From positions 62,001-126,000 of the forward strand of contig NZ_FOZK01000005.1 of the NCBI RefSeq assembly GCF_900114435.1: DNA of 64,000 nt. Direction: 5' to 3'. The DNA is from Halomicrobium zhouii (GTDB lineage Archaea > Halobacteriota > Halobacteria > Halobacteriales > Haloarculaceae). The notes under the pieces are model-generated. The model made no database searches. It was not told where the DNA came from and worked only from the letters and a program-made list of their open reading frames with translations. The position numbers and the translations under genes were made by a program. Shown here piece after piece: positions 1-64,000 of the stretch (positions within the stretch are counted from its first letter, which is position 1; every line of letters starts with the position of its first letter).

Positions 1-1610
1 TCGAGGACAACCCCGGCGACGCCCGCCTGTTCGAGGAGATGCTGCGGGAGACGGCCGAACTGCCCCGCCGCACCGACGCCGGCGACTCCGGCGACGCCCT
101 CTCGTTCGCCCACGAACAGCGCCTCGACGACGGCCTGGACGCGCTCACGGCGGGCGACGCCGACGTCGTGTTGCTGGACCTGAACCTCCCCGACAGCACC
201 GGGCTCGACACGCTCGCGACGGTCGTCGACGAGACGGGGATGCTCCCCATCATCGTCCTCACCGGCCTCGACGACCGGGAGGTCGGCATCCAGGCGATCG
301 AACGGGGCGCACAGGACTACCTCGTCAAGGACAACGTCACGAGCGACCTGCTGGTCCGCTCGATCCACCACGCGCTCGAACGGAACCGACAGGACCGGGA
401 ACAGGCCCGCCGCCGCGAGCAACTGGAGGCGCTCAACCGCCTCAACCGGATCGCCCAGGACGTCACCCACGCCGTCATCACGACCTCGACCCAGGAGGAA
501 CTGGAGCAGGCGGTGTGTGACCGACTCGTCGACTCCGACGCCTACCGCTTCGCGTGGATCGGCGACGTGAGCGGTGCGGCCGGCGACGTCACGCCCCGGG
601 CATCGGCGGGCCTCGAGGAGGGCTACCTCGACGGCGTCTCGATCACGGCCAGCGACGACACCGAGAAGGGGCCGACCGGACGGGCGATCCAGACCGGGGC
701 GGTCCAGGTCATGCAGAACATCCGGACGGACCCGGCCTACGAACCGTGGCGCGAGGACGCGCTCGAACGCGGCTACCAGTCCTCGGCCGCGATCCCGATA
801 CTCTACGGGGACGTCCTCTACGGCGTGTTGAACGTCTACGCGTCGTCGCCGAACGCCTTCTCCGACCCGGAGGCGGAGATCCTGGCCCGGCTCGGCAGCG
901 TCATCGGCCACGCCATCGCCGCCATCGAGCGCAAGGAGGCGCTGGTGAGCGACGCCGTCACGGAACTCGAGTTCGCGGTCGACGACTTCGCCGAGGAACT
1001 GACGTCCGTGACCGCCCAGCACGACTGTACCGTCGAGATCGACAACCTCATCCAGAACGACGAGGCGGTGCTCGCCTACGCCCACGTCGACGGCCTCTCC
1101 CGCGAGCGGTTCAGCGAGGCGGTCGACCGCTCGGCCGTCCTCGACGACGCGCGGATCCTGGGCGGTGACGCCGAGGAGTTCGAGGTCGAACTCGTCACCG
1201 ACGCGGCCATGGCGCTGTTCGAGGCGCTCGCGACCCACGGCGGCAACGTCGACTCCGCTACCGTCGCCGACGGGGAGTTCCGCTTCGTCACAGAGGTCCC
1301 GGGCGGCCGCGACACCCGTCCCCTGATCGACATCGTCACGGACCACTGCCCCGGCGCGTCGCTGCTGGCCCAGCGGACGGGCCAGGCTCGTGACGAGAAC
1401 TCCGCCCGCAGCCTCGCCTTCGAGGACCGGCTCACCGACAAGCAGCGAACGGCGCTTGAGACGGCCTACCTCGCCGGCCACTTCGAGTGGCCCCGGGAGA
1501 CCAACGGCGAGGAGATCGCCGACCGCCTGGGCATCTCCCCGCCGACGTTCCACCAGCACCTCCGGGCCGCCGAGAAGGAAGTGTTCAGTCTGATGTTCGA
1601 AGATGAGTGA
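1..1610 (+). CDS. Receiver-GAF-HTH_10 (bacterio-opsin activator type) regulator, 5' partial
   Basis: The reading frame is open from base 3 to a TGA at 1608-1610, so the start lies just before the window. The visible N-terminus EDNPGDARLFEE is the opening of a CheY-like receiver; probably only 7-12 residues are missing. The receiver follows, with acceptor Asp in VVLLDLNLPD and Lys in YLVKDN. After a short coiled linker (about fragment residues 115-150) comes a GAF domain (about 150-305), then a bacterio-opsin-activator-type domain, and a C-terminal HTH_10 (FHQHLRAAEKEVF). In this family the N-terminal modules sense signals and HTH_10 binds DNA, so this is inferred to be a transcription regulator in the cytoplasm. 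The gene at 4852-6963 is a paralogue with the same overall order. Ligand and targets are unknown. Confidence 0.9.
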   Translation, partial: EDNPGDARLFEEMLRETAELPRRTDAGDSGDALSFAHEQRLDDGLDALTAGDADVVLLDLNLPDSTGLDTLATVVDETGMLPIIVLTGLDDREVGIQAIERGAQDYLVKDNVTSDLLVRSIHHALERNRQDREQARRREQLEALNRLNRIAQDVTHAVITTSTQEELEQAVCDRLVDSDAYRFAWIGDVSGAAGDVTPRASAGLEEGYLDGVSITASDDTEKGPTGRAIQTGAVQVMQNIRTDPAYEPWREDALERGYQSSAAIPILYGDVLYGVLNVYASSPNAFSDPEAEILARLGSVIGHAIAAIERKEALVSDAVTELEFAVDDFAEELTSVTAQHDCTVEIDNLIQNDEAVLAYAHVDGLSRERFSEAVDRSAVLDDARILGGDAEEFEVELVTDAAMALFEALATHGGNVDSATVADGEFRFVTEVPGGRDTRPLIDIVTDHCPGASLLAQRTGQARDENSARSLAFEDRLTDKQRTALETAYLAGHFEWPRETNGEEIADRLGISPPTFHQHLRAAEKEVFSLMFEDE

Positions 1611-1681
1611 TCTGTTCTCTGGTGTAGTGTGCGGGTGGTTCTATGGGCTTTCATTGGAAGAAACGGCACCGCTAACACCCA

Positions 1682-2073
1682 GAAAGCCCTCGCGGCGCTC
1701 GACCGCTCCGGGGCTCGCTGCGCTCCAGTTGGTGCTTGCGTCGCCCGGGAGGGTTCGACCGCCGCTCGCCCTTTCATTCCGCCAGGCCCGCTACCGCAGC
1801 CCTGCCCTTCCCCTGGTCGCGCGATGAAACGCGCTCCCGGCCGACCGCCGGGCGGTTGCGGGGCGGGCAGGAAGCGTGATTCGCGGCGGACGCCGCGAAT
1901 TCGGGGAGGTTTGGTGGTAATAATCGCGAGCGCGTTTCATCGCGCGAGCGAGGCTGGACCTGGCGGAATGAAAGGGCGAGGCGCGGTCGCGTGGGCTGAG
2001 ACGGGCCCTATCCGAGCGACGGAGGAGCGAGGATATCCCGCGCAGCCCGCGACGAGCGCGCCGAGGGCTTTCG
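1682..2073. repeat. Nested-palindrome intergenic element E1
   Basis: This 555-base gap between two converging genes holds no credible gene but a long symmetrical structure. The outer arms are GAAAGCCCTCG (from 1682) and CCGAGGGCTTTC (to 2072). A perfect 22-bp inverted repeat pairs 1765-1786 with 1959-1980, and a perfect 20-bp one pairs 1817-1836 with 1928-1947. The centre is a near-perfect hairpin, ATTCGCGGCG-GA-CGCCGCGAAT (about 1879-1900), followed by TTCGGGGAGGTTTGG. Elements with the same plan lie at 37731-38115 and 45755-46081. It may be a structured RNA, a long terminator-like structure or a non-autonomous mobile element. Confidence 0.75.
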
Positions 2074-2165
2074 AGTTGTTTGACTTCGTGCGAAGACCGA
2101 CAATCCCCTAACCCACGGATCGATACGTAGCCCACCTGTACCGATCACACGGGAAAGCAGACCCC

Positions 2166-2681
2166 TCACGCCAGTTGCGCCTCGACGTCGTCGTAGTCGG
2201 GGAAGTCGGGCCACTCGGTCGCGACCCAGGCGTACTCGACAGTCCGCTCCGAATCGAGCACGAAGACCGCCGGCCGCGGTTCGACGACGCCGGCCATTCC
2301 GTCGAGTTCGTGGGCGATGCCGTACTCCTCGGCCACGTCGGCCGCGGGGTCCGAGTACAGCGCGTAGTCGTCACCAAGCCCGCGCTTCTCGATCAGGTCC
2401 TTGTGGGCGTAGGGGGTCGAGATGGACAGGCCGACGACGGTGGCGTCGTCGTGCCACTCCCGGTCGACGATTTCCTTCCAGACGTAGGTCGCCGGGAAGG
2501 CGCCGTCCATCGGGTGGAAGACGAGGACCGTCGGGCCGTCCTCGCGCTCGACGAGATCCGAGAGGGCGACGTCCTCCCAGTACTCGTCGTTCACGAGTGG
2601 GCGGGTGAACTCCGGTGCCTGGTCGCCTTCCTCGGGGTGGTCTGCGGGCCCCAGATCGACGACGTCGAAGTCCAGTTCCAT
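2166..2681 (-). CDS. Redoxin-domain (peroxiredoxin-like) protein lacking cysteine
   Basis: The 171-residue protein has the thioredoxin-fold layout of AhpC/TSA peroxiredoxins: a GDQAPEFTRPLVN opening, the VLVFHPMDGAFPATYVWKE segment, the VVGLSISTPYAHKDLIEK segment and a C-terminal PAVFVLDSERTVEYAW strand. The family's peroxidatic Cys lies in a PxxxTxxC motif; here the equivalent stretch reads FPATYVWKE and the whole protein has no Cys. A classical thiol peroxidase reaction is therefore unlikely, and a binding or structural role is inferred. The gene overlaps the glutaredoxin gene upstream by one base (TGATG), so the two are co-transcribed and probably coupled in translation. Confidence 0.85.
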   Translation of the reverse strand: MELDFDVVDLGPADHPEEGDQAPEFTRPLVNDEYWEDVALSDLVEREDGPTVLVFHPMDGAFPATYVWKEIVDREWHDDATVVGLSISTPYAHKDLIEKRGLGDDYALYSDPAADVAEEYGIAHELDGMAGVVEPRPAVFVLDSERTVEYAWVATEWPDFPDYDDVEAQLA

Positions 2682-2944
2682 CAGGCGTCACCTCCGCTAC
2701 CGTAGGTACGCTGGAGGTAGTCGACGATGTTGGCGCTCTCGCTCATCGTGACGCCGGTGTTCTCGTCGACGATGGCGGGCACCGTCCGCTTGCCCGAGAG
2801 GCGCTTGACGACGTCGCGCTCGGAGTGCAGCGGTTCGACGAAGCGCGACCGGTACTCGAGGCCCAGCTCCTGGAGCGCCCGGGTGACGCGCTCGCAGAAC
2901 GGGCAGGCCTGCAACCGGTAGAACGTGATCGGCTGGTCACTCAT
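2681..2944 (-). CDS. Glutaredoxin / GST N-terminal domain protein
   Basis: This 87-residue protein has a complete glutaredoxin-like thioredoxin fold. It carries the redox motif CPFC at about residues 15-18, the cis-Pro segment RTVPAIVDENTG and the ESANIVDYL helix typical of GST N-terminal domains. Haloarchaea generally lack glutathione and use gamma-glutamylcysteine, so the thiol partner is uncertain. It is the first gene of a two-gene operon with the cysteine-free redoxin, suggesting a shared thiol-stress or redox-sensing role. The ATG at 2944 fits the start of the first beta strand (ITFYRLQACPFC). Confidence 0.88.
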   Translation of the reverse strand: MSDQPITFYRLQACPFCERVTRALQELGLEYRSRFVEPLHSERDVVKRLSGKRTVPAIVDENTGVTMSESANIVDYLQRTYGSGGDA

Positions 2945-3040
2945 ACGGTCGCCCCTTGGAGAGTGAGCCCGGTAAGCTCACCGCTTCCGGGCTATTCCAT
3001 GACAAACCTTAATCCACATGGCGCGTTAGTCCACACGTCG

Positions 3041-4435
3041 ATGGCTCTGGACCCCCCTTTGCGAGCCGAGTCGCTGTTCGCGTCGCCGCTGGCCCTGCAG
3101 GTCGGCGGCGTCCCGATCCCTGATAGTCTCGTCATCGCCGGTGGGACCGCCGTCATCGTGGTCCTCATCGGCCTCTCTGCCTTCTTCTCCTCCTCGGAGA
3201 TCGCCATGTTCTCGCTGCCGTCCCACCGCCTGGAGGCGCTCGTCGAGGACGGCAAGCACGGTGCGAGGACGCTCGAACGGCTCAAGTCCGACCCGCACCG
3301 CCTGCTGGTGACCATCCTGGTTGGCAACAACCTCGTCAACATCGCCATGTCCTCCATCGCGACGGGGCTGCTGGCGTACCTGCTCGGTAACCAGGGACTG
3401 GCCGTCGCCATCTCGACGTTCGGCATCACCGCCGTGGTGTTGCTGTTCGGCGAGAGCGCCCCCAAGTCCTACGCCGTCGAGAACACCGAGTCGTGGGCGC
3501 TCCGCATCGCCAGGCCGCTGAAACTCGCCGAGACCGTCCTGCTCCCGCTCATCGTCCTCTTCGACTACCTCACCCGCCAGGTCAACCGGATCACCGGCGG
3601 CCGTGCCGCCATCGAGACCTCCTACGTCACGCGCGAGGAGATCCAGGACATCATCGAGACCGGCGAGCGAGAGGGCGTCCTCGACGAGGAGGAACGCGAG
3701 ATGCTCCAGCGCACCCTCCGGTTCAACAACACCATCGCCAAGGAGGTGATGACGCCGCGCCTGGACATGGACGCCATCTCCACCGAGGCCTCCGTCGACG
3801 AGGCCATCGAGGAGTGCATCAACGGTGGCCACGCCCGCCTGCCCGTCTACGAGGGCAGCCTGGACAACGTCATCGGCATCGTCCACATCCTCGACCTGGT
3901 CCGCGACCGCACCTACGGCGAGGCCGACCGCGACGTCGACCTGGAGGACCTCATCGAACCGACGCTCCACGTCCCCGAGTCGAAGAACGTCGACGACCTG
4001 CTGACCGAGATGCGCAGCGAACGCCTGCACATGGTCATCGTCATCGACGAGTTCGGCACCGCCGAGGGACTGGTGACGATGGAGGACCTCACCGAGGAGA
4101 TCGTCGGCGAGATCCTCGAGGGCGAAGAGGAGGTCCCCATCGAGTTCGTCTCCGAGGACGTCGCCGTGGTCAAGGGCGAAGTCAACATCGAGGAGGTCAA
4201 CGAAGCCCTGGGGATCGACCTCCCCGAGGGCGAGGAGTTCGAGACCATCGCCGGCTTCATCTTCAACCGCGCCGGCCGCCTCGTCGAGGCCGGCGAGACC
4301 ATCGAGTACGACGGCGTCGAGATCCGCGTCGAGCGCGTCGAGAACACCCGCATCATGAAGGCCCGGCTGCGCCGCCTCGAACCCGAGGACGTCGAGGGGG
4401 AACCCGAAGCCGACGCCGAAGCGTCGCCGGAGTGA
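3041..4435 (+). CDS. CNNM/HlyC-type membrane protein (DUF21, CBS pair, CorC-HlyC domain)
   Basis: The 464-residue protein starts with a DUF21 membrane domain of three to four helices (about residues 25-180; signatures SSSEIAMFSL and GESAPKSYAV). Two CBS domains follow (about 205-325; VMTPRLDMDAI, LPVYEGSLDNVIGIVH, HMVIVIDEFGTAEGLVTMEDL), then a CorC/HlyC C-terminal domain (about 345-425) ending in RVERVENTRIMKARL. Members are linked to Mg2+/cation export and are regulated through nucleotide-binding CBS domains, so ion export is the likely role here. The frame stays open back to 2615, but that stretch is antisense to the glutaredoxin operon; the ATG at 3041 directly precedes the membrane domain and is the better start. 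Confidence 0.9.
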   Translation: MALDPPLRAESLFASPLALQVGGVPIPDSLVIAGGTAVIVVLIGLSAFFSSSEIAMFSLPSHRLEALVEDGKHGARTLERLKSDPHRLLVTILVGNNLVNIAMSSIATGLLAYLLGNQGLAVAISTFGITAVVLLFGESAPKSYAVENTESWALRIARPLKLAETVLLPLIVLFDYLTRQVNRITGGRAAIETSYVTREEIQDIIETGEREGVLDEEEREMLQRTLRFNNTIAKEVMTPRLDMDAISTEASVDEAIEECINGGHARLPVYEGSLDNVIGIVHILDLVRDRTYGEADRDVDLEDLIEPTLHVPESKNVDDLLTEMRSERLHMVIVIDEFGTAEGLVTMEDLTEEIVGEILEGEEEVPIEFVSEDVAVVKGEVNIEEVNEALGIDLPEGEEFETIAGFIFNRAGRLVEAGETIEYDGVEIRVERVENTRIMKARLRRLEPEDVEGEPEADAEASPE

Positions 4436-4459
4436 CGGGGAATCGGGTCCAGTTTTCCG

Positions 4460-4699
4460 CTACCTGTGGTAAGTGAGCCGCGCTATCGCGTCGTCGATCC
4501 GCCGTTTCACGCCGCCGAGCCACGCCGACGGCGAGACGGCGCGAACGGCAGACTCGTCGATCTCGATGTGGCCGCCGGCGAAGGGGTCGGTGCTGGCAGC
4601 GTCGCCCGCTCCGTCAACGCCCTCGCTGCCGGCGTCTCCCTGACCGTCCTCTCCCTCGTCCGCGTCGCCGTCGGCGGTCAGGTCCACGACGGTGCTCAT
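4460..4699 (-). CDS. Small acidic hypothetical protein
   Basis: From the ATG at 4699 this encodes 79 residues with a strongly acidic, Gly-rich first half (about residues 8-40) and an ordered C-terminus, SAWLGGVKRRIDDAIARL. I do not recognise a family. The frame continues upstream through ETCGRCS, so a GTG start near 4734 would add a CxxC motif; the ATG is chosen because the upstream part has no clear promoter support. The much longer open frame in the same phase (to 6088) is a shadow of the regulator gene. It converges with the CNNM gene, 24 bp away. Confidence 0.55.
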   Translation of the reverse strand: MSTVVDLTADGDADEGEDGQGDAGSEGVDGAGDAASTDPFAGGHIEIDESAVRAVSPSAWLGGVKRRIDDAIARLTYHR

Positions 4700-4851
4700 C
4701 GAGCACCGGCCGCAGGTCTCCGTTCGCTTCCCGTTCACGTCCGGTGGTTCGGGCCGAAGCGTGTTAACTGTTGTCGCGGGGTCGATCAGGCCAGCTCGTC
4801 GTCGCTGGTGACGCCCGGTTCTGCCTTCGCTACCGTCGCGGGATCGATCCG

Positions 4852-6963
4852 CTACCGCCCCTCGGGGTCGAACAGCTCCTGGAACACCTTCTGCTGGGCG
4901 GCTCGCAGGTGCTGGTGGTAGGTCGGCCGGGAGATGTCCATCCCCTCGGCGAGCTCGTCGCCGTCGACCTCCCGGGGCCAGTCGAAGAACCCGCCGAGGA
5001 AGGCCGTCCGCAGGGCCGTCTCCTGGCGGTCGGTGAACCGGTCGAACAGCGCGGCGCGGAACTCCTGCTGGGTGTGGACGGGGCGCTCGTGCTCGTGGTA
5101 GCCCACGAGGTCGGTGTTGTCGTAGCGCTCGTCGACGAGGCCGAACACGTCGCGGGCCTCGGCTTCGTAGGGGAGTTCGATAGTGTAGCGGACGACGCCG
5201 TGTTCGCTCTCGATGCGCTTGGGGACGGCCCCCAGGTCGACGAGCGTCTCGACGAGCGACCCGTCCACGGTCACGTCGAACAGCGCCTCGCCCTCGTATT
5301 CGGCGACACGACTGGCGGCCGTGACCGCCCCGTCGTCCTGGAGCGCGTCCATGACGTCGTCGCTGTCGGCCCCGGTGGTGGTGAAGTAGATGCGCAGCGA
5401 GCCGTCCTCCTGGGTGACGGTCCCGGTGGAGCTGATCAGGGCGCCCGTCGTGGCCGAGAGCCGGGAGAACAGCAGGTCGTGGTCCTCGACGGCGAACTCC
5501 AGTTCGATCACCCGGTCGGCCGAGAGGATGCGCCCGCTCTCGAAGGCGTTGATGGTGTTGGCGACCGCGCGGCCGAGTGACTCCAGGACGACCTGCTCGC
5601 GACCGTCGAAGGCGTCCTCCCGGCCCGCACAGACGTAGAGGACGCCGTAACTGGCGTCGGTGTACTCGAGCGGGATGGCCATCACCGACTCGACGCCGGC
5701 CTCGTGGGCGGTCCGGAGCCAGCCCGACTCTGCCTCGGCCAGCGCGCGCACGTCGACGACCTGCGATTCGCCCGTCTGGTAGGCGGCCGCGCCCGGCGAG
5801 TCGCCGTCCATCGGCACGCTCTCGTCGGCGACGTAGAGGTTCGTCTCCCCGGTCCACTCGTGGGCGACCAGCGCCTCGCCGCGGACGTCCGGGCGGGCCA
5901 GCCAGGCGAAGACGTACGGGTCCGCCGCCGCGAGCTGGGTGCAGACGCCGAGTTCGACTTCCTCGCGCGTGTGGGCCTCGACGAGCACCTCCACGGTGTC
6001 CTGGACGAGTCCCTCGATGCGGTCGAGGATGGTGGCGATGCGGTGGCGCGCCTCGCGGACCTCCCGTTCCCGGCGGGCCCGGTTGCACGCAGCCGCCGCG
6101 TTAGTGGCCAGCAGCGCCGCCATCGTTCGGTCCACTTCGTCGAACGCGCCTGGCGTCGTCGCGCCGATGCTCAACGTTCCGTGGACGCCGATGGGGAAGA
6201 ACATCGCTCCCCGGACGGGGTCGCGGTCGAAGTCGTCCTCGAGGGTCTTCACGTCGTCGTACACCGCCGGCTCGCCGGAGGCGAACACCTTCCCCGGCAG
6301 TCCTTCGTCGAGGCTGTACGTCGGGCGATCACCCATCCGCTCGACGGCGTTCTCGCTGGCGGCGACGGGTTCGAGCACCCCCTCTTCGGGGTCGTACAGC
6401 CGGACGACACTCATGTCGTAGTCCAGCACCGTCTCGACGGCCCGCGTCACGACGGCGGCGATGGACTCGCGGCTGGGCGCCTGCATGAGATCCCGCGAGA
6501 TGGCCTGGAGCTGTGTGATGGTCTCCGGGCTCTGCGCGACGCTCGTGGGGGCTCCGTCGCCAGCACGCTCGATAGCTGCGTTCCCGCTCTCGGCCTCCCG
6601 GTGTGCCCGTTCGATCCGGTGTGCGAGGACGGCGTAGCGTTCGTCGCCGCTCCGCTGGACGTAGTCGGCCGCGCCGTCGGCCAGCACCGCCTCGACGGAC
6701 CGCTCGTCGCCGTCGCCGAACAGGACGACCGGCGCCTCCGGGTGTCGCTCGCGGATGCGTTCGAGGACGGTCTCCTCCGTCCCGTCGGCGACCAGGCAGT
6801 AGGCGTCCGCCGACTCCCCCGATTCCCCCGATTCCCCCACCGCCCCAGATTCCGGTGCCGTCGCGACAGCGAACGAGTCCGTGAGCTTCCGGAGCGTGCT
6901 CGCGGTCCGGGCGACTGCCTTCTCGTCGGCCCCCGTCACGACGACTGTTGGTCCCTCGGCCAT
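4852..6963 (-). CDS. Receiver-like, double GAF, HTH_10 regulator
   Basis: The 703-residue protein starts with a degenerate receiver-like domain (about 1-125; VVVTGADEKAV, APVVLFGDGDE, GAADYVQRSGDE) without the usual acidic pocket. A GAF domain follows at about 160-300, a second GAF at about 340-490, then a bacterio-opsin-activator domain (about 500-640) and C-terminal HTH_10 (YHQHLRAAQQKVF). It is inferred to be a sensory transcription regulator, paralogous to the gene at the window's left edge. Residues near 45-55 read GESGESGES, encoded by 9-bp tandem repeats at about 6815-6840, a likely slippage site. A TATA box and a small palindrome lie directly upstream (6966-6995), placing a leaderless transcript at the ATG. 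Confidence 0.9.
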   Translation of the reverse strand: MAEGPTVVVTGADEKAVARTASTLRKLTDSFAVATAPESGAVGESGESGESADAYCLVADGTEETVLERIRERHPEAPVVLFGDGDERSVEAVLADGAADYVQRSGDERYAVLAHRIERAHREAESGNAAIERAGDGAPTSVAQSPETITQLQAISRDLMQAPSRESIAAVVTRAVETVLDYDMSVVRLYDPEEGVLEPVAASENAVERMGDRPTYSLDEGLPGKVFASGEPAVYDDVKTLEDDFDRDPVRGAMFFPIGVHGTLSIGATTPGAFDEVDRTMAALLATNAAAACNRARREREVREARHRIATILDRIEGLVQDTVEVLVEAHTREEVELGVCTQLAAADPYVFAWLARPDVRGEALVAHEWTGETNLYVADESVPMDGDSPGAAAYQTGESQVVDVRALAEAESGWLRTAHEAGVESVMAIPLEYTDASYGVLYVCAGREDAFDGREQVVLESLGRAVANTINAFESGRILSADRVIELEFAVEDHDLLFSRLSATTGALISSTGTVTQEDGSLRIYFTTTGADSDDVMDALQDDGAVTAASRVAEYEGEALFDVTVDGSLVETLVDLGAVPKRIESEHGVVRYTIELPYEAEARDVFGLVDERYDNTDLVGYHEHERPVHTQQEFRAALFDRFTDRQETALRTAFLGGFFDWPREVDGDELAEGMDISRPTYHQHLRAAQQKVFQELFDPEGR

Positions 6964-6965
6964 AC

Positions 6966-6995
6966 CTAACAGGTTAGTGCATCAGCAAATATAAG
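6966..6995 (-). promoter_or_regulatory. Promoter with operator-like palindrome for the 4852-6963 gene
   Basis: On the minus strand CTTATATTTG (6987-6996) is a good archaeal TATA box centred 28 nt before the ATG at 6963. Between them lies CTAAC-AG-GTTAG (6966-6977), a 5-bp-arm inverted repeat sitting on the expected transcription start. Its position suits a repressor or autoregulator site; this is inferred from position only. Confidence 0.6.
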
Positions 6996-7056
6996 ATACT
7001 GTCGCTCGCCGAACAGGTGCCCCCGACAGCCCGCCTGCCCGGTCGCGATAGGCCCC

Positions 7057-7326
7057 TCAGCGGTCGAGTTCGGTGACGTCGACGGCGCCGCTGCCAGTCA
7101 CCGACACCGCACAGCCCGCGTAGGTGAACTCGACGCGCACGGGCGGCGCGGTGGTCGTCGGTCCGTCGCCCGCTACCAGCGCGTCCAGCGCGTCCGGGTC
7201 GAGGACGCCGTACAGTGGCTCGAGCGTCATCGGATCCGAACCGGTCTCCGCCGCGACGGCGGCGACGACAGCCTGACTCGCTGACTCCGAACTCGCCGTC
7301 TCGACCGCACCCAGTGTCGTAGACAT
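7057..7326 (-). CDS. HalOD1 domain protein
   Basis: The 89-residue protein is a stand-alone HalOD1 output domain, a small alpha/beta domain common in haloarchaeal signalling proteins. The hallmark segments are DPMTLEPLYGVLDPDALDALV and the C-terminal two-strand region VRVEFTYAGCAVSVTGSGAVDV. Its biochemical role is not established. A second HalOD1 protein at 60281-60550 has the same layout. The ATG at 7326 (MSTTLGAVET) is preferred to an ATG five codons upstream because the homologue starts at a similar distance from the domain. It precedes the large regulator on the same strand but has its own 95-bp spacer containing that gene's promoter. Confidence 0.8.
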   Translation of the reverse strand: MSTTLGAVETASSESASQAVVAAVAAETGSDPMTLEPLYGVLDPDALDALVAGDGPTTTAPPVRVEFTYAGCAVSVTGSGAVDVTELDR

Positions 7327-7665
7327 GTTCTGTCCGTACACTATCGACCCCCATTTCTCCAGTGGCTATCCCTGTAGTGGCAGGCCGATTTCGGGGGCTA
7401 TTCTGATAGGGGTCGGGTGACGAGGTGACCCGCTGATTCGGTCGTACTGGTCGTCGCCGGCGCGTCTCGGGCGGGAACGAGTGGACCTGGATGGGGCTTT
7501 GGAACGACTCACATCACTGACGGCGGCAGTCGCTCCTCACGTCCGTTCACCGGAGCGGCAGAGCCGCCCCGAGCCCTCACTCACTCTGTTCGCGAGGACC
7601 TCGCAGAATGGTTCGCGGCTCCGCCGCTCGCCGTTTCGAGGTTCTCACTGCGTTCGAACCTCCTA

Positions 7666-7687
7666 TGCGCCGTTCGGGAATTGAACC
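7666..7687 (-). repeat. Partial copy of tRNA-Gly 3' end (att-like)
   Basis: These 22 bases match the 3' end of the tRNA-Gly gene (7798-7819, discriminator through T arm) at 21 of 22 positions, in the same orientation and 132 bp away. A direct repeat of a tRNA 3' end is what remains when a tyrosine-integrase element inserts in a tRNA gene. The 110 bases between the copies hold no integrase, only a third, inverted T-arm-like stretch (GGGTTCAATTCCCGG, 7746-7760). The rest of the gap, 7327-7665, holds short GC-rich inverted repeats and no gene I can support. Confidence 0.6.
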
Positions 7688-7797
7688 AGAGGGAGACGTT
7701 CCGGGCGTGCGGCGCTATCGCGCCGTTCCGGGGCTGCGACTCCCAGGGTTCAATTCCCGGTGACGATGATGTCTCTCACTGGCGTTCGAGACAATCA

Positions 7798-7868
7798 TGC
7801 GCCGTCCGGGAATTGAACCCGGGCTCTAGCCTTGGGAAGGCTATGTCCTACCACTGGACCAACGGCGC
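7798..7868 (-). tRNA. tRNA-Gly (anticodon CCC)
   Basis: The minus strand folds as a full cloverleaf. The acceptor arm GCGCCGT pairs with ACGGCGC and is followed by discriminator A. The anticodon arm is TAGCC-TTCCCAA-GGCTA, giving anticodon CCC, and the T arm has the loop sequence GTTCAATTC. No CCA is encoded and no intron is seen. A TATA-like AATATTT lies at 7884-7890, about 20 nt upstream. Confidence 0.95.
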
Positions 7869-7995
7869 TCACTCGGTTCGGCCAAATATTCCCCGTGGCG
7901 TCACTTGAACGTAGCGCTTCGCTCGAACTGCCCGTTCGTCCGGAAACGTTGCGCCATCGGGGAGCTATTTGTCGCTCGACGGCCAAGAGTCGTCC

Positions 7996-8829
7996 ATGTC
8001 CGAGTCCACCACTGTCCGGCGGGCGGAGTCGCCGCTGGACGTCTCGTTCTCCGAGGACGAACTGGCGGCCCACCGCGAGCACATCACCGGGTTCATCGAG
8101 TCGATGGTCGCGGAGGCGGGGGCCGACGGGGCGGTCATCGGCCTCTCCGGCGGCATCGACAGCACGCTCACGGCCTTCCTCGCCGTCGAGGCGCTGGGCG
8201 CCGATTCGGTGTACGGCCTCGTGATGCCCAGCGAGGTCAACCGGGAGGCGAACATGAGCGACGCCGAGCGCGTCGCCAGCGACCTGCTGGGCATCGAGTA
8301 CGACGTCGTCGGGATCGAACCCATCGTCGACACCTTCCTGGAGGCCTACCCCGACGCCGAGGGCGACACGATGGCGGAGGGCAACCTCATGGTCCGCACG
8401 CGCGCCGTGCTGAACTACCTCGCCGCCAACCACCGCAACGCGCTCGTGCTCGGCACCGGCAACAAGAGCGAGGCGCTGGTGGGCTACTTCACCAAGTACG
8501 GCGACGGCGCCGTCGACTGCCACCCCATCGCCAACCTCTACAAGGCCCAGGTCCGCCAGCTGGCCAAACACGTCGACGTCCCCGCCGACCTGGCCGAGAA
8601 GACCTCCTCGGCGGAGATGTGGGTCGGCCAGACCGACGAGGAGGAGATGGGGCTGGACTACCCGACGCTCGACTCCATCCTCGCGCTCCATATCGAGGGC
8701 GGCGTCTCCAAGTCCGCGACGGCGAAGGAGATCGGCGTCGACGAGGCCGCCGTCGAACGCGTCCGCGAACTCAACACCCAGAGCGAGCACAAGCGCCACG
8801 TCCCACCGGAGCCGGACCCGCTGTACTGA
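7996..8829 (+). CDS. nadE: NAD+ synthase
   Basis: The 277-residue protein is an N-type ATP pyrophosphatase of the NadE family and catalyses the last step of NAD synthesis (nicotinate adenine dinucleotide to NAD+). The ATP-binding P-loop SGGIDST is at about residues 50-56, and the family motifs GTGNKSEALVGYFTKYGDG and EKTSSAEMWVGQTDEEEMG follow. No glutaminase domain is fused, so ammonia is probably the direct nitrogen donor, as for short NadE enzymes. The ATG at 7996 (MSESTTVRR) is preferred over one nine codons upstream, as the extra residues look non-coding. It reads away from tRNA-Gly. Confidence 0.95.
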   Translation: MSESTTVRRAESPLDVSFSEDELAAHREHITGFIESMVAEAGADGAVIGLSGGIDSTLTAFLAVEALGADSVYGLVMPSEVNREANMSDAERVASDLLGIEYDVVGIEPIVDTFLEAYPDAEGDTMAEGNLMVRTRAVLNYLAANHRNALVLGTGNKSEALVGYFTKYGDGAVDCHPIANLYKAQVRQLAKHVDVPADLAEKTSSAEMWVGQTDEEEMGLDYPTLDSILALHIEGGVSKSATAKEIGVDEAAVERVRELNTQSEHKRHVPPEPDPLY

Positions 8830-8979
8830 GTGGGTTTAGCCCCGCTGATTGGAACGGTTGGATTAGCCATCACCGGGGCTGCCTTCGATCTGATCTTCAC
8901 TTCTGTCGAAGCTGTGGGCCGTGGTCGGTACAGGCTAACGAGCGACGGAACGAGAACAGAATTCCGATTACGATTTTGG

Positions 8980-8986
8980 TTTATAC
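8980..8986 (+). promoter_or_regulatory. TATA box of small membrane-protein gene
   Basis: TTTATAC in an AT-rich stretch, about 39 nt before the ATG at 9022, implies a leader of roughly ten nucleotides. Confidence 0.5.
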
Positions 8987-9021
8987 CAGGATTAATTTAT
9001 GGGTGAAATGTACCGTTCATT

Positions 9022-9195
9022 ATGGCTGCTAATAATTCAATCTGGCTTGATATCCTCGCTGCTCTTAGAGGGATCGTATTACTACTCTTTGCCCTCCAAT
9101 TGACTGTAATTGGTGTCTTCGCAGGTGATGGTTCGTTCTTTTTACTCCTCGCAGGATTTTTTATTGGTGTGATTGCAATTCTGTCGATATACTGA
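9022..9195 (+). CDS. Small AT-rich two-helix membrane protein
   Basis: This frame encodes 57 residues from ATG to TGA: a short polar start (MAANNSIWLD), a first hydrophobic helix (about residues 11-34), a GDGS turn and a second helix (about 38-55) ending SIY. The stretch 8930-9200 is clearly richer in A and T than its surroundings and uses codons such as AAT, ATT and TTT that neighbours avoid, a sign of foreign origin or relaxed selection. A TATA box is placed suitably. I do not recognise a family; tiny membrane proteins of this kind are common in haloarchaea and usually uncharacterised. Confidence 0.6.
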   Translation: MAANNSIWLDILAALRGIVLLLFALQLTVIGVFAGDGSFFLLLAGFFIGVIAILSIY

Positions 9196-9318
9196 TCTGG
9201 AAGCGCCCTCTATCGTGGAATCCTCAGTGCTCAGTTTACGCACTGCTGGACCACTCGGTTCACCTGATCACGACTGCGTAGCGAAGGCCAAACTCGAGCG
9301 AAACCACCCGCTCACTCC

Positions 9319-10026
9319 CTATCGCGGCCGGACCGGATTCTCGGGGCCGCGGCCGATGAACTCGGCCGTGAACTGGCGGACGGTCTCGGGGTCGTACTCG
9401 TCCATCGTCAGGCGCTTCTCCCAGGCCGTCAGGACGTAGGCCGCCTCGGGGTCGTCCTCGGGATTCGGGACGGCGATGAATCCCTGCCAAGTACCCGTGT
9501 GCGTCTGGGCGTAGGACCGGAGGTTCTCCTCGGCCTCGGGACTCAGCTGGTCGGGGTCGTAGTAGACGACGATGTGGCCGTGTTCGAGCGAGTGGACGAG
9601 CAGCCCGTAGGGCTGGGGCTCCTCGTAGAAGCCCGCGTTCACGACGCCGAAGTAGTGGGTGCCGCCGGTCGGGGGCGTCCGCTCGTAGTCGATGTCCGTC
9701 CCCTCTTCGACGTGGTTGTTGCCGGACGACGGTTCGTTCTGGACCTGCGAGATGACCGCCTGGTCGCCGCGGTTCGGGAGGTCGGTGGCGCCGCCGCCGC
9801 CCGACCCCGCGAACAGCGTCAGGTAGGCGACGAGTCCCAGCCCGACGACGAGGACGAGGCCGAGGACGGCGGGGCCGGTCGGGATGGCACTCCCGCTGTC
9901 GCTCTCGAGATCGTCGACTCGTCGCTGGTCGATCGAGCCGAGCTCTCCCTCGTGTGCGTCCCGGAGGTGAGCCAGGTAGGAGTCCTCGTCCTCGAACGTC
10001 GCGTCGCAGTAGTCGCACTCCGGCAT
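9319..10026 (-). CDS. DUF3105 membrane protein with N-terminal C2H2 zinc finger
   Basis: The 235-residue protein begins with a C2H2 finger (CDYC...HLRDAH, about residues 4-25). A polar linker, one membrane helix (about 50-72, AVLGLVLVVGLGLVAYLTLF) and a DUF3105 domain (about 95-230) follow, with family signatures PPTGGTHYF, LVHSLEHGHIVVYYDP and TAWEKRL. The His-rich LEHGH motif suggests a metal site, but DUF3105 has no assigned function. By topology the finger should be cytoplasmic and DUF3105 outside, an unusual arrangement. The ATG at 10026 (MPECDYC) gives the shortest form with an intact finger; one ten codons upstream is also possible. Confidence 0.85.
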   Translation of the reverse strand: MPECDYCDATFEDEDSYLAHLRDAHEGELGSIDQRRVDDLESDSGSAIPTGPAVLGLVLVVGLGLVAYLTLFAGSGGGGATDLPNRGDQAVISQVQNEPSSGNNHVEEGTDIDYERTPPTGGTHYFGVVNAGFYEEPQPYGLLVHSLEHGHIVVYYDPDQLSPEAEENLRSYAQTHTGTWQGFIAVPNPEDDPEAAYVLTAWEKRLTMDEYDPETVRQFTAEFIGRGPENPVRPR

Positions 10027-10095
10027 TGGTCCACCGTGGGCGCTAGAAGGATTCAACTGTTACGCTTCCAACGATATACGAATCGACAGGCCCAG

Positions 10096-10782
10096 TTACC
10101 CATCCTCGTCAGACCGTGTGCCGACCAGGTCGGCGAAGGTCTGCCGTTCGCGTTCCTCCTGGCTCGTGGGGTCCGCCGGATTCCGGAGCAGTTCGGCCAC
10201 TGCGCGGACCGCGTCGTGGTCGTTGGCGGCTATCTCCTTTGCGACGGTCCTGGGGTCCTCGACGACGCGGGAGACCAGGCCCACCGCCCTCGCTTCCTCG
10301 GCGTCGAGGGCGCGACCGGAGAGGGCCAGGTCCGCTGCGACGCCGCGGCCGACGACGTCGGGGAGGCGGGCCGTCCCACCCCAGGCGCCGAACAGTCCCA
10401 GCGAGACGCCGCTCTCGGCCAGCGTCGCGTCGGGCGTACAGACCCGGACGTCGCAGGCGAGGGCGAGTTCCACGCCACCGCCGCGGGCCGCGCCGTCGAT
10501 TCCGGCGACGGTCGCCCCGTCGTAGGTGGCGAGCGCGCGAGCGACGTCCTGGCCCGCGGCGGCGAACTCGGCCGCCTCGCGCGTTTTCAGCCCGTCGACG
10601 ACGTCGAGGTCTGCACCGGCGCAGAACGCCTCGCCCGCGCCGTGGAGGTAGAGGACGGGCGCCGACGCGTCGTCGACGGCATCTCCGAGCTCGGCCAGCC
10701 CCTCGCGGGTGAGCGCGTTGCGGCGCTGTGGGCGGTCGAGCGTCACCACAGCGACGTCGCCGTCGGTGGCCGCGTGAATCAC
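10096..10782 (-). CDS. Enoyl-CoA hydratase/isomerase family protein
   Basis: The 228-residue protein is a crotonase-fold enzyme. It shows the N-terminal VVTLDRPQRRNALT motif, the first oxyanion-hole segment LHGAGEAFCAGADLD (about residues 48-62) and the second one GAARGGGVELALACDVRV (about 98-115). The glutamate positions expected for a hydratase are not clearly conserved, so hydratase, isomerase or another acyl-CoA reaction is possible. It is somewhat shorter than the usual 255-260 residues. It is divergent from the gene at 10844 across a 61-bp spacer that must hold both promoters. Confidence 0.88.
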   Translation of the reverse strand: MIHAATDGDVAVVTLDRPQRRNALTREGLAELGDAVDDASAPVLYLHGAGEAFCAGADLDVVDGLKTREAAEFAAAGQDVARALATYDGATVAGIDGAARGGGVELALACDVRVCTPDATLAESGVSLGLFGAWGGTARLPDVVGRGVAADLALSGRALDAEEARAVGLVSRVVEDPRTVAKEIAANDHDAVRAVAELLRNPADPTSQEERERQTFADLVGTRSDEDG

Positions 10783-10843
10783 GGTTCACTGGTGCCTCGG
10801 CGTTTCCAAAGGTCTTTGGCCTCCCCGTCGTTACCGTGAATCA

Positions 10844-11548
10844 ATGGAGGAAGCCGCGGCGGTCCGCCGGGCCGCGCTGGCGGCGGTCGAAGACGTCGAA
10901 CCCGACCGCCTCCACGCCCGGATCGAGGACCGTCTCGACACCGCGTCGGTGACGCCGGGTGTTCTCACACTCGCCAGTGCCCGCGCAGTCCGCGAGGAGT
11001 CCGTCGAGCGCCTCTCCGAGCGCGCCGCCGGCGTCCAGCTCATCTACGAGGGGCTCGGCCTCACGCGGACGCTCGCCCACGAGGACCCCTGGGCCGACGC
11101 CGACGTCAGGCCGGCCGAGAACGGCCACGACGAGTCGGCGAGCCCTGCGTCGCAGACGCAGCGCGACGAGGCCGACCTGGACATCCTCATCGCCGACATC
11201 CTCGTCTCCCGGGGGTTCTACCTGCTCGCCCGGACCGAGGCCGCCGAGGCCGCCGTCGCCGTCGTCCGCGCCTTCGGCACGGACCAGACCGTCCGCCGCG
11301 TGACCGGCGACGACTCCCCCGACACCGACCTGGAGGCCGACGTCCTCGAACTCGCCGTCGTCGCCGGGACGACCGCCGCCGGCGGCCGCGCCCCGGCCCG
11401 CCTGCGCGAGTACGCCACCGAACTGGCCGCCGACGGCCTCCCGCCGGTCGACCGCGTCGCCGAGGGCGACGTCCTGGAGTCGCTGGGCACGCTCGCCGGG
11501 ACGGAGCCGCCGGCCAGCGACGGCGTCCGCACCTCCGCCGACCACTAG
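10844..11548 (+). CDS. Haloarchaeal all-alpha hypothetical protein
   Basis: The 234-residue protein is predicted to be nearly all helix. The best-conserved looking part is DEADLDILIADILVSRGFYLLA (about residues 108-129), followed by helices with EAAEAAVAVVRAFG. The helical organisation and the LIADILVSRGFYLLA segment recall degenerate polyprenyl-synthase-like proteins, but the Asp-rich DDxxD motifs are absent, so this is only a resemblance. No membrane segments or signal peptide. It lies upstream of tRNA-Thr and divergent from the enoyl-CoA hydratase gene. I assign no function. Confidence 0.75.
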   Translation: MEEAAAVRRAALAAVEDVEPDRLHARIEDRLDTASVTPGVLTLASARAVREESVERLSERAAGVQLIYEGLGLTRTLAHEDPWADADVRPAENGHDESASPASQTQRDEADLDILIADILVSRGFYLLARTEAAEAAVAVVRAFGTDQTVRRVTGDDSPDTDLEADVLELAVVAGTTAAGGRAPARLREYATELAADGLPPVDRVAEGDVLESLGTLAGTEPPASDGVRTSADH

Positions 11549-11619
11549 TGAGAGGGATTCGCGTGCCCGCTCCCGAATCGAAACGACTAAAGACGACTCA
11601 GGGTAACCAAGAGATGCCT

Positions 11620-11691
11620 GCCTGGGTAGCTTAGCGGTAAAGCGCGTCCTTGGTAAGGACGAGAGCCCGGGTTCAAATCCCGGCCTAGGCT
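11620..11691 (+). tRNA. tRNA-Thr (anticodon GGU)
   Basis: The sequence folds as a cloverleaf. Acceptor GCCTGGG pairs with CCTAGGC (one G-T pair) and is followed by discriminator T. The anticodon arm is CGTCC-TTGGTAA-GGACG, giving anticodon GGT, and the T arm has loop GTTCAAATC. No encoded CCA and no intron. A weak TATA-like CGACTAAAG lies about 25-35 nt upstream. Confidence 0.95.
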
Positions 11692-11863
11692 CTTCTCGAA
11701 AAACAAATTGCGAGCGACGCGTTTCATCGCGCCGCGTCCCTGTTGTGGTTCGAGCCGTATCCGGGAGTTGAAGGAGACCAGCCCCAGACCCGGAACGGCC
11801 GAGCGACAGAGAGACCGCAGGCCCGGACCGTCTTCTTCCGGTTCGAATCCGTCCGCTCGTCCG

Positions 11864-12199
11864 CTATTCGCCCTGATCTTCGTCAGATCCCTCATCTTCC
11901 GCGTCGCTCTCCGGCTCCTCTGTAGCGGACTCCCCGTCCTCGGTCGGCCACTCGAACTCCACCTCCAGTTCCTGCTCGTCGTCGTCCTCCTCGAACTCGA
12001 CTTCCACCTCGAAACGCTCGGGAACGGTGACCGTCCCCTCGTCGCCACCGAGGTCCACGGTGCCGCTCTCGACGCCGTCGGCGAGGCGGCGGAGGACCGC
12101 CGCGCCCTGTTCGCGGTCCATGTCCCCTTCGAGTTCGAACTCCTCGTCGTCGTCCTCGGACTCCGCTCCTCCGTCCACGTCCTGGCTCTGGTCTGACAC
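11864..12199 (-). CDS. amphi-Trp domain protein
   Basis: From a GTG at 12199 this encodes 111 residues. After an acidic leader comes the amphi-Trp domain (about residues 20-86) with EFELEGDMDREQGAAVLRRL, then LADGVESGTVDLGG, VTVPERFEVEVEFEE and ELEVEFEWP. The tail (about 87-111) is almost all Glu, Asp, Ser and Gly. The domain is a small alpha/beta fold found mainly in haloarchaea with no established activity. The GTG is chosen because it starts at VSDQSQ, directly after non-coding sequence; the far longer open frame to 12844 is a shadow of the gene on the other strand. Confidence 0.8.
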   Translation of the reverse strand: MSDQSQDVDGGAESEDDDEEFELEGDMDREQGAAVLRRLADGVESGTVDLGGDEGTVTVPERFEVEVEFEEDDDEQELEVEFEWPTEDGESATEEPESDAEDEGSDEDQGE

Positions 12200-12301
12200 G
12201 AATGGTTCTTCGCACCCCGGGTTCAAAAAACTCGGATCGGACGCCGCGGTCGAGCCGTCTCGGCGACAACAATGATACCGGAGCCGTTCGAACGTGGTGG
12301 T

Positions 12302-12751
12302 ATGACACTCGACGTCGAGGTTCCCGACCCGCCGGCGCTGCGCGGCCCGCAGGACCCGGGCGACTACGACGCGGTCGAGGAGCTGGACGAGGAGACGGGC
12401 GGCAACTACCGCCGCGAGGAACTCGCCGCGCTCCTCGACCAGGGCGCGTGGGAGGCGGCCTTCACGGAGTGGGCCGAGCACACCTACCTGACCGAGGACC
12501 AGTTCCGGGCGGTCCGCGACGCCGGTCTGGTCGACGCCCTCGACCTCTACTGGAACCCCGCTGCCGAAGACGTCGGGTACCGGGCGCCGTCGGTGCCGGA
12601 TGACATGGCGGGGGCCGACGGCCCGCTCGACCGGACCGACGTCGAAGACGTCGAGGAGGCGCTGGACGAACTCGGCCGGACCGTGAGCGAGGCCCTGGAG
12701 AACGACTACATCCACCGGGACGGCGACGAGTTCGGCTACGACTGGGAGTGA
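12302..12751 (+). CDS. Acidic hypothetical protein (haloarchaeal)
   Basis: The 149-residue soluble protein starts MTLDVEVPDPPALRG and contains DYDAVEELDEETGGNYRRE, a helix AAFTEWAEHTYLTEDQFRAV and a second half with VDALDLYWNPAAEDVGYRAP. Its C-terminus DYIHRDGDEFGYDWE is rich in Tyr and Asp. I recognise no domain with an assigned function. The ATG at 12302 is preferred over one ten codons upstream (MIPEPFERGG). It lies 129 bp before the glycan cluster on the same strand and may or may not belong to it. Confidence 0.75.
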   Translation: MTLDVEVPDPPALRGPQDPGDYDAVEELDEETGGNYRREELAALLDQGAWEAAFTEWAEHTYLTEDQFRAVRDAGLVDALDLYWNPAAEDVGYRAPSVPDDMAGADGPLDRTDVEDVEEALDELGRTVSEALENDYIHRDGDEFGYDWE

Positions 12752-12880
12752 GCGCCGCCGGGTCGTCGGAGCGACGTCCCGCGAGAAGCGGGGCTCGACA
12801 GACGAGCGCAGCGACTCTCTCGGCGTCGTTCCGTCGCCGGGCACCGAAAGGCCTTGTATGTCGACGAACTAACAACTACC

Positions 12881-13894
12881 ATGGACAAGCAGGTGCTCGT
12901 CGTCGGCTGGGACGGGGCGACTGAGTCACACCTCGCCGAGTACGACCTCGAGTGGTACGGCGGGCTGGACCACGGCGGCGTGTTGCTCCCGGAGCCGTTC
13001 TGGCAGTCGAGAGAGATCGACAGCGGGAGCGCCTGGACGACGCTGACGACCGGGCTATCGACCCGGGAACACGGCGTCGCGATGCTCAGCGGGCTGATCG
13101 AGGACGAGCGCCGGTTCGACCTGTTCTCGTCGGTCGACCGGCTGATCCCGCGGAACCTGTTCGGCCGGCCGGCGCGGATCTGGGCGCGGCGGCAGGTGCT
13201 CGGTCGCCAGCCCACGAACGACGACATTCCGTACAAACGCGTCTGGCACTACGTCCCCGACTCGCTGGCGTTCGCCGTGCCGCTCACGTACCCGCCGAAA
13301 GAGACCGACGGCGTCACGGTCAGTGGCTTCCCCAGTCCGGAAGTGAGCGTCCAGCCGGAGTCGCTCGAGGCGTGGGTCCGGGAGCGCTACGACGGCGAAC
13401 CGTCGAAGTTCGACGACGCGGGCGAGATCCGCGAGGGCTACGTCGAGGACCTGTTCCGGACCCACGAGGCCGAACGCGACCTCGTCCTCGAGCTGGTCGA
13501 CCGCGAGGAGTTCAGGCTCCACTTCGTCGTCTTCACACTCCTCGACCGGTTGCTCCACGTCACCGACGACGAGGCGGTCATCGAGCGGGCCTACCGGACG
13601 ATGGACGAGACGACGGCCCGACTCGCGGACGCCATCGACCCGGACGACGTGCTCGTGGTCAGCGACCACGGGATGAAACACGACCCGCGCGGGAAGTGGG
13701 TCCACGTGCACGACGAGACGACGGGCATCTGGGCCGGGACGCGCCCTTGGGGCGTCGAGACGCACCTCGACGTGACGCCGGCGCTCGTCGAGTACTTCGG
13801 CCGTTACATGGGCGATCCGACGTACACGGCCCCCGAGACGGACGCGGAGCGCGAGCAGATGACGTCCCAGTTGCGCGATCTGGGATACCTGTAG
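12881..13894 (+). CDS. Alkaline-phosphatase superfamily phosphodiesterase-like protein
   Basis: The 337-residue protein has the type I phosphodiesterase/nucleotide pyrophosphatase layout: metal ligand in VVGWDGATESHL (about residues 6-17), nucleophile region GSAWTTLTTGLSTREHGV (about 48-66, with a Thr in the nucleophile position), and C-terminal metal-binding VVSDHGMKHDPRGKW (about 262-276). The family hydrolyses phosphate or sulfate esters or transfers phospho-groups using two metals. No signal peptide, so it is predicted cytoplasmic. It opens a cluster of glycosyltransferase, flippase and sulfatase genes, so modification of a glycan or its lipid carrier is inferred. Confidence 0.82.
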   Translation: MDKQVLVVGWDGATESHLAEYDLEWYGGLDHGGVLLPEPFWQSREIDSGSAWTTLTTGLSTREHGVAMLSGLIEDERRFDLFSSVDRLIPRNLFGRPARIWARRQVLGRQPTNDDIPYKRVWHYVPDSLAFAVPLTYPPKETDGVTVSGFPSPEVSVQPESLEAWVRERYDGEPSKFDDAGEIREGYVEDLFRTHEAERDLVLELVDREEFRLHFVVFTLLDRLLHVTDDEAVIERAYRTMDETTARLADAIDPDDVLVVSDHGMKHDPRGKWVHVHDETTGIWAGTRPWGVETHLDVTPALVEYFGRYMGDPTYTAPETDAEREQMTSQLRDLGYL

Positions 13895-14089
13895 GGTCGC
13901 TCGCCGACTCGTCGACGGCGCTTTTCGCGGTTCGCCGGTCTCTCGCTGTCGGTCTCTCGCCGCTGAGGCCGGCCGCCCCTCCCGAATCTATTAGTAGTCA
14001 GAAAGCTAACATGCTGGCAGACGCGGTATCGCCGACGCAACTGCCCTGCCCGAATCTCCACCGACCCTTCGACCCCTGCCGACTCATCG

Positions 14090-15004
14090 ATGTCCCACAT
14101 CGCAGACGCCTACACCACTGTACAGTACGTCCTCGACGAAGTCCGTGAACACGGCGCCTCGGCCACCTGGTGGAAGAGCAGATTCCTCCACCGGATAGCC
14201 GGCGGGCTCTGGTTCCGCCGGGTCGAGGGAAACACCGGCGAGTACGTGATGGCGAAGGACTGGGACAACCTCCTCGTCCTCGACGCCTGTCGGTTCGACC
14301 TCTACCGGGACGTCGCCGATCCGAACTGCGAGAGCGTCCGTTCGCGTGGCGCGTCGACGCCCGAGTGGGTCGCGGAGAACTTCGAGGGTCGGTCGTTCCC
14401 CGAGACGGTGTACGTCACCGCGAACCCGTACGTCTCGACCATCACCGAAGACGAGTTCCACGCCAGGTACGACGTGTGGGAGGAGGGGTGGGACGACGAG
14501 GAGGGGACCGTCCTCCCCGAAGTCCTCGCCGAGCGGAGCCGGGAAATCGCGGAGATGCATCCCGACAAGCGACTGATCGTCCACTTCATGCAGCCCCACC
14601 AGCCGTTCGTCGGGAGCGACCTCCCCGGGAGTTTCTGGAACGTCGACGAATCTCCCTGGGACGCCCTGCAACACGGCACCGTCGACCGATCGGCCGTTCT
14701 GGAGGCGTACGCCGACAACCTCCGGGTCGTGTACCCGGTCGCGAGGGAGCTCGGCCTGGACCTCCCGGGCAAGTCGGTCCTCACTGCCGACCACGGCAAC
14801 ATGCTCGGCGAACGCGTCTGGCCGTTCCCCGTCCGGGACTACGGCCACCGGAAGTCGATATACACGCCCGGGAACGTCCGCGTCCCCTGGGACGAGTTGC
14901 CTTTCGAGTCCCGGAAGACGATCACGGCGGGAGACACGATGGTGGAGAGCGACGTCACGGCCGACGTGACCGAGAGACTGGCCGATCTCGGGTACGTGAC
15001 GTAG
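14090..15004 (+). CDS. Alkaline-phosphatase superfamily / sulfatase-like protein of the glycan cluster
   Basis: The 304-residue protein has an N-terminal helical part, then WDNLLVLDACRFDLYRDV (about residues 58-75) with the first metal Asp. Later come LIVHFMQPHQPFVG (about 160-174) and the metal motif VLTADHGNMLGERV (about 230-243), followed by DYGHRKSIYTPGNVRVP. This is the sulfatase/phosphoglycerol-transferase pattern of the superfamily, but the usual CxPxR nucleophile motif is not evident. Close relatives occur in haloarchaeal cell-surface glycan loci. It lies 2 bp before the GT4 gene, so the two form an operon. Confidence 0.75.
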   Translation: MSHIADAYTTVQYVLDEVREHGASATWWKSRFLHRIAGGLWFRRVEGNTGEYVMAKDWDNLLVLDACRFDLYRDVADPNCESVRSRGASTPEWVAENFEGRSFPETVYVTANPYVSTITEDEFHARYDVWEEGWDDEEGTVLPEVLAERSREIAEMHPDKRLIVHFMQPHQPFVGSDLPGSFWNVDESPWDALQHGTVDRSAVLEAYADNLRVVYPVARELGLDLPGKSVLTADHGNMLGERVWPFPVRDYGHRKSIYTPGNVRVPWDELPFESRKTITAGDTMVESDVTADVTERLADLGYVT

Positions 15005-15005
15005 C

Positions 15006-16007
15006 ATGCTCCGGGAACCGACGACCACCCCGACGCTGGCGGAACCGACGGCCATCTGGTTCGACACGCACTACGACAGCAAGAGCAGCGGCCTGTACTG
15101 CATCGAGCAGATAAAGTCGTACGTGCTCGAGGACGAGCACGCCTTCGAGGTCGACGAGTGGCGGGACGCGGATCTCGTCCACCTCAACACTATCCCCTTC
15201 CGCCGCCGGGACGTCGGCGTCTGGCGCTCGTCGAAGCCGATGGTCGTCACCCAGCACGGCGGCTACCACTGGTGGCGCTCGCGCCGCGACCTCCTGGAAC
15301 GCCCCGACCACCGGATCTTCCTGCTCATGCGGGCGATATTCCGGCTCACGTCCCGTCGGCCACAGCGGATCGGTTTCAGCACCGAGTACACCAGGCGACT
15401 CGCGGTAGAGCGGGGCGGCGTTCCGGCCGACCGGACGCAGGTGATCCCGCTCGGCCGGAGCGAGGAGTACGAGGACAAGGGGCCGACGGACACGGCCGAC
15501 CCGTTCGTGCTGGTCGTCGTCAACAACCGGAATCCGCGCAAGAACGTCCCCACCATCGTCGAGACGATGGCTGAACTGTCCGACGTCCGGTTCGTCCTCC
15601 CCGGAAAGATGTGGGCCGACTACCCCCACGACCTGCCGTCGAACGCCGAGGTGACGGGGTACGTCGCCGAGGAGACCCTGATCGACTACTACAACCGCGC
15701 CTCGGCGCTCTACCTGCCGACGCTGTACGAGGGCTTCGGCCTGCCGTTCGTCGAAGCGATGGCCTGCGGGACGGCGGTGGTCACGACCCGTCGCGGCTCG
15801 CCGCTGGAGGTGTGTGGCGACGCCGCGGCGTACGTCGACGACCCGATGGACGCGACCGAACACGCCGCCCTGTTGCGCCGCCTCGTCGAGGACGACGACT
15901 ACCGGGCCGTGCTCGAAGCCCGCGGCCGGGAGCGCGCCGAGGCGTTCTCCTGGGAGAAGACGGCCAACACCTACCTGCAGGTCTACGACGACGTCCTGTA
16001 CCAGTGA
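15006..16007 (+). CDS. Glycosyltransferase family 4 protein
   Basis: The 333-residue protein is a GT-B-fold retaining glycosyltransferase. The C-terminal half shows FVLVVVNNRNPRKNVPTIVE (about residues 163-182) and the donor-sugar signature TLYEGFGLPFVEAMACGTAVV (about 239-259), where the two Glu residues of the EX7E-type motif bind the nucleotide sugar. No membrane segment, so it is a soluble or peripheral cytoplasmic enzyme. It presumably adds a sugar to a lipid-linked oligosaccharide; the sugar cannot be told. It starts 2 bp after the upstream stop, and its own stop overlaps the next gene's ATG. Confidence 0.88.
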   Translation: MLREPTTTPTLAEPTAIWFDTHYDSKSSGLYCIEQIKSYVLEDEHAFEVDEWRDADLVHLNTIPFRRRDVGVWRSSKPMVVTQHGGYHWWRSRRDLLERPDHRIFLLMRAIFRLTSRRPQRIGFSTEYTRRLAVERGGVPADRTQVIPLGRSEEYEDKGPTDTADPFVLVVVNNRNPRKNVPTIVETMAELSDVRFVLPGKMWADYPHDLPSNAEVTGYVAEETLIDYYNRASALYLPTLYEGFGLPFVEAMACGTAVVTTRRGSPLEVCGDAAAYVDDPMDATEHAALLRRLVEDDDYRAVLEARGRERAEAFSWEKTANTYLQVYDDVLYQ

Positions 16008-16558
16008 TGGCCAGCCAGCGGACCCTCGAACTCGGCGGCGGCGAGAACCCGGCGACCGACGGGGTGAACGTCGACGTCGCCGCGGTGCCGGGCGTCGACG
16101 TCGTCGCGGACGTCACCGAGGAGTGGCCCTTCGAGCGGGATTCGTTCGACCGGATCGAGGCTCACCACGTCCTCGAACACCTCCCCCACGACGACCTCCC
16201 GACGGTGTTCCGCCAGGTCGCCGAGACCCTCCGGGACGACGGCGAGTTCTACGCCGAGGTCCCGCTGGCTCACAGCCGGAGCGCCAAGAACGACCCCACC
16301 CACCGGTCGACGTGGTACTGGCGGACGCCGATGTACTACACCGCCGAGGACGAGCTGTCCTACGAGGTCGGGGCCGACGCCGGGCTGACCGTCGTTCACC
16401 GGCACGTCCGGCTGTTCGGAACCTCCGGCAAGTGGTACGCGCGACCGCCGTCCTGGCTCCTCAAGCAGCTTTCGAGGCGGAACCCGTCGCTGATCGAATT
16501 CGTGAAACTACCCTACGTGACGGGCGTGCTCGAGTTCACGATGCGCAAACGGGGGTGA
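16007..16558 (+). CDS. SAM-dependent methyltransferase (type 11)
   Basis: The 183-residue protein has the motif I segment LELGGGENPATDGVNVDV (about residues 6-23). EWPFERDSFDRIEAHHVLEHLPHDDLP carries the VLEHL motif typical of Methyltransf_11 (about 52-62). The N-terminus is short, so the domain begins almost at the ATG, which overlaps the upstream stop (TGATG). By context it may methylate a sugar of the glycan made by this cluster. A shadow frame in the same phase runs back to 15611 and is rejected because it lies inside the glycosyltransferase gene. Confidence 0.85.
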   Translation: MASQRTLELGGGENPATDGVNVDVAAVPGVDVVADVTEEWPFERDSFDRIEAHHVLEHLPHDDLPTVFRQVAETLRDDGEFYAEVPLAHSRSAKNDPTHRSTWYWRTPMYYTAEDELSYEVGADAGLTVVHRHVRLFGTSGKWYARPPSWLLKQLSRRNPSLIEFVKLPYVTGVLEFTMRKRG

Positions 16559-16562
16559 ATCG

Positions 16563-18101
16563 ATGGGCTCGGCCATCCAGGCAGAACGGCTCCGGACGCT
16601 GTTCAAGGGGGCCGGCATCGTCTTCGCCGGCGTCGTCCTCGAACTCGTCGTCTCGTTCGTCGCGAAACTCCTGATCGCGCGCTATCTCGGTCCGACCGAC
16701 TACGGCGCCGTCTCCATCGGGCTGAAGCTCATGACGGCGACGTCGATATTCGTGCTCGTCGGCCTCGACAGCGGGGTCGGCCGGTACCTGCCGCGGCGCG
16801 ACGACCCCGCAGACCGCCGTGGGGTCCTGAAGTCAGCCCTTGAGATCGCGCTCCCGGTCGGGTTCCTCGCCGGCGTCGGCCTCTTTCTCACCGCCGACCC
16901 GATCGCCGTCCGCGTCTTCCACGACCCCGCCGTCGCGCCGGTGATCCGCGTGTTCAGCGTCGTCCTGCCGTTCGCGGTCGTCTTCCGGATGGCGATCGGC
17001 GGCGTCCAGGGGATGCAGCAGTCGCTCCCGAAGGTCTTCATCCAGAACCTCACGCTCCCGATCTCCCGCTTTCTCCTGATCGCCGTCGTCCTGCTGTACG
17101 GCCTCGGGACGGTCGCGGCCGCGTGGGCCTACGGGGCCGCCTACGTCTTCGCCGGTCTGCTCGGGGGGTACTACCTGGTCCGCTACACGCCCCTGTTCGC
17201 GGACGCGCCGGCCACGCCGATGCACCGCGAACTGGTCGCGTTCTCCGCGCCGCTGATGATAACCGCCGCGATGCTCCAGGTGCTCTCCCACATCGACACG
17301 TTCTTCCTGGGTTACTTCGCCTCGACCACCGTCGTCGGCGTCTACAACGTCGTCTATCCGCTCGCCCAGCTACTCACGGTCGTCCTGTCGGCGTTCGGGT
17401 TCATCGTGATGCCGGTCATCTCGTCGCTCGACGCCGGCGACTCCGTCGGGGAGATGCGTCGGACCTACCAGCTCTCCGCGAAGTGGATCCTGCTCGCCAC
17501 GCTGCCGGTGTTCCTCGTCGTTGTCCTGTTTCCGGAGATGGTCATCCGGGTGACCTTCGGTGCGGAGTACGACGGGGGCGCGCTGGCGCTGTCGGTCCTG
17601 GCGGTCGGCTTCTTCACCCACGCCGTCGTCGGCCCGAACGGGAACACGCTGACCTCCGTCGGGCGCACGCGGCTCATCATGTACGACAACGTCGCCGTCG
17701 CCGCCACGAACGTCGCCCTCAATCTCCTGCTGATCCCGGAGTACGGGTTGCTCGGCGCGGCCGTCGCGACGTCGGTCTCCTACGGGCTGTTGAACGCGCT
17801 GTACACCTACCAGCTCTACGGCGAGACGGGCATCCAGCCGTTCACGGCCGGGATGGTGCGACCGAGCCTGATCGCCCTGCTGGTCGTCGGCGTCGTCTAC
17901 TGGGTCACGACGACGTTCTTCGCGGTCACGCTCCCGCTGCTCGTCGTCGGGTTCGGCGCGTTCGTCTCGCTGTACGCGCTCGTCGTCCTCAGGTTCGGCG
18001 GCATCGAGGAGGAGGAACTCCTCCTCCTCTGGAGTTTCGAGGAGCGGTTCGACGTCGACCTCGGTCCCCTCAAGCGGATCGCCGAAAAGATCGTTCCGTG
18101 A
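16563..18101 (+). CDS. Oligosaccharide flippase (Wzx/MOP family)
   Basis: The 512-residue protein is almost wholly hydrophobic, with about 12-14 membrane helices and an acidic cytoplasmic C-terminus. The N-terminus AERLRTLFKGAGIVFAG and the ARYLGPTDYGAVSIG loop are typical of polysaccharide-biosynthesis flippases (MATE/MOP superfamily). It would move a lipid-linked glycan from the inner to the outer face of the membrane for transfer to protein or export. It starts 4 bp after the methyltransferase stop, in the same operon as the GT4 gene. Archaeal relatives act in S-layer N-glycosylation, but the exact pathway here is not shown. Confidence 0.88.
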   Translation: MGSAIQAERLRTLFKGAGIVFAGVVLELVVSFVAKLLIARYLGPTDYGAVSIGLKLMTATSIFVLVGLDSGVGRYLPRRDDPADRRGVLKSALEIALPVGFLAGVGLFLTADPIAVRVFHDPAVAPVIRVFSVVLPFAVVFRMAIGGVQGMQQSLPKVFIQNLTLPISRFLLIAVVLLYGLGTVAAAWAYGAAYVFAGLLGGYYLVRYTPLFADAPATPMHRELVAFSAPLMITAAMLQVLSHIDTFFLGYFASTTVVGVYNVVYPLAQLLTVVLSAFGFIVMPVISSLDAGDSVGEMRRTYQLSAKWILLATLPVFLVVVLFPEMVIRVTFGAEYDGGALALSVLAVGFFTHAVVGPNGNTLTSVGRTRLIMYDNVAVAATNVALNLLLIPEYGLLGAAVATSVSYGLLNALYTYQLYGETGIQPFTAGMVRPSLIALLVVGVVYWVTTTFFAVTLPLLVVGFGAFVSLYALVVLRFGGIEEEELLLLWSFEERFDVDLGPLKRIAEKIVP

Positions 18102-18149
18102 CCGCCCGGCGAATCTTCAAGTGCGCCCCGGGCCGCGCGGTCGTCGCCG

Positions 18150-19544
18150 TCACTCCTGGTAGCCGAGGAGTCGCAACCGCTCGGCGACGTCCTCCTCCAT
18201 CCTCACGTCGCCCAGGTCCCGGTTCGTTTCGGCCAGCAGCTTCCGGTGGTCCCGCAGCCGGGCGCGGAACTCGTCGGCCACTTCCGGCATGGCGTCGACG
18301 ACGTCGTTCCGCTCGCCCGGGTCAGACGGCAGGGCGAACAGCCGTTCCGTGCCGTCGTCCAGCCGGACGTACTTCCAGTCCTCGCTCCGTATCGCGTATC
18401 GGCGGGCCTCGGACTCCGGGTCGGTGTCGGCCCACTCCGCGATCACCTCCGACCGGTCGAAGTCGTCGTCGAGCAGGCTCGACCCCTCGAAGGCGTCCGG
18501 TCGCGCGAGGCCCGCGCAGTCGACGAGCGTCGGCGCGAGGTCGAGGAGGCCGACGAGGTCGTCTGACTCCCCGCTCGTTCCGTCCGGCTGTTCGTTCGTC
18601 CTGTCCGGCTCCCCGCTCGTTCCGTCCGCCAGCAGGAACGGCACGTGGAGCACCTCGTCGTAGAACGTCGCGCTGTGGCTGAACCCGCCGTGGTCCGCGA
18701 ACTCCTCGCCGTGGTCCGCCGTGAACGCGACGACGGTGTCGTCGCCCCAGGCGGACCTGACCGCCTCGAGGAGGCGGTCGACTTCCCGGTCGACGTACGC
18801 TATCTCCGCGTCGTAGAGGTCGAGGAGCGTCTGTCGCTCCCCGTCCGTGACGTCTTCGGGGGCTTCGAGCATCTTTCGCCGGAGCTGGACGGCGTCCCGG
18901 TCGGAGACGGGGTCGTCCCGGAACCGCCGCTGGTAGTCGGCGGGCGGAACGTAGGGGTGGTGGACGTCCATGTAGTGGACCCAGAGGAACCGTGGCCCCT
19001 CCTCGGCTTCGTCCCGGACCCACTCGAGCGCGAGGTCGGTCAGCTCCGCGGCGTCGACGTACGGCGACCCGACCTCGATGCCGGTCCGTTTCTCGGTGGC
19101 GTTGAACAACCCCTGGAGCGTCCGGTAGACCAGCCCGTCGCTGTCGAGGTTACGTTTGACGGCGTTCCTGGCTTTCGCCGTCACCGACGGGTCCGTCCGG
19201 GAGTCGTAGAACGCGTCGAATCCCCTGTCGTAGCCGAAGTCGGCCGACAGGTAGAGGTTCGAGTGGAAGCCGGCGGTCCGGTAGCCGCCGCGCGAGAGCG
19301 CTTCCGCGAGGGTGGTCCTGTCGGCCGAGAGCCGCTCGAACCCGCCGTACATCAGCGCGTACGACGACGTCAGGATGCTCGGGAACGACGGGCGGGTCGA
19401 GCAGGCGTGTGCAAACGCGCGGGAGAAGACGCGCGCCTCGTCCGCGAGCTCGTCGAGATTCGGCGTCGTCTCCCGGTCGTACCCCTGCCAGCCGACGTGG
19501 TCGGCGCGGAGCGAGTCGACCGTGACGAGGACGACGTCACGCAT
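18150..19544 (-). CDS. Sulfatase
   Basis: From the ATG at 19544 (MRDVVLVTVDSLRADHVG) this encodes 464 residues. It has the sulfatase core: VTVDSLRADH with the first metal Asp, AHACSTRPSFPSILTS (about residues 45-60) in the place of the CxPxR nucleophile motif but without the exact spacing, HYMDVHHPYVPP (about 187-198) and VAFTADHGEEFADHGGFSH (about 275-293). A low-complexity insert around residue 325 (GTSGEPDRTNEQPDGTSGES) comes from a local DNA duplication near 18560-18630. Substrate could be a sulfated sugar. It overlaps the downstream end of the GT gene by 8 bp, so both belong to one operon. Confidence 0.85.
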   Translation of the reverse strand: MRDVVLVTVDSLRADHVGWQGYDRETTPNLDELADEARVFSRAFAHACSTRPSFPSILTSSYALMYGGFERLSADRTTLAEALSRGGYRTAGFHSNLYLSADFGYDRGFDAFYDSRTDPSVTAKARNAVKRNLDSDGLVYRTLQGLFNATEKRTGIEVGSPYVDAAELTDLALEWVRDEAEEGPRFLWVHYMDVHHPYVPPADYQRRFRDDPVSDRDAVQLRRKMLEAPEDVTDGERQTLLDLYDAEIAYVDREVDRLLEAVRSAWGDDTVVAFTADHGEEFADHGGFSHSATFYDEVLHVPFLLADGTSGEPDRTNEQPDGTSGESDDLVGLLDLAPTLVDCAGLARPDAFEGSSLLDDDFDRSEVIAEWADTDPESEARRYAIRSEDWKYVRLDDGTERLFALPSDPGERNDVVDAMPEVADEFRARLRDHRKLLAETNRDLGDVRMEEDVAERLRLLGYQE

Positions 19545-20619
19545 CGGTTCGAGCGGCCGTCGAGAGGATCGCTCGTCGGTACTGTGCGCCGATGTCGCCC
19601 CAGTCGTAGGCGCGGACGAACTCCCCGAGCGCCTCGCCGTCACGCTCACTGGCCCGCTGGATTGCCCGGGCGATGCTCTCCGGATCCGCGTCGCAGTACT
19701 CGAGCAGGCCGCCGAACCGGCTCTGGGACCGACCACGGAGGTGGACGGTCGGGAGCCCCGCGGCCCCGTACTCCAGCACCTTCAGCGTGCGCGGGTCGTC
19801 GACGAGGCAAACGCCGACGTCGGCGAGGTGCAGGAAGCCGGCCATCTCCTCGTGGGGAACGCTGCCCGGGAAGACGATGGCGTCGTCGCTCGCTGCGGCG
19901 CGTTCGACGTCGTCCGCGAGCGACCCGGTGCCCAGGATCAGCAGGCTCCAGTCGTCGAGATAGTCGACGCTGTCGAGGAGCGACTCGACGTGGTAGATCG
20001 GTTCCAGCCCGCCGACGTATATCGCGACGTTGTCGTTCAGGTCGTAGTCGGCCATCCGGTCGCGAGCGGCCTCGACGGCGGCCGGTGACGGGTTCGCTAT
20101 CTCCTCGTAGTCGACGCCGAGTTCGGTGGGCGAGGACGCGTCCGCGAACCGGTTGACGCGGGATTCCTCCTCCTCGTAGACGAAGAGGACGCGTTCGGAC
20201 AGCCAGAAGGCGAGGTTCTCGAACCAGCGGACGACGACCGCGAGCCACAGCGGATGGGTCTCCTCTAGCTGGCGGATCGGGTCGACGTGGTCGACGACCA
20301 GCGGTTTGCCCGTGAGTGCGCTCAGGAACGCGCCGGCCATCGCACCGGAGCGCGTCGTGCCGACGATGGCGTCGTACCGCTCTCGCTCCCGGAACGAGGC
20401 GAGCACCGTCGACGCCGTCGTTCCCCGGACGGTCACCTCGATGCCGTCGGCGTCGAGACGCTCGGCGATCCGGCTCCGGCCGACGCTGATGTTGTCTGGT
20501 TTGTCCGGCGTCAACCAGAGGACGTGCGGGGGACGGGTCCAGACCGTCTGGTCTTCGACCCTCGACGGTGGTTCCTGGCTGGGACGTTCGGTGACACTCC
20601 CGCCCGCAGAGGCTTTCAT
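19537..20619 (-). CDS. Glycosyltransferase family 4 protein
   Basis: The 360-residue protein starts at ATG 20619 (MKASAGGSVTERP). It has an N-terminal GT-B domain with HVLWLTPDKPDN (about 31-42) and VVDHVDPIRQLE (about 108-119), then a C-terminal domain with AIYVGGLEPIYHVESLLDSV and the donor site DPRTLKVLEYGAAGLPTVHL (about 288-307). A hydrophobic stretch WLAVVVRWFENLAFWLS (about 125-142) suggests membrane contact. It is the first gene of the minus-strand pair with the sulfatase and converges with the flippase operon, closing the glycan cluster. Confidence 0.85.
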   Translation of the reverse strand: MKASAGGSVTERPSQEPPSRVEDQTVWTRPPHVLWLTPDKPDNISVGRSRIAERLDADGIEVTVRGTTASTVLASFRERERYDAIVGTTRSGAMAGAFLSALTGKPLVVDHVDPIRQLEETHPLWLAVVVRWFENLAFWLSERVLFVYEEEESRVNRFADASSPTELGVDYEEIANPSPAAVEAARDRMADYDLNDNVAIYVGGLEPIYHVESLLDSVDYLDDWSLLILGTGSLADDVERAAASDDAIVFPGSVPHEEMAGFLHLADVGVCLVDDPRTLKVLEYGAAGLPTVHLRGRSQSRFGGLLEYCDADPESIARAIQRASERDGEALGEFVRAYDWGDIGAQYRRAILSTAARTDA

Positions 20620-20643
20620 GACCCAGTGATGGGCGTAAGCCAC

Positions 20644-20959
20644 CGAAGTTATAGGCCGAGTATCGAGGAGACGCCGGCTTCGATTCCAGTAAGACCGGCT
20701 TATCGGCGTCGAGTCGGCCGACGGCCGCTCCGTCTCTCCCGCGAGGATCGTGCTCGCCTCGCCATCTTCCTATCCGCCGACTGCGTCCGCTCAGAGCGCC
20801 CCTCTCCCCGGTCGGGCGATGCTTCCGTTCGGGGGACCACGCCGGCGATCCGTTCGATAATCTCGCACTATCCGTCTTTGGTCGTCATTTCGGCGACCAG
20901 TCTGGTGCCGGTCGACTCGCCATCGCGTGGTCGGCTCGTGCTGCCGCCAGTCGGCCCGC
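20644..20959. other. Intergenic region with promoter of the GT4 gene
   Basis: No gene can be supported in these 316 bases. The minus-strand TATA box CCTATAAC (20648-20655) lies 29-36 nt before the ATG at 20619, giving a nearly leaderless transcript. The remainder is of ordinary composition with no strong inverted repeats. Confidence 0.5.
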
Positions 20960-21202
20960 TCACTCGCGCGCCGCGGCTTTCCCCTCGTCGCGCTGGACGA
21001 ACAGGCCGCTGACGTAGGTCAGAATCGCGAGCAACAGGAGGGGAAACAGCGTCAGGAAGTGCGAGACGACGATGATAAGCGGGTCCCAGCCCCAGGGGTT
21101 GACGACCCAGAAGAGGACGTCCATGAACGCCAGAATTGCCAGTGGGACGAGGTTCACCGTCAGGTCGAGCCAGGTCTCATTGGTGAGGTTGAGGTATGAC
21201 AT
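20960..21202 (-). CDS. Small two-helix membrane protein (DUF6684-like)
   Basis: The 80-residue protein has a polar start (MSYLNLTNETWLDLTVN), a first membrane helix (about residues 18-38), the loop NPWGWDP, a second helix (about 42-68) and a basic/acidic tail. The pattern LTVNLVPLAILAFMDVLFWVVNPWG resembles small proteins found near cytochrome-oxidase genes in haloarchaea, annotated by some as DUF6684; I give this name with moderate confidence. No oxidase genes are nearby. The second helix and the tail predict both termini on the same side of the membrane. Confidence 0.7.
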   Translation of the reverse strand: MSYLNLTNETWLDLTVNLVPLAILAFMDVLFWVVNPWGWDPLIIVVSHFLTLFPLLLLAILTYVSGLFVQRDEGKAAARE

Positions 21203-21338
21203 GGTGGGGCGGGAACGTCTCGCTTTCGTATAGCATTCCTAACCATTTCAACGCTCGGTCGGCGTCGCGCCCCTCCGGGAACGAACCACCACTATCAGTC
21301 CCCGAACAGTTACGGTGTGGCCGCGCGAGGCCCCGTAC

Positions 21339-22052
21339 ATGGCAAATACGGCCGCTCGCGGCGCGGACTGGGCCCTGCCGGTCCTCGAACTGTTCGGCCT
21401 CACCGTCCTCGCCTTCCTCGTCTCGCTCGTCGCGGGCGTGGCGTTCATCGTCCCGATGTTCGTCCTCGGCTACGACCTGGCGGGCACGGCGGTCCTCCTC
21501 GGCGCGACAGCCGCGGGTCAGGTCGCGTTCCTGGTCGTCGGCTACGCCTACGTCCGGGTCCGGGACGTGTCGGTCCCGGTCAGACGTCCTTCCGGACGCG
21601 ACCTCGTCGTGATCCTCGCTGGCGTGGTGCTGGCGCTGGTGATCGCGACCGGACTCTCGGTTCTCCTCTCGGTCCTCGGTCTGGTGCCGGACTCCGTCGT
21701 CGGCGACGTCGCCGCGACCGACCCGACGTTCCTGCTGGGTCTGGCCGCGCTGTCGGTCGTCCTGGTCGCGCCGGCCGAGGAACTGCTCTTCCGGGGGGCG
21801 ATCCAGGGACGGCTCCGCCAGCGGGTCGGGCCAATTCCGGCGGTGCTCGGAGCGAGCCTCCTGTTCGGGTCGATGCACCTCGCGAACTACTCGGGCGCGC
21901 TCGCGTCCGTCGTCGCCGGTGCGCTCCTCATCACCGCCGTCGGCTGCGTCTTCGGGGCGGTGTACGAGTACACCGACAACCTGGTCGTCCCCGTCGTCGC
22001 CCACGCCGTCTACAACGTCGTGCTGATGGTCGTCGCCTACCTCACGGTCTGA
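21339..22052 (+). CDS. CPBP family intramembrane metalloprotease
   Basis: The 237-residue protein has about seven to eight membrane helices and the three CPBP/Abi motifs: APAEELLFRGAIQGRLRQR (EExxxR, about residues 147-165), LFGSMHLANY (FxxxH, about 179-188) and VAHAVYNV (HxxxN type, near 222-229). These residues form the glutamate/histidine zinc active site inside the membrane in the CAAX protease family. Substrates are unknown; haloarchaea carry many copies. The ATG at 21339 (MANTAARG) is preferred over one eight codons upstream. Confidence 0.88.
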   Translation: MANTAARGADWALPVLELFGLTVLAFLVSLVAGVAFIVPMFVLGYDLAGTAVLLGATAAGQVAFLVVGYAYVRVRDVSVPVRRPSGRDLVVILAGVVLALVIATGLSVLLSVLGLVPDSVVGDVAATDPTFLLGLAALSVVLVAPAEELLFRGAIQGRLRQRVGPIPAVLGASLLFGSMHLANYSGALASVVAGALLITAVGCVFGAVYEYTDNLVVPVVAHAVYNVVLMVVAYLTV

Positions 22053-22089
22053 CGGTCGGGCTCGCCGACGGCGCTTCCTCGTTCCCCCG

Positions 22090-22779
22090 TCAGTCCCAGC
22101 GTCGGCTCCGCGTCGTCGTCACCTCGGTGCCGGGGCTGAACAGCAAGAGGGGGTCACCGCCGGGGTGGTCGAAGCCGTTGGCCTCGAACAGGGTGTTCAC
22201 CTCGACGTCGGCCTCGGCGGGGTACAGCGTCCACGGCGGGTGGTCCACGTCGGTGTACCGGACCGACCCGTCGGGGGCCTGCGTGTAGAGGCGCCGGCGC
22301 TCGGTCAGGAACTCGGCGCGCGAGCCCGGCTCCGACTCGAAGGGCTCGCCGGTCGGCCAGTAGGTCGCCCGGTAGTGGGCCGGCCGGTCTCCCGGCTGGC
22401 GCCGATAACTCGAGAACTCCACGCGCCCGTCGACCCAGTCGATGTCGACGTCGGCGTTGTAGTACGGCAGGTGGTGGGTCAGCCGCGCCGCGATCGTCGC
22501 CAGCAGGCTGTCGGCGTCGAGGCTGAAGAAGTAGACGCCGGGCTCGCCGTCGACGGTGACGTACGTCCGGAGGTTCAGTTCCGGGAGCGGGAGTCCCAGC
22601 CACGCCGGCAGTCCCCGCGGTCGCGTGTCCACGTTCGTGAACGGGACGACGGTGAGCCAGCCGGTGCCGTCGAACTCCTGGACGGCGAAGGCGTCGGGGA
22701 GGTGGGCGTCGAGCACGTCGCCGTCGACGGGCCAGTTGGCGAAGAGCACGTTCTGCCAGCCGAACGCGAGCGGGAGCAT
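22090..22779 (-). CDS. DUF2071 (YqjF-like) protein
   Basis: The 229-residue protein matches the DUF2071/YqjF family: FGWQNVLFANWPVDGDVLDAHLP at the N-terminus (about residues 6-28), GWLTVVPFTNVDTRP (about 40-54), LNLRTYVTVDGEPGVYFFSLDAD (about 68-90) and YYNADVDI (about 104-111). The fold resembles acetoacetate decarboxylase, without a demonstrated activity. It converges with the CPBP protease gene (37-bp gap) and has a divergent neighbour, rmuC. Confidence 0.85.
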   Translation of the reverse strand: MLPLAFGWQNVLFANWPVDGDVLDAHLPDAFAVQEFDGTGWLTVVPFTNVDTRPRGLPAWLGLPLPELNLRTYVTVDGEPGVYFFSLDADSLLATIAARLTHHLPYYNADVDIDWVDGRVEFSSYRRQPGDRPAHYRATYWPTGEPFESEPGSRAEFLTERRRLYTQAPDGSVRYTDVDHPPWTLYPAEADVEVNTLFEANGFDHPGGDPLLLFSPGTEVTTTRSRRWD

Positions 22780-22935
22780 GGGCCTCCTACGGCCCTTCGT
22801 CGGTTAATACCCGACCTTCACAAGTCGGCGGCCGCGTCTGGGCCGGTTCCAGTCCGGATCCTGGCCGGTCGACCGACGGGAAGCTGTCCGGTCGCGGCCA
22901 GGTGGTTTTAAGGCCGGATACGGTCTGGTCCGGGT

Positions 22936-23889
22936 ATGACCACGCTCGAAGTCGCCCTCGGCGCGGCGACCGTCGTCCTCGCGCTGTCGGTGCTCGTCCT
23001 CGCCGTCCGTGACGGCGGCGGCGGTGGCGGTCCCGCCCAGCTCGACGAGGCCCAGCTCCAGTCCTCCGTCGGCAACGCCATCGCCGGGCTCGGCCTGGAC
23101 GGCACCGCCGCACAGATCGAGACCCACGCCCGGGAGATGAAGCAGTTCCACAGCGACGTCGAGCAGATGCTGCGGACGCCCCAGCACCGGGGGAGCTTCG
23201 GCGAGCAGCAACTGGAGACCATCCTCGCCGACCAGCTCCCGCCGGACATGTTCGGCACGCAGGAGGCCGTCGTCGGCAACAGGCGCCCCGACGCCCACGT
23301 CGAGACCGCCGACGGGCTCGTCGCCATCGACGCGAAGTTCCCGCTGGAGGCCTACGAGCGCGCCGTCGACGCCGACGACCCGGAGGTTCGCGCGCACCAC
23401 GAACAGGAGTTCGCGCGCCGGGTCGACGACCAGCTCGACAAGATCGCGACGGCGTACGTCCGCCCGGACGAGGGGACCGCCGAGTTCGCCTTCGCCTTCA
23501 TCCCGAGCGAGAGCGTCTACTACCACCTCGTCACCGAGGAGTACGACATGCTGCGCGAGTACACGTCCCGGGGCGTGCAGGTCGTCTCGCCGCTGACGCT
23601 GGGCCAGAAGCTCGAACTCGTGAAGGCCGGCGTCCACGCCCAGCGCCTCTCCGAGGAGGCCCTCGCGGTGCAGGACCGGCTCCAGCGGCTGGGCCAGCGC
23701 TTCGAGGACTTCGCCGACGACTGGAACACCTGCGTCCGCCACCTCTCGAACGCGAAGGACCGGGCCGACGACGCCGACGCCGCCTTCGAGCGCCTCCACT
23801 CCGAGTTCGACCGCATCGACAGCCTCTCGCTCGACGGCGAGGGCGAGGCGACGGCCCGCGACACCCTCTCTCGCGGTCGGGAGGACTAG
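22936..23889 (+). CDS. rmuC: DNA recombination protein RmuC homologue
   Basis: The 317-residue protein has an N-terminal membrane helix (about residues 4-22), a short helical linker with HAREMKQFHSDVEQML and the RmuC nuclease-like core: GSFGEQQLETILADQLPPDMF (about 75-95), VVGNRRPDAHVETADGLVAIDAKFPLEAYE (about 115-144) and TAEFAFAFIPSESVYYHL (about 180-197). The DxK-type motif in AIDAKFP fits the PD-(D/E)XK fold predicted for RmuC. Bacterial RmuC limits inversions at repeats. Its stop overlaps the stop of the converging gene by four bases (23886-23889). Confidence 0.85.
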   Translation: MTTLEVALGAATVVLALSVLVLAVRDGGGGGGPAQLDEAQLQSSVGNAIAGLGLDGTAAQIETHAREMKQFHSDVEQMLRTPQHRGSFGEQQLETILADQLPPDMFGTQEAVVGNRRPDAHVETADGLVAIDAKFPLEAYERAVDADDPEVRAHHEQEFARRVDDQLDKIATAYVRPDEGTAEFAFAFIPSESVYYHLVTEEYDMLREYTSRGVQVVSPLTLGQKLELVKAGVHAQRLSEEALAVQDRLQRLGQRFEDFADDWNTCVRHLSNAKDRADDADAAFERLHSEFDRIDSLSLDGEGEATARDTLSRGRED

Positions 23890-24650
23890 GGTCGCCGTCG
23901 CTGCTGGTCGCGTTCCACGGTCGAGACTGGCTGCCACGTCCCGCGTTCCCCTCCCCGCTCGCTCCCAGCCTCGATCCCGTGTCCGCCTCCGACCTCGCCC
24001 CCGCCAGAGGGCTCGACACCGAGTCCGCGGGCGCGGGCCTCGAAGGTTCCGTCGGTCCCGTCGCGGACGTCGATGGCGCCGTCGCAGAACCGCTCGATGG
24101 CGTCGACGGTCCGGTCGTCCTGCATCGCCTCGTCGACGACGAACACGCCCAGGTCCCCCGTCGCGATGACCCGGCCGGTGAGCATGTGGACGAACCGGGA
24201 CACCGCCCGGAGGTCGGCGTGGGCCAGCAGCGACGAGACGGAGAACACGCCCAGTCGGACCCGGTCGAGCCCGCGCTCGACGAGCGTCTCGTACAGCACC
24301 GAGAATTCCATCTGGATCCCCAGCAGGTCGCCGGGGTCGTCGATGGTCCGCCCGTACTCGTCGAAGCGCTGCTGGTCGTCATCGATACCGGAGCAGTCGA
24401 CCACGCCGACCCGGGACCGGTCGAACCCGCCGGTCACGCGCTCGGCCCGGTCGAGCAGCGACCGGCCGCCGACGTCGGCCGAGAGGAGGACGACGCCCTC
24501 GTCCTCGCCGCCCGCCATCGCCAGTCGGAGCGCCACCTCGCGGGCGCCCCGGCCCGACGGCCCGCCGACCATCACGTTCGTCCCCGGGTCCACGCCGTCG
24601 ACCGGGAGGCCGGCCGGAAACCGGAACTGCGCGTCCGCGTTCCGGGTCAT
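23886..24650 (-). CDS. KaiC/RadA-like ATPase-fold protein with altered Walker A
   Basis: The 254-residue protein resembles the RecA-superfamily proteins that accompany haloarchaeal sensor genes. The N-terminal GTNVMVGGPSGRGAREVALRL (about residues 23-43) sits where Walker A should be, but the Lys-Ser/Thr of GxxxxGK[ST] is replaced by Ala-Arg. A hydrophobic strand ending in Asp-Glu (LGVFVVDEAM, about 167-176) matches Walker B. ATP binding is doubtful; a scaffolding or signalling role is possible. The C-terminal 40 residues are Gly/Glu/Arg-rich and probably disordered. Its start overlaps the GAF-protein stop upstream (ATGA), so the two are coupled. Confidence 0.7.
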   Translation of the reverse strand: MTRNADAQFRFPAGLPVDGVDPGTNVMVGGPSGRGAREVALRLAMAGGEDEGVVLLSADVGGRSLLDRAERVTGGFDRSRVGVVDCSGIDDDQQRFDEYGRTIDDPGDLLGIQMEFSVLYETLVERGLDRVRLGVFSVSSLLAHADLRAVSRFVHMLTGRVIATGDLGVFVVDEAMQDDRTVDAIERFCDGAIDVRDGTDGTFEARARGLGVEPSGGGEVGGGHGIEAGSERGGERGTWQPVSTVERDQQRRRP

Positions 24651-25585
24651 CGGTCACCTCGCTCGCCACCGGCGCCGGCCCAGTGGTCGCGGCGTTCGAC
24701 CGGCCCACCCTCGACATCCCGGAGTACCGCCAGCCAGTCCGCGGCCGCCGCCGCCAGCAGTTCCAGGAACGCCTCGTCGTCCTCGGTGAACGCCCGGGGC
24801 TCGTCGTCGTAGACGCAGACGGTCCCGAGCGGGAGCCCGTCGTCGGTCGTGACGGACGCGCCCGCGTAGAAGCGGACGCCGAGTTCGTCGAGGACCTCGT
24901 TCCCCTCGAATCTGGGGTCCTCCAGGGTGTCCTCGACGACGGTGACGCCGTCTTCGAGGATGGCGTACGCGCAGATGGACTGCTCTCTGGCCGTCGCGTC
25001 CCACTCCTCGCCGTGGCAGGCGAGGAACTCCTGGGTCCGCTCGGTGACGAGGTTCACCGAGCTCTGGGCGACGTCGAAGTGCGCCGCGGCGACGTCGGCG
25101 AGCCGGCGGATGCCGGAGCGGAACCGCTCGGAGTCGAAGTCGTAGCGCTCCATGGCCGCCAGTCGGTCGTCCTCGTCCTGTGGCAGCGGATAGGCCGTCT
25201 GGCTCCGGTGTCGGGCGGTGGCCTCGACGAGCTGGGCGACTCTGGTCGTCGCTCCGGGGCTGTCCGTGCGGACGAACTCCGCGACGTGGTTCGTCTCCGT
25301 CCCGGTCGCCGCGTCGGTCAGGTCCTGGGACGCGTCGCCACAGAGGATACAGCCCGTGTCCGGGTCGACCTCGCGGACGTGGCCGATCAGCTCGGTCCCG
25401 GTCCCGTCGGGCAGGTCGTACTCCGTGACGAGGCAGTCGACGGACCGGTCTGCCAGCGTCGCCGCCGCCGCCGCGACCGTCTCTCGCCGGAGGACTCGCA
25501 CGTCGCCGTCGCTCGCCAGGCGGTCCACTGGAGGGAGCCCGTCGGACTCGTCTGCGCCCACGCACAGGACGGTGGTCTCGGACAT
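24647..25585 (-). CDS. Receiver-like plus GAF domain protein
   Basis: From ATG 25585 (MSETTVLCVGADESDG) the 312-residue protein has a receiver-like domain (about residues 1-115) with CLVTEYDLPDGTG in the acceptor region and DPDTGCILCGDASQDL. A GAF domain follows (about 160-295) with DVAQSSVNLVTERTQEFLAC, EQSICAYAILEDG and FYAGASVTTDDGLPLGTVCVYD. No DNA-binding or kinase domain is fused. Paired with the KaiC-like gene by an ATGA overlap, it is inferred to act as a sensor component of that pair. The open frame extends to 25879, but the added part reads as non-coding. Confidence 0.82.
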   Translation of the reverse strand: MSETTVLCVGADESDGLPPVDRLASDGDVRVLRRETVAAAAATLADRSVDCLVTEYDLPDGTGTELIGHVREVDPDTGCILCGDASQDLTDAATGTETNHVAEFVRTDSPGATTRVAQLVEATARHRSQTAYPLPQDEDDRLAAMERYDFDSERFRSGIRRLADVAAAHFDVAQSSVNLVTERTQEFLACHGEEWDATAREQSICAYAILEDGVTVVEDTLEDPRFEGNEVLDELGVRFYAGASVTTDDGLPLGTVCVYDDEPRAFTEDDEAFLELLAAAAADWLAVLRDVEGGPVERRDHWAGAGGERGDR

Positions 25586-25721
25586 TCCTGTCCGGATCAA
25601 CCGCGCCGAAGGGGGTAACTGTACCTCGAAGTTGGCCGTCAGGTTGTTACCGGATGGCGTCGCGTGGCGTCGTCTGCAGAACGCGCAGTGGAACTGGGAG
25701 TAGAACGGGGAGGGCCGGCCG

Positions 25722-26717
25722 TCACTGGGCGGGCTGTGAGAGCACCCGCGCCACGTCGAGCGGGAGGTTCCCGCGGACGTACCCCTCGGTGCGCCCGTCC
25801 GGGCGCATCCGGAAGACGACCACGGGCTCGTGGCCGACGGCGGGCTTTTCGCCGATGATCTGGCGCCAGTGGTCGTCACGGAAGGAGGTGCAGTCGACGA
25901 ACAGCGCGGCGTTGCCGTGGACGGCGATCTGGTCGCTCGTCTTGGCCTTCCCGGAGGCCTTGATCGCCGCGACGGGCGAGTCGACCCGCCGGCGACGGGG
26001 CGGCTGTGGCCGGGTCACCTCGACGAGGACGTCGCCGACCTGGAAGTCCAGCGCGTGGCCCGAGCCGAGTTCGACCTCCGGCTCGAAGTCGTGGTCGGCG
26101 TCGTAGAGGAGCCTGGCGACGTTGAACTCGCCCATCGTCGCCTGCATCCGCGTCAGGTCGACGCCGGCGCTCGTCCCGAGCTTGCTCGCCATCGTGTAGC
26201 GGTAGTCGTCGAGCATCCCGGTCGAGAACAGTTCCTCGTAGAATTCGAGCCCTTCCTCCTGGCTCGCGTCCGGGAATCCGGCGGCGTGTTCGCGGAAGAA
26301 GTTGCGCGTGCTCTCGCGGCCGTCCTTCGAGAAGAAGACCGGGAGGAAGAACCACGCGAGGTGGTCGTAGGCGGCGAGCCAGGGGTCCTCCTCTTCGAGC
26401 TGGGCGAGCAGTTCGCGCTGGGCCCACCGCGTGACCGGATAGGGCGCCTCTTCGAAGGTGCACTTGTCCGTTCGCCAGAGCGTCTCGGGCGTCTCGGTGT
26501 TGCCGAGCCAGTAGGCGTCGTCGTCGGACCAGGAAAACAGCGCGAGGTCGCCGTTGTCCATCTCCAGACGCCGGGCCTCGTACCCGGGCGGCGGGGAGAA
26601 CCACGGGGACGCAAGCGTCGCACCGAGATTCGCGTCGAGGGGCTGATAGAGGGCGTCGTGAACCCGTTGCTCGCTCCAGCCCTCGAGCGAGTGACGGAAC
26701 CGGACGGGACCTGCCAT
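25722..26717 (-). CDS. DUF5784 family protein
   Basis: The 331-residue soluble protein has the features of a haloarchaea-specific family known as DUF5784: an N-terminal VRFRHSLEGWSEQRVHDALYQPLDANLGATLASPWF, the mid-region RWAQRELLAQLEEEDPWLAAYDHLAWFFLPVFFSKDGR, and a C-terminal VLVEVTRPQPPRRRRVDSPVAAIKASGKAKTSDQI region. The last part (hydrophobic strands, FQVGDVLVEVTRP, IKASGKAK) resembles a nuclease-like E-x-K core, but that is inference. No function is known. A hairpin array (26755-26972) follows its start, upstream on the minus strand. Confidence 0.75.
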   Translation of the reverse strand: MAGPVRFRHSLEGWSEQRVHDALYQPLDANLGATLASPWFSPPPGYEARRLEMDNGDLALFSWSDDDAYWLGNTETPETLWRTDKCTFEEAPYPVTRWAQRELLAQLEEEDPWLAAYDHLAWFFLPVFFSKDGRESTRNFFREHAAGFPDASQEEGLEFYEELFSTGMLDDYRYTMASKLGTSAGVDLTRMQATMGEFNVARLLYDADHDFEPEVELGSGHALDFQVGDVLVEVTRPQPPRRRRVDSPVAAIKASGKAKTSDQIAVHGNAALFVDCTSFRDDHWRQIIGEKPAVGHEPVVVFRMRPDGRTEGYVRGNLPLDVARVLSQPAQ

Positions 26718-26754
26718 GAGGAGTCATTGATTGTGGATGGGTTTGAGGCTTCTG

Positions 26755-26972
26755 GAGGACGGGGCCGAGCGTAGCGAGGGCCCGTCTTACGAGCGAGCGG
26801 GAGCGACCAGAGGGAGCGACACGCGAGCAGGCTGGCGCCGACCGAAGGGAGGGGCCAGCTTATGGCGAACGGCGAGCGTAGCGAGCCGTGAGCAGGGCCG
26901 AGCCCGACCGAAGGGAGGGGCCAGCTTACGAGCGAGCGGGGAGGAACGACCCGCGAGCAGGCTGGCGCCGAC
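26755..26972. repeat. Hairpin array with near-constant loop (H1)
   Basis: The 388-base gap 26718-27105 contains a run of short hairpins: variable arms around loops of the type GAGCGTAGCGAG or GACCGAAGGGAG. Examples are GACGGGGCC...GGGCCCGTC (26758-26786) and AGGCTGGCGCC...GGGGCCAGCTT (26829-26861). The 25-base stretch ending GGGGCCAGCTTA occurs twice (26838-26862 and 26904-26928). Related arrays lie at 54308-54446 and 56832-56965. There are no supported ORFs here. Confidence 0.7.
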
Positions 26973-27105
26973 CCCATTCGCGATCCCAGTCAGCCCGCCC
27001 TTCCATCGGTGCGCGTTCGCCCGCCGATCTGCACCGAACGTATCGCCGACCTGAGGGACCGTTACATTGATAGGCACTACCATGCAAGATTGTGTGTGGT
27101 AACCA

Positions 27106-27279
27106 ATGTCGATGGGCGCCTACGATAACGAAGAACACGAACGCCGCGAACGCAAGAACACCGAAGTCGACCTGAGCGAAGACGACGACCGGACCGAGTA
27201 CCGCGGCAAGGTGGACTTCGACTCGGGCGACTCCACGGAGGAGTTGCTCGACCAGTTCCAGCAGATCAAGTCCTCGTGA
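27106..27279 (+). CDS. DUF5786 family small protein
   Basis: This frame encodes 57 residues: MSMGAYDNEEHERRERK at the start, TEYRGKVDFDSGDSTEELLDQFQQIKSS at the end. This is the pattern of DUF5786, a short charged protein found throughout haloarchaea, usually well expressed but of unknown role. The N-terminal half is extremely charged and probably flexible, the second half one short strand and helix. The stop is TGA at 27277-27279, and the gene ends 24 bp before the converging membrane-protein gene. Confidence 0.8.
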   Translation: MSMGAYDNEEHERRERKNTEVDLSEDDDRTEYRGKVDFDSGDSTEELLDQFQQIKSS

Positions 27280-27302
27280 CGGCACTCGCTCCTCGCTTCC
27301 GG

Positions 27303-28025
27303 CTACTCGTTTCTCGCTGAGCTGTCGGCAATCAGGATGGCCAGCGCGCTCACCAGGACGACGGCCAGCACGTGGCCGGCGACGGCGACCAGCAGGACCC
27401 ACTCGTCGCGGACGAAGGGGACGAGCCCGAGCTGTAGCAGGCCGAAGGCCATCGTCGCCAGGTCGGCCCGGCGGTGGGCGCTGCTCTCCTGGGGGTCGAC
27501 GGTGTACCGGAGCGACCGCCAGAGCGCGACGACGCTCGCCCACCAGCCGGTGCCGATGCGGTAACACAGGTCCCACAGGATCAACAGCGTCAGGAACACG
27601 ACGGGCGCCGGCGGTTCGGGACCGAACAGGGAGGTGACCAGTCCCGCGTCGGGTCCCCTGGGGTCGACGACGAAGAGGTACGTGACGAGGGCGACGAAGG
27701 CGACGACGCCGAGGACCACCTCGATGCTCGACCCGAACAGCAGTTGTCGGTAGGCCTGCGGTGCGTCGGCGCGGCGGGCGAGGCGGGCGATGGTCAACAT
27801 GGCGACGCTGCCTGCCGCCGCCACGAGCACGGCGGCGGTCCCGGCCAGCGCCGCCGCCCAGAGGTCGTAGACGGCGGCCAGCGCCAGCACGGCGCCCTCG
27901 AAGAGGACGAACTGGACGGCGACCGCGGCCCGGGCCGACAGATCGAGGCCCGGGATCGCGCCGACGATGCTCTCGTACACCCACGTCTCCCCGTACTCGA
28001 CCGGTGGGGTGGGCTCTCGACTCAT
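27303..28025 (-). CDS. Polytopic membrane protein (haloarchaeal, unknown)
   Basis: The 240-residue protein has a short cytoplasmic start (MSREPTPPVEYGETWVYES) and about six membrane helices (approximately residues 30-50, 55-80, 100-120, 140-160, 190-205 and 215-235), with polar loops at QAYRQLLF and RYTVDPQESSAHRR. The loop ILWDLCYRIGTGWWASVVALWRS is the most distinctive. No family I recognise with function. It begins at ATG 28025, overlapping the last of three mini-ORFs, and follows the NmrA-like gene in the same direction. Confidence 0.72.
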   Translation of the reverse strand: MSREPTPPVEYGETWVYESIVGAIPGLDLSARAAVAVQFVLFEGAVLALAAVYDLWAAALAGTAAVLVAAAGSVAMLTIARLARRADAPQAYRQLLFGSSIEVVLGVVAFVALVTYLFVVDPRGPDAGLVTSLFGPEPPAPVVFLTLLILWDLCYRIGTGWWASVVALWRSLRYTVDPQESSAHRRADLATMAFGLLQLGLVPFVRDEWVLLVAVAGHVLAVVLVSALAILIADSSARNE

Positions 28026-28112
28026 CGCTCGCCCTCGCCGTCGCCCTCGCCGTCGTTCATCTATTTCCCTCGTTCATCGCTCGCCCTCGCTGTCGCTCTC
28101 GCCCTCGTTCAT
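28022..28112 (-). repeat. Chain of three ATGA-coupled mini-ORFs made of a repeated gene junction
   Basis: Between the NmrA-like gene (stop 28109-28111) and the membrane-protein gene (ATG at 28025) the minus strand reads as three mini-ORFs, each beginning in the ATGA of the previous stop. They are 28112-28074 (MNEGESDSEGER), 28077-28057 (MNEGNR) and 28060-28022 (MNDGEGDGEGER). Every junction is ATGA, so translation could pass through all of them. The peptides repeat the last codons of the upstream gene (SEGER), which points to slippage or duplication of the gene end. Confidence 0.6.
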
Positions 28113-29041
28113 CGCTCGCCCTCGCTCCCACCGTCGCCCTCGGCTTCGTTCGCGAGCGCCCGCGCGACTGCCTCGTCGAACGGCGTCAGGTCGACGGGGA
28201 CGAGTTCGCGTATCGGCTCGTCGTCGGCGACGACGGGCGTCTTGAGGCCGTGGATGAGCGGCCGGGCGACGCTCGTCGGGACGTCCGTCACGAGCCCGAT
28301 CCAGTACGCCGACAGCTCGGGGGTCAGCACCGGCACGCCGAGGATCACGGGCTCTCGTCGGCCCATCACCGTCGCAGTGCGGCGCATGATGGTGGCGTAG
28401 TCCAGCACCTCGGGGCCGCCGATCTCGTAGGTCTCGCCGGCCGTCTCGGGGACGTCGAGCACGCCGGCGAGGTAGGCGACGACGTCGTCGATGGCGATGG
28501 GCTGACACGGCGTGTGGACCCAGCGCGGCGTCACCATCACCGGGAGGCGCCGGTCGAGCTGGCGGATCATCTCGAAGCTCGCGCTCCCCTTGCCGATGAT
28601 CACTGCGGCCCGGAGCGTCGTCAGGTCGTAGCTCCCGCCGGCCAGGACCCGTTCGACCTCACGCCGGGAACGGAGGTGGGCGGATAGCTCCTCGCCCTGA
28701 CCGTCGTCGTCCTCGCCGAGGCCGCCGAGGTAGACCACGCGGTCTACGCCGGCCTCGCCAGCGGCCCGCGCGAAGTTCGCGGCGGCCCGGCGGTCGCGCT
28801 CGGCGAAGTCGCCGCCCGAGCCCATCGAGTGGACGAGGTAGTAGGCGGCCTCGACGTCGGCCAGCGCGGCGTCGAAGCTCCCCGGTTCGAGCAGGTCGCC
28901 GGTGACCACGTCGACGCCCTCGGGCGGGTCGTACCCCTCGGGGTCGCGAACGAGCGCGCGGACGTCGTGGCCGCGGTCGAGCAACACGGGAACGAGGCGG
29001 CCGCCGACGAATCCGGTCGCGCCGGTGACGAGAACGCGCAT
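28109..29041 (-). CDS. NAD(P)-binding NmrA-like/epimerase family protein
   Basis: The 310-residue protein has an extended SDR Rossmann fold: GATGFVGGRLVPVLLDRGHDV (about residues 7-27; GxxGxxG), TGDLLEPGSFDAALADVEAAYYLVHS, VYLGGLGEDDDGQGEELSAHLRSRREVERVL and ALIDD-type C-terminal DDVVAYLAGVLDVPET. The catalytic YxxxK of classical SDRs is absent, as in NmrA/YbjT-like members. The C-terminal part VILGVPVLTPELSAYWIGLVTDVP is shared with YbjT-like proteins that bind NADP. The acidic tail ends EGDGGSEGER, the seed of the repeat described next to it. Confidence 0.85.
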   Translation of the reverse strand: MRVLVTGATGFVGGRLVPVLLDRGHDVRALVRDPEGYDPPEGVDVVTGDLLEPGSFDAALADVEAAYYLVHSMGSGGDFAERDRRAAANFARAAGEAGVDRVVYLGGLGEDDDGQGEELSAHLRSRREVERVLAGGSYDLTTLRAAVIIGKGSASFEMIRQLDRRLPVMVTPRWVHTPCQPIAIDDVVAYLAGVLDVPETAGETYEIGGPEVLDYATIMRRTATVMGRREPVILGVPVLTPELSAYWIGLVTDVPTSVARPLIHGLKTPVVADDEPIRELVPVDLTPFDEAVARALANEAEGDGGSEGER

Positions 29042-29111
29042 ACCGTCTAGTCGCGGCCGCGGCGCCTTAACTGTCGGACCCGACGGGGCCTCCCTGTGGC
29101 CCCGACGCGTC

Positions 29112-29996
29112 CTATCCGTCGGTCTCGACGGTGTCCCAGCCCGGCGTCTCCGGCGCGCCCGCTTCTTCCTCGATCTCCTCGGCGAGGGACGCCGGTGCCG
29201 GCGCGGCCGTCCCCGCTTCGTCGGCCCGATCGCTCCACCGCTGGATCGCCCGTCCGGCCCAGGAGTCCGCGTCGAGTACCTGCTCGCGCGTCTCCTCGTA
29301 GACGGGGTCGCTGACCGCCAGCATTGCGGGGCTGGACGCGGCGGCGATGGCGACGAACTCGGCGCGGTCGGCGCGGGTCGACTCGTCGTTCTGCAGTCGC
29401 TCGACGACGCCCGTCAGTCGGTCTGGGTCGGGGTGGGCGAACACCGTCGTCCCGACCGCCGCGGGCCCGAAGGTCGGGTCGGCGTCGTCGGGCGGTTCGT
29501 CGTCGACCAGACGGGACCCACCGAAGACCCCTTCCACGCGCTCGCATCCCGTCTCTACCTCCAGTGCGAGGTTCTCGCCGGGATAGCGCCGACAGGTCTC
29601 CGGGTACAGGTCGTCGCCGTGGATGCGACACTGCAGCGTCGTCGGGTCGAGGAAGGCACACGTCGGCAGCCACGTCGGGTCGTGGTCGAAGGGACCGACG
29701 GGTTTGGGCGGCTTGCGCAGACCGACGAGGAAGGCGGGTCGGCCGCGAATCGCCGCCACCTCGGTCCCGTCGATGGTGACGGTCGCGTCGCCCTCGCCGG
29801 CGAACAGTCGCGGCTGGAGGACGTCGCCGAACCCCTCGTCGACGAAGGCCCGGACCTCGTCGCGGCGGATGGGTGCGAGGTTCCCCACGTCGTCGAGCGG
29901 GACGTACCGGCCGCGACGCTCGTGGTCCACCGTCGCGTCGGTCAGCGCGCGCCAGTCGATACAACAGCCGGCACACCCTTCGCAGTTCACCTCCAT
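29112..29996 (-). CDS. YkgJ-type cysteine cluster protein
   Basis: The 294-residue protein carries the Cys-rich pattern of the UPF0153/YkgJ family, CEGCAGCCIDW at the N-terminus (residues 5-15) and then CAFLDPTTLQCRIHGDDLYPETCRRYP (about 112-138). Together the Cys residues probably bind Zn or an Fe-S cluster. About 20 residues further on lies CERVEGVFGG. The C-terminal third is acidic, with a helical tail. No activity has been demonstrated. It faces the kinase gene at 30040 across a short spacer. Confidence 0.82.
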   Translation of the reverse strand: MEVNCEGCAGCCIDWRALTDATVDHERRGRYVPLDDVGNLAPIRRDEVRAFVDEGFGDVLQPRLFAGEGDATVTIDGTEVAAIRGRPAFLVGLRKPPKPVGPFDHDPTWLPTCAFLDPTTLQCRIHGDDLYPETCRRYPGENLALEVETGCERVEGVFGGSRLVDDEPPDDADPTFGPAAVGTTVFAHPDPDRLTGVVERLQNDESTRADRAEFVAIAAASSPAMLAVSDPVYEETREQVLDADSWAGRAIQRWSDRADEAGTAAPAPASLAEEIEEEAGAPETPGWDTVETDG

Positions 29997-30039
29997 ACTG
30001 TCCGCTTCGCGACCGAGCTACAAAAATTCGGGGCGCGAA

Positions 30040-31461
30040 TCAGCTCTCGGGAGTGTGGACGTTCCCGAACTTGAAGCACGCGCCGCCGCCGTCGCTCTCG
30101 GTCACCGTCACGTGCCAGCCGTGGGCGTCGGCGACGGTCCGGACGATGTTGAGGCCGAGTCCGGTGCCGTCCTCGGTCGTCGAAAAGCCCGCGTCGAAGA
30201 TGCCCTCTCGCTCGTCTTCGGGGATACCGACGCCGTCGTCAGCGACGAGAAAGCCGTGTGCTTCCCGGAGGTCTGCGACGGTGATAGTGAGGGCGTCCGG
30301 CCGGTCTGCGGCGTGTTCCAGGGCGTTGCGAAAGAGGTTCTCGAACAGCTGTGCCAGCCGACTCGGGTCGGCCATGACGACGAGGTCGGCGTCGACGACG
30401 AGCGTCGCGTCGCCGGAATCGACGACGTTCCAGGCGTCCCTGGCGGCGGTCGCGACGGCGACGGCGTCCGGTTCGGTAACGGTCCCGCCCTGCCGTGCCA
30501 GAGTCAGGACGTCTTCGACGAGTTCGTCCATCCGGTCCAGCGAGCGTTCGATCGCGTCGAAGTGTTCCGGGTCGCGGTCTTCCCTGGCGAGCCTGAGGTG
30601 GCCCTGGGCCACCTCCAGCGGGTTGCGCAGGTCGTGGCTGAGGACGCCAGCGAACCGTTCGAGCCGTCCGTTCTGGCGTTCGAGCTGGTGTTCGTACTGC
30701 TTGCGTTCGCTGATGTCGCGCGTGACGCCGACGAGGCCGACGACGTTGCCCTGCTCGTCGTACCACGGCGCCTTCGACGTGGCGACGTAGGTGCCGTTGA
30801 CCACCGAGCCGTGCGTGTGTTCGACCTGGTCGACGACCGGCTCCTCGGACTCGATGACTCGCTGGTCGTCGGCCGTCGCGCTCTCGGCCAGCTCCGGGGG
30901 ATAGAGGTCGAAGTCCGTGAGGCCGACGACGTCCTCGGGCGTGTGGTAGCGGCAGCCGTCGGGGCTCTCGATGTACGGATTCCCGCTCGCCGACGGCATC
31001 TCGTCGCTCACTTCGACGTGGCGACTGTCGTGGTCTTTGAAGTACACCGACAGCGGGATGTTCTCCAGCAGCGAGTCGAGCATCGTCCGGTCTCGGCGCC
31101 GGGAGTGATGCTGTTCGACGACCGACTGGAGTGCGTCGAGCGTCTCGACCGGGTCGTCCTCGCCGACGTCGACGAAGTGGGCCGCGCCGTGTTCGAGCGC
31201 GGTGGCGGCGTCGATGTCCCCCCGCCCGAACACGACTACCTGGAGGCCAGGAACCGACGCCTGGGCGTCGTCGGCGACGGCCAGCACGTCCTCGCCGCCC
31301 GCACAGACCAGACAGTCGACGTCGTCTTCGGCGAGGGCGTCGCGCACGTCGTCGGCCGCGGACAGGCCGCGGAGGTCGAAGGGCCGGCGTCGCCGGTCCC
31401 ACCGCTCCGTGACCGCTGTGGCGTCGGGGCCGTGGTACAGCACCAGGGGGGGCTCCTGCAT
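30040..31461 (-). CDS. PAS-domain sensor histidine kinase (copy 1)
   Basis: The 473-residue protein starts at ATG 31461 (MQEPPLVLYHGPDA). It has a receiver-like domain without acceptor Asp (about 1-115), a PAS domain (about 130-250; ENIPLSVYFKDHDSRH, WYDEQGNVVGLVGVTRDI) and a kinase core. This carries the H box LSHDLRNPLEVAQGHLRLA, N box LFENLFRNALEHA, G1 VADDGVGIPEDERE and G2 GTGLGLNIV. The ATP-binding domain looks complete. An ATG at 31509 is rejected since the paralogue starts at the equivalent of 31461. Promoter motif at 31523-31536. No response regulator is adjacent. Confidence 0.92.
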   Translation of the reverse strand: MQEPPLVLYHGPDATAVTERWDRRRRPFDLRGLSAADDVRDALAEDDVDCLVCAGGEDVLAVADDAQASVPGLQVVVFGRGDIDAATALEHGAAHFVDVGEDDPVETLDALQSVVEQHHSRRRDRTMLDSLLENIPLSVYFKDHDSRHVEVSDEMPSASGNPYIESPDGCRYHTPEDVVGLTDFDLYPPELAESATADDQRVIESEEPVVDQVEHTHGSVVNGTYVATSKAPWYDEQGNVVGLVGVTRDISERKQYEHQLERQNGRLERFAGVLSHDLRNPLEVAQGHLRLAREDRDPEHFDAIERSLDRMDELVEDVLTLARQGGTVTEPDAVAVATAARDAWNVVDSGDATLVVDADLVVMADPSRLAQLFENLFRNALEHAADRPDALTITVADLREAHGFLVADDGVGIPEDEREGIFDAGFSTTEDGTGLGLNIVRTVADAHGWHVTVTESDGGGACFKFGNVHTPES

Positions 31462-31522
31462 CGGTGTCTGTCTCGTCTCCCCCTCTCGTGCTGACGGGGG
31501 CGATGTCACTATCGGATCGACC

Positions 31523-31562
31523 TACTCATGCATAAATGGCGGGGAGAGCCGGGGACTTATCG
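31523..31562. promoter_or_regulatory. Back-to-back promoters: kinase copy 1 (-) and small zinc-type gene (+)
   Basis: On the plus strand TACTCATGCATAAA (31523-31536) reads on the minus strand as TTTATGCATGAGTA, a TATA box 62-75 nt before ATG 31461. Kinase copy 2 has TACTCGTGTATAAA at 33302-33315, identical at 12 of 14 positions, 64 nt before its ATG. On the plus strand CTTATCG (31556-31562) is a candidate TATA box 26 nt before ATG 31585. Confidence 0.6.
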
Positions 31563-31584
31563 CCGTGGTCGGCCTACGTGGGGT

Positions 31585-31785
31585 ATGACGACCCGGCCCT
31601 GCGACGGCTGTAGCGAGGACGTCACCATCGCCGGCGGCATCGCCGGCATCTGGTCGTCGTCGGAGACGACCGGCGGGATGACGCTCGAACTCGTCGACGA
31701 CACCGAGCACTTCCTCTGTTACGCCTGCATCGACCGGCTACCCGACGACGAGGAGATCACGCGCGAGCACGTGGCCGACCTGTAA
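31585..31785 (+). CDS. Small protein with two CxxC motifs (zinc-binding candidate)
   Basis: The 66-residue protein has CDGC at residues 6-9 and CYAC at about 45-48, a paired knuckle that probably binds Zn. The middle is hydrophobic (GGIAGIWSSSETTGGMTLELVDDTEHF) and the tail acidic (DDEEITREHVADL). I do not recognise a named family. The divergent promoter with kinase copy 1 leaves 123 bp between them. The ATG at 31585 is preferred to one 19 codons upstream, which starts in the promoter region. Confidence 0.7.
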   Translation: MTTRPCDGCSEDVTIAGGIAGIWSSSETTGGMTLELVDDTEHFLCYACIDRLPDDEEITREHVADL

Positions 31786-31822
31786 GCGGCAACCGGGAAG
31801 ACGCGGGCCCGGTTGTGACCGC

Positions 31823-33238
31823 TCAGCGTCCCTTCTCGGCGACGTTCTTGAACTCGAAGCGGGCGCCGCCGCCCTCGCTCTCGACCGCCTCGACGACCCA
31901 GCCGTGGGCGTCGACGATGGACCGGACGATGTCGAGGCCGAGCCCGGTCCCCTCCTCGTCCGTGCTGAACCCGGACTCGAAGACGGAATCGCGCTCGTCC
32001 TCCGGGATGCCGACCCCGTCGTCGGCGACGTAGAACCCCGACCTGTGGGGGAGGTCGTCGACGGTCACGGTGAGGTCGGTCGGGTCCTCGGCGCCGTGTT
32101 CGACCGAGTTCCGGAACAGGTTCTCGAAGAGCTGGGAGAGCCGGCCTGTGTCTGCGCGGATGACCAGTTCGGTGTTCACCGCGAGCGTCGCCCCCTGGGA
32201 GTCGATGACGTCCCAGGCGTCGCCGGCGACGGTGGCGACGTCGACCAGGTCGGGGTCATCGACGGTCTCCCCGTAGCGCGTGATGGTCAACACGTCGGCG
32301 ATGAGGTCGTCCATCCGGTCGAGCGACCGGTCGATGGCGTCGAAGTGCTCCGACTCGCACTCCTCCCTGGCGAAGCGGAGGCGACTCTTGGCGACCTCGA
32401 GTGGGTTGCGAAGGTCGTGACTGATCACTTCGGCGAACCGTTCGAGCCGCTCGTTCTGGCGTTCGAGCTGGTGTTCGTACTGCTTGCGTTCGCTGATGTC
32501 GCGCGTGACGCCGACGAGGCCGACGACGTCGCCCTGCTCGTCGTACCACGGCGCCTTCGACGTGGCGACGTAGCTCCCGTCGAACGCCGGGCCGTAGGCG
32601 TGTTCGACCCGGTCGATCGGCTCTTCGTTCTCCATCACCGACCGGTCGTCGGACGTGGCGGGTTCGGCCAGGTGGTTCGGGAAGACGTCGAAGTCCGTGG
32701 TGCCGACGATGTCCGCCGGCGCGTAGTAGCGGACGCCGTCGGGACTCTCGATGTACGGGTCGCCCATCATCGACGTCATCGCGTCGCTCACCCGGAGAAA
32801 CCGGCTCTGCCGGTCCTTGAAGTACACCGAGAGCGGAATGTTCTCCAGCAGCGAGTCGAGCATGGTTCGCTCGCGGCGTTCGTCCCGGTAGCGACTGACG
32901 ACGGGTTCGAGGTGCTCGATCACGTCGACGCGGTCCCGTTCGTCCACGGAGAGACAGTGCGTCACGCCGTCGGCCAGGGCCGCGACGGCGTCGGTCTCCC
33001 CGTCGTCGAGGACGACGACCGGCACGTGGCCGACGGTGTCGCGGACGTCGTCGACGACGGCCATCGCGTCCGGCCCCGAGCAGACGAGTGCGTCGACGGC
33101 CGTCCCGGCGGCGAACTCCCGGGCCCCTCCGGCGTCGTCGAACGCCGACAGCGCGAACGGTCGCTCGGTCGTCTCCCACCGCTGCTCGAGCGCGGCGGCG
33201 TCGGGACCGTAGTACAGTACGCAGACTGGTTCTTCCAT
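31823..33238 (-). CDS. PAS-domain sensor histidine kinase (copy 2)
   Basis: The 471-residue protein has the same architecture as copy 1: receiver-like domain (MEEPVCVLYYGPDAAALEQRW...), PAS (ENIPLSVYFKDRQSRFLRVS), H box ISHDLRNPLEVAKSRLRFA, N box LFENLFRNSVEHGA, G1 VADDGVGIPEDERD, G2 GTGLGLDIV. Around the PAS/kinase linker (32450-32570) the DNA matches copy 1 (30670-30790) almost base for base, although the N-terminal domains differ more. This suggests duplication followed by local gene conversion. Both lack a nearby response regulator and probably signal through other proteins. Confidence 0.92.
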   Translation of the reverse strand: MEEPVCVLYYGPDAAALEQRWETTERPFALSAFDDAGGAREFAAGTAVDALVCSGPDAMAVVDDVRDTVGHVPVVVLDDGETDAVAALADGVTHCLSVDERDRVDVIEHLEPVVSRYRDERRERTMLDSLLENIPLSVYFKDRQSRFLRVSDAMTSMMGDPYIESPDGVRYYAPADIVGTTDFDVFPNHLAEPATSDDRSVMENEEPIDRVEHAYGPAFDGSYVATSKAPWYDEQGDVVGLVGVTRDISERKQYEHQLERQNERLERFAEVISHDLRNPLEVAKSRLRFAREECESEHFDAIDRSLDRMDDLIADVLTITRYGETVDDPDLVDVATVAGDAWDVIDSQGATLAVNTELVIRADTGRLSQLFENLFRNSVEHGAEDPTDLTVTVDDLPHRSGFYVADDGVGIPEDERDSVFESGFSTDEEGTGLGLDIVRSIVDAHGWVVEAVESEGGGARFEFKNVAEKGR

Positions 33239-33301
33239 TGGTCTGGTGCTCTGGCGCGCCGGAAGCGCGCTCCCGGGCGGGTTGTCACCGGGTTATTGTC
33301 G

Positions 33302-33315
33302 TACTCGTGTATAAA
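33302..33315 (-). promoter_or_regulatory. Promoter motif of kinase copy 2
   Basis: Plus-strand TACTCGTGTATAAA is, on the minus strand, a TTTATA box followed by CACGAGTA. It lies 64 nt before ATG 33238 and corresponds to the motif before kinase copy 1. Confidence 0.6.
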
Positions 33316-33439
33316 CGCCCGGGAGGGTGGCCCCAGCTCGGTCCGGTTCGAGTCGCTTCTCGGGCCCGCTTCCGCCGCTGGAGAGCGTCGTGACGAGTCG
33401 CCGGTCGCAGCGACGTCGCGCCTGTCGCGAGGCGGGTGA

Positions 33440-33661
33440 GGCCAGTGACACTCTCGTTCTCTCGTCTGCTTGACGCAATCGCCGTCCAGTAATGTGTTTT
33501 GTGCCTCTGGACTCCGGTACTCGACCGTGAGATCGCAATCGGCCGTCACCCCGACGACCTCGCCCGTGTCTGTCACGGTTCCGTCGCCGCCCGCCTGCTC
33601 GCTACAGCCGGCGAGAGCGGTCACGGCGAGTCCACCGATACCCGTGAGGTACGGACGGCAT
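33440..33661 (-). pseudogene. Candidate lipoprotein remnant with shifted start
   Basis: In one minus-strand frame the residues RPYLTGIGGLAVTALAGCSEQ form a lipoprotein signal with lipobox LAGC, followed by DGTVTDTGEVVGVTADCDLTVEY. No in-frame start is present: the nearest ATG (33659-33661) is one base out of phase with this frame and an in-frame TGA lies upstream. The downstream end runs into non-coding sequence. This looks like a decayed short lipoprotein gene in the 517-base gap between the kinase and helicase genes. Confidence 0.35.
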
Positions 33662-33755
33662 CTCGGTCACACGGCCACGTCGAATCCGGCGGGTGGTACG
33701 TAGCTGGCCGATTTGCTCCGATGGATTGACGTGGACCCGGAGACTGCGAGTGGAC

Positions 33756-35543
33756 GTGAACGCCGCGCGAATCTTCGACGAGTTTCCCGCGCCCTCCTAT
33801 CGCGGCAACCAGAAACAGGCGCTCGCGGACATCCAGGCGGCCTTCGAGGACGGGGCCCGCGTCGTGCTGGTGCGCGCGCCGACGGGCAGCGGCAAGTCGC
33901 TGCTGGCCCGCGCCATCGCCGGCTGTGCCCGCACCGCCGGCGAGGCCGACGCGGAGGAGGTCATCGACGCCTACTACACCACGCCGCAGGTCTCCCAGCT
34001 CGACGACGTCGCCGAGGAACCGATGCTCGACGACCTGAACGTCATCCGGGGGAAGAACAACTACAACTGCATCCTCCCGGGCGAGACGGAGACGCCGGTC
34101 AACCAGGCCCCCTGCGCTCGCGAGCGGATGTTCGATTGCCAGGTCAAACACCGCTGTCCGTACTTCTCGGACCGGGCCATCGCCTCGAACCGGCGCATCG
34201 CCGCGATGACGCTGGCCTACTTCATGCAGACGGCGGGCTCGGACGTGTTCGGCACGCGCGACGTCGCCGTCGTCGACGAGGCCCACGGGCTGGGCGACTG
34301 GGCGGAGATGTACGCTGCCATCGAGCTGGGCCCCGACACGGTGCCCATCTGGGAGGACAAGGCCCCGCCCGCCATCGACGACCTGGAGGACGCCGCGAAC
34401 TACGCCGACGGTCTGGCCGCCACGTCCGAGCGCCGCGTGAAGGAACTCCGCCAGAAGGAGGAGCTGACCGCGGAGGAGGTGGCCGAACGCGACCGCCTGA
34501 ACAAGCTCCGCCAGGAGCTGTCGTGGTTCGCCGAGGACTACCGCGACCCCGACAGCGTCACGACGTGGGTCGTCGACCAGCCCGACGGCGAGGGGACGAG
34601 CGTGACGATCAAGCCACTCGACCCCGAGAAGTACCTCAAACACACCGTCTGGGACCGGGGCCAGCGCTTCGCCCTGCTGTCGGCCACCATCCTCAACAAG
34701 GACGCCTTCTGCGCCAACGTCGGCCTCTCGACTGACGACGTCGCCCTCGTCGAGGTGGGCCACACCTTCCCCGTCGAGAACCGACCGCTGTACGACGTCA
34801 CGCAGGGGAAGATGACCTACGAGGAACGGGACGAGACGCTGCCGAAGATCGCCCGCCAGGTGGTTCGAATCATGCAGAAACACCCCGACGAGAAGGGGCT
34901 GATACACTGTCACTCCTACGCGATCAAGGAGAAGCTGGAGTCGCTCTTGCGCGATTTCGGCGTCGGCGAACGACTGCGGAGCCACGAGTCCGAGGACCGG
35001 GACGCCCAGCTGACCTCGTGGAAGCGCACCGACGACCCCGACGTCTTCCTCTCGGTGAAGATGGAGGAGGCCCTGGACCTGGAGGGCGACCTCTGTCGCT
35101 GGCAGGTCATCTGCAAGGCGCCCTATCCCAACACCCGCGACTCGCGGGTCGCCCAGCGCCTCTCGGACGGCCAGTGGGGCTGGTACTACCGCGCCGCGCT
35201 GCGGACGGTCATCCAGGCCTGCGGCAGAGTCGTCAGGGCGCCCGACGACTACGGCTCGACGTACCTCGCAGACTCCTCGCTGCTGGACCTGTTCGACCGC
35301 GCCCGGACGGACATGCCCGACTGGTTCGAGGAACAGGTCGACCGGATGTCCGAGCCCGACCTGCCGGAGTTCTCGCCAGTGGACGCGCTCGGCGGCGAGA
35401 GCGTCGAGGGCAAGAGCGACGGGTCGGAGAGCGGGTCGAGCGGCCGGTCGCGCTCGCGGTCCGGGTCGCGTGCGGGCTCTCGCTCCCGCAGCGGCGCCTC
35501 GACGCGGTCGAGTCCGATGGCCGACGTCTGGGACACCGAGTAG
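33756..35543 (+). CDS. DinG/Rad3-type ATP-dependent DNA helicase
   Basis: About 595 residues from a GTG at 33756 (the next GTG upstream, 33750, is equally possible). Motif I is RAPTGSGKSLLARAIA (about residues 39-54) and motif II AVVDEAHGLGDW (about 172-183). The later motifs are FALLSATILNKDAF, LIHCHSYAIKEKLESLL, VKMEEALDLEGDLCRWQVICKAPYPN and VIQACGRVVRAPDDYG. Cysteines in the region NYNCILPGE...APCARERMFDCQVKHRC fit the Fe-S cluster of Rad3/XPD/DinG helicases. The C-terminal 40 residues are Ser/Arg-rich (SGRSRSRSGSRAGSRSRSG), basic and probably disordered. Role likely DNA repair or recombination. Confidence 0.88.
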   Translation: MNAARIFDEFPAPSYRGNQKQALADIQAAFEDGARVVLVRAPTGSGKSLLARAIAGCARTAGEADAEEVIDAYYTTPQVSQLDDVAEEPMLDDLNVIRGKNNYNCILPGETETPVNQAPCARERMFDCQVKHRCPYFSDRAIASNRRIAAMTLAYFMQTAGSDVFGTRDVAVVDEAHGLGDWAEMYAAIELGPDTVPIWEDKAPPAIDDLEDAANYADGLAATSERRVKELRQKEELTAEEVAERDRLNKLRQELSWFAEDYRDPDSVTTWVVDQPDGEGTSVTIKPLDPEKYLKHTVWDRGQRFALLSATILNKDAFCANVGLSTDDVALVEVGHTFPVENRPLYDVTQGKMTYEERDETLPKIARQVVRIMQKHPDEKGLIHCHSYAIKEKLESLLRDFGVGERLRSHESEDRDAQLTSWKRTDDPDVFLSVKMEEALDLEGDLCRWQVICKAPYPNTRDSRVAQRLSDGQWGWYYRAALRTVIQACGRVVRAPDDYGSTYLADSSLLDLFDRARTDMPDWFEEQVDRMSEPDLPEFSPVDALGGESVEGKSDGSESGSSGRSRSRSGSRAGSRSRSGASTRSSPMADVWDTE

Positions 35544-35551
35544 CGGGCGCC

Positions 35552-36484
35552 TCACCCGGACTCGCTCGCCGGTGTGTTGAGTGGCGCGGTAACGTCTGCC
35601 AGGTACACCGTTCCGTCGAACGCGACGAGCCACGTGCCGTAGTCTTCTCCGTCGCCCTGGAGCGGGCGGTGGGGACGGAACCGGTCGAGGAGGTCGACGA
35701 ACGCCTGGCTCGGCGTCTCCTCGGTGACGTAGCGTCCGCTCTGGACGGCCTCACGCATGATCTCGCGTTCGTCCTCGGGAAGGTCCGCCAGCGTGAACAG
35801 GTACCGCTCGCGGACCCGCGCGGCCATCTCGGCGTGGGTCGCGGCCACCCGCGTGGTTTCGTACCGATACCGGTTGATCTCCACGGAGCCCCCGTCATCG
35901 ATCTCGACGGGGTAGGTGGCCCCGTCCCTGGTCACGGCGTCGTATTCGGGATCGGGAACGAGGACGGATTCGGCCTCCTCGGCCGGCGAGTAGGTCCCCA
36001 TGTGGAAGACGTCGGCTCCGTCCGACTCGGGGTGGTCGTCCGAAATCGGGAAGAACCCGGCCACGACGTCGCGGTCGACCGGCGGCAGGTCCGCGACGGC
36101 GATCGCTCCCTCGGACGGCGAGAAGTCCTCCGGCGGGTTCAGGTCGAGTCCGACTCCGTAGCGCGCGTACTGGTAGGTCTCGACGACCTCGTGAGAGACG
36201 TTGTAGTACGACCCGGCGTGGGCGACGGGCGCCCGCTGGTCGTAGGGCCCCTCCTCGAAGTGCGGCTGGGAGCCGTTCAGCTCCGGTTCGTCGCCGGCGA
36301 CGGCGTCGTCGAGGATCCGCTGTTCGTCGTCGTCGAGCTGGTCATCCGTCTGTGCGTACCGCCGGGCGAGCGTCTCGTCGTCGTCGACGTTTTCCAGCGA
36401 GAGTCGGCCCGACGGGTCCGAACACCCCGAGAAGGGAACGGAGAGGAGGGCGGCGGTCGTCGCGAGGAATTTGCGGCGTCGCAT
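35552..36484 (-). CDS. Tat-type lipoprotein, DUF7979-like C-terminal domain
   Basis: The 310-residue protein starts MRRRKFLATTAALLSVPFSGCS, a twin-arginine signal with lipobox FSGC, so it should be folded before export and lipid-anchored outside. The mature part is acidic, with repeated segments of the type LADLPEDEREIMREAVQSG and GTWLVAFDGTVYLADVTAP. Similar short segments (FGELSPQGKEVFRQTM) occur in the membrane protein at 39076. A TATA-like GATATTCATA (36507-36516) lies about 28 nt before the ATG, giving a leaderless transcript. No enzymatic motif is seen. Confidence 0.75.
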   Translation of the reverse strand: MRRRKFLATTAALLSVPFSGCSDPSGRLSLENVDDDETLARRYAQTDDQLDDDEQRILDDAVAGDEPELNGSQPHFEEGPYDQRAPVAHAGSYYNVSHEVVETYQYARYGVGLDLNPPEDFSPSEGAIAVADLPPVDRDVVAGFFPISDDHPESDGADVFHMGTYSPAEEAESVLVPDPEYDAVTRDGATYPVEIDDGGSVEINRYRYETTRVAATHAEMAARVRERYLFTLADLPEDEREIMREAVQSGRYVTEETPSQAFVDLLDRFRPHRPLQGDGEDYGTWLVAFDGTVYLADVTAPLNTPASESG

Positions 36485-36599
36485 ATCCGCTGGTCTCGGA
36501 ACCTGTATGAATATCTTGTGTTACAGCCGACACGATCTGCGGCCAACGTCTGCTCGACCCTGTCTGGGACTGATTCGGTGGACGGCGCTCTTGCCCCAG

Positions 36600-37556
36600 T
36601 CACACCGAGTCGACGTCCGTCCCCACCGAACAGACGTACTCGCCGGTGGCGACCTGCGGGAGGCGCCGGGAGCGCCAGAAGACGCCCGGGGCGTCGGCCG
36701 TGACGGTGGCCTTCACCTCGCCGAAGACGTCGGTGATGCGGTAGAGCGCGTCGCCGCGATTGACCCGGTCGCCCAGGTCCGTCTCGAAGCTGACCAGGCC
36801 GCCGGCGGGGGCGCCGTACTGGTCGAAGCCGGTCGCGCGGGTCTGGGTTTCGGGTGCGTGGCGACCGCCGAGGAAGTCGTAGTACCGGAGGACGTTGAAC
36901 ACGCCCTCGACGCCGGTCTGGATGGCGCCCTCGTCCCAGCCGACGCTGCCGCCGAGTTCCGGGTCGATGGTGGGGATGCCCTCGTCCGGCGCGGCGCGGG
37001 CGAGTTGCCCGTCGGGGCCCTTCTGGTCGAGGACGTAGCCGCAGCCGAAGACCTTCGCGAGTTCGAGACACTCGTCGTGGAGCCGGTGGCGCTGCCCACA
37101 GCGGACCCGGCACTCCTCCAGCATCCGCGAGGTCGACCCCTGGTGGAGGTCCAGGATCCGGTCGGCGCGTCTGGCCGCCTGGAACGTCGCGGCGGCGATG
37201 CGTTCGGAGGACGTGCCGTTCTCGTCGCCCGGGTAGGCCCGGTTCATCTTCGTGTCGTCGATGGGGTTGCGGTGCTCGGCCACCTGGAAGGCGTGGTAGT
37301 TGACGATGCCGACGACCAGAATCGTCCCCGACAGCTCCGCCGGGTCTAGCTGAGGGAGCACGCGCTGGACGACGCCGACGCCATTGAGTTCGTCGCCGTC
37401 GCTCGCGGCCTGCATATAGAGCGTCTCGCCGTCCTCGGCCCCGTTGACGACGGCGACGGGCAGCCCGAACGGGCTCCCGTCGCGCGTCTCGCCCACCTGC
37501 AACCGCCCCGTGTCCACCCCGCCCGGGGCGGCACTCGCCGTACCGAGGGATACCAT
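36600..37556 (-). CDS. Succinylglutamate desuccinylase/aspartoacylase family protein
   Basis: The 318-residue protein belongs to the M14-like AstE/AspA family: VVGIVNYHAFQVAEHRNPIDDTKMNRAYPGDENG with the NxxHxxE-type region, DRILDLHQGSTSRMLEE (second His of the metal site) and a C-terminal RNA/biotinyl-like barrel (GGLVSFETDLGDRVNRGDALYRITDVFGEVKATVTADAPGVF). The predicted reaction is zinc-dependent amide hydrolysis of an N-acyl amino acid, substrate not established. The residue after the second His is Gln in DLHQG. A TTTACTAATTC stretch lies upstream near 37582-37592. Confidence 0.85.
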   Translation of the reverse strand: MVSLGTASAAPGGVDTGRLQVGETRDGSPFGLPVAVVNGAEDGETLYMQAASDGDELNGVGVVQRVLPQLDPAELSGTILVVGIVNYHAFQVAEHRNPIDDTKMNRAYPGDENGTSSERIAAATFQAARRADRILDLHQGSTSRMLEECRVRCGQRHRLHDECLELAKVFGCGYVLDQKGPDGQLARAAPDEGIPTIDPELGGSVGWDEGAIQTGVEGVFNVLRYYDFLGGRHAPETQTRATGFDQYGAPAGGLVSFETDLGDRVNRGDALYRITDVFGEVKATVTADAPGVFWRSRRLPQVATGEYVCSVGTDVDSV

Positions 37557-37730
37557 TACACCACGGTTCGTGTTGGGCGCCTTTACTAATTCGGTCTCCG
37601 GCTATGTGTGTGCTCTGGAGCGGGAGTGGCTGGCGTTCTTCGCGTGAGTGCTGTTCGATGAGGTGACCGAAGCTACAGACGGCGAAAAATCTCAGTCCGT
37701 TCGTGTGCAGTGAGCAAAACCGCCAACAAC

Positions 37731-38115
37731 TCGAAAGCCCTCGGCCCGCTCGACTCACGGGACTCGCTGCGCTCCTCGCTCCGCTGCGGTGCTTGCTTCG
37801 TCCGGCATCGTCGACCGTACCTCGCCCTTTCAGTCCTCCAGGCCAGCACCGCAGCCCTGCCCTTCCCCTGGTCGGCCGACGAGACGGCCTCCCGGCCGTG
37901 CGGTGCGGTCAGGAAGCGTGATTCGCGCCGGACGGCGCGAATTCGGGGAGGTTTGGTGGATGTCATCCGCGAGCGCGTTTTATCGCGCGAGCAATGCAGT
38001 TCCTGGAGGAATGAAAGGGCGAGGCCCGGTCGGGGAAGCCGGGACCCCCAAGCACCGGAGCGAAGCGAGGAGCGCAGGGTGGTCCCCGCGACCCGAGCGG
38101 CCCGAGGGCTTTCGA
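37731..38115. repeat. Nested-palindrome intergenic element E2
   Basis: In the 655-base gap between two divergent genes the sequence repeats the plan of E1. Outer arms are TCGAAAGCCCTCGG (37731-37744) and CCGAGGGCTTTCGA (38102-38115). The inner arms CTCGCCCTTTCAGTCCTCCAGG (37821-37842) and the complement at 38002-38023 pair at 21 of 22 positions, and the central hairpin ATTCGCGCCG-GA-CGGCGCGAAT is at about 37920-37941. Compared with E1 the inner-arm pair GCCAGG/CCTGGC became TCCAGG/CCTGGA and the hairpin pair G-C became C-G, so pairing is retained. No ORF. Confidence 0.75.
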
Positions 38116-38211
38116 CGTGTTTGCGGTACCGTTGACCCCAGCACGACACCCCACACGTCCACCTAGTCCAAGTCGCGAGGTTTAGGGACGGCCAGAGACA
38201 CAACAGAACCA

Positions 38212-39036
38212 ATGGAGGTCACGTTGCTCGGGACGGGCGACACCACGGGAACCCCTACCCCCAGATGCGACTGCGAGACGTGCGAGCGCGCACGCGAGGA
38301 AGACGTCGAACGCACTCGCTTCTCCGTCCACGTCCGCAACGAGCAGACGGACCAGTCCCTCCTGATCGACGCCAGCCCGGACTTCCGGCGGCAGTTCCGC
38401 CGGGAGGACGTCCCGCTCCCGGACGCCGCCGTCATCACCCACGTCCACTTCGACCACCTCGACGGGCTGGGCAACGCCTACCGTCTGCTCGACCACCTGC
38501 CGGTCCACGCCGCCGACGAGCACGACCCGAACCTGGGCGAGAGCGTCGCCGAGCACGTCGACTCCCGGTACCACTACCTCGACCAGGTGACGGTCAACCC
38601 CGAGACCCCCTTCGAGCGTTTCGAGGCGGCGGGGTTCGAGGTAACGCTGGTGCCGGGCGTCCACCCGCCGCTGTCGACCTACGGGCTGCGGATCGACGAA
38701 CCCGAGACCGGTGCCTCGCTGGCCATCTCCGGCGACACGAGCTACGCCTTCCCACAGGAGTCCCGCGACGTCCTGCGCGGCGCGGATCTGGGCATCGTCG
38801 AGGGCATCGTCCACGCCGACCTCTGCGAGGGGCACCCCGCCGGCGGCGACCACTACGACGCCGACGGCGTCCCGCGGACCTTCGGCACGAAGCACATGAC
38901 CCTCACGGGTGCGCGGGCGCTGGCCGAGGACCTCGACGTGGACAATTACCGCATCGTCCACACGGCGCACTTCGTCCCCGCATCGCAGGCGTTCGCCGAC
39001 GACGTAGCTCTAGACGGCGAGCGATTCGAGCTGTAG
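38212..39036 (+). CDS. MBL-fold metallo-hydrolase (PhnP-like)
   Basis: The 274-residue protein starts MEVTLLGTGDTTGTPTPRCDCETC, typical of PhnP/ribonuclease-Z-like hydrolases that have a Cys pair near the N-terminus. The metal motif is THVHFDHLDGLGNAYRL (HxHxDH, about residues 76-92), followed by GDTSYAFP (metal Asp), VEGIVHADLCEGH and AHFVP for the later ligands. Substrate is unknown; PhnP relatives are phosphodiesterases acting on cyclic phosphates. The gene has no operon partner and follows E2 directly. Confidence 0.88.
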   Translation: MEVTLLGTGDTTGTPTPRCDCETCERAREEDVERTRFSVHVRNEQTDQSLLIDASPDFRRQFRREDVPLPDAAVITHVHFDHLDGLGNAYRLLDHLPVHAADEHDPNLGESVAEHVDSRYHYLDQVTVNPETPFERFEAAGFEVTLVPGVHPPLSTYGLRIDEPETGASLAISGDTSYAFPQESRDVLRGADLGIVEGIVHADLCEGHPAGGDHYDADGVPRTFGTKHMTLTGARALAEDLDVDNYRIVHTAHFVPASQAFADDVALDGERFEL

Positions 39037-39075
39037 GGGAGAAGGCACTTGTCGGACCGTTCTGAACCGGCGCGT

Positions 39076-39711
39076 ATGCCCTCCCTCACGCGCTATCAGG
39101 CCCCCAGCCTCGCGCTGGTCCTCCTGGGTCTCGGGCTCGTCGTCTCGTTGCTGGTCACGTTTCCGCACGCCGGCCAGCAGGAGTATCACCACGAGGTCCA
39201 GCCGGTAGACGAGAGTCAGGTCGAGGAGACGTACTACTCACAGGTCCTGACGTTCGGGGAGCTCTCACCACAGGGGAAGGAGGTGTTTCGGCAGACGATG
39301 AACAGCGACGGCGGGGAGCACGTGGTCTACGGGGACTCGAATGCGCCGGATGACTGGAATTATCCGACCGATACGGGCCCGGGCCTCGCCTACGTCGAGT
39401 ACAATGGCTCCTACTACGAACTCGAGACGAGCGCCGGGTCGTTCGAAGCGGTGTTCGGCTTCGCCGTTGCTCTGGTCGGCCTCTTCGGGCTGGGAATCGC
39501 GGCCGTCGGCGGCCTGGGTCTTCGCCGCGAGCAACCACGGGCGCCCGCGACGATACTCGTCATTTTCGCGAGCACCGCAGCCCTGGTCGTCCTCGGACGC
39601 TACGTCCCGCCTTCCTCCCGGGACGTCTTCGCCGTCGTCGGTGCCGGTGTCGTGGGCGCCGTGGCGGCTGGAACCTGGCTCCTTCTCGGGCGACGCTGGA
39701 GAACCCCGTAG
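39076..39711 (+). CDS. Membrane protein with DUF7979-like extracellular segment
   Basis: The 211-residue protein has an N-terminal helix (about residues 12-32, LALVLLGLGLVVSLLVTF) and a central exterior domain with YSQVLTFGELSPQGKEVFRQTM, GGEHVVYGDSNAPDDWNYPTDTG and YVEYNGSYYELET. Three C-terminal helices follow (about 130-155, 160-178 and 183-205). The central part resembles the lipoprotein at 35552. Function is unknown. ATG 39076 is preferred over one nine codons upstream. The next gene, also a small membrane protein, follows 58 bp later. Confidence 0.75.
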   Translation: MPSLTRYQAPSLALVLLGLGLVVSLLVTFPHAGQQEYHHEVQPVDESQVEETYYSQVLTFGELSPQGKEVFRQTMNSDGGEHVVYGDSNAPDDWNYPTDTGPGLAYVEYNGSYYELETSAGSFEAVFGFAVALVGLFGLGIAAVGGLGLRREQPRAPATILVIFASTAALVVLGRYVPPSSRDVFAVVGAGVVGAVAAGTWLLLGRRWRTP

Positions 39712-39739
39712 CACATCGGATCGCGAGACAGCCCCAGCG

Positions 39740-39746
39740 ACTATAG
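39740..39746 (+). promoter_or_regulatory. TATA box of the 39770 gene
   Basis: ACTATAG centred about 27 nt before ATG 39770, consistent with a leaderless transcript. Confidence 0.5.
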
Positions 39747-39769
39747 TGGAGAACGTCTAGAACCGGTGC

Positions 39770-40012
39770 ATGGACCAACGCGGCGCGGCGGAGTCGGGTG
39801 GGGCGGCGCTGGCCTGCGCCGTCGCGGCCGCAGCGACGTTCCAGGTCGTCGCGAGTACCGTCGACTGGGCGCTGGTGCTCGGCATCGGAATGTGTGCCGG
39901 CATCGCCGGCGCGGCGAACTACCAGGCGCGGACGAAACACTCCGACCACGTCGCGGACGAGGCGCCCGTCGAGACAACCGGGGCGGACGGCGAGCCGAGC
40001 GGTCAGGACTAG
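39770..40012 (+). CDS. Small two-helix membrane protein
   Basis: The 80-residue protein has a short polar start (MDQRGAAESG), a helix of about residues 11-30 (AALACAVAAAATFQVVAST), a short turn with DW, a second helix (about 34-50, VLGIGMCAGIAGAANY) and an acidic soluble tail (HSDHVADEAPVETT...). A single TATA box is well placed. No recognisable family. Confidence 0.65.
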   Translation: MDQRGAAESGGAALACAVAAAATFQVVASTVDWALVLGIGMCAGIAGAANYQARTKHSDHVADEAPVETTGADGEPSGQD

Positions 40013-40039
40013 CCGAATCGGACCGGTCGGCCGAACCGG

Positions 40040-41005
40040 TTAGCCGAACCGGTCCAGCCCCGACTGCTGCCGTTTTCGACCCGCCGGCTCCGGCTCCCAG
40101 GGCGACCGCTCGGCCCGGAGCGAGTCCGTGTCGACCGCGACTGCTTCACTTTCCTCGTAGCCCGCGCAACTCGTTCCGCACTCGTCGCTCGCACGGACGG
40201 AGCGCCCCTTCCACGCGCACTGGGGCAGGCCGTCGTCGTCGGGCGAGCACTGGGCACAGGCCGGATAGTCGAACGTCCGCCAGCCCTTGCCGTAGGCACG
40301 CTCGGCGAGGCGACGGCGGGCCCGTTGCTTCTCCTCGGACCCCACGACCCGGACGTCGGTCCGGCCCGGGTACGATTCGACCACCTCGACGCCGGGGTCG
40401 TCGACGGCCAGCGGCGTCGCATCGCGGATCACCTCCCGTTCGCCAGTTTCGGGATCGAAGCGCCACACCCCCACCTCGTCGGGGATGCGGTTCAGGTGCG
40501 CCCGCGTCACGTGCGAGGCCGTCGCCAGCACGACCTCGTCGACGAGGCCCAGCGAGACGTCGGTCCGCAGTTGCATCTCCAGGTCGCCGGGGCGGCCCAG
40601 GTCCGGTTTGTTCTCGATGGCGACCAGCGAACCGAACCAGTCGGGATAGCGGGCGACCTGGCGGACGTAGGTGCGGCCGCCGCGGCGTTCGGCCTCGAAG
40701 AAGCCCCGCTCGACGGCCAGGTCCTTCGCCCGCTCGGCCCGCTCGGGGTGGCAGTCGAAGGCGTCCTTCCAGTAGCGGGCCCGTCCCGGGCCGACGTCGG
40801 CCTCGACGGCGGCGGTGGGGATGCGCTCGGGCGTGATGGCCGCGCGCTCGGCGAACTCGGGACCGGGGTCGACGGCGAGCACGTCGACGACGCGGCGACC
40901 GTGGACGTGGGCGCCGAGCTGGCGGCTGAGGAGGGCGTCTCCCCCCGGCCCCTCCCCGCCTTCGAGGTGGGCACACAGCGCCAGTTCGAACGCGAATTCA
41001 CGCAC
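40040..41005 (-). CDS. DUF5787 family protein
   Basis: From GTG 41005 (VREFAFELALCAHLEGG) the 321-residue protein matches the haloarchaeal family DUF5787. It contains HPERAERAKDLAVERGFFE, a nuclease-like stretch VAIENKPDLGRPGDLEMQLRTDV (about residues 146-168; ExK with a downstream Glu/Gln) and DEVVLATASHVTRAHLNRIP. Four C-terminal Cys in CAQCSPDDDGLPQCAWKGR and CGTSCAGY may bind Zn or an Fe-S cluster. The E-N-K motif suggests a PD-(D/E)XK endonuclease, which is inference. The start codon is chosen because it begins the conserved opening and no ATG is near; the open frame upstream to 41491 is a shadow. Confidence 0.78.
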   Translation of the reverse strand: MREFAFELALCAHLEGGEGPGGDALLSRQLGAHVHGRRVVDVLAVDPGPEFAERAAITPERIPTAAVEADVGPGRARYWKDAFDCHPERAERAKDLAVERGFFEAERRGGRTYVRQVARYPDWFGSLVAIENKPDLGRPGDLEMQLRTDVSLGLVDEVVLATASHVTRAHLNRIPDEVGVWRFDPETGEREVIRDATPLAVDDPGVEVVESYPGRTDVRVVGSEEKQRARRRLAERAYGKGWRTFDYPACAQCSPDDDGLPQCAWKGRSVRASDECGTSCAGYEESEAVAVDTDSLRAERSPWEPEPAGRKRQQSGLDRFG

Positions 41006-41090
41006 GGGAAAGGGCAGGACGCCGGCGGGGAAAAGCACGTCGCCCTTTGCGAGTCGAGCGGTGTTCTCAGCGCGCGAAAGCGCTCGTGTC

Positions 41091-41097
41091 GATATAT
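41091..41097 (+). promoter_or_regulatory. TATA box setting the start of the receiver gene
   Basis: GATATAT lies about 30 nt before ATG 41126, so the ATG at 41096, inside the TATA box itself, is not the start. Confidence 0.6.
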
Positions 41098-41125
41098 GGT
41101 GACCGGGGCTCAAGGAGTGGGCAAC

Positions 41126-41566
41126 ATGGCGGTGGTGGAGGACGTGGGACAGGACACAGACCCCGAAGGAGACGAGGTGGACGCGCCCGTCGAGGTGCTC
41201 GTCGTGGACGACGAACCGGATCTCGCGGACCTCGTCCAGGAGTTCCTGGAGCGGGCCGACGACGCGCTGGTGGTGACGACGGCGACGAACGCCCGGACGG
41301 GCCTGCAGCTGGTCCGCGAGCGATCCTTCGACGCCGTCGTGAGCGACTACCACATGCTGACGATGGACGGGCTGACGTTCCTCGACAGAGTGGCGGACAC
41401 GGAGCCGGCGCCCCCGGGAATCCTCTTCTCGAGCGACGACGCGCCCGAACTGGTCGAGGCTGCACACGACGCGGGCGTCCCCTTCGTCCACAAGCGAATG
41501 CGTTCCGAGCGGTTCGACCGGCTGGCGAGCCGCGTCCGGACACTTGCCGAGGACCGCCGGAACTGA
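41126..41566 (+). CDS. Stand-alone response-regulator receiver protein
   Basis: The 146-residue protein is a single CheY-like receiver: acidic pair [14 protein letters not shown], acceptor Asp in [15 protein letters not shown] (about residue 77), SSDDAPE and the conserved Lys in VPFVHKRM. The N-terminal 20 residues are acidic and unstructured. No output domain, so it may act by protein interaction or phosphotransfer. It could be a partner for the orphan histidine kinases elsewhere in the window, though this is only a possibility. Confidence 0.88.
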
Positions 41567-41657
41567 CGCGCGGCGAGGCCGCCTGCCCGCAGTCTGGGGC
41601 GCAAACAGTAGGCTTATCAGTCCCAGGGGGCGAAATCACACCAAGATTACTCCCGAG

Positions 41658-42890
41658 ATGACATCCCACAACCACCCGGAGGTGAACATCGGCCTCGTCG
41701 GCCACGTCGACCACGGCAAGACGACGCTGGTCCAGGCGCTGTCTGGCGAATGGACGGACCAGCACTCCGAAGAGATGAAGCGCGGCATCTCCATCCGCCT
41801 TGGCTACGCCGACGCGACCTTCCGGCGCTGTCCCGAGGAGGAGGAACCGGAAGCGTTCACGGTCGAGGAAACCTGCGGCGAGCACGACGTCGAGACCGAC
41901 GTCCTGCGGACCGTCTCCTTCGTCGACGCCCCCGGGCACGAGACGCTGATGGCGACGATGCTGTCGGGCGCCTCGATCATGGACGGCGCCGTCCTCGTCG
42001 TCTCCGCGTCGGAGCCGGTCCCCCAGGCCCAGACCGAGGAGCACCTCATGGCCCTGGACATCATCGGCATCGACAACATCGTCGTCGCCCAGAACAAGGT
42101 CGACCTCGTCGACCAGGAGCGGGCCCAGGAGAACTACCAGCAGATCCAGGAGTTCGTGAAGGGCACCGTCGCCGAGGGCGCGCCCATCGTTCCGGTCTCG
42201 GCCCAGCAGGGCGTCAACACCGACCTGCTCATCCAGGCCATCCAGGAGGAGATTCCGACGCCCGAGCGGGACCCCGACGTCGACGCGCAGATGATGGTCG
42301 CCCGGAGCTTCGACATCAACCGCCCGGGGACGACCTGGGCGGACCTCAAGGGCGGCGTCCTCGGCGGCTCGCTCGTCCAGGGCAGCCTCGAGGTCGACGA
42401 CGAGATCGAGCTTCGCCCCGGCCGCGAGGTCGACGAAGGCGGCCAGACCGAGTGGCGCCCCGTCACCACGAGCGTCCGGTCGATACAGGCCGGCGGCGAC
42501 TTCGTCGACGAGGCGACGCCCGGCGGCCTGCTCGGCGTCGGTACCGGGCTCGACCCCGCGATCACGAAGGGCGACGCGCTGGCCGGTCAGGTCGCTGGCC
42601 CGCCGGGGAGCCTGCCGCCGACGCTCGAACAGTTCACGATGGACGTCGACCTGCTCGAACGGATCGTCGGCGACAACGCCGGCGAGGTCGAGGAGATCAG
42701 CACGGGCGAGCCGCTGATGCTCACCATCGGCACCGCGACGACCGTCGGCTCGGTGACGAGCGCGCGCGGCGGCGAGGCGGAGGTCGCCCTCAAACGGCCC
42801 GTCTGTGCCGCGCCGGGCTCGAAGATCGCGATCAACCGGCGCGTCGGCGCCCGCTGGCGCCTCATCGGTGTCGGCACGCTGCGTGAATGA
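41658..42890 (+). CDS. eif2g: Translation initiation factor 2 subunit gamma
   Basis: The 410-residue GTPase binds the initiator methionyl-tRNA and delivers it to the small ribosomal subunit. The G domain has G1 [16 protein letters not shown] (about residues 13-28), G3 [14 protein letters not shown] (about 91-104), G4 NKVD (about 145-148) and G5-type SAQQG. The Cys residues in [22 protein letters not shown] correspond to the zinc ribbon of aIF2-gamma but only two remain. Two beta-barrel domains follow, ending [32 protein letters not shown]-like GGCTTATCAG near 41611-41620. Its stop overlaps the start of the PIN gene (ATGA). Confidence 0.97.
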
Positions 42891-43261
42891 TCGTCGTCGA
42901 CACGAACGCACTCATGATGCCAGTCGAATGCGACGTCAGGCTGTTCGACGAACTCCGGCGACTCGTCGGAGACCAGCCCCTCGTCACCCCCGAAGCCGTC
43001 GTCGCCGAACTCGAGAAACTCGCCGACGGCAACGGGAAAGAGGCCACCGCGGCGAGCGTGGGCCTGGACCTCGTCGACCGCTGCGAGGCCGTCGCCACCG
43101 ACGCGGACTACGCGGACGACGCGGTCCTGGAACTGGCGAGCCACCCGGACGCGACGCACGCGGTCACGAACGACAAGCCCCTCAAACGCCGCCTGCTCGA
43201 CGCGGGCGTACCAGTAATTAGTTTAAGGGGCCAGCACAAACTCGCCATCACTCAACCATAA
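42887..43261 (+). CDS. PIN domain protein (Fcf1/Nob1-like ribonuclease fold)
   Basis: The 124-residue protein has the acidic residues of a PIN nuclease: [10 protein letters not shown] (about residues 3-12), [16 protein letters not shown] (about 31-46) and [23 protein letters not shown] (about 92-114). It is not paired with an antitoxin gene. Its place between aIF2-gamma and RNA-polymerase subunit E', with an ATGA overlap, is typical of archaeal PIN proteins thought to act on ribosomal RNA or in translation rather than as toxins. A promoter for the next gene lies in its 3' end (43217-43228). Confidence 0.88.
43217..43228 (+). promoter_or_regulatory. Internal promoter for rpoE1
   Basis: ATTAGTTTAAGG, an AT-rich TATA-like stretch in otherwise GC-rich coding sequence, lies about 42 nt before ATG 43265, so the polymerase subunit genes may be transcribed separately from aIF2-gamma. 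Confidence 0.45.
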
Positions 43262-43264
43262 CAC

Positions 43265-43846
43265 ATGTACAAACGGGTCAGACTACGCGACACGGTGGAG
43301 GTACCGCCCAGGCATCTCGCAGAGGTGACGCCGGACCTCGTGAAGAAGCTGCTGCAGGACAAACTCGAAGGCCGGATGGACGAGGACGTCGGCTCGGTCG
43401 TCTCGGTCATCGAGGTACAGGACATCGGCGACGGCGCCGTCCTCCCCGGCGAGGAGGGCGTCTTCTTCGAGGCCGAGTTCGACGCGCTCACCTACGATCC
43501 GCAGATGCAGGAGGTCGTCGACGGGGAGGTCGTCGAAGTGGTCAACTTCGGCGCCTTCGTCGGTATCGGGCCGGTGGACGGCCTGCTGCACGTCTCACAG
43601 ATCTCCGACGAGTACCTCGCCTACGACGAGGAGGGGCAGGCGCTTGCCTCCCGCGAGTCCAACGAGACGCTCGCGGTCGGCGACGCCGTCCGCGCCCGCA
43701 TCGTCACCAAGAGCATCGACGAGCGCAACCCGCGCGACTCCAAGATCGGCCTCACGGCCAAGCAGGTCGGCCTCGGCAAGCACGGCTGGCTGGAGACCGA
43801 GCGCGAGAAACGCGCCGCCCAGCAGGCGGAAGCCGGTGAGAGCTGA
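43265..43846 (+). CDS. rpoE1: DNA-directed RNA polymerase subunit E' (Rpo7)
   Basis: The 193-residue protein is the archaeal Rpo7/RpoE'. It has an N-terminal tip domain (MYKRVRLRDTVEVPPRHLAEV) and a C-terminal S1/OB RNA-binding domain (about residues 82-165; VVEVVNFGAFVGIGPVDGLLHVSQISDEYLAYDEE). With Rpo4 it forms the stalk of RNA polymerase, aiding open-complex formation and termination. The next gene's ATG overlaps the stop here (TGATGG), so Spt4 is co-translated. Confidence 0.96.
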   Translation: MYKRVRLRDTVEVPPRHLAEVTPDLVKKLLQDKLEGRMDEDVGSVVSVIEVQDIGDGAVLPGEEGVFFEAEFDALTYDPQMQEVVDGEVVEVVNFGAFVGIGPVDGLLHVSQISDEYLAYDEEGQALASRESNETLAVGDAVRARIVTKSIDERNPRDSKIGLTAKQVGLGKHGWLETEREKRAAQQAEAGES

Positions 43847-44043
43847 TGGCCGACAGACTGGTCTGCCGCGAGTGCCACCGCGTCCAGGACGCCTCGAACG
43901 AGGAGGTCTGTGACGCCTGCGGGTCGAGTTCGCTCACCGAGGACTGGGCCGGCTACGTCGTCATCGCCCACCCCGAGAGCTCCGACATCGCCAAGGAGAT
44001 GGAGGTCACGGAGCCGGGGAGCTACGCGCTGAAAGTCCGTTAA
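43846..44043 (+). CDS. spt4: Transcription elongation factor Spt4 (RpoE'')
   Basis: The 65-residue protein has the zinc ribbon CRECHRVQ...CDACGSSSLTEDWAGYVVI of archaeal Spt4/RpoE''. It partners Spt5 at RNA polymerase to raise processivity. Cys pairs at about residues 7/10 and 22/25. C-terminus SSDIAKEMEVTEPGSYALKVR matches the family. It directly follows rpoE1. Confidence 0.95.
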   Translation: MADRLVCRECHRVQDASNEEVCDACGSSSLTEDWAGYVVIAHPESSDIAKEMEVTEPGSYALKVR

Positions 44044-44049
44044 GCGACC

Positions 44050-44586
44050 GTGTCCGACGTCGTTCTCGAACTGCCCGACACGCTTCGCGGCGAACTCAAG
44101 GACCCGCTCGGGCCGATCTACACCGACGCTGAGCAGTTGCTCTCCGCGGCGACCGAACCCGTTGTCGCCGTCGGCGACGTCGTCACCTATCACCTCCTCC
44201 AGGCGGGTCGCGTCCCCGCCGTCGCCTTCGTCGACGAGAAGACCAAGCGCCAGACCGTCGACGAGGAAATTCGCGAGGGAATCAGTGGTTTCGACCGCGA
44301 GCGAACGATCGACAATCCAGCGGCGACGCTGACGAGCGAACTGCTGGAGACGCTCCGGACCGGGATCGACGAGGGCGGGACGACCCTGGTCCGCGTCGAC
44401 GGCGAGGAGGACCTGGCCGCGCTCCCCGCGATTCTGGCCGTCCCCGAGGGCGCGAGCGTCGTCTACGGCCAACCCGACGAGGGCATGGTGCTGGTGACGG
44501 CGGACGGGGATGCCCGGGAATTCGTCCGCGGACTCCTCCGGCGGATGGACGGGGACGGCGACGCGGCGCTGGCGCTGCTGGACTGA
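44050..44586 (+). CDS. GTP-dependent dephospho-CoA kinase (DUF359)
   Basis: The 178-residue protein starts with GTG 44050 and matches DUF359, shown to be the archaeal GTP-dependent dephospho-CoA kinase, the last step of coenzyme A synthesis. Markers: AVGDVVTYHLLQAGRVPAVAFVDEKTKR (about residues 38-65), VNPxG-type region with NPAATLTSELLETL and VRVDGEEDLAALPAILAVPEGASVVYGQPDEGMV (about 115-148). It follows spt4 by 6 bp in the same operon, as in many euryarchaea. Confidence 0.93.
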   Translation: MSDVVLELPDTLRGELKDPLGPIYTDAEQLLSAATEPVVAVGDVVTYHLLQAGRVPAVAFVDEKTKRQTVDEEIREGISGFDRERTIDNPAATLTSELLETLRTGIDEGGTTLVRVDGEEDLAALPAILAVPEGASVVYGQPDEGMVLVTADGDAREFVRGLLRRMDGDGDAALALLD

Positions 44587-44611
44587 TTCTACTGCTGAGA
44601 CGACGGGACGC

Positions 44612-45652
44612 TCAGGCGACGAGCACGTGGACGTGCCTGACCAGCGACCGGTGGACCCGCCGTTCAAAGCGCGCGTCGACGGTCCAGCCCGCGTCCTCCG
44701 CTGCGTCCTCCCACGACCGGTCGGCCATCAGGACGCACCGTGAGGATACTCGGCGGGCCTCGGCGAGTGCGCTGGACACGAGGTCGGTGAGGTCCCCCTC
44801 TATCTTCGACTGGCGGCCGTATGGGGCGTCGAAAACGACGCCATCGACGGTGTCGGCTCGTATCGGAAATTCGGTGGCGTCGGCGCGATAGACGTCCCAC
44901 TTCCCGGGGTCTGGATAGCGGGGGTCCTTCGCGTCCCGGTCCTCACCGAGCGCGTCGGCGAGGTTCTGACTCGCGCCGCGGACCATCTTCCACTGGGCGT
45001 CGCCGCCGACCACCCGGGCCCCGAGCAGGCCCGCCTCGATGAGGACGCCGCCGGTGCCACACATCGGGTCGAGAATCGTCGCGCCGGGTTCGGCCCCGGC
45101 GAGGTTGGCGAGCGCGCGGGCGTCCATCGGGGCCATGCTCCCGGGCTGGAAGAACGGCCGGTCCGAGGGCATGCGCTGGCCGAAGTCGCGGACGGAGGCG
45201 GCGACGGCCCAGCCGACGGCGCAGATAGTTCCTGAAGTGTCGTCGTCGACGTCGCCCGCCTCGTCGCTGAAGACGACCCGGAGTTCGTGGTCCGGATTCT
45301 CCAGGTCGACCGAGAACCCCCGGTCGACCAGGACGCCGCCGAGTTCCCGCTCGACGGCCTGCGTGTCGACGTCGGTGGTGTACCGGACGTCGACGGCGCG
45401 GACGGCGACGGATCCCGAACGGTCGGTCGGCGGGGCGTCTTCGAGGAGCGCGCGGGCGCTCTCGACGTCAGGGTCGCAGGTCCCCACCAGTTCGCTCGCG
45501 TGGTGAGTGTACGCGAGCGTCCGCGCGCGGGCGTGATCGAGGTCGCTCGCCGTCGCGAGACCCGGCGCGACGAGGGTGACGTCGGTCGCCACGCTGGCCG
45601 CTTCGCGCGCGGCGAAGTCGTCGTCCTGGCCCGCCAGTTCGAGGACGTACAC
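44612..45652 (-). CDS. TrmG10-type tRNA (guanine-N2) methyltransferase (TIGR01177 family)
   Basis: The 346-residue protein has an N-terminal THUMP-like region (about residues 60-160; YTTDVDTQAVERELGGVLVDRGFSV) and a Rossmann-fold methyltransferase core. Motif I is ATILDPMCGTGGVLIEAGLLGARVVGGD (about residues 189-216) and motif IV VVFDAPYGRQSK (the [DN]PPY pattern with A in place of P, about 275-285). It is the pattern of the archaeal enzyme that makes m2G/m2(2)G at position 10 of tRNA. It converges with the DPCK gene. Confidence 0.9.
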   Translation of the reverse strand: MYVLELAGQDDDFAAREAASVATDVTLVAPGLATASDLDHARARTLAYTHHASELVGTCDPDVESARALLEDAPPTDRSGSVAVRAVDVRYTTDVDTQAVERELGGVLVDRGFSVDLENPDHELRVVFSDEAGDVDDDTSGTICAVGWAVAASVRDFGQRMPSDRPFFQPGSMAPMDARALANLAGAEPGATILDPMCGTGGVLIEAGLLGARVVGGDAQWKMVRGASQNLADALGEDRDAKDPRYPDPGKWDVYRADATEFPIRADTVDGVVFDAPYGRQSKIEGDLTDLVSSALAEARRVSSRCVLMADRSWEDAAEDAGWTVDARFERRVHRSLVRHVHVLVA

Positions 45653-45754
45653 ACCCTAGAGGACGGCGGTGCGCCAATCAGCCTACCGGTCCTAGGATGA
45701 GTCGCTGTAGAACTGGGTGGAAACGCCGATAGTGCGAGCTCTGTCAACGCACTC

Positions 45755-46081
45755 AACGACAGGGGAAAGCCCCGGACCTGTGCGGTCCCGCGGCTCGCTG
45801 CGCTCCTCAGTCGCTCCGCTCCCTCCGGTGCTTGCTTCACCGGGATTCCCGCACAGGTCCGCCCCTTTCAGTCCCACCCGGTATCGGCCTTCAAACCCGA
45901 TGAGCGGGTGAGACTGAAAGGGGCCGTCCTCTCGGGGAAGGCGGACCCGACAAGCGACCGCGAGAGCGGAGCTCTCGCGTAGTCCTCAGCTTGCGCTGAG
46001 GGCACCGCAGTGAGCGTAGCGAGCGAGGAGCGCAGTCGTGGGCCCCCGACCCGAGAGGACGGGGGCTTTCCTCTGTCGTTG
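45755..46081. repeat. Nested-palindrome intergenic element E3
   Basis: The 571-base gap between the divergent TrmG10 and TBP genes holds a third element of the E1/E2 plan: outer arms CAACGACAGGGGAAAGCCCC (from 45755) and its complement ending at 46081 (19 of 20 pairs), inner arms GCCCCTTTCAGTCCCACCCG (45861-45880) and the complement at 45905-45924 (19 of 20). It also carries local hairpins at about 45959-45980 and 45986-46002. It lacks the central ATTCGCG hairpin and shares little other sequence with E1 and E2. No ORF. Confidence 0.72.
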
Positions 46082-46187
46082 TTCACGGTAGTGTGGCCGA
46101 TTCTATCCACTAGTACGACTTTCGAATCCCCGCGCCGTCCGGGAGAAATGTCGGTTAATAGAGGAACTTATCAATGGATGCATGAAC

Positions 46188-46206
46188 CTTTATAAACCTT
46201 AAATAC
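46188..46206 (+). promoter_or_regulatory. TBP gene promoter
   Basis: CTTTATAAACCTTAAATAC contains a strong TATA box (TTTATAAA, 46189-46196) 31 nt before ATG 46224 and a second AT stretch, CCTTAAATAC. TBP could thus bind its own promoter. Confidence 0.8.
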
Positions 46207-46223
46207 GTGACTTAAAACGAGAC

Positions 46224-46784
46224 ATGGCAGATCCCAAGGAAACTATAAATATCGAGAACGTCGTCGCCTCGACTGGTATCGGGCAGGAACTCGACCTCCA
46301 GAGCGTGGCGATGGACCTCGAGGGCGCGGACTACGACCCCGAGCAGTTCCCCGGCCTCGTCTACCGGACCCAGGAACCCAAGTCTGCGGCACTGATCTTC
46401 CGGTCGGGGAAGATCGTCTGTACCGGTGCCAAGAGCACCGACGACGTCCACGAGAGCCTCCGCATCGTCTTCGACAAGCTCCGCGACCTGAACATTCAGG
46501 TCGACGAGGACCCCGAGATCGTCGTCCAGAACATCGTCACCTCCGCGGACCTCGGTCGCACCCTCAACCTGAACGCCATCGCCATCGGCCTCGGGCTGGA
46601 GAACATCGAGTACGAGCCCGAGCAGTTCCCCGGCCTCGTCTACCGGCTGGACGACCCCGACGTCGTCGCGCTGCTGTTCGGCTCCGGGAAGCTGGTCATC
46701 ACCGGCGGCAAGAAGCCCGTCGACGCCGAGGAGGCCGTCGACAAGATCGTCTCGCGACTCGAAGAGCTCGGCCTGCTCGAATAA
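46224..46784 (+). CDS. tbp: TATA-box-binding protein
   Basis: The 186-residue protein is a complete archaeal TBP with two pseudo-symmetric repeats (about residues 8-85 and 98-178). Each ends in a stirrup segment YDPEQFPGLVYR / YEPEQFPGLVYR and a later FxSGKxV-type strand (LIFRSGKIVCTG and LLFGSGKLVITGGKK). It recognises the TATA box and recruits TFB and RNA polymerase. Acidic, as expected for halophiles, and typical in length. Haloarchaea often carry several copies; no TFB gene is visible here. Confidence 0.97.
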   Translation: MADPKETINIENVVASTGIGQELDLQSVAMDLEGADYDPEQFPGLVYRTQEPKSAALIFRSGKIVCTGAKSTDDVHESLRIVFDKLRDLNIQVDEDPEIVVQNIVTSADLGRTLNLNAIAIGLGLENIEYEPEQFPGLVYRLDDPDVVALLFGSGKLVITGGKKPVDAEEAVDKIVSRLEELGLLE

Positions 46785-46871
46785 CGCCGTCGAGGCGGCG
46801 GTCGTTTTCACGCGTTATTGGCCCGCGAGCGATTCGTTCGGTCCCGTGACCGACAGCCGACGCCGTCGCGG

Positions 46872-47012
46872 CTACAGGTCCCGGGAGTGGCCGAGATAGC
46901 GCATCGACGTCCCACAGTCCGAACAGGTTCGGTCGTCGGGGTCGCTCGCTCGTGCGCCGCAGGACGGACATTCGTACTGACTCGATTCCGGAACGGATGT
47001 GTTCGGCCTCAT
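46872..47012 (-). CDS. Small zinc-ribbon (rubrerythrin-like) protein
   Basis: The 46-residue protein MRPNTSVPESSQYECPSCG... has two Cys pairs, CPSCG (about 15-19) and CSDCG (about 30-34), a zinc ribbon of the rubrerythrin-like type common in haloarchaea. The ATG at 47012 and TAG at 46872 give a standard length. It lies between tbp and a second zinc-ribbon gene at 47245, divergent from it. Confidence 0.65.
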   Translation of the reverse strand: MRPNTSVPESSQYECPSCGARASDPDDRTCSDCGTSMRYLGHSRDL

Positions 47013-47207
47013 AGCTACCTGTTCGTGATTTGCTGGCACGGTTAAGCGCTATCCTGACATTCATTATACGATTTTACTTGACGTTCGTTCAACCGACTGC
47101 CTTCTCGCGATTTGCCCGCTGTCGTTTATATGGTGTCGGCGGGCCGCCGCTGGAACGACGCGATACCGTTCGAATACCGACGATCGAACTGGACGAACGG
47201 CTGGGGA

Positions 47208-47217
47208 AATTTTATAC
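47208..47217 (+). promoter_or_regulatory. TATA box of the 47245 zinc-ribbon gene
   Basis: AATTTTATAC about 30-35 nt before ATG 47245, within an AT-rich stretch. Confidence 0.55.
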
Positions 47218-47244
47218 TAACTCCGATACATATCACTATCGGCC

Positions 47245-47382
47245 ATGACGGAGTACGTTTGTCAGAACTGTGGCCGAGAATCGGAACGGAGTCCGCTCTG
47301 TGTCACCTGTCCGTCGTGTGGCGGCCCCCTCGAGTCCGCCGTCGCGCGCCAGAACGACGAGTCCAGCCGCCGTCTCGAATAA
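47245..47382 (+). CDS. Small zinc-ribbon protein
   Basis: The 45-residue protein MTEYVCQNCGRESERS...CPSCGGPLESA has CQNC and CPSC pairs (about residues 6-9 and 24-27), a small zinc ribbon like that at 46872-47012. An extra Cys at about position 21 precedes the second pair. The tail is charged and probably flexible. No function known. Confidence 0.65.
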   Translation: MTEYVCQNCGRESERSPLCVTCPSCGGPLESAVARQNDESSRRLE

Positions 47383-47416
47383 CAGGACCCAAGCCAGCGG
47401 CCCGAGAAGCGCGGGT

Positions 47417-47836
47417 ATGCTCGCGCTGACCTCGGGCGTCGCCCCGCTCCTCCAGTCGCAACCGGACCCCACCGGCGGGGGGCTGCTCGCCGTCGTCGGC
47501 ACCGTCCTGCTCGGCTGGCTGTTCTACGCCGTCACGCTCCACCTCGCCGCGACGTTCTTCGTCGGCGACGTGCCGACCCAGCCCGCCGCCGCGGCCGGCG
47601 TCGTCCCCGCCGTCGTCTCGCTGTTGCTCGGTCGGTACGGGCTCGGCGAGCAGACCCTCGTCTCGCCGGGTGTCGACTTCGTCGTCGCCCTGGTCGCCAT
47701 CCTCGTCGCCGACGCGCTGGCCATCAACTACGCCTACGACCTGCCCTGGAAGGCGACGGCGGCGCTCACCGCGCTCCACTTCGCCTTCGCGAGTGTGCTC
47801 ATCGTCGCGCTGAACAACATCTTCGGCTTCGTCTGA
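47417..47836 (+). CDS. Four-helix membrane protein (haloarchaeal, unknown)
   Basis: The 139-residue protein is hydrophobic. Helices are at about residues 23-45, 55-75, 83-100 and 110-135, with a loop SQPDPTGGG and an alternating VADALAINYAYDLPWK segment. The C-terminus ends NNIFGFV. No function is recognised. It begins at ATG 47417, 34 bp after the zinc ribbon, so the two may be one transcript. Confidence 0.68.
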   Translation: MLALTSGVAPLLQSQPDPTGGGLLAVVGTVLLGWLFYAVTLHLAATFFVGDVPTQPAAAAGVVPAVVSLLLGRYGLGEQTLVSPGVDFVVALVAILVADALAINYAYDLPWKATAALTALHFAFASVLIVALNNIFGFV

Positions 47837-47914
47837 GCGCCCGCGGTCACCGACGGCTTCCGGGACGGAGACTACGACGCCCGCGGGGGAGCGGGTGGGG
47901 ATTGAAAATGGAGA

Positions 47915-48763
47915 CTATTCCACGAGCCGTTCGATCTCGGTGACCAGCACGTCGCTCGCGCCGACCCCCTTCAGCGCGTTGATGGTCTCGAACACGTCGC
48001 GCTCGTCGACGACGGCGTGGACGGCGACGTCGTCGGTGCCGGCGATGTCCATCACCGTCGGGCCGCCCATCCCGGGCAGGACCTCCTTCACGTCGTCGAG
48101 CGCGTCGGCGGGCGCGTTCATCATCAGGTAGCGCTTGTCCTCGGCGGCGATGACGGAACTCAGCGCCATCGCGACCTGCTGGACCTTCTCGTCGTCGGCC
48201 ACGTCGTCGCGGGCAAAGAGGCGGACCGACGATTCGAGCACGTCGGCGACGACCTCCAGCCGGTTCATCCGCAGCGTCGTCCCGGTCGAGGTGATGTCGA
48301 CGATGGCGTCGGCGATGTCGACGTGCGGAGTCAGCTCCGTCGCGCCGGAGACCTCCGCGATGTCGACGGCGACGCCCTTCTCGGCGAAGAACTCGCGGGT
48401 GACGTTGGGGAACTCCGTCGCGACGGTGCCGCCGGCGAGATCCTCGACGGACTCGATGTTGCCCTCTTCTGGGGCTGCGAGGACGAGCTTACAGGATCCG
48501 AAGCCGAGGTCGAGCAGTTCTTCCAGATTTCCAGGGTCGGCCTCGCGGACCTGGTCGAGGCCCGTGATGCCCACGTCGGCGGCGCCGTCGGAGACGTACT
48601 CGGGGATGTCCGCGGCGCGGGCGTACAGCACGGTGACGTCCGGGTCGACCGTCGCGGCGTAGAGCTGTCGGTCCGCGCCGTCGACGACGTGCAGCCCGGC
48701 GCGTTCCAGCAACTCGACCGACGGGTCGTGCAGGCGGCCCTTGTTGGGCACGGCAATGCGCAT
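47915..48763 (-). CDS. hisG: ATP phosphoribosyltransferase
   Basis: The 282-residue protein catalyses the first step of histidine synthesis. It opens [24 protein letters not shown], continues with [25 protein letters not shown] (about residues 49-73) and [30 protein letters not shown], and has [16 protein letters not shown] with the PRPP-binding DITSTG loop. The C-terminal regulatory domain (about 205-282; [25 protein letters not shown]) makes this the long form, likely inhibited by histidine. The rest of the his pathway is not in the window. The open frame beyond 48763 reads as non-coding. Confidence 0.96.
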
Positions 48764-48936
48764 AGCGGGACGTGGCGGGCCCGAGGCAACTGTCTTTCCC
48801 TCCGAGAGTGCCCCCTGGACCCGACACCGGCGTGGCCGACGGTCGAAATGCGGTTCCGTGGCCGCCCGAGCGAGCGGGTACGGCCATACGCCGACCGACC
48901 GGTGTCGGACGAGAGGGGCCTCTGATGTCACGGAAC

Positions 48937-48945
48937 GTTTTTATC
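48937..48945 (+). promoter_or_regulatory. TATA box of the M48-like gene
   Basis: GTTTTTATC centred about 30 nt before ATG 48971. Confidence 0.5.
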
Positions 48946-48970
48946 TCACCCGAACCACGCCAAATTAACG

Positions 48971-50341
48971 ATGGCTTCACCCGCCGTTGGGCTGATCGCC
49001 CCGTTCCTGCTACTCTTCCTCGTCGTCTCGATGGCGACGCATGCCTGGCGACTGCGACGGCTGGACCGCGAGATAGCAGTCCGGAAGTGGCGCGGCGCGA
49101 ATCGCGGCGTCGGCGTGCTCGTCTGGATTCCATTCCCGCTGCTACTGGGGCTCGCGGGGCTCGGCGTGGCCGTCAGGCGGACGACGGTGGACTTCGCGGG
49201 GCTGTCGTCCTCCCACCCGCTGCCCTACCTGGCGGAGGCCGCAGCGCTCCTCGCGGTCGCCGTTCCCGCGAACGTCGCGGTGTACACGGTCGGGGCGGCG
49301 GTGGCTCGGGAGTATCGCGACCTCGACCGGTCGCTGCCGTCGACAGTCGGCCGGGCGACCGTCGGGATAGCGATGCTCGCGCTCTTCGCGCTCGTCCCCG
49401 TGACTGTCTTCGTCGTCCCGTGGCTGGGGACCGCCGCGCTCGTCGCCTCGTTGCTTTTCGTCTACCTCGCCTGGTGGCTCACGTGGTGGACCACCCGCAA
49501 TCTGCTCCACTCGGTCCGGGAGCCGACGGCGGCCGAGCGCGAACGGCTGGCGGCGGCGTTCGCGGGGACCGGCTTCGAGCCGCAGACGACGCGCGTGGTG
49601 AATACGGCGCCCGAAGAAAAAGTGAACGCGGCGCTCAGTGGCCCGGCCCCGTGGCGGAGCGTCGTCGTCACGAACTACCTCCTCGAGACGGCTGACGACG
49701 AAGTCCTCCGGGCCATCGCCGGCAACTTGGCCGTCGCGGATCGACTGCGGGCACCCGAACGAGGCATCGCCCGGGTCGCCGGGGTGTTCGCCGCCATCGC
49801 AGTCGCCCTCTTCCTGCTCCAGCCCCCGTGGTCGAGCGCCGCCGTGCTGGCCTGTCTGCTCGGATTCTCTCTCCTCCAGTGGCACTCACGCCGAGTCGTC
49901 TACCGAATGGACGAGGCCGCCGCAGACCTCGTCGGGGCGGAGGCGCTTCTCGCGGCGTTCACGTGGCGCGTCGAACGCCACGGTGCGCCTCTGGACCACT
50001 CGGTGCTCCGGACAGTCTTCACCGGCGTCCCGCCCCGGCGTGAACGGATGCGACGGCTGATCGACGACCCGGACGTCGCGCCGTCGGACCTCGTCCAGAC
50101 GACGGACGAGGAACCCGACGGGACTCCCTCACGCGAGACTGACGACGACCGCGATCAGGTGCAGTCTGACGGGGCCCAGCCGGGCAGAGACGGTGAGTCG
50201 CCCGACGGCGTGGTGACAGACGGCGAGGCCACTCCGAACGAAGCCGAGGGCAGTGACGACGCCGACGCCGACCGGACGGACGTCGACGCCTGGGGCGTCT
50301 CCGAACCCGCCGACGGGCATTCCGGCGGCGGTCGCCGGTAG
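48971..50341 (+). CDS. M48 (Ste24)-like membrane protein lacking the HExxH zinc site
   Basis: The 456-residue protein has an N-terminal helix, three to four further membrane helices (about residues 55-75, 85-110, 130-150 and 155-175), and the segment PWRSVVVTNYLLETADDEVLRAIAGNLAVADRL (about 227-258). In active M48 proteases the equivalent stretch reads ...ELxAVLAHELGHxxxRD; here the HExxH is replaced by AGNLAV. The C-terminal 110 residues are very acidic and disordered. It is therefore either a pseudoprotease or a divergent family using a different site. Neighbours give no clue. Confidence 0.75.
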   Translation: MASPAVGLIAPFLLLFLVVSMATHAWRLRRLDREIAVRKWRGANRGVGVLVWIPFPLLLGLAGLGVAVRRTTVDFAGLSSSHPLPYLAEAAALLAVAVPANVAVYTVGAAVAREYRDLDRSLPSTVGRATVGIAMLALFALVPVTVFVVPWLGTAALVASLLFVYLAWWLTWWTTRNLLHSVREPTAAERERLAAAFAGTGFEPQTTRVVNTAPEEKVNAALSGPAPWRSVVVTNYLLETADDEVLRAIAGNLAVADRLRAPERGIARVAGVFAAIAVALFLLQPPWSSAAVLACLLGFSLLQWHSRRVVYRMDEAAADLVGAEALLAAFTWRVERHGAPLDHSVLRTVFTGVPPRRERMRRLIDDPDVAPSDLVQTTDEEPDGTPSRETDDDRDQVQSDGAQPGRDGESPDGVVTDGEATPNEAEGSDDADADRTDVDAWGVSEPADGHSGGGRR

Positions 50342-50494
50342 GACGACCTGGCGAACCGCTAGCGGTTCGTCGTGCATCGAGCGCCGGCCGGTTGGACCGG
50401 CAGCGGTTTTCGGCCGAGCTACTGGCCCGTGAGCGGGCCAGCGAGTCGTCCCAATCCAGCACAGTGACGTACCCGCGCCCAGAAACCCACGTCC

Positions 50495-51808
50495 ATGAGC
50501 GAACTTCTCGTCTCGGGCGGGCAGGTCCTGCTGCCGGACCACACGGTCACCGAAGCTGACGTCCTCGTCGACCAGGACACCGGGAACATCGTCGACGTCG
50601 ACGACCCCGGCGCACTGGAGGGCGACACCCAGGCGCTCGACGCCAGCGACGGCCTCGTCATCCCGGGGCTCGTCAACGCCCACACGCACGTCTCGATGAC
50701 GCTCCTGCGGGGCTACGCCGACGACAAGCCCCTCGACGCGTGGCTCCAGGAGGACATCTGGCCCGTCGAGGCAGAACTCACCGCCGAGGACGTCCGCGTC
50801 GGCGCGGAACTCGGGCTGATCGAGATGATCAAGTCCGGCACCACCGCGCTGGCGGACATGTACTTCTTCATGGAGCAGGTCGCCGAGGCCGTCGACGACG
50901 CCGGGATGCGCGGCCTGCTCGGGCAGGGATGTATCTCCGTCGGCAAGGACGAAGAGGACGCCCACGAGGACTTCCAGTCCGGCCTCGCCTTCGCCGAGGA
51001 GTACGACGGCTACGCCGACGGGCGCGTCCGGACGGCGTTCATGCCCCACTCGCTGACGACCGCCGGCGAGGCGTACTACCGCGAGTACGTCCCCGAGGCC
51101 CGCGACGCTGGCCTGCCCATCCACTTCCACGCCAACGAGACCGAGGGCGAGGTCGACCCCATCGTCGAGGAACACGGCGAGCGCCCCCTCGAATACGCCG
51201 ACGACCTGGGACTGCTCGAACCCGAGGACTTCCTGGCCCACGGCGTCCACGTCGACGAGACGGAGATCGACCTGCTCGCCGAGCGTGGGACCGGGGTCGT
51301 CCACAACCCGGCCTCGAACATGAAACTCGCCAGCGGGATGGCGCCGGTCCAGGCGATGGTCGACGCGGGCGTCCCGGTCGCGCTCGGCACCGACGGCGCG
51401 GCGTCGAACAACGACCTCGACCTGTTCGACGAGATGCGCGACGCGGCGATGCTCGGCAAGCTGGCGGCCGACGACGCCAGCGCGATGGCCGCCGGGACGG
51501 TCCTCGAAATCGCGACCCGCGGCGGCGCCGAGGTGCTCGGCTTCGACTCGGGACGCGTCGCGGCGGGCGCCAACGCCGACCTGGCGGTCGTGGATCTGGA
51601 CGCCACCCACCTCACGCCCCATCACGACCTGGTGAGTCACCTCGTCTACGCCGCGAAGGGGAGCGACGTGCGTCACACGGTCTGCGACGGCGAGGTTCTC
51701 ATGCGCGACCGGGAGGTGCAAGTCTTCGACGAGGAGTCCGTCCGGGAGCGGGCCGAGACCGCGGCCGGGGACCTGGTGGCCCGCGCCGAGCGCGACAGCG
51801 GGCAGTAA
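50495..51808 (+). CDS. mtaD: S-adenosylhomocysteine/5'-methylthioadenosine deaminase
   Basis: The 437-residue amidohydrolase has NAHTHVSMTLLRGYADD (HxH, about residues 64-80), the third metal His in LPIHFHANETEGE (about 205-217), and the catalytic VALGTDGAASNNDLDLFDEM (about 298-317). The family converts MTA, SAH or 5'-deoxyadenosine to inosine products. Gene context: adenosylhomocysteinase is 3.7 kb away, so both SAH routes may exist in this organism. Substrate preference among SAH, MTA and 5'-deoxyadenosine cannot be told from sequence. The N-terminal barrel GGQVLLPDHTVTEADVLV is complete. Confidence 0.9.
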   Translation: MSELLVSGGQVLLPDHTVTEADVLVDQDTGNIVDVDDPGALEGDTQALDASDGLVIPGLVNAHTHVSMTLLRGYADDKPLDAWLQEDIWPVEAELTAEDVRVGAELGLIEMIKSGTTALADMYFFMEQVAEAVDDAGMRGLLGQGCISVGKDEEDAHEDFQSGLAFAEEYDGYADGRVRTAFMPHSLTTAGEAYYREYVPEARDAGLPIHFHANETEGEVDPIVEEHGERPLEYADDLGLLEPEDFLAHGVHVDETEIDLLAERGTGVVHNPASNMKLASGMAPVQAMVDAGVPVALGTDGAASNNDLDLFDEMRDAAMLGKLAADDASAMAAGTVLEIATRGGAEVLGFDSGRVAAGANADLAVVDLDATHLTPHHDLVSHLVYAAKGSDVRHTVCDGEVLMRDREVQVFDEESVRERAETAAGDLVARAERDSGQ

Positions 51809-51859
51809 GCGGTCCGCGGCGATCCGCCGTGATCCAGGGCCGGGAGGGGCGGCGAGCGG

Positions 51860-52195
51860 TCACGAAAACGCACCGGGGAGCCGTTCCCGGTTGTCGACCA
51901 GCAGTTCGAGCATCACCGCGACCTCGCCGTAACAGGGACCGCGGCGGACCACCTCCTCGTCGCTGTCCCAGTCGACGTAGTCGTATTCCGCGAGTTTCGG
52001 CAGGTGTTTGTGGACCATCGTGGTCACGTACCGTCTGTAGTCGGTGTGGTCTGGCGCCAGCTCGGCGAGCGACGGCGCGTCGCCGACCTCCGGACAGGCG
52101 TCGCTGAGCAGGAGCAGCACGCGACGTCGGTGGAGAGAACTGAGAGCATCGAAGGTCCGATCCAGTGCCTGCGTCGACCGGGAGTTGTCGTTCAT
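51860..52195 (-). CDS. Winged-helix transcription regulator (DUF7344-type)
   Basis: The 111-residue protein has the layout of haloarchaeal winged-helix proteins: TFDALSSLHRRRVLLLLSDA (helix 1), SLAELAPDHTD, then VTTMVHKHLPKLAEYDYVDWDSDEEVV, a recognition helix plus wing. DNA binding is inferred from the fold. Its stop at 51860 lies 51 bp from the stop of the deaminase gene. Confidence 0.82.
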   Translation of the reverse strand: MNDNSRSTQALDRTFDALSSLHRRRVLLLLSDACPEVGDAPSLAELAPDHTDYRRYVTTMVHKHLPKLAEYDYVDWDSDEEVVRRGPCYGEVAVMLELLVDNRERLPGAFS

Positions 52196-52270
52196 CTCAC
52201 GAGATAGTACCCGGCGTCGGTGGGAGAATGTTGGGTTGATCCAGAAACAGTACTAAAGGCCTTTGGCCGG

Positions 52271-52947
52271 TCAGCTACCGGGGCGCCGCTCGCCGCTCCC
52301 GGACATCTCCTCGGCGACCAGTTTCCGAACGCCGGCCCGAATGTGTTTCGAGAGCGCCTGGGACGAGATGTCCAGGTCGGCGGCGAGTTCGTCGAGGGTC
52401 GCCTCGCTCGGCGTCTCGAAGTAGCCCGCCTCCAGGGCCAGCCGCAGGCACTCGCGCTGGCGATCGGTGAGGTCACCGGTCCCACGTCCGGGGGTCTGCT
52501 CGGAGTAGATTCGGTCGACGACGGGGTTCGAGCCGAGCTCTCGCAACTCTCCGACGATGGTCCTGAGCGTCTCGCGGTCGGGCACGCGTAGCCGGAGCCA
52601 GAACCCGTCGACCGAGCCCTCGTTGTCGAGGATGGAGACGTCGTGACGGCGAAAATGGGGCGAGAGCATGTGGTTCTCCGAGAGCGAGTTCGTGGTCAGC
52701 CGGTAGAGTCGCCGTCGTCGACGGTCGCGAGTTCGCGGATTTCACAGACGTGCTGGTACTCCCGCAGCCGGCGTTCGAACTCTTCGAGGTCGCTTCCCTC
52801 GACCCACCAGAAGAAAGCGTAGTGCTCGCTCGGACCGTCGCTGAAGTGATGGAAGTTCTCGATCGTCGCCGTCGTATCCGGGACCGCACGGAACACCTCG
52901 GAGAACAGCGGTGGATCCCGAATAGTAAGCTCGACGACAACACCCAT
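52271..52947 (-). pseudogene. HTH_10 (bacterio-opsin activator type) regulator split by a frameshift
   Basis: Two adjacent frames form one gene. The first part (52947-52696) begins MGVVVELTIRDPPLFSEVF and ends at a TGA after DDGDSTG. The second frame, read without the shift, runs LYRLTTNSLSENHMLSPHFRRHD through the HTH_10 signature DLTDRQRECLRLALEAGYFETP to ALSKHIRAGVRKLV. The junction is at about 52685-52700, where CTCTACCGGCTG restores phase one base off. The N-terminal half shows the bacterio-opsin-activator-type fold, so the full protein would be about 220 residues. The break may be a true mutation or a sequence error. Confidence 0.75.
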
Positions 52948-53172
52948 TACGCTATCTAGAGACGACCAGAAGGGGAGATTTAGGGGTAACGCTCGTCTCT
53001 TCGTTCAATTCGCCGTCACGTCACCATCCGGAATGGGGAAAATGACAGATCTGTTCCAATCGGTGTCCGACGCGTTCCGGACGCCACGGGGCAGTCGAGA
53101 ACGGCCCCGTCGGCCGCGAGTCAGGACCGGTGGCGGACGAGCCAGGCTGCGTGCGTAACGCCGAGTCCCCGC

Positions 53173-54234
53173 TCAGAACGAGTCGACGACGGGAATCCCT
53201 ACCGTCTCGAAGTCAGTCATCGCGTCGAGGGTCTCGGAGACGTCTTCGAGGCCGATGGTGCCCGAGACGACGGAGGCGGGGTCGAGCTTTCCGGTCGCGA
53301 CCATGCGGAATATCTCGTCGTAGTCGGCCGGTGGCATCCCGAGCGCGCCGTGGAAGTCTACCTCGCTGGTGACCATCTCGTCGGTGGGCAGGGGGATCTG
53401 GCCGTGTTCCTCGCTCGTGGTCAGGCCGATCTGGATATGCGAGCCCATCGGGCCGAGACTGTTCACGGCGTTCTGGCACGTCTCGGCGATGCCCAGGGCG
53501 TCCATCGAGACGTCGGCGCCGCGGCCGATGAGGTTCTGGACGGCGCCGGGGACGTCCTCGACCCCGGCGGCGTTGAGCGTCTCGTCGGCGCCCAGGTCCT
53601 CTGCGAGGGCCAGTTTCTCGTCGTCGAGGTCGACGCCGACGACGTTGAGGCCCAGCGCGTCGCCGATGTGGACCGCGGAGAGGCCGACGCCGCCGCAGCC
53701 GTGGACGGCGAGCCAGTCACCGGCGCCGGCGTCGGCCCGGTGGGCGAGGCCGTGGAACGCGGTCATGAACCGGCAGCCGAGGCCGGCCATGTCGACCGAC
53801 GACACGCCGTCGGGCAGGTGGACGAGGTTGTGGTCGGCGTGGGGGACCGGCACCTGTTCGGCGAAGGCCCCCGGCGCCGACGGCTGGAGGCCCAGCGCCT
53901 GGCGGTTCTCGCAGATGTTGGCGTGGCCCTTCCGGCACAGCGGACAGGTCCCGTCGCCGAGGCTGAACGGGATGGCGACGTGGTCGCCCTCGCGGACGTG
54001 GTCGACTTCGGACCCGACCGCGACGACGTGTCCGGCGGGTTCGTGGCCGAGGATGTGACCCGGGACGGGGTCGAGGCCGCGCCACTCCCAGTCGCCCTGC
54101 CAGGCGTGCCAGTCGCTGCGGCAGACGCCACAGGCCTCGACGGCGACGACCGCGCCGTCGGGTTCGGGTTCGGGGTCCTCGACTTCGCGGACGTCCAGGG
54201 GTTCGCCGTAGTCGGTAAACACTGCTGCGCGCAT
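53173..54234 (-). CDS. Zinc-dependent alcohol dehydrogenase (MDR family)
   Basis: The 353-residue protein starts MRAAVFTDYGEPLDVREV and has the catalytic-zinc ligands ACGVCRSDWHAWQGDW (Cys, about residue 35) and GHEPAGHVVAVGSEVDHVREGDHV (His-Glu, about 62-85). The NAD(P) motif GCGGVGLSAVHIGDALG is at about 177-193. The structural-zinc loop reads GDGTCPLCRKGHANICE, with an Asp in place of the first of the four Cys. Likely an NAD-dependent alcohol/polyol oxidoreductase; substrate unknown. The open frame extends to 54339, but the added part is non-coding. Confidence 0.9.
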   Translation of the reverse strand: MRAAVFTDYGEPLDVREVEDPEPEPDGAVVAVEACGVCRSDWHAWQGDWEWRGLDPVPGHILGHEPAGHVVAVGSEVDHVREGDHVAIPFSLGDGTCPLCRKGHANICENRQALGLQPSAPGAFAEQVPVPHADHNLVHLPDGVSSVDMAGLGCRFMTAFHGLAHRADAGAGDWLAVHGCGGVGLSAVHIGDALGLNVVGVDLDDEKLALAEDLGADETLNAAGVEDVPGAVQNLIGRGADVSMDALGIAETCQNAVNSLGPMGSHIQIGLTTSEEHGQIPLPTDEMVTSEVDFHGALGMPPADYDEIFRMVATGKLDPASVVSGTIGLEDVSETLDAMTDFETVGIPVVDSF

Positions 54235-54307
54235 GCCCGTGTCGAGGGCCCTGGGGACCAAATACGCTTCCCTGGCGTTCGGCCGAACTGTGAGAGGCCG
54301 GGCTCGG

Positions 54308-54446
54308 GAGACGAACGGAGCGAGTCTATCGGCGTCCACGCGAACGAAGTGAGCGTGGGCTCGATAGACGAACGGAGCGAGTCTATCGGCGTCCTGTCGA
54401 GCGAAGCGAGACAGGGCTCATCGGATGAGCAGCGCGAATCCGATGG
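54308..54446. repeat. Hairpin array with near-constant loop (H2)
   Basis: In the 444-base gap 54235-54678 five short hairpins follow one another. Arms and loops: AGAC[GAACGGAGCGA]GTCT; CCACGC[GAACGAAGTGA]GCGTGG; ATAGAC[GAACGGAGCGA]GTCTAT; CCTGTC[GAGCGAAGCGA]GACAGG; CATCGGA[TGAGCAGCGCGAA]TCCGATG. Loops are near-identical while arms differ and always pair. No ORF is supported. Confidence 0.75.
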
Positions 54447-54678
54447 CGTTCGGCCACGTGCGCCCCTCGCGTTCGGCCCGTTCGCTTCGGGCGGATCGTG
54501 GGTGAGAACCGCCACAGCCCCGCCAACCAGAACGCTTCGCGATGGCGAAATAAACACTGAGGGGAGCTTTTGAACCGTATAACTATGTCTGGGGCGGTAT
54601 CTCTGTGGCGGTGAACGACCTGAACCACCTGAACGAGATTACCGGTTTATCCCCATCCAGTCTCCAGTAGCGAGTACG

Positions 54679-55407
54679 ATGCACACGAAACTGTTTGCAC
54701 TGGTCGCGGCGGTCGGCATGCTCGGGCTCGCAGTTGGCCCTGGCGTCGCCGCGGCCGCGGCGAGCGACTCGGGCAACGCAGCGGCGAACGAACCCCTGAA
54801 CGTCAGCGTCACGCAGGAAATGGGTGTGAGTATCTCCGTCACCCAGAACGGGACGGATGTCGAGAACGCAACCGTCGACGTCGCCGTCGTCGGGAACGGC
54901 TCCTACGACGAGGCAGGCACGCACACGACCAACGAGAATGGCGCGATCCTGCTGTCGCCGCCGGAGGAGGACGTCACTATCGACGTGACCGCGAGCGCGA
55001 ACAACCAGACGGCGACCACGACGGCCAGCCTGACGGGGACGAACGGGACCGACGCCGCGTTCGGTCACCAGGTCTCCTGGTTCGTCCAGAAGCTACTGGG
55101 TAATGGCGAGACTGATATCGGTCAGCAGGTCTCCGAGTTCGTCCGGGCGAACAACCCCGGCAACGCGCCGGACCACGCTGGCCCGCCGGCCCACGCCGGC
55201 CCCGGTGACGGGAACGAGTCCGTGGACGAGAACGAGAGCGCCAACGAGACTAACGGCGGCAACGGCCCGCCCGCCCACGCCGGCGGCCCCGACGAGGGCG
55301 ACGGTGACGCCGAGGGCAGCGCCAGCGGCAACGGCAATGGCGGCGGTCCGCCGGCCCACGCCGGCCCCGGTGACGACGCTGACGAGGAAGACGACGCAGA
55401 CGAATAG
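54679..55407 (+). CDS. Secreted, Asn-glycosylation-rich protein with GPPAHAGP repeats
   Basis: The 242-residue protein has a Sec signal peptide (residues 1-28, MHTKLFALVAAVGMLGLAVGPGVAAAA). A beta-rich domain (about 40-120) with at least six N-X-S/T sequons (NVS, NGT, NAT, NGS, NQT, NGT) follows, then SWFVQKLLGN...VSEFVRANNPGNAPDHAGPPAHAGP. The tail (about 175-242) is made of GPPAHAGP/GGP units separated by acidic Gly/Asn stretches with further sequons. It ends DDADEEDDADE without a membrane anchor. An S-layer-associated or secreted role is inferred. A similar FGxQVSxFV-type segment occurs in other haloarchaeal exported proteins. Confidence 0.75.
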   Translation: MHTKLFALVAAVGMLGLAVGPGVAAAAASDSGNAAANEPLNVSVTQEMGVSISVTQNGTDVENATVDVAVVGNGSYDEAGTHTTNENGAILLSPPEEDVTIDVTASANNQTATTTASLTGTNGTDAAFGHQVSWFVQKLLGNGETDIGQQVSEFVRANNPGNAPDHAGPPAHAGPGDGNESVDENESANETNGGNGPPAHAGGPDEGDGDAEGSASGNGNGGGPPAHAGPGDDADEEDDADE

Positions 55408-55553
55408 GGCGACGAGACTGCAACCGAGACCGACGCTGAGTAGACTGGCCTCTGGACCCCGGTCCAGTTCTCGCAGTCCGGTTCTTTTCACGCGATGACA
55501 GGCGACGCTCCCGTAGCGGTAGCGTTTTCAGCGGTCTTCCCGTCTTTTCCCAC

Positions 55554-56831
55554 ATGACTGCACCCATTACGGAGCAACTGGACGACCCCGAATCGGCCCG
55601 CGAGTCGGGCCAGCGGAAGATGGACTGGGCGCGCCAGCACATGCCGATCATGGCCGCGCTCCGCGAGGAGTTCGAGGAGGACCAGCCCTTCGCCGGCGAG
55701 CGTATCGCGATGGCGATGCACGTCGAGGCCAAGACCGCCGTGCTCGCAGAGGTCCTGGCCGCCGGCGGCGCCGAGGTGGCGATGACCGGCTGTAACCCGC
55801 TCTCGACCCACGACGACGTGAGCGCGGCGCTGGATTCAGTGGAAGGCGTCACCTGCTACGCCAAGCGCGGCGTCGAGGACGAGGCGTACTACGGCGCCAT
55901 CGAGGCGACCATCGCCCACGACCCGACCATCACCGTCGACGACGGGATGGACCTCGTCGCGGCCATCCACGAGGACTACCCCGAACTCATCGACACCATC
56001 GTCGGCGGCGCCGAGGAGACCACCACTGGTGTCCACCGCCTGCGCGCGATGGACGAGGATGGCGAACTGAAGTACCCCGTCTTCGCCGTCAACGACACGC
56101 CGATGAAGCGCCTGTTCGACAACGTCCACGGCACGGGCGAGTCCTCGCTGGCCTCAATCGCCATGACGACCAACCTCTCGTGGGCCGGCAAGACCGTCGT
56201 CGTCGCCGGCTACGGCTACTGCGGCAAGGGCGTCGCCAAGAAGGCCAGCGGCCAGAACGCCGACGTCGTCGTGACGGAGGTCGAACCCCGCCGCGCGCTG
56301 GAGGCCCACATGGAGGGCTACGACGTCATGCCGATGGAAGACGCGGCCGAAATCGGCGACGTCTTCCTCACGACGACGGGCAACCGCGACGTCGTCGTCC
56401 GGGAGCATTTCGAGCAGATGCAGGACGGCGTCCTGCTGGCTAACGCCGGCCACTTCGACGTGGAGGTGGACCTCGACGCGCTGTCGGACCTCGCCGTCGA
56501 TACCTACGAGGCCCGCGACGGCGTCCAGGCCTACGAGATGGAGGACGGCCGCCGATTGAACGTCCTTGCTGAAGGTCGACTGGTCAACCTGGCGACACCC
56601 ATCGCGCTCGGTCACCCAGTCGAAGTGATGGACCAGTCCTTCGGTGTGCAGGCTGTGTGTGTGCGTGAGCTGGTGGAGAACGGCGACGAGTACGGTGCGG
56701 GTGTTCACGACGTACCGGACCGACTGGACAAGGAAGTCGCCGAGATCAAGCTGGCTGCGGAGGGTGTGGAGTTCGACGAGCTGACGGACGCGCAGGCCGA
56801 GTATATGGATTCGTGGCAGCATGGGACGTAG
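55554..56831 (+). CDS. ahcY: Adenosylhomocysteinase
   Basis: The 425-residue enzyme hydrolyses S-adenosylhomocysteine to adenosine and homocysteine, removing the inhibitor made by methyltransferases. Markers: MAMHVEAKTAVLAEVLAAGGAEVAMTGCNPLST (about residues 58-90), TVDDGMDLVAAIHEDYPEL, EETTTGVHRLRAM and the NAD site TVVVAGYGYCGKGVAKKA (about 211-228). The substrate/NAD segment reads DNVHGTGESSLASIAMTTN. C-terminus WQHGT is short, as in archaeal forms lacking the eukaryotic K-Y tail. The ATG at 55554 fits a plain start; no signal peptide. Confidence 0.97.
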   Translation: MTAPITEQLDDPESARESGQRKMDWARQHMPIMAALREEFEEDQPFAGERIAMAMHVEAKTAVLAEVLAAGGAEVAMTGCNPLSTHDDVSAALDSVEGVTCYAKRGVEDEAYYGAIEATIAHDPTITVDDGMDLVAAIHEDYPELIDTIVGGAEETTTGVHRLRAMDEDGELKYPVFAVNDTPMKRLFDNVHGTGESSLASIAMTTNLSWAGKTVVVAGYGYCGKGVAKKASGQNADVVVTEVEPRRALEAHMEGYDVMPMEDAAEIGDVFLTTTGNRDVVVREHFEQMQDGVLLANAGHFDVEVDLDALSDLAVDTYEARDGVQAYEMEDGRRLNVLAEGRLVNLATPIALGHPVEVMDQSFGVQAVCVRELVENGDEYGAGVHDVPDRLDKEVAEIKLAAEGVEFDELTDAQAEYMDSWQHGT

Positions 56832-56965
56832 GCTGGTTCCGACCGCAGGGAGGAACCAGCTTACATCCGAACGGGGAGCGTAGCGACCCGTGAAGAGGGC
56901 GGCGCCGACCGGAGGGAGGGGCCGCCTTGATTGCGAACGGCGACCGAAGGGAGCCGTGAGCAGCA
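56832..56965. repeat. Hairpin array with near-constant loop (H3)
   Basis: Hairpins: GGCTGGTTCC[GACCGCAGGGA]GGAACCAGC (56831-56860), CGGGG[AGCGTAGCG]ACCCG, GGGCGGCGCC[GACCGGAGGGA]GGGGCCGCCTT and CGGC[GACCGAAGGGA]GCCG. Same loop class as the 26.8-kb array. It starts right after the ahcY stop and so could act as a terminator-like structure. Confidence 0.65.
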
Positions 56966-57048
56966 GTGGCCCGTCCGCTCGTTTTTCGAGACGCGTGGAG
57001 ATGCCGACCCTATGCCTCGTTATCTCGACTGATAAGCGCCAGCCAATC

Positions 57049-57057
57049 GTTATAACC
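57049..57057 (+). promoter_or_regulatory. TATA box of the orphan solute-binding protein gene
   Basis: GTTATAACC lies about 27 nt before ATG 57080, implying a leaderless transcript and an ATG without a signal peptide upstream. Confidence 0.65.
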
Positions 57058-57079
57058 CAGAACGGTGATCCTTCGGGAA

Positions 57080-58267
57080 ATGAGTTCGCACACCCGCGGG
57101 TCGCCGGGCGGCGCCGACGTGGAGATGGCCCACTTCTGGCAGGAGGGCGGCGGCAAGCGGATGATCGAGGAGCTGTTCACCGACTTCCGGGCGCAGAATC
57201 CCGGCGTGGAGGTGACCGACCAGGCCAACACCATCGACGACCACGGCATGCTGGTCAAGAGCCAGATCCTGCGGGAGGAACCGCCGCCGGTGTTCGTCGA
57301 GTGGCCGGGCCAGAACCTGGCGCCGTACCAGCAGGCTGGCGCGATCCGGGACATCTCGGACCTGTGGGAAGAGAACGGCTGGGAAGACGTGTTCATCGAG
57401 GGCCCGCGTGAGCGCTCGAAACTCGACGGGGCGTACTACGGCATCCCCATCGACATCCACCGGATGAACAACCTGTTCTATCACGTCGACCTGGCCGAGG
57501 AATACGGCGTCGACCCGGCCCGCGTCGACAGCCCCAGCGAGTTCCTGGAGGTGCTGTCGGCCTGCGAGGACGGCGATCTGATCGGGATGGAACAGCCGAT
57601 GAAGAACCCATCCGACGTCCTGCAGCTCTTTGCGAACATCGTCATCGGCGAGTTCGGGGCCGAGACGTACGCGGGGATCACGCAGGGCCAGACCCGCCGG
57701 TACGAGAGCGAACTCCGCCAGGCCGTCGAACTGCTCGACGCGTACGCCGACCTGGCCCGCGACGACGCGACGTTCGTCGACATGGTCCAGGCCAACGAGC
57801 GGTTCATGGGCCGCGAGTCGGTGTTCTTCCACCAGGGTGACTGGATGGCCGGCTCCTACGAGGACCAGGCCGACTTCGACTACGGCGTCGACTGGGACCA
57901 CGCCGTCTTCCCGGGCACCGAGGGCGTGTTCATGCTCTCGACCGACGCGCTGGTCGCCGCCGAGCACGCCGACTTCGGCGAGGACACCCGCGCCTTCCTG
58001 GAGTTCATGGCCTCGCCGCCGGCCCAGGGGACGCTGAACCGGATCAAGGGATCGATCCCGCCCCGCGAGGACGTCGACATCAGCGACTACCCCCAGATCC
58101 TCCGCGAGCAGTTCCAGGACTTCAAAGCGGCGAGCCACTTTCCCGCGGGCCACGCCCTCCAGATCACGCCGGATGCGTTCGTCGAGGCGAAGATCGCCGC
58201 CTCGGAGTTCGTCACGACGCGCGACGTCGAGCGAACGGCCCAGGGGCTCCTCGAGGCCTACGAGTAA
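57080..58267 (+). CDS. Extracellular-type sugar-binding protein without signal peptide
   Basis: The 395-residue protein matches the sugar ABC transporter substrate-binding family: KRMIEELFTDFRAQNPGVEV (about residues 26-45), PPPVFVEWPGQNLAPYQQAG, GIPIDIHRMNNLFYHVDLAEEYGVDPA and NERFMGRESVFFHQGDWMAGSYED. Known members are exported and lipid-anchored, with permease and ATPase genes next to them. Here there is no Tat/Sec signal or lipobox at the N-terminus (MSSHTRGSPGGADVEM), and no permease or ATPase gene lies nearby. The TATA box fixes the start at ATG 57080, so the protein should stay inside the cell. A sensory or storage role is possible. Confidence 0.8.
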   Translation: MSSHTRGSPGGADVEMAHFWQEGGGKRMIEELFTDFRAQNPGVEVTDQANTIDDHGMLVKSQILREEPPPVFVEWPGQNLAPYQQAGAIRDISDLWEENGWEDVFIEGPRERSKLDGAYYGIPIDIHRMNNLFYHVDLAEEYGVDPARVDSPSEFLEVLSACEDGDLIGMEQPMKNPSDVLQLFANIVIGEFGAETYAGITQGQTRRYESELRQAVELLDAYADLARDDATFVDMVQANERFMGRESVFFHQGDWMAGSYEDQADFDYGVDWDHAVFPGTEGVFMLSTDALVAAEHADFGEDTRAFLEFMASPPAQGTLNRIKGSIPPREDVDISDYPQILREQFQDFKAASHFPAGHALQITPDAFVEAKIAASEFVTTRDVERTAQGLLEAYE

Positions 58268-58349
58268 CGCGGCGTCGGCCAGCGCTGTTCCCGGCGCCGG
58301 AGAACGACAGCTCGAAAACACTTTTGCGGCGTCCTCGAGAGTTCGAGTC

Positions 58350-58400
58350 ATGACCGAGACGAGTCGGAGCGAGGTCGCGGCGGAAGCGGGAGGAACGTGA
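58350..58400 (+). CDS. Upstream mini-ORF overlapping the methyltransferase start
   Basis: ATG 58350 opens a 16-codon ORF, MTETSRSEVAAEAGGT, whose TGA (58398-58400) overlaps the GTG start of the next gene at 58397 (ACGTGAGC). It could couple translation of the methyltransferase. A single lost or gained base could also have made this the true N-terminus of that gene. Confidence 0.35.
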   Translation: MTETSRSEVAAEAGGT

Positions 58401-59206
58401 GCGACGACAGTCCGACGAACCGCTGGGACGCCGACGACTACGACGGCGACCACGCGTTCGTCCACGAGATGGGTGCGAGCGTCGTCGACCTGCTCGACCC
58501 TGCCTCGGGCGAGCGAGTCCTCGACCTGGGCTGTGGGACGGGCCACCTGACCGCCGAAATCGCAGCGGCGGTCGGCGACGAGGGCGCAGTCGTCGGCGTC
58601 GACCAGTCCGCCGAGATGGTCGCCGAGGCGCGCGACCAGTACCCCGACCTCGCGTTCGAGCGGGCAGACGCCACGGAGTTCGCGTCCGACGAGCCCTTCG
58701 ACGCCGTCTTCTCCAACGCGGCGCTACACTGGATGACCGACCAGGACGCCGTCGTCGAGCGGGTGGCAGACGTCCTCCGTCGAGGGTCGGACGATTCGAC
58801 CGGAGGTGGCAGGTTCGTCGCCGAGATGGGCGGCAGCGGCAACGTCGCGACCATCGTCGATGCAACTATCCGGGAACTGGCCAACCGGGGGTACGAGGCG
58901 AGCAGTCCCTGGTACTTCCCCACGGTGGGCGAACAGGCGAGTTTGCTCGAACGCCACGGCTTCGAGGTCCGCCTGATGCGACTGTTCGACCGGCCGACCG
59001 AACTCGACGGCGGACGGGAGGGCCTCCGGAACTGGCTCGGGATGTTCGGTGACTCGCTGCTGGCCGGGCCCGACGAGGCCGAACGGCGGGCGGTCGTGGC
59101 CGCCGTCGAGGACCGCTGCCGTGACGCCCTGTTCGACGCGGAGTCGGGGACGTGGACGGCCGACTACCGGCGGTTGCGGTTCGAGGCAGTCCGGACGACA
59201 GCGTGA
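58397..59206 (+). CDS. Class I SAM-dependent methyltransferase (UbiE/trans-aconitate type)
   Basis: The 269-residue protein starts with GTG 58397 (MSDDSPTNRWDADDYDGDHAF). It has motif I VLDLGCGTGHLTAEIAAAVGDEG (about residues 42-64), VVGVDQSAEMVAEARDQYP, FERADATEFASDEPFDAVFSNAALHWM (motif IV, about 91-117) and VFAEM-type GGGRFVAEMGGSGN. No substrate domain is fused. Relatives methylate small acids or quinones. C-terminal RDALFDAESGTWTADYRRLRF matches the family. TATA-like sequence upstream is weak. Confidence 0.85.
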   Translation: MSDDSPTNRWDADDYDGDHAFVHEMGASVVDLLDPASGERVLDLGCGTGHLTAEIAAAVGDEGAVVGVDQSAEMVAEARDQYPDLAFERADATEFASDEPFDAVFSNAALHWMTDQDAVVERVADVLRRGSDDSTGGGRFVAEMGGSGNVATIVDATIRELANRGYEASSPWYFPTVGEQASLLERHGFEVRLMRLFDRPTELDGGREGLRNWLGMFGDSLLAGPDEAERRAVVAAVEDRCRDALFDAESGTWTADYRRLRFEAVRTTA

Positions 59207-59257
59207 AGAGCGCGTGGTGACGAGACGGCTGGACGGAGGAACAGCCTCGAGCGGTGC

Positions 59258-60061
59258 TCAGTCCTCGTCGACGGGCCGGTCCGAGACGGTGAACACCAGG
59301 CTGTCGTCGTCGAGGGCGTCGATGCGCGTCTGGGCGGTGAAGGTGGAGCCGTCCGCCCGGCGAAGCTCGCAGTCGCCGATCCAGCGCCAGCCGTCCGCGA
59401 GGCTGGGGAAGGCGTCCTCCGCCAGGCGGCTCACCTCCGCGTCGGGGAACAGCGCCCGCCACGGGCGACCGACGAACTCCGACGGCGCCGCGCCGAACTG
59501 GCGGGCGAACAGGGGGTTGACGTACTCGACGGTGCCGTCCGGTGCGACGATGGCGACGGCATCGGAGCCGTGAGCCAGCGCGGCAAGCGACCGGCGAGCC
59601 ATGGCCGTCACCCGGCGGTATCCCACGACGGTACGGATCCGGTCGGCGAGGTGCGCGCGCTCGCTGCGGGTGGCCGCCGGCCGGAGCCGGTCAGTCCAGT
59701 CGAGTTCGGTGAGGGCGTCGCGGACCGCTCGCGACGGGGCGTGCGCCAGGAGGACCACCGGGACCGTCCGGTCGCGCTCCAGTATCGTCTCGAGCAGTTC
59801 GAGGGAGTCGTCCTCGGAGAGGTCGGACCCGACGACGACGCAGTCCGCCGCGTCGACGTGGGCCGGAGCCGCCGCCGGCGTCGTGACCGTCGGGACGCTG
59901 ATCCGGTCGGCGTCGGCGAGGGGATCACCGGCGAGCAGCTCGCCGAGCCCCTCCTCCGCGTCGGGGTCGGCGGCGACGCCGAGGACGCTAATCGACGCGG
60001 CGGGCTGCTCCTCTCCCGGCAGGAGTTCGGCCGGCGAAGACCCTGACTCTATCATGGCCAT
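59258..60061 (-). CDS. Receiver-like plus PAS domain protein
   Basis: The 267-residue protein (ATG 60061, MAMIESGSSP) has a receiver-like domain (about residues 25-150) with CVVVGSDLSEDDSLELLE and VVLLAHAPSR but no clear acceptor Asp. A PAS domain (about 160-265) follows, with GSDAVAIVAPDGTVEYVNPLFARQFGAAPSEFVGRPWRALFP. There is no output domain. It precedes a HalOD1 operon and the large PAS sensor, so it probably belongs to the same signalling group. GTG 60064 and ATG 60055 are other possible starts. Confidence 0.78.
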   Translation of the reverse strand: MAMIESGSSPAELLPGEEQPAASISVLGVAADPDAEEGLGELLAGDPLADADRISVPTVTTPAAAPAHVDAADCVVVGSDLSEDDSLELLETILERDRTVPVVLLAHAPSRAVRDALTELDWTDRLRPAATRSERAHLADRIRTVVGYRRVTAMARRSLAALAHGSDAVAIVAPDGTVEYVNPLFARQFGAAPSEFVGRPWRALFPDAEVSRLAEDAFPSLADGWRWIGDCELRRADGSTFTAQTRIDALDDDSLVFTVSDRPVDED

Positions 60062-60128
60062 CACGTGACGGTGAGCCGCGCTCGACGGACCATCGGCCCG
60101 TGCCGCCGAGACCCTGGTCTGTGTCGTC

Positions 60129-60284
60129 TCATGGGGCGATAGACTGGATTCGGTCCGACCGGATCCAGGCGTGGCCGTTCTCCGGGTCGGCGATGGTCGC
60201 GACCGTGCGCTCGCCGTCGGTGTGGACCTCGTAGGTTTCCCTGATCTCCCCGTCGGCGTTCGGGAGGCGTTCGCCCGTCGTCAT
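60129..60284 (-). CDS. Small acidic protein (DUF7331-like)
   Basis: The 51-residue protein MTTGERLPNADGEIRETYEVHTDG...PENGHAWIRSDRI has the YExxxDG...DPENxxAWIxS pattern of short haloarchaeal proteins next to HalOD1 genes. It overlaps the upstream HalOD1 gene (ATGA at 60281-60284), so the two are co-translated. No activity known. Confidence 0.65.
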   Translation of the reverse strand: MTTGERLPNADGEIRETYEVHTDGERTVATIADPENGHAWIRSDRIQSIAP

Positions 60285-60550
60285 CGGCCTGCGTCCACCG
60301 ACGGGGAGACGTACTCCTCGCCGTCGACCGTGACGACTCCATTCGCTCCCACGTCGACGGCGTGGTCGCCGTACTGAAAGGTGACACGGACGCCGGAACC
60401 GGTCCTGACGAGCGCGTCGAGGGCGTCGGTGTCGATGACGGTCGCGAGGGGCGTCATCTCGAGGGGGTCCGTCTCGGTGTGGTCGGCGATGGCCTGGACG
60501 ATGTCTGCACAGACGGCGTCGGTCTCTCGCACGGCGGTGGTGGCTTCCAT
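60281..60550 (-). CDS. HalOD1 domain protein
   Basis: The 89-residue protein (ATG 60550, MEATTAVRETDAVCADIVQAI) is a HalOD1 output domain with TETDPLEMTPLATVIDTDALDALV (about residues 24-47) and the C-terminal VRVTFQYGDHAVDVGANGVVTVDGEEYV. It is a close relative of the protein at 7057-7326, but here it is first in an ATGA-coupled pair with a DUF7331-like protein. An inverted repeat CTCGT-TTGT-ACGAG lies at 60555-60568 just upstream. Confidence 0.82.
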   Translation of the reverse strand: MEATTAVRETDAVCADIVQAIADHTETDPLEMTPLATVIDTDALDALVRTGSGVRVTFQYGDHAVDVGANGVVTVDGEEYVSPSVDAGR

Positions 60551-60554
60551 TGTA

Positions 60555-60568
60555 CTCGTACAAACGAG
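60555..60568 (-). promoter_or_regulatory. Inverted repeat upstream of the HalOD1 gene
   Basis: CTCGT-TTGT-ACGAG (minus strand) sits 5 nt before ATG 60550, over the presumed transcription start, so it may be an operator. Its right half, TTTGTACGAGTACA, resembles the kinase promoter motif TTTATRCAYGAGTA. Confidence 0.5.
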
Positions 60569-60753
60569 CAGACTGGTCATTTCGCTGTCCGCAATATGCG
60601 TTGCGACGGCGGGCGACGGGGGTAACGTGTATAGTGTCCCCGCCGATTCGCATCCGGCCCGACCCGCCGCGACGGGGCAGGCTCGCCGTGCTTCCGGCGG
60701 CTCTGCAGTGCTCCGGGGAGCATCCGTCTTTCTGAAATGCATCTGAATGGACG

Positions 60754-60760
60754 TGTATAA
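60754..60760 (+). promoter_or_regulatory. TATA box of the large PAS sensor
   Basis: TGTATAA, followed by TGAGTG, lies about 30 nt before ATG 60787. Confidence 0.6.
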
Positions 60761-60786
60761 TGAGTGTCGAACTCTAATGACACGAT

Positions 60787-63700
60787 ATGACTGCATCATG
60801 GGGCGTGGTTCCCGCGACCGACCGGTGGCGCCACCGGTGGAACCGGGTTCACGCGTGGTTCGTCCTGTCCGTCGCGTTCTGCGTCGCCGTCTCCGTGGGC
60901 ATCGTCGGCGACCCGGCAGTGTTCGGGAGCCCCGGCGGTCCGGGCCAGGTGTTGGTGGGATTCGTCGGACTCGCCGTCGCGGGCGGTGACGACGACGACG
61001 ACGCCGTCGCCGACCTCCTCGACCGGATCGAGCGCTTCGAGGACGGCGAGGACGTCGACTTCGAGAGCGACCGCGAGGACGATATCGGCCTGCTGTACGA
61101 CGCCGTCGGGTCGCTGGCTGACCGTGCTGGGGGCAGTGACCGGCGCACTGGGGGTGCCGGACGGGAACTCGAACGCCACGCGACCGCCACCGACGACGCG
61201 CTCGACGCCGTCGAGGACGTGTTTGCCGTCATCGACGAGGACGGCTACCCCCAGCGGTGGAACGAGCGTCTCGCCGACGTGCTCGGATACGACGACGCGG
61301 AGATGGCGTCGACCCACGTCCTGGAGTGGTTCCCGGCGGACGACCACCGGACGGTCGAGGGGGCGATACGGGCTGCCTCCGAGACGGGCAGCGTGCGAGT
61401 CGAGGCGCCACTCACCACGGTCGACGGAGAGCAGACCACCTACGAGTTCGTCGCCTCGGCGCTCGAAGACGCCGACGGGAATCCGGTCGTCGCGGCTATC
61501 GGACGTGACGTCTCCGAACGCACGGCGCGCGAGGCGGAACTGGAGCGGCAGGCGAGCCTGCTGGACTCGCTGTTCGAGCGGCTCCCGGTCAGCCTCTACG
61601 TCAAGGACCGGGAGGGGCGCCACGTCCGGACGAGTATCCCCTACCACCGCGAGCAGTATCCCGACGACGAGGAGTGGTTCATCGGGAAGACGGACCCGGA
61701 AATCTACGACAGCGAACTCGCAGCGGAGACCCACGCCGACGACCGGCGCGTGATCGAGGAGGGGGAGCCGATCGTCGAGAAGGTCGAGTTCGACCCCGCG
61801 GACGAGGAGTGGCTCCTCACGTCGAAGGTACCCTGGCGCGACGAGGACGGCGACGTCCGCGGTCTCATCGGTATCTCACAGTACGTCACCGAGCAGAAGG
61901 AACGCGAGCGGGAACTGCGCGAGACGAAACGGAAACTCGAACTCACACTGGAAGGGACGAGAACCGGGATCTACGACTGGAACATGGAGACGAACGAAGT
62001 CGACTGGAGCGAGACGTTCGAACGGATGCTGGGGCTCGAACCGGGCACCTTCGAGGGGACCTACGACGACTTCGAACGGCGGGTTCACCCGGACGACGTG
62101 TCACGAATCGACGCGGCGGTTGACCGGGCGCTCGAGAACGACGAACTGTTTCTGACGGAGTTCAGGCTCCGCCACGAGGACGGACGGTGGATCTGGGTCA
62201 ACGCTCGTGGTTGGGTCGTCGTCGACGAGGAGGGCCACCGGCGGATGGTCGGGATCAACCACGACATCACCGAACGCAAGGAACGAGAACAGCAGTTACA
62301 GCGCTACAAGGAGTACACCGACGACATCCTCGACGCGCTCGACGACGTGTTCTACGTGCTCGACTCGAACGGCAACCTCCAGCGGTGGAACGAGAGCATG
62401 AGCGAGGTGACCGGCTACACGGACGACGAGCTGCGGGGGAAGCAGGCGCTGGAGTTCTTCTCGGAGCAGGACGTGGAAGCCGTCTCCGCCGCGATCGAGG
62501 AGGTGTTCGAGACGGGAAACACCCGCATCGAAGTAGAGGCCCTGACCAAAGACGGACGGTCGATACCCTACGAGCTCGTCGCTGCCAGGCTGGAAGACCC
62601 CGAGGGAAACCAGGTACTGGCCGGCATCGGGCGGGACGTCAGCGAGCGCAGGCGCCTCGAGCAGGACCTTCGGACCGAGAAGGAACACTTTCGCGTGGCC
62701 CTCGAGAACTCCCCCCTCGTCGCGTTCAGGCAAGATACCGACCTCCGCTACACGTGGGTCGGCAACCCGCAACGTGACTTCAGGGACCACGAGGTGATCG
62801 GGAAGCGTGACGACGAAATATTCCCGCCCCAGTCGGCGGAAACGCTCACGGAGATCAAACGGAGCGCGCTCGAGACCGGTGACGCCGTGCGCGAGGAGGT
62901 GACGTACGAACTCCCCTCCGGCGAGGAGGTGACGTACGACCTCACGGTCGAACCGTTCCGGAACGAGTCCGGGGAGATCGTCGGCCTGACCATCGCTGCC
63001 CTGGACATAACTGAACGCAGGGAACGGGAGGCGGAGATCGAACGGACCACGGACCTCCTCGAACAGGCGGGACGGATCGCCCGCATCGGCGGGTGGGAAC
63101 TCGACCTCACCACCGACCCGCCCGAGATGACGTGGACCGACGAACTGTACGACATCCACGGCGTCGAACCCGGGACGCCGGTCGACGTCGAGACGGTCGT
63201 CGACCGCTATCACCCCGAGGACCGGGAGTACATCGAGAACCGGCTCGAGGCGGCCATCGAGCGGGGCGAGAGCTACGACATGGAGGTCCGGATCCAGTCC
63301 GGCTCGGACCAGCACCGCTGGGTGCGCGCGCTGGGCGAGGCCGTCTCCGAGGACGGCGAGGTCGTCAAACTCCGCGGCTCGATACAGGACATCACCGAAC
63401 AGAAAGAGCGCGAAGCGGAACTGCGGGCGACCAAGAACCGGATGCAGAAGTTCATCGAGACGTCACCGGTCGGCGTCGTCGGGACGACCCCGGAGGGCAT
63501 CGTCACGCTCTGGAACGACGCGATGGAGCAGATATTCGGGTGGTCCGCCGAGGAGGTGCTGGGAGAGCCGTACCCGGCGATCTCCGACGGCGACGACGAC
63601 CCGGACCCGGTCCGCCAGCGTGTCCTCGACGGCGAGGCCATCTCGCAGGTCGAACTCGAACGGGTGACGAAAGACGGCGAGCAGATCGACGTCTCGCTGT

Positions 63701-64000
63701 CGACGGGACCGGTGTACGACGCGGCGGGGGACATCAGCGAGGTCGTGGGGTACATCGAGGACATCACCGAACGAAAGGAGCGCGAGCGCGAACTGCAGGA
63801 GACGAACGAACGGCTCAACGCCGTCATCGACGCCTCGCCGGACGCCATCGTCGCCCTCGACACGGACGGGACCGTCACGCTGTGGAACCCGGCGGCCGAG
63901 CGAATCTTCGGCTGGCGCGAAGACGAGATACTCGGCGAACCGATGCCCATCGTCCCGCCGGAGCGGGCCGAGGAACACGCAGACATCCTGCGTCGTCTCG
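60787..64000 (+). CDS. Multi-PAS membrane sensor protein, 3' partial
   Basis: The frame from ATG 60787 (MTASWGVVPATDRWRHRWNRVH) is open to the window end, 1071 codons. It has an N-terminal membrane region (about residues 23-70; FVLSVAFCVAVSVGIVGDPAVFG and QVLVGFVGLAVAG) and a HAMP-like stretch (about 78-125). At least eight PAS domains follow in tandem, each ending in a DITERK/QYVTEQK-type linker, at about bases 61200-61520, 61555-61920, 61925-62280, 62305-62660, 62690-63020, 63045-63410, 63430-63775 and 63800 on. No kinase core is reached before the end. Likely a sensor histidine kinase with signals read at several PAS pockets. Confidence 0.92.
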   Translation, partial: MTASWGVVPATDRWRHRWNRVHAWFVLSVAFCVAVSVGIVGDPAVFGSPGGPGQVLVGFVGLAVAGGDDDDDAVADLLDRIERFEDGEDVDFESDREDDIGLLYDAVGSLADRAGGSDRRTGGAGRELERHATATDDALDAVEDVFAVIDEDGYPQRWNERLADVLGYDDAEMASTHVLEWFPADDHRTVEGAIRAASETGSVRVEAPLTTVDGEQTTYEFVASALEDADGNPVVAAIGRDVSERTAREAELERQASLLDSLFERLPVSLYVKDREGRHVRTSIPYHREQYPDDEEWFIGKTDPEIYDSELAAETHADDRRVIEEGEPIVEKVEFDPADEEWLLTSKVPWRDEDGDVRGLIGISQYVTEQKERERELRETKRKLELTLEGTRTGIYDWNMETNEVDWSETFERMLGLEPGTFEGTYDDFERRVHPDDVSRIDAAVDRALENDELFLTEFRLRHEDGRWIWVNARGWVVVDEEGHRRMVGINHDITERKEREQQLQRYKEYTDDILDALDDVFYVLDSNGNLQRWNESMSEVTGYTDDELRGKQALEFFSEQDVEAVSAAIEEVFETGNTRIEVEALTKDGRSIPYELVAARLEDPEGNQVLAGIGRDVSERRRLEQDLRTEKEHFRVALENSPLVAFRQDTDLRYTWVGNPQRDFRDHEVIGKRDDEIFPPQSAETLTEIKRSALETGDAVREEVTYELPSGEEVTYDLTVEPFRNESGEIVGLTIAALDITERREREAEIERTTDLLEQAGRIARIGGWELDLTTDPPEMTWTDELYDIHGVEPGTPVDVETVVDRYHPEDREYIENRLEAAIERGESYDMEVRIQSGSDQHRWVRALGEAVSEDGEVVKLRGSIQDITEQKEREAELRATKNRMQKFIETSPVGVVGTTPEGIVTLWNDAMEQIFGWSAEEVLGEPYPAISDGDDDPDPVRQRVLDGEAISQVELERVTKDGEQIDVSLSTGPVYDAAGDISEVVGYIEDITERKERERELQETNERLNAVIDASPDAIVALDTDGTVTLWNPAAERIFGWREDEILGEPMPIVPPERAEEHADILRRL

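Follow-up and report, generated by a model that had tools for sequence, protein, structure and literature searches.

The 3′ ends of tRNA genes are classic landing sites of mobile DNA. Integron cassette arrays, for their part, are anchored at one end and carry attC sites that are imperfect palindromes in a fixed orientation; their inner parts are variable, and the number and order of their cassettes change. The cassettes hold ORFs with attC R and L boxes, and an integron integrase is linked to the array. At a single locus of Escherichia coli, tyrT, 178-bp tandem repeats lie downstream, each with the tRNA 3′ end, and are the source of rtT RNA. Integration targeted to tRNA genes by tyrosine recombinases leaves the tRNA whole and its 3′ end repeated beside the gene (PMC8371274). 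The SMR-A/B elements of Haloquadratum walsbyi are described as non-coding, about 80-110 bp in size, with prominent inverted repeats, a strong preference for palindromic targets and an enigmatic mobilisation; the SMR types show high sequence conservation (commonly above 95%), do not duplicate their target and have other mobile elements as targets (PMC3119063).

This study concerns a small hairpin unit beside a tRNA gene, and the family to which it belongs. The window, i.e., the whole stretch of DNA that was analysed (64,000 nucleotides; G000:C5:62001-126000), lies in the 4.25-Mb genome under study, G000, and is haloarchaeal, the relatives found in searches being named haloarchaea. The arrays of such units behave as an integron cassette array does, being anchored, palindromic, oriented and of shifting number and order; unlike integrons, they hold no ORFs (at about 95-215 bp, the units have no room for a usual gene) and have no PF00589 match near them, and their presumed joint is the tRNA T-loop with its GTTCAAAT-like box. 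Tandem repeats here, as at tyrT, each hold a tRNA 3′ end, but they form a family with an inverted T-arm and a core hairpin, which in three congeneric genomes occurs at no less than a third of the tRNAs. The units share with tRNA-targeted integration (PMC8371274) the 3′-end repeat adjoining the gene and a tRNA that stays whole; they differ in having no integrase by a PF00589 search and no cargo, in spanning about 130 bp rather than kilobases, in forming tandem arrays, and in carrying a common core at many tRNAs. They are like the SMRs (PMC3119063) in being haloarchaeal and non-coding and, more loosely, in size and palindromic habit. In contrast to the SMRs, the units take their outer arms from the host tRNA and duplicate a tRNA end of about 22 bp; their cores diverge (74-86%) and their targets are tRNA genes. 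Since some defining features of integrase scars, SMRs and integrons are lacking, the units are set apart from all three, though they work like them. Such arrays were not found described in the open-access full-text literature searched, most subscription journals lying outside the search, nor do the available parts of PMC3119063, PMC8371274 and PMC4983044 describe them. On balance, we favour the reading that the units are non-coding hairpin cassettes, a family of haloarchaea for which tRNA 3′ ends serve as anchors and which undergo exchange, at the DNA level, at the T-loop.

The Unit behind tRNA-Gly(CCC)

The array in the window is anchored by tRNA-Gly(CCC), which occupies positions 7798-7868 of the minus strand with its 3′ end at 7798 (ARAGORN; Rfam, 69.1 bits). 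Read on the same strand in the tRNA direction, the 3′ end is followed by a trailer hairpin of the form TGATTGTCTC-loop-GAGACATCA (7797-7767), by an inverted copy of the tRNA T-arm, designated I (7760-7746), by the core hairpin AGTCGCAGCC...GGAACGTCT (7741-7694) and by D, a copy of the tRNA 3′ end that runs from the T-loop to the last base (7687-7666). An earlier note on this DNA had pointed out that 7666-7687 repeats the last 22 bases of tRNA-Gly, at 21 of 22 positions, in the same orientation and 132 bp away, and that an inverted T-arm copy lies at 7746-7760; both observations hold. Three features are added here to that account: the core (7694-7741), the trailer hairpin (7767-7797) and, behind tRNA-Thr, another unit that has decayed. 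Trailer, I and D were recognised in the sequence, I pairing with D in folds. The core has homologues and is matched by a covariance model at G000:C5:69692-69744 with a value of 1.1e-14, a figure to be read with the window unit itself in the training set of the model.

The stretch 7660-7772, which includes both arms, folds into one long hairpin with -59.2 kcal/mol on the plus strand and -54.1 kcal/mol on the tRNA strand (z -3.7 and -4.3, respectively); on either strand, 0 of 200 shuffles were equally stable. In an Rfam search of 7000-8400 with E up to 1, the tRNA alone scored above its gathering score, five other entries falling far below theirs. The second unit of the window is anchored by tRNA-Thr(GGT) at 11620-11692 on the plus strand (ARAGORN). 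It extends over 11760-11859, with a core at 11777-11835 (plus strand) that is visible in the sequence and matched by the covariance model at 5.1e-7, and with a D, at about 11840-11859, that agrees with the tRNA end at fewer than 16 of 20 positions.

At tRNA-Gly(CCC) of G006, a close relative, the window unit has a counterpart whose core holds a further, nested hairpin. By eye, trailers like that of the window unit also occur at tRNA-Gly(CCC) in L035 and L146, but with different cores. The earlier note had counted against its own reading the case of the same copy in all relatives with no insert anywhere. That case did not arise, tRNA-Gly(CCC) of three genomes of the same genus (G001, G002 and G003; L053-L055) having no unit within 600 nt. 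A larger element bounded by the tRNA-Gly repeat was absent from the tRNA-Gly(CCC) loci read, over downstream stretches of up to 600 nt.

Frequency and Distribution

A copy of each tRNA's own last 20 bases was sought in the 700 nt downstream of all tRNAs matched by Rfam, namely 53 in this genome, 51 in G006 and 50 in G004. At 18/20 or better, D was found downstream of 21/53, 18/51 and 16/50 tRNAs and upstream of 0/53, 0/51 and 2/50, respectively; with the end of an unlike tRNA as a control, the means were 0.7, 0.4 and 0.14, with a maximum of 4 in 50 rounds for this genome. Relaxing the threshold to 16/20 in this genome gave 21 downstream, 1 upstream and a mean of 1.2 with an unlike end. As a class, the downstream copies therefore exceed what chance would give.

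A search of the genome with the window unit returned diverged copies, the matches of at least 49 bases being 74-86% identical to it. Thirteen of the 17 loci scanned hold a tRNA (ARAGORN, bacterial settings), and two more (L003 and L017) lie behind an intron-bearing tRNA (Rfam). The core covariance model, trained on units that include the window unit and some others from this genome, has 19 matches here. Across the phylum, covariance model R1 under strict filters matched 48 of 392 genomes, all of the same order, a count that is a lower bound, R1 covering the commonest cores. Of 48 model-match loci that were read, 19 belonging to this genome and 29 to other genomes, 45 were located behind a same-strand tRNA, and an opposite-strand tRNA lay within 700 nt of none. 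The displaced tRNA-Ile unit discussed below is among the three loci that depart from this rule. Counted over the tRNAs fetched rather than over all tRNAs, D is present at 6/20 of those read in G045, which belongs to another family of the same order and has no R1 match at E 1e-5; five of the six show an inverted T-arm within the 70 nt inspected. In eight further genomes, which belong to the phylum but not to the order, D is present at 1/56 of the tRNAs read, and no inverted T-arm was visible there. Finally, a pattern scan of named genomes yielded 53 stretches, 35 of them under haloarchaeal titles. A same-strand tRNA was called within 900 nt upstream of 30 of these 35, with D at 18/20 or better in 23 of the 30, and no same-strand tRNA was called within 900 nt upstream of any of the other 18 stretches.

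Two further places in the genome may be recorded. A dense cluster of tRNA genes, L167 (G000:C2:253000-258700), is without downstream D at 16/20, and its only unit is a core unit with a non-matching D behind tRNA-Arg(TCG). An orphan core fragment of 33 bp, 97% identical, lies at G000:C2:340603-340635 (L012, L181), about 4.5 kb from a tyrosine-recombinase ORF (C2:335535-336071); no tRNA was called near it in L012.

Modular Architecture and Host-Specific Arms

Loci follow the pattern tRNA-(trailer-I-core-D)n, in constant orientation in the loci read and with units of about 95-215 bp among those read. The stretches from I to D measure 43-141 nt, and their inverted ends are the T-arm of the host tRNA. 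Among 11 loci compared, the outer arms are like the T-arm of the adjacent tRNA in most and the core AGTCGCAGCC...GGAACGTCT is common; Arg(TCG), Ala(CGC) and Leu(GAG) are the loci of this set without a good D. A list of 145 units was drawn from 214 tRNA loci at a loose D threshold of 16/20, which lets in a few likely chance pairs, some of them in the tRNA cluster, and I was found in 123 of the units. Where tRNA ends with the same anticodon differ between genomes, the letter in D is that of its own tRNA 1078 times, that of another genome's tRNA 40 times and neither 41 times, in counts whose positions are not independent and which include a few miscalled anticodons.

The inner parts are combined differently. 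Pairs of units among the 123 with I share trailer and core in 11 cases, the trailer only in 12 and the core only in 51, at thresholds of 0.85/0.65 and 0.9/0.6 and with pairs that are not independent; in 47 of the 51 core-only pairs, the two tRNAs differ in their ends. At tRNA-Phe, the first units of G000 and G006 differ in core but are 89% alike in trailer, and the core motif is absent from some units. Judged by this sharing of sequence, trailer and core are separate modules.

In three units, i.e., L034 (tRNA-Gly of G006), L224 (tRNA-Ser(GGA) of G004) and L182 at about 4868-5000 (the displaced tRNA-Ile unit of G000), a piece of about 50 bp made of two small hairpins occupies the same core site with AGTC on both sides; it reads as a nested hairpin insertion within the three cores. 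At an intron-bearing tRNA, comparison by eye of L168 (G000) with L243 (G006) shows one trailer-hairpin loop inverted, 12 of 13 letters agreeing after reversal.

Turnover between Close Species

The genomes G000 and G006 were compared at 44 tRNA genes paired by sequence and upstream flank; in 26 of the pairs, one or both genomes carry units, with D taken at 16/20. Copy number is unequal at 16 of the 26, a figure that includes one likely chance match in the tRNA cluster and the displaced tRNA-Ile array, and the tRNA is intact where unit number or order differs. At tRNA-Glu(TTC), five tandem units are present in G006, in the order P-Q-P-Q-R and each with a D of 20/20, and two in G000. Ser(TGA) has three common units (0.99, 0.94 and 0.88 identical), whose order is A-B-C in G000 but B-A-C in G006. 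It counts against this case that the two loci are just 57% identical in their upstream flanks, though the DNA behind the arrays is 89% identical over 169 bp. At Ser(GGA), Leu(GAG) and Lys(CTT), units are present in one genome and absent from the other, and the DNA behind the array resembles the stretch that directly adjoins the tRNA in the other genome at 77%, 87% and a weak 62%, respectively. At Leu(GAG) and at Lys(CTT), where G000 has two identical units, the DNA behind the array is also like a trailer inside it, so that tandem duplication or deletion explains both cases too; Ser(GGA) is the clearer case of presence and absence.

The Insertion at tRNA-Ile and Searches for an Agent

At tRNA-Ile of G000, about 39 kb of DNA (G000:C2:783050-822460; ends in L265 and L266) separate the tRNA from its unit. 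This displaced unit lies outside the insert, has a decayed D (15/22) and, by eye, a trailer like that of the second unit of G006, which adjoins tRNA-Ile. Also by eye, G006 carries two units between tRNA-Ile and DNA like the start of the insert, whereas in G000 such DNA comes directly after the tRNA. The earlier note had taken the repeated tRNA 3′ end as the mark of integration by a tyrosine integrase. Its prediction that larger DNA used the tRNA 3′-end junction is supported at tRNA-Ile; a tyrosine integrase may be the agent. A search for PF00589 (E <= 0.001), which could miss more distant recombinases, gave five matches in the genome, none of them in the insert of about 39 kb and none within 10 kb of a listed tRNA, and no recombinase linked to the units was found among these matches. 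No integrase appeared in a crude motif scan of the ORFs at both ends of the tRNA-Ile insert.

The window unit had no match by blastn (E 0.01) in 50,697 phage and 72,556 plasmid records. A viral origin was considered and rejected: 20 stretches of viral contigs carried the exact core pattern in two scans, and the 900 nt upstream of each were free of any called tRNA.

Folding at the DNA or RNA Level

Alignments of 12, 35 and 26 hand-picked units were used. In the 12 units, which share one core type, 95.4% of cells are paired and 28 cells are double-changed versus 8.5 in shuffles, for a structure that was drawn from those same sequences; pairing falls to 27-51% when the partner is slid along. These double changes lend support to the predicted hairpin. 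The 151 single mismatches within stems include 21 G.T, 25 A.C and 62 T.T, and the near parity of G.T and A.C means that neither strand is favoured as RNA. In 67 of 117 units, the fold of the tRNA strand is slightly the better of the two (Wilcoxon p 0.06). Selection at the RNA level was set aside as a candidate, neither the wobble test nor the strand-energy test being significant. Most long cores have a CAG/AA loop; together with the T.T mismatch and the constant orientation, it suggests a reader, protein or RNA.

Proposed Model and Alternative Explanations

In the favoured reading of hairpin cassettes exchanged at the DNA level, the joints would lie at the T-loop box GTTCAAAT, present in D as well as in I at every tRNA. 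At loci other than Leu(GAG), the T-arm is where D starts, and cores that differ from tRNA to tRNA border on identical T-loop letters, GAAC/GTTC. At Leu(GAG) (L179 in G000, L214 in G006), a hairpin interrupts the T-arm of a 3′ tRNA-Leu fragment, which is repeated in tandem in G006. From these boundaries we infer that the T-loop would be the joint. Such joints would allow trailers and cores to be swapped and cores to move between tRNAs, the arms remaining those of the host. The agent could be a site-specific recombinase acting in trans; another candidate is recombination at short homologies, helped by the formation of hairpins. With its joints at the tRNA 3′ end, such exchange would leave the tRNA whole and make it a safe harbour, and each D would be a spare attachment site. 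By default, the units would be regarded as selfish or neutral elements. A more specific proposal, put forward tentatively and with considerable doubt, is an ORF-less cassette-recombination system, in which the T-loop would serve as the recombination box and a trans-acting recombinase reading folded single-stranded hairpins would capture, move and permute cassettes; such reading of hairpins would account for the constant orientation and the conserved T.T mismatch.

The arrays could also stem from ordinary repeat slippage, with tandem duplication or deletion between repeats of 20-25 bp and with palindromes that arise when replication switches template; a special joint would not be involved, nor would units move from one tRNA to another. 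The two identical Lys(CTT) units of G000 and the P-Q-P-Q order at Glu in G006 are what slippage would leave; Leu(GAG) resembles a tandem duplication, and tandem duplication alone would yield both Leu(GAG) and Lys(CTT). Alike cores in 47 unit pairs at tRNAs with different ends, within host-specific arms, are not easily produced in this way, however, and a conserved core in a single orientation is left unexplained, which makes slippage rather unlikely. The constant orientation downstream of tRNAs is natural for a structured RNA or transcript-level element, be it a tRNA trailer, a terminator, or a maturation or regulatory hairpin. A hairpin conserved with double changes (28 vs. 8.5 shuffled, 12 units) fits it as well, the conserved core and the T.T mismatch could serve an RNA, and the better folding of the tRNA strand in 67/117 units (p 0.06) leans the same way. 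Against this stand the 21 G.T and 25 A.C mismatches, the more than half of tRNAs that have no units, the variability between close species and the units that lack the core motif, and we consider an RNA-level role unlikely.

The explanation offered in the earlier note, that the interval is a remnant left when a larger integrase-borne element was excised or decayed, would have each unit be such a scar. It draws on the tRNA 3′ end being directly repeated from the T-arm onward and on the insert of about 39 kb at tRNA-Ile with the same junction. The interval proved instead to be an entire repeat unit, and the family it belongs to has many copies, a conserved core and members that stand singly or in tandem behind many tRNAs. 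That the units are complete, tandem and modular with a core in common, that the window unit has no phage or plasmid match at E 0.01, that 20 viral core-pattern stretches are without a tRNA upstream and that the tRNA-Ile unit lies outside the insert make scars very improbable. Hardly any credence can be given to D copies being kept as decoy attachment sites that draw integrating viruses off the tRNA: the insert-start-like DNA that comes after two units in G006 and directly after tRNA-Ile in G000 (by eye) would suit such decoys, but it is a single case, I and the core are not needed for it, and a decoy would have little to protect, the tRNA normally being restored when an element integrates at its 3′ end.

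Implications

Under the favoured reading of tRNA-anchored hairpin cassettes, the sequences concerned are tiny non-coding hairpins that, in three congeneric genomes, follow 32-40% of the tRNA genes, and a short tRNA-end repeat in a haloarchaeon need not imply a lost provirus. The arrays would be a readout of recombination in archaea and, should the ORF-less cassette-recombination proposal be true, tRNA genes would be the anchors of integron-like arrays of attachment sites.
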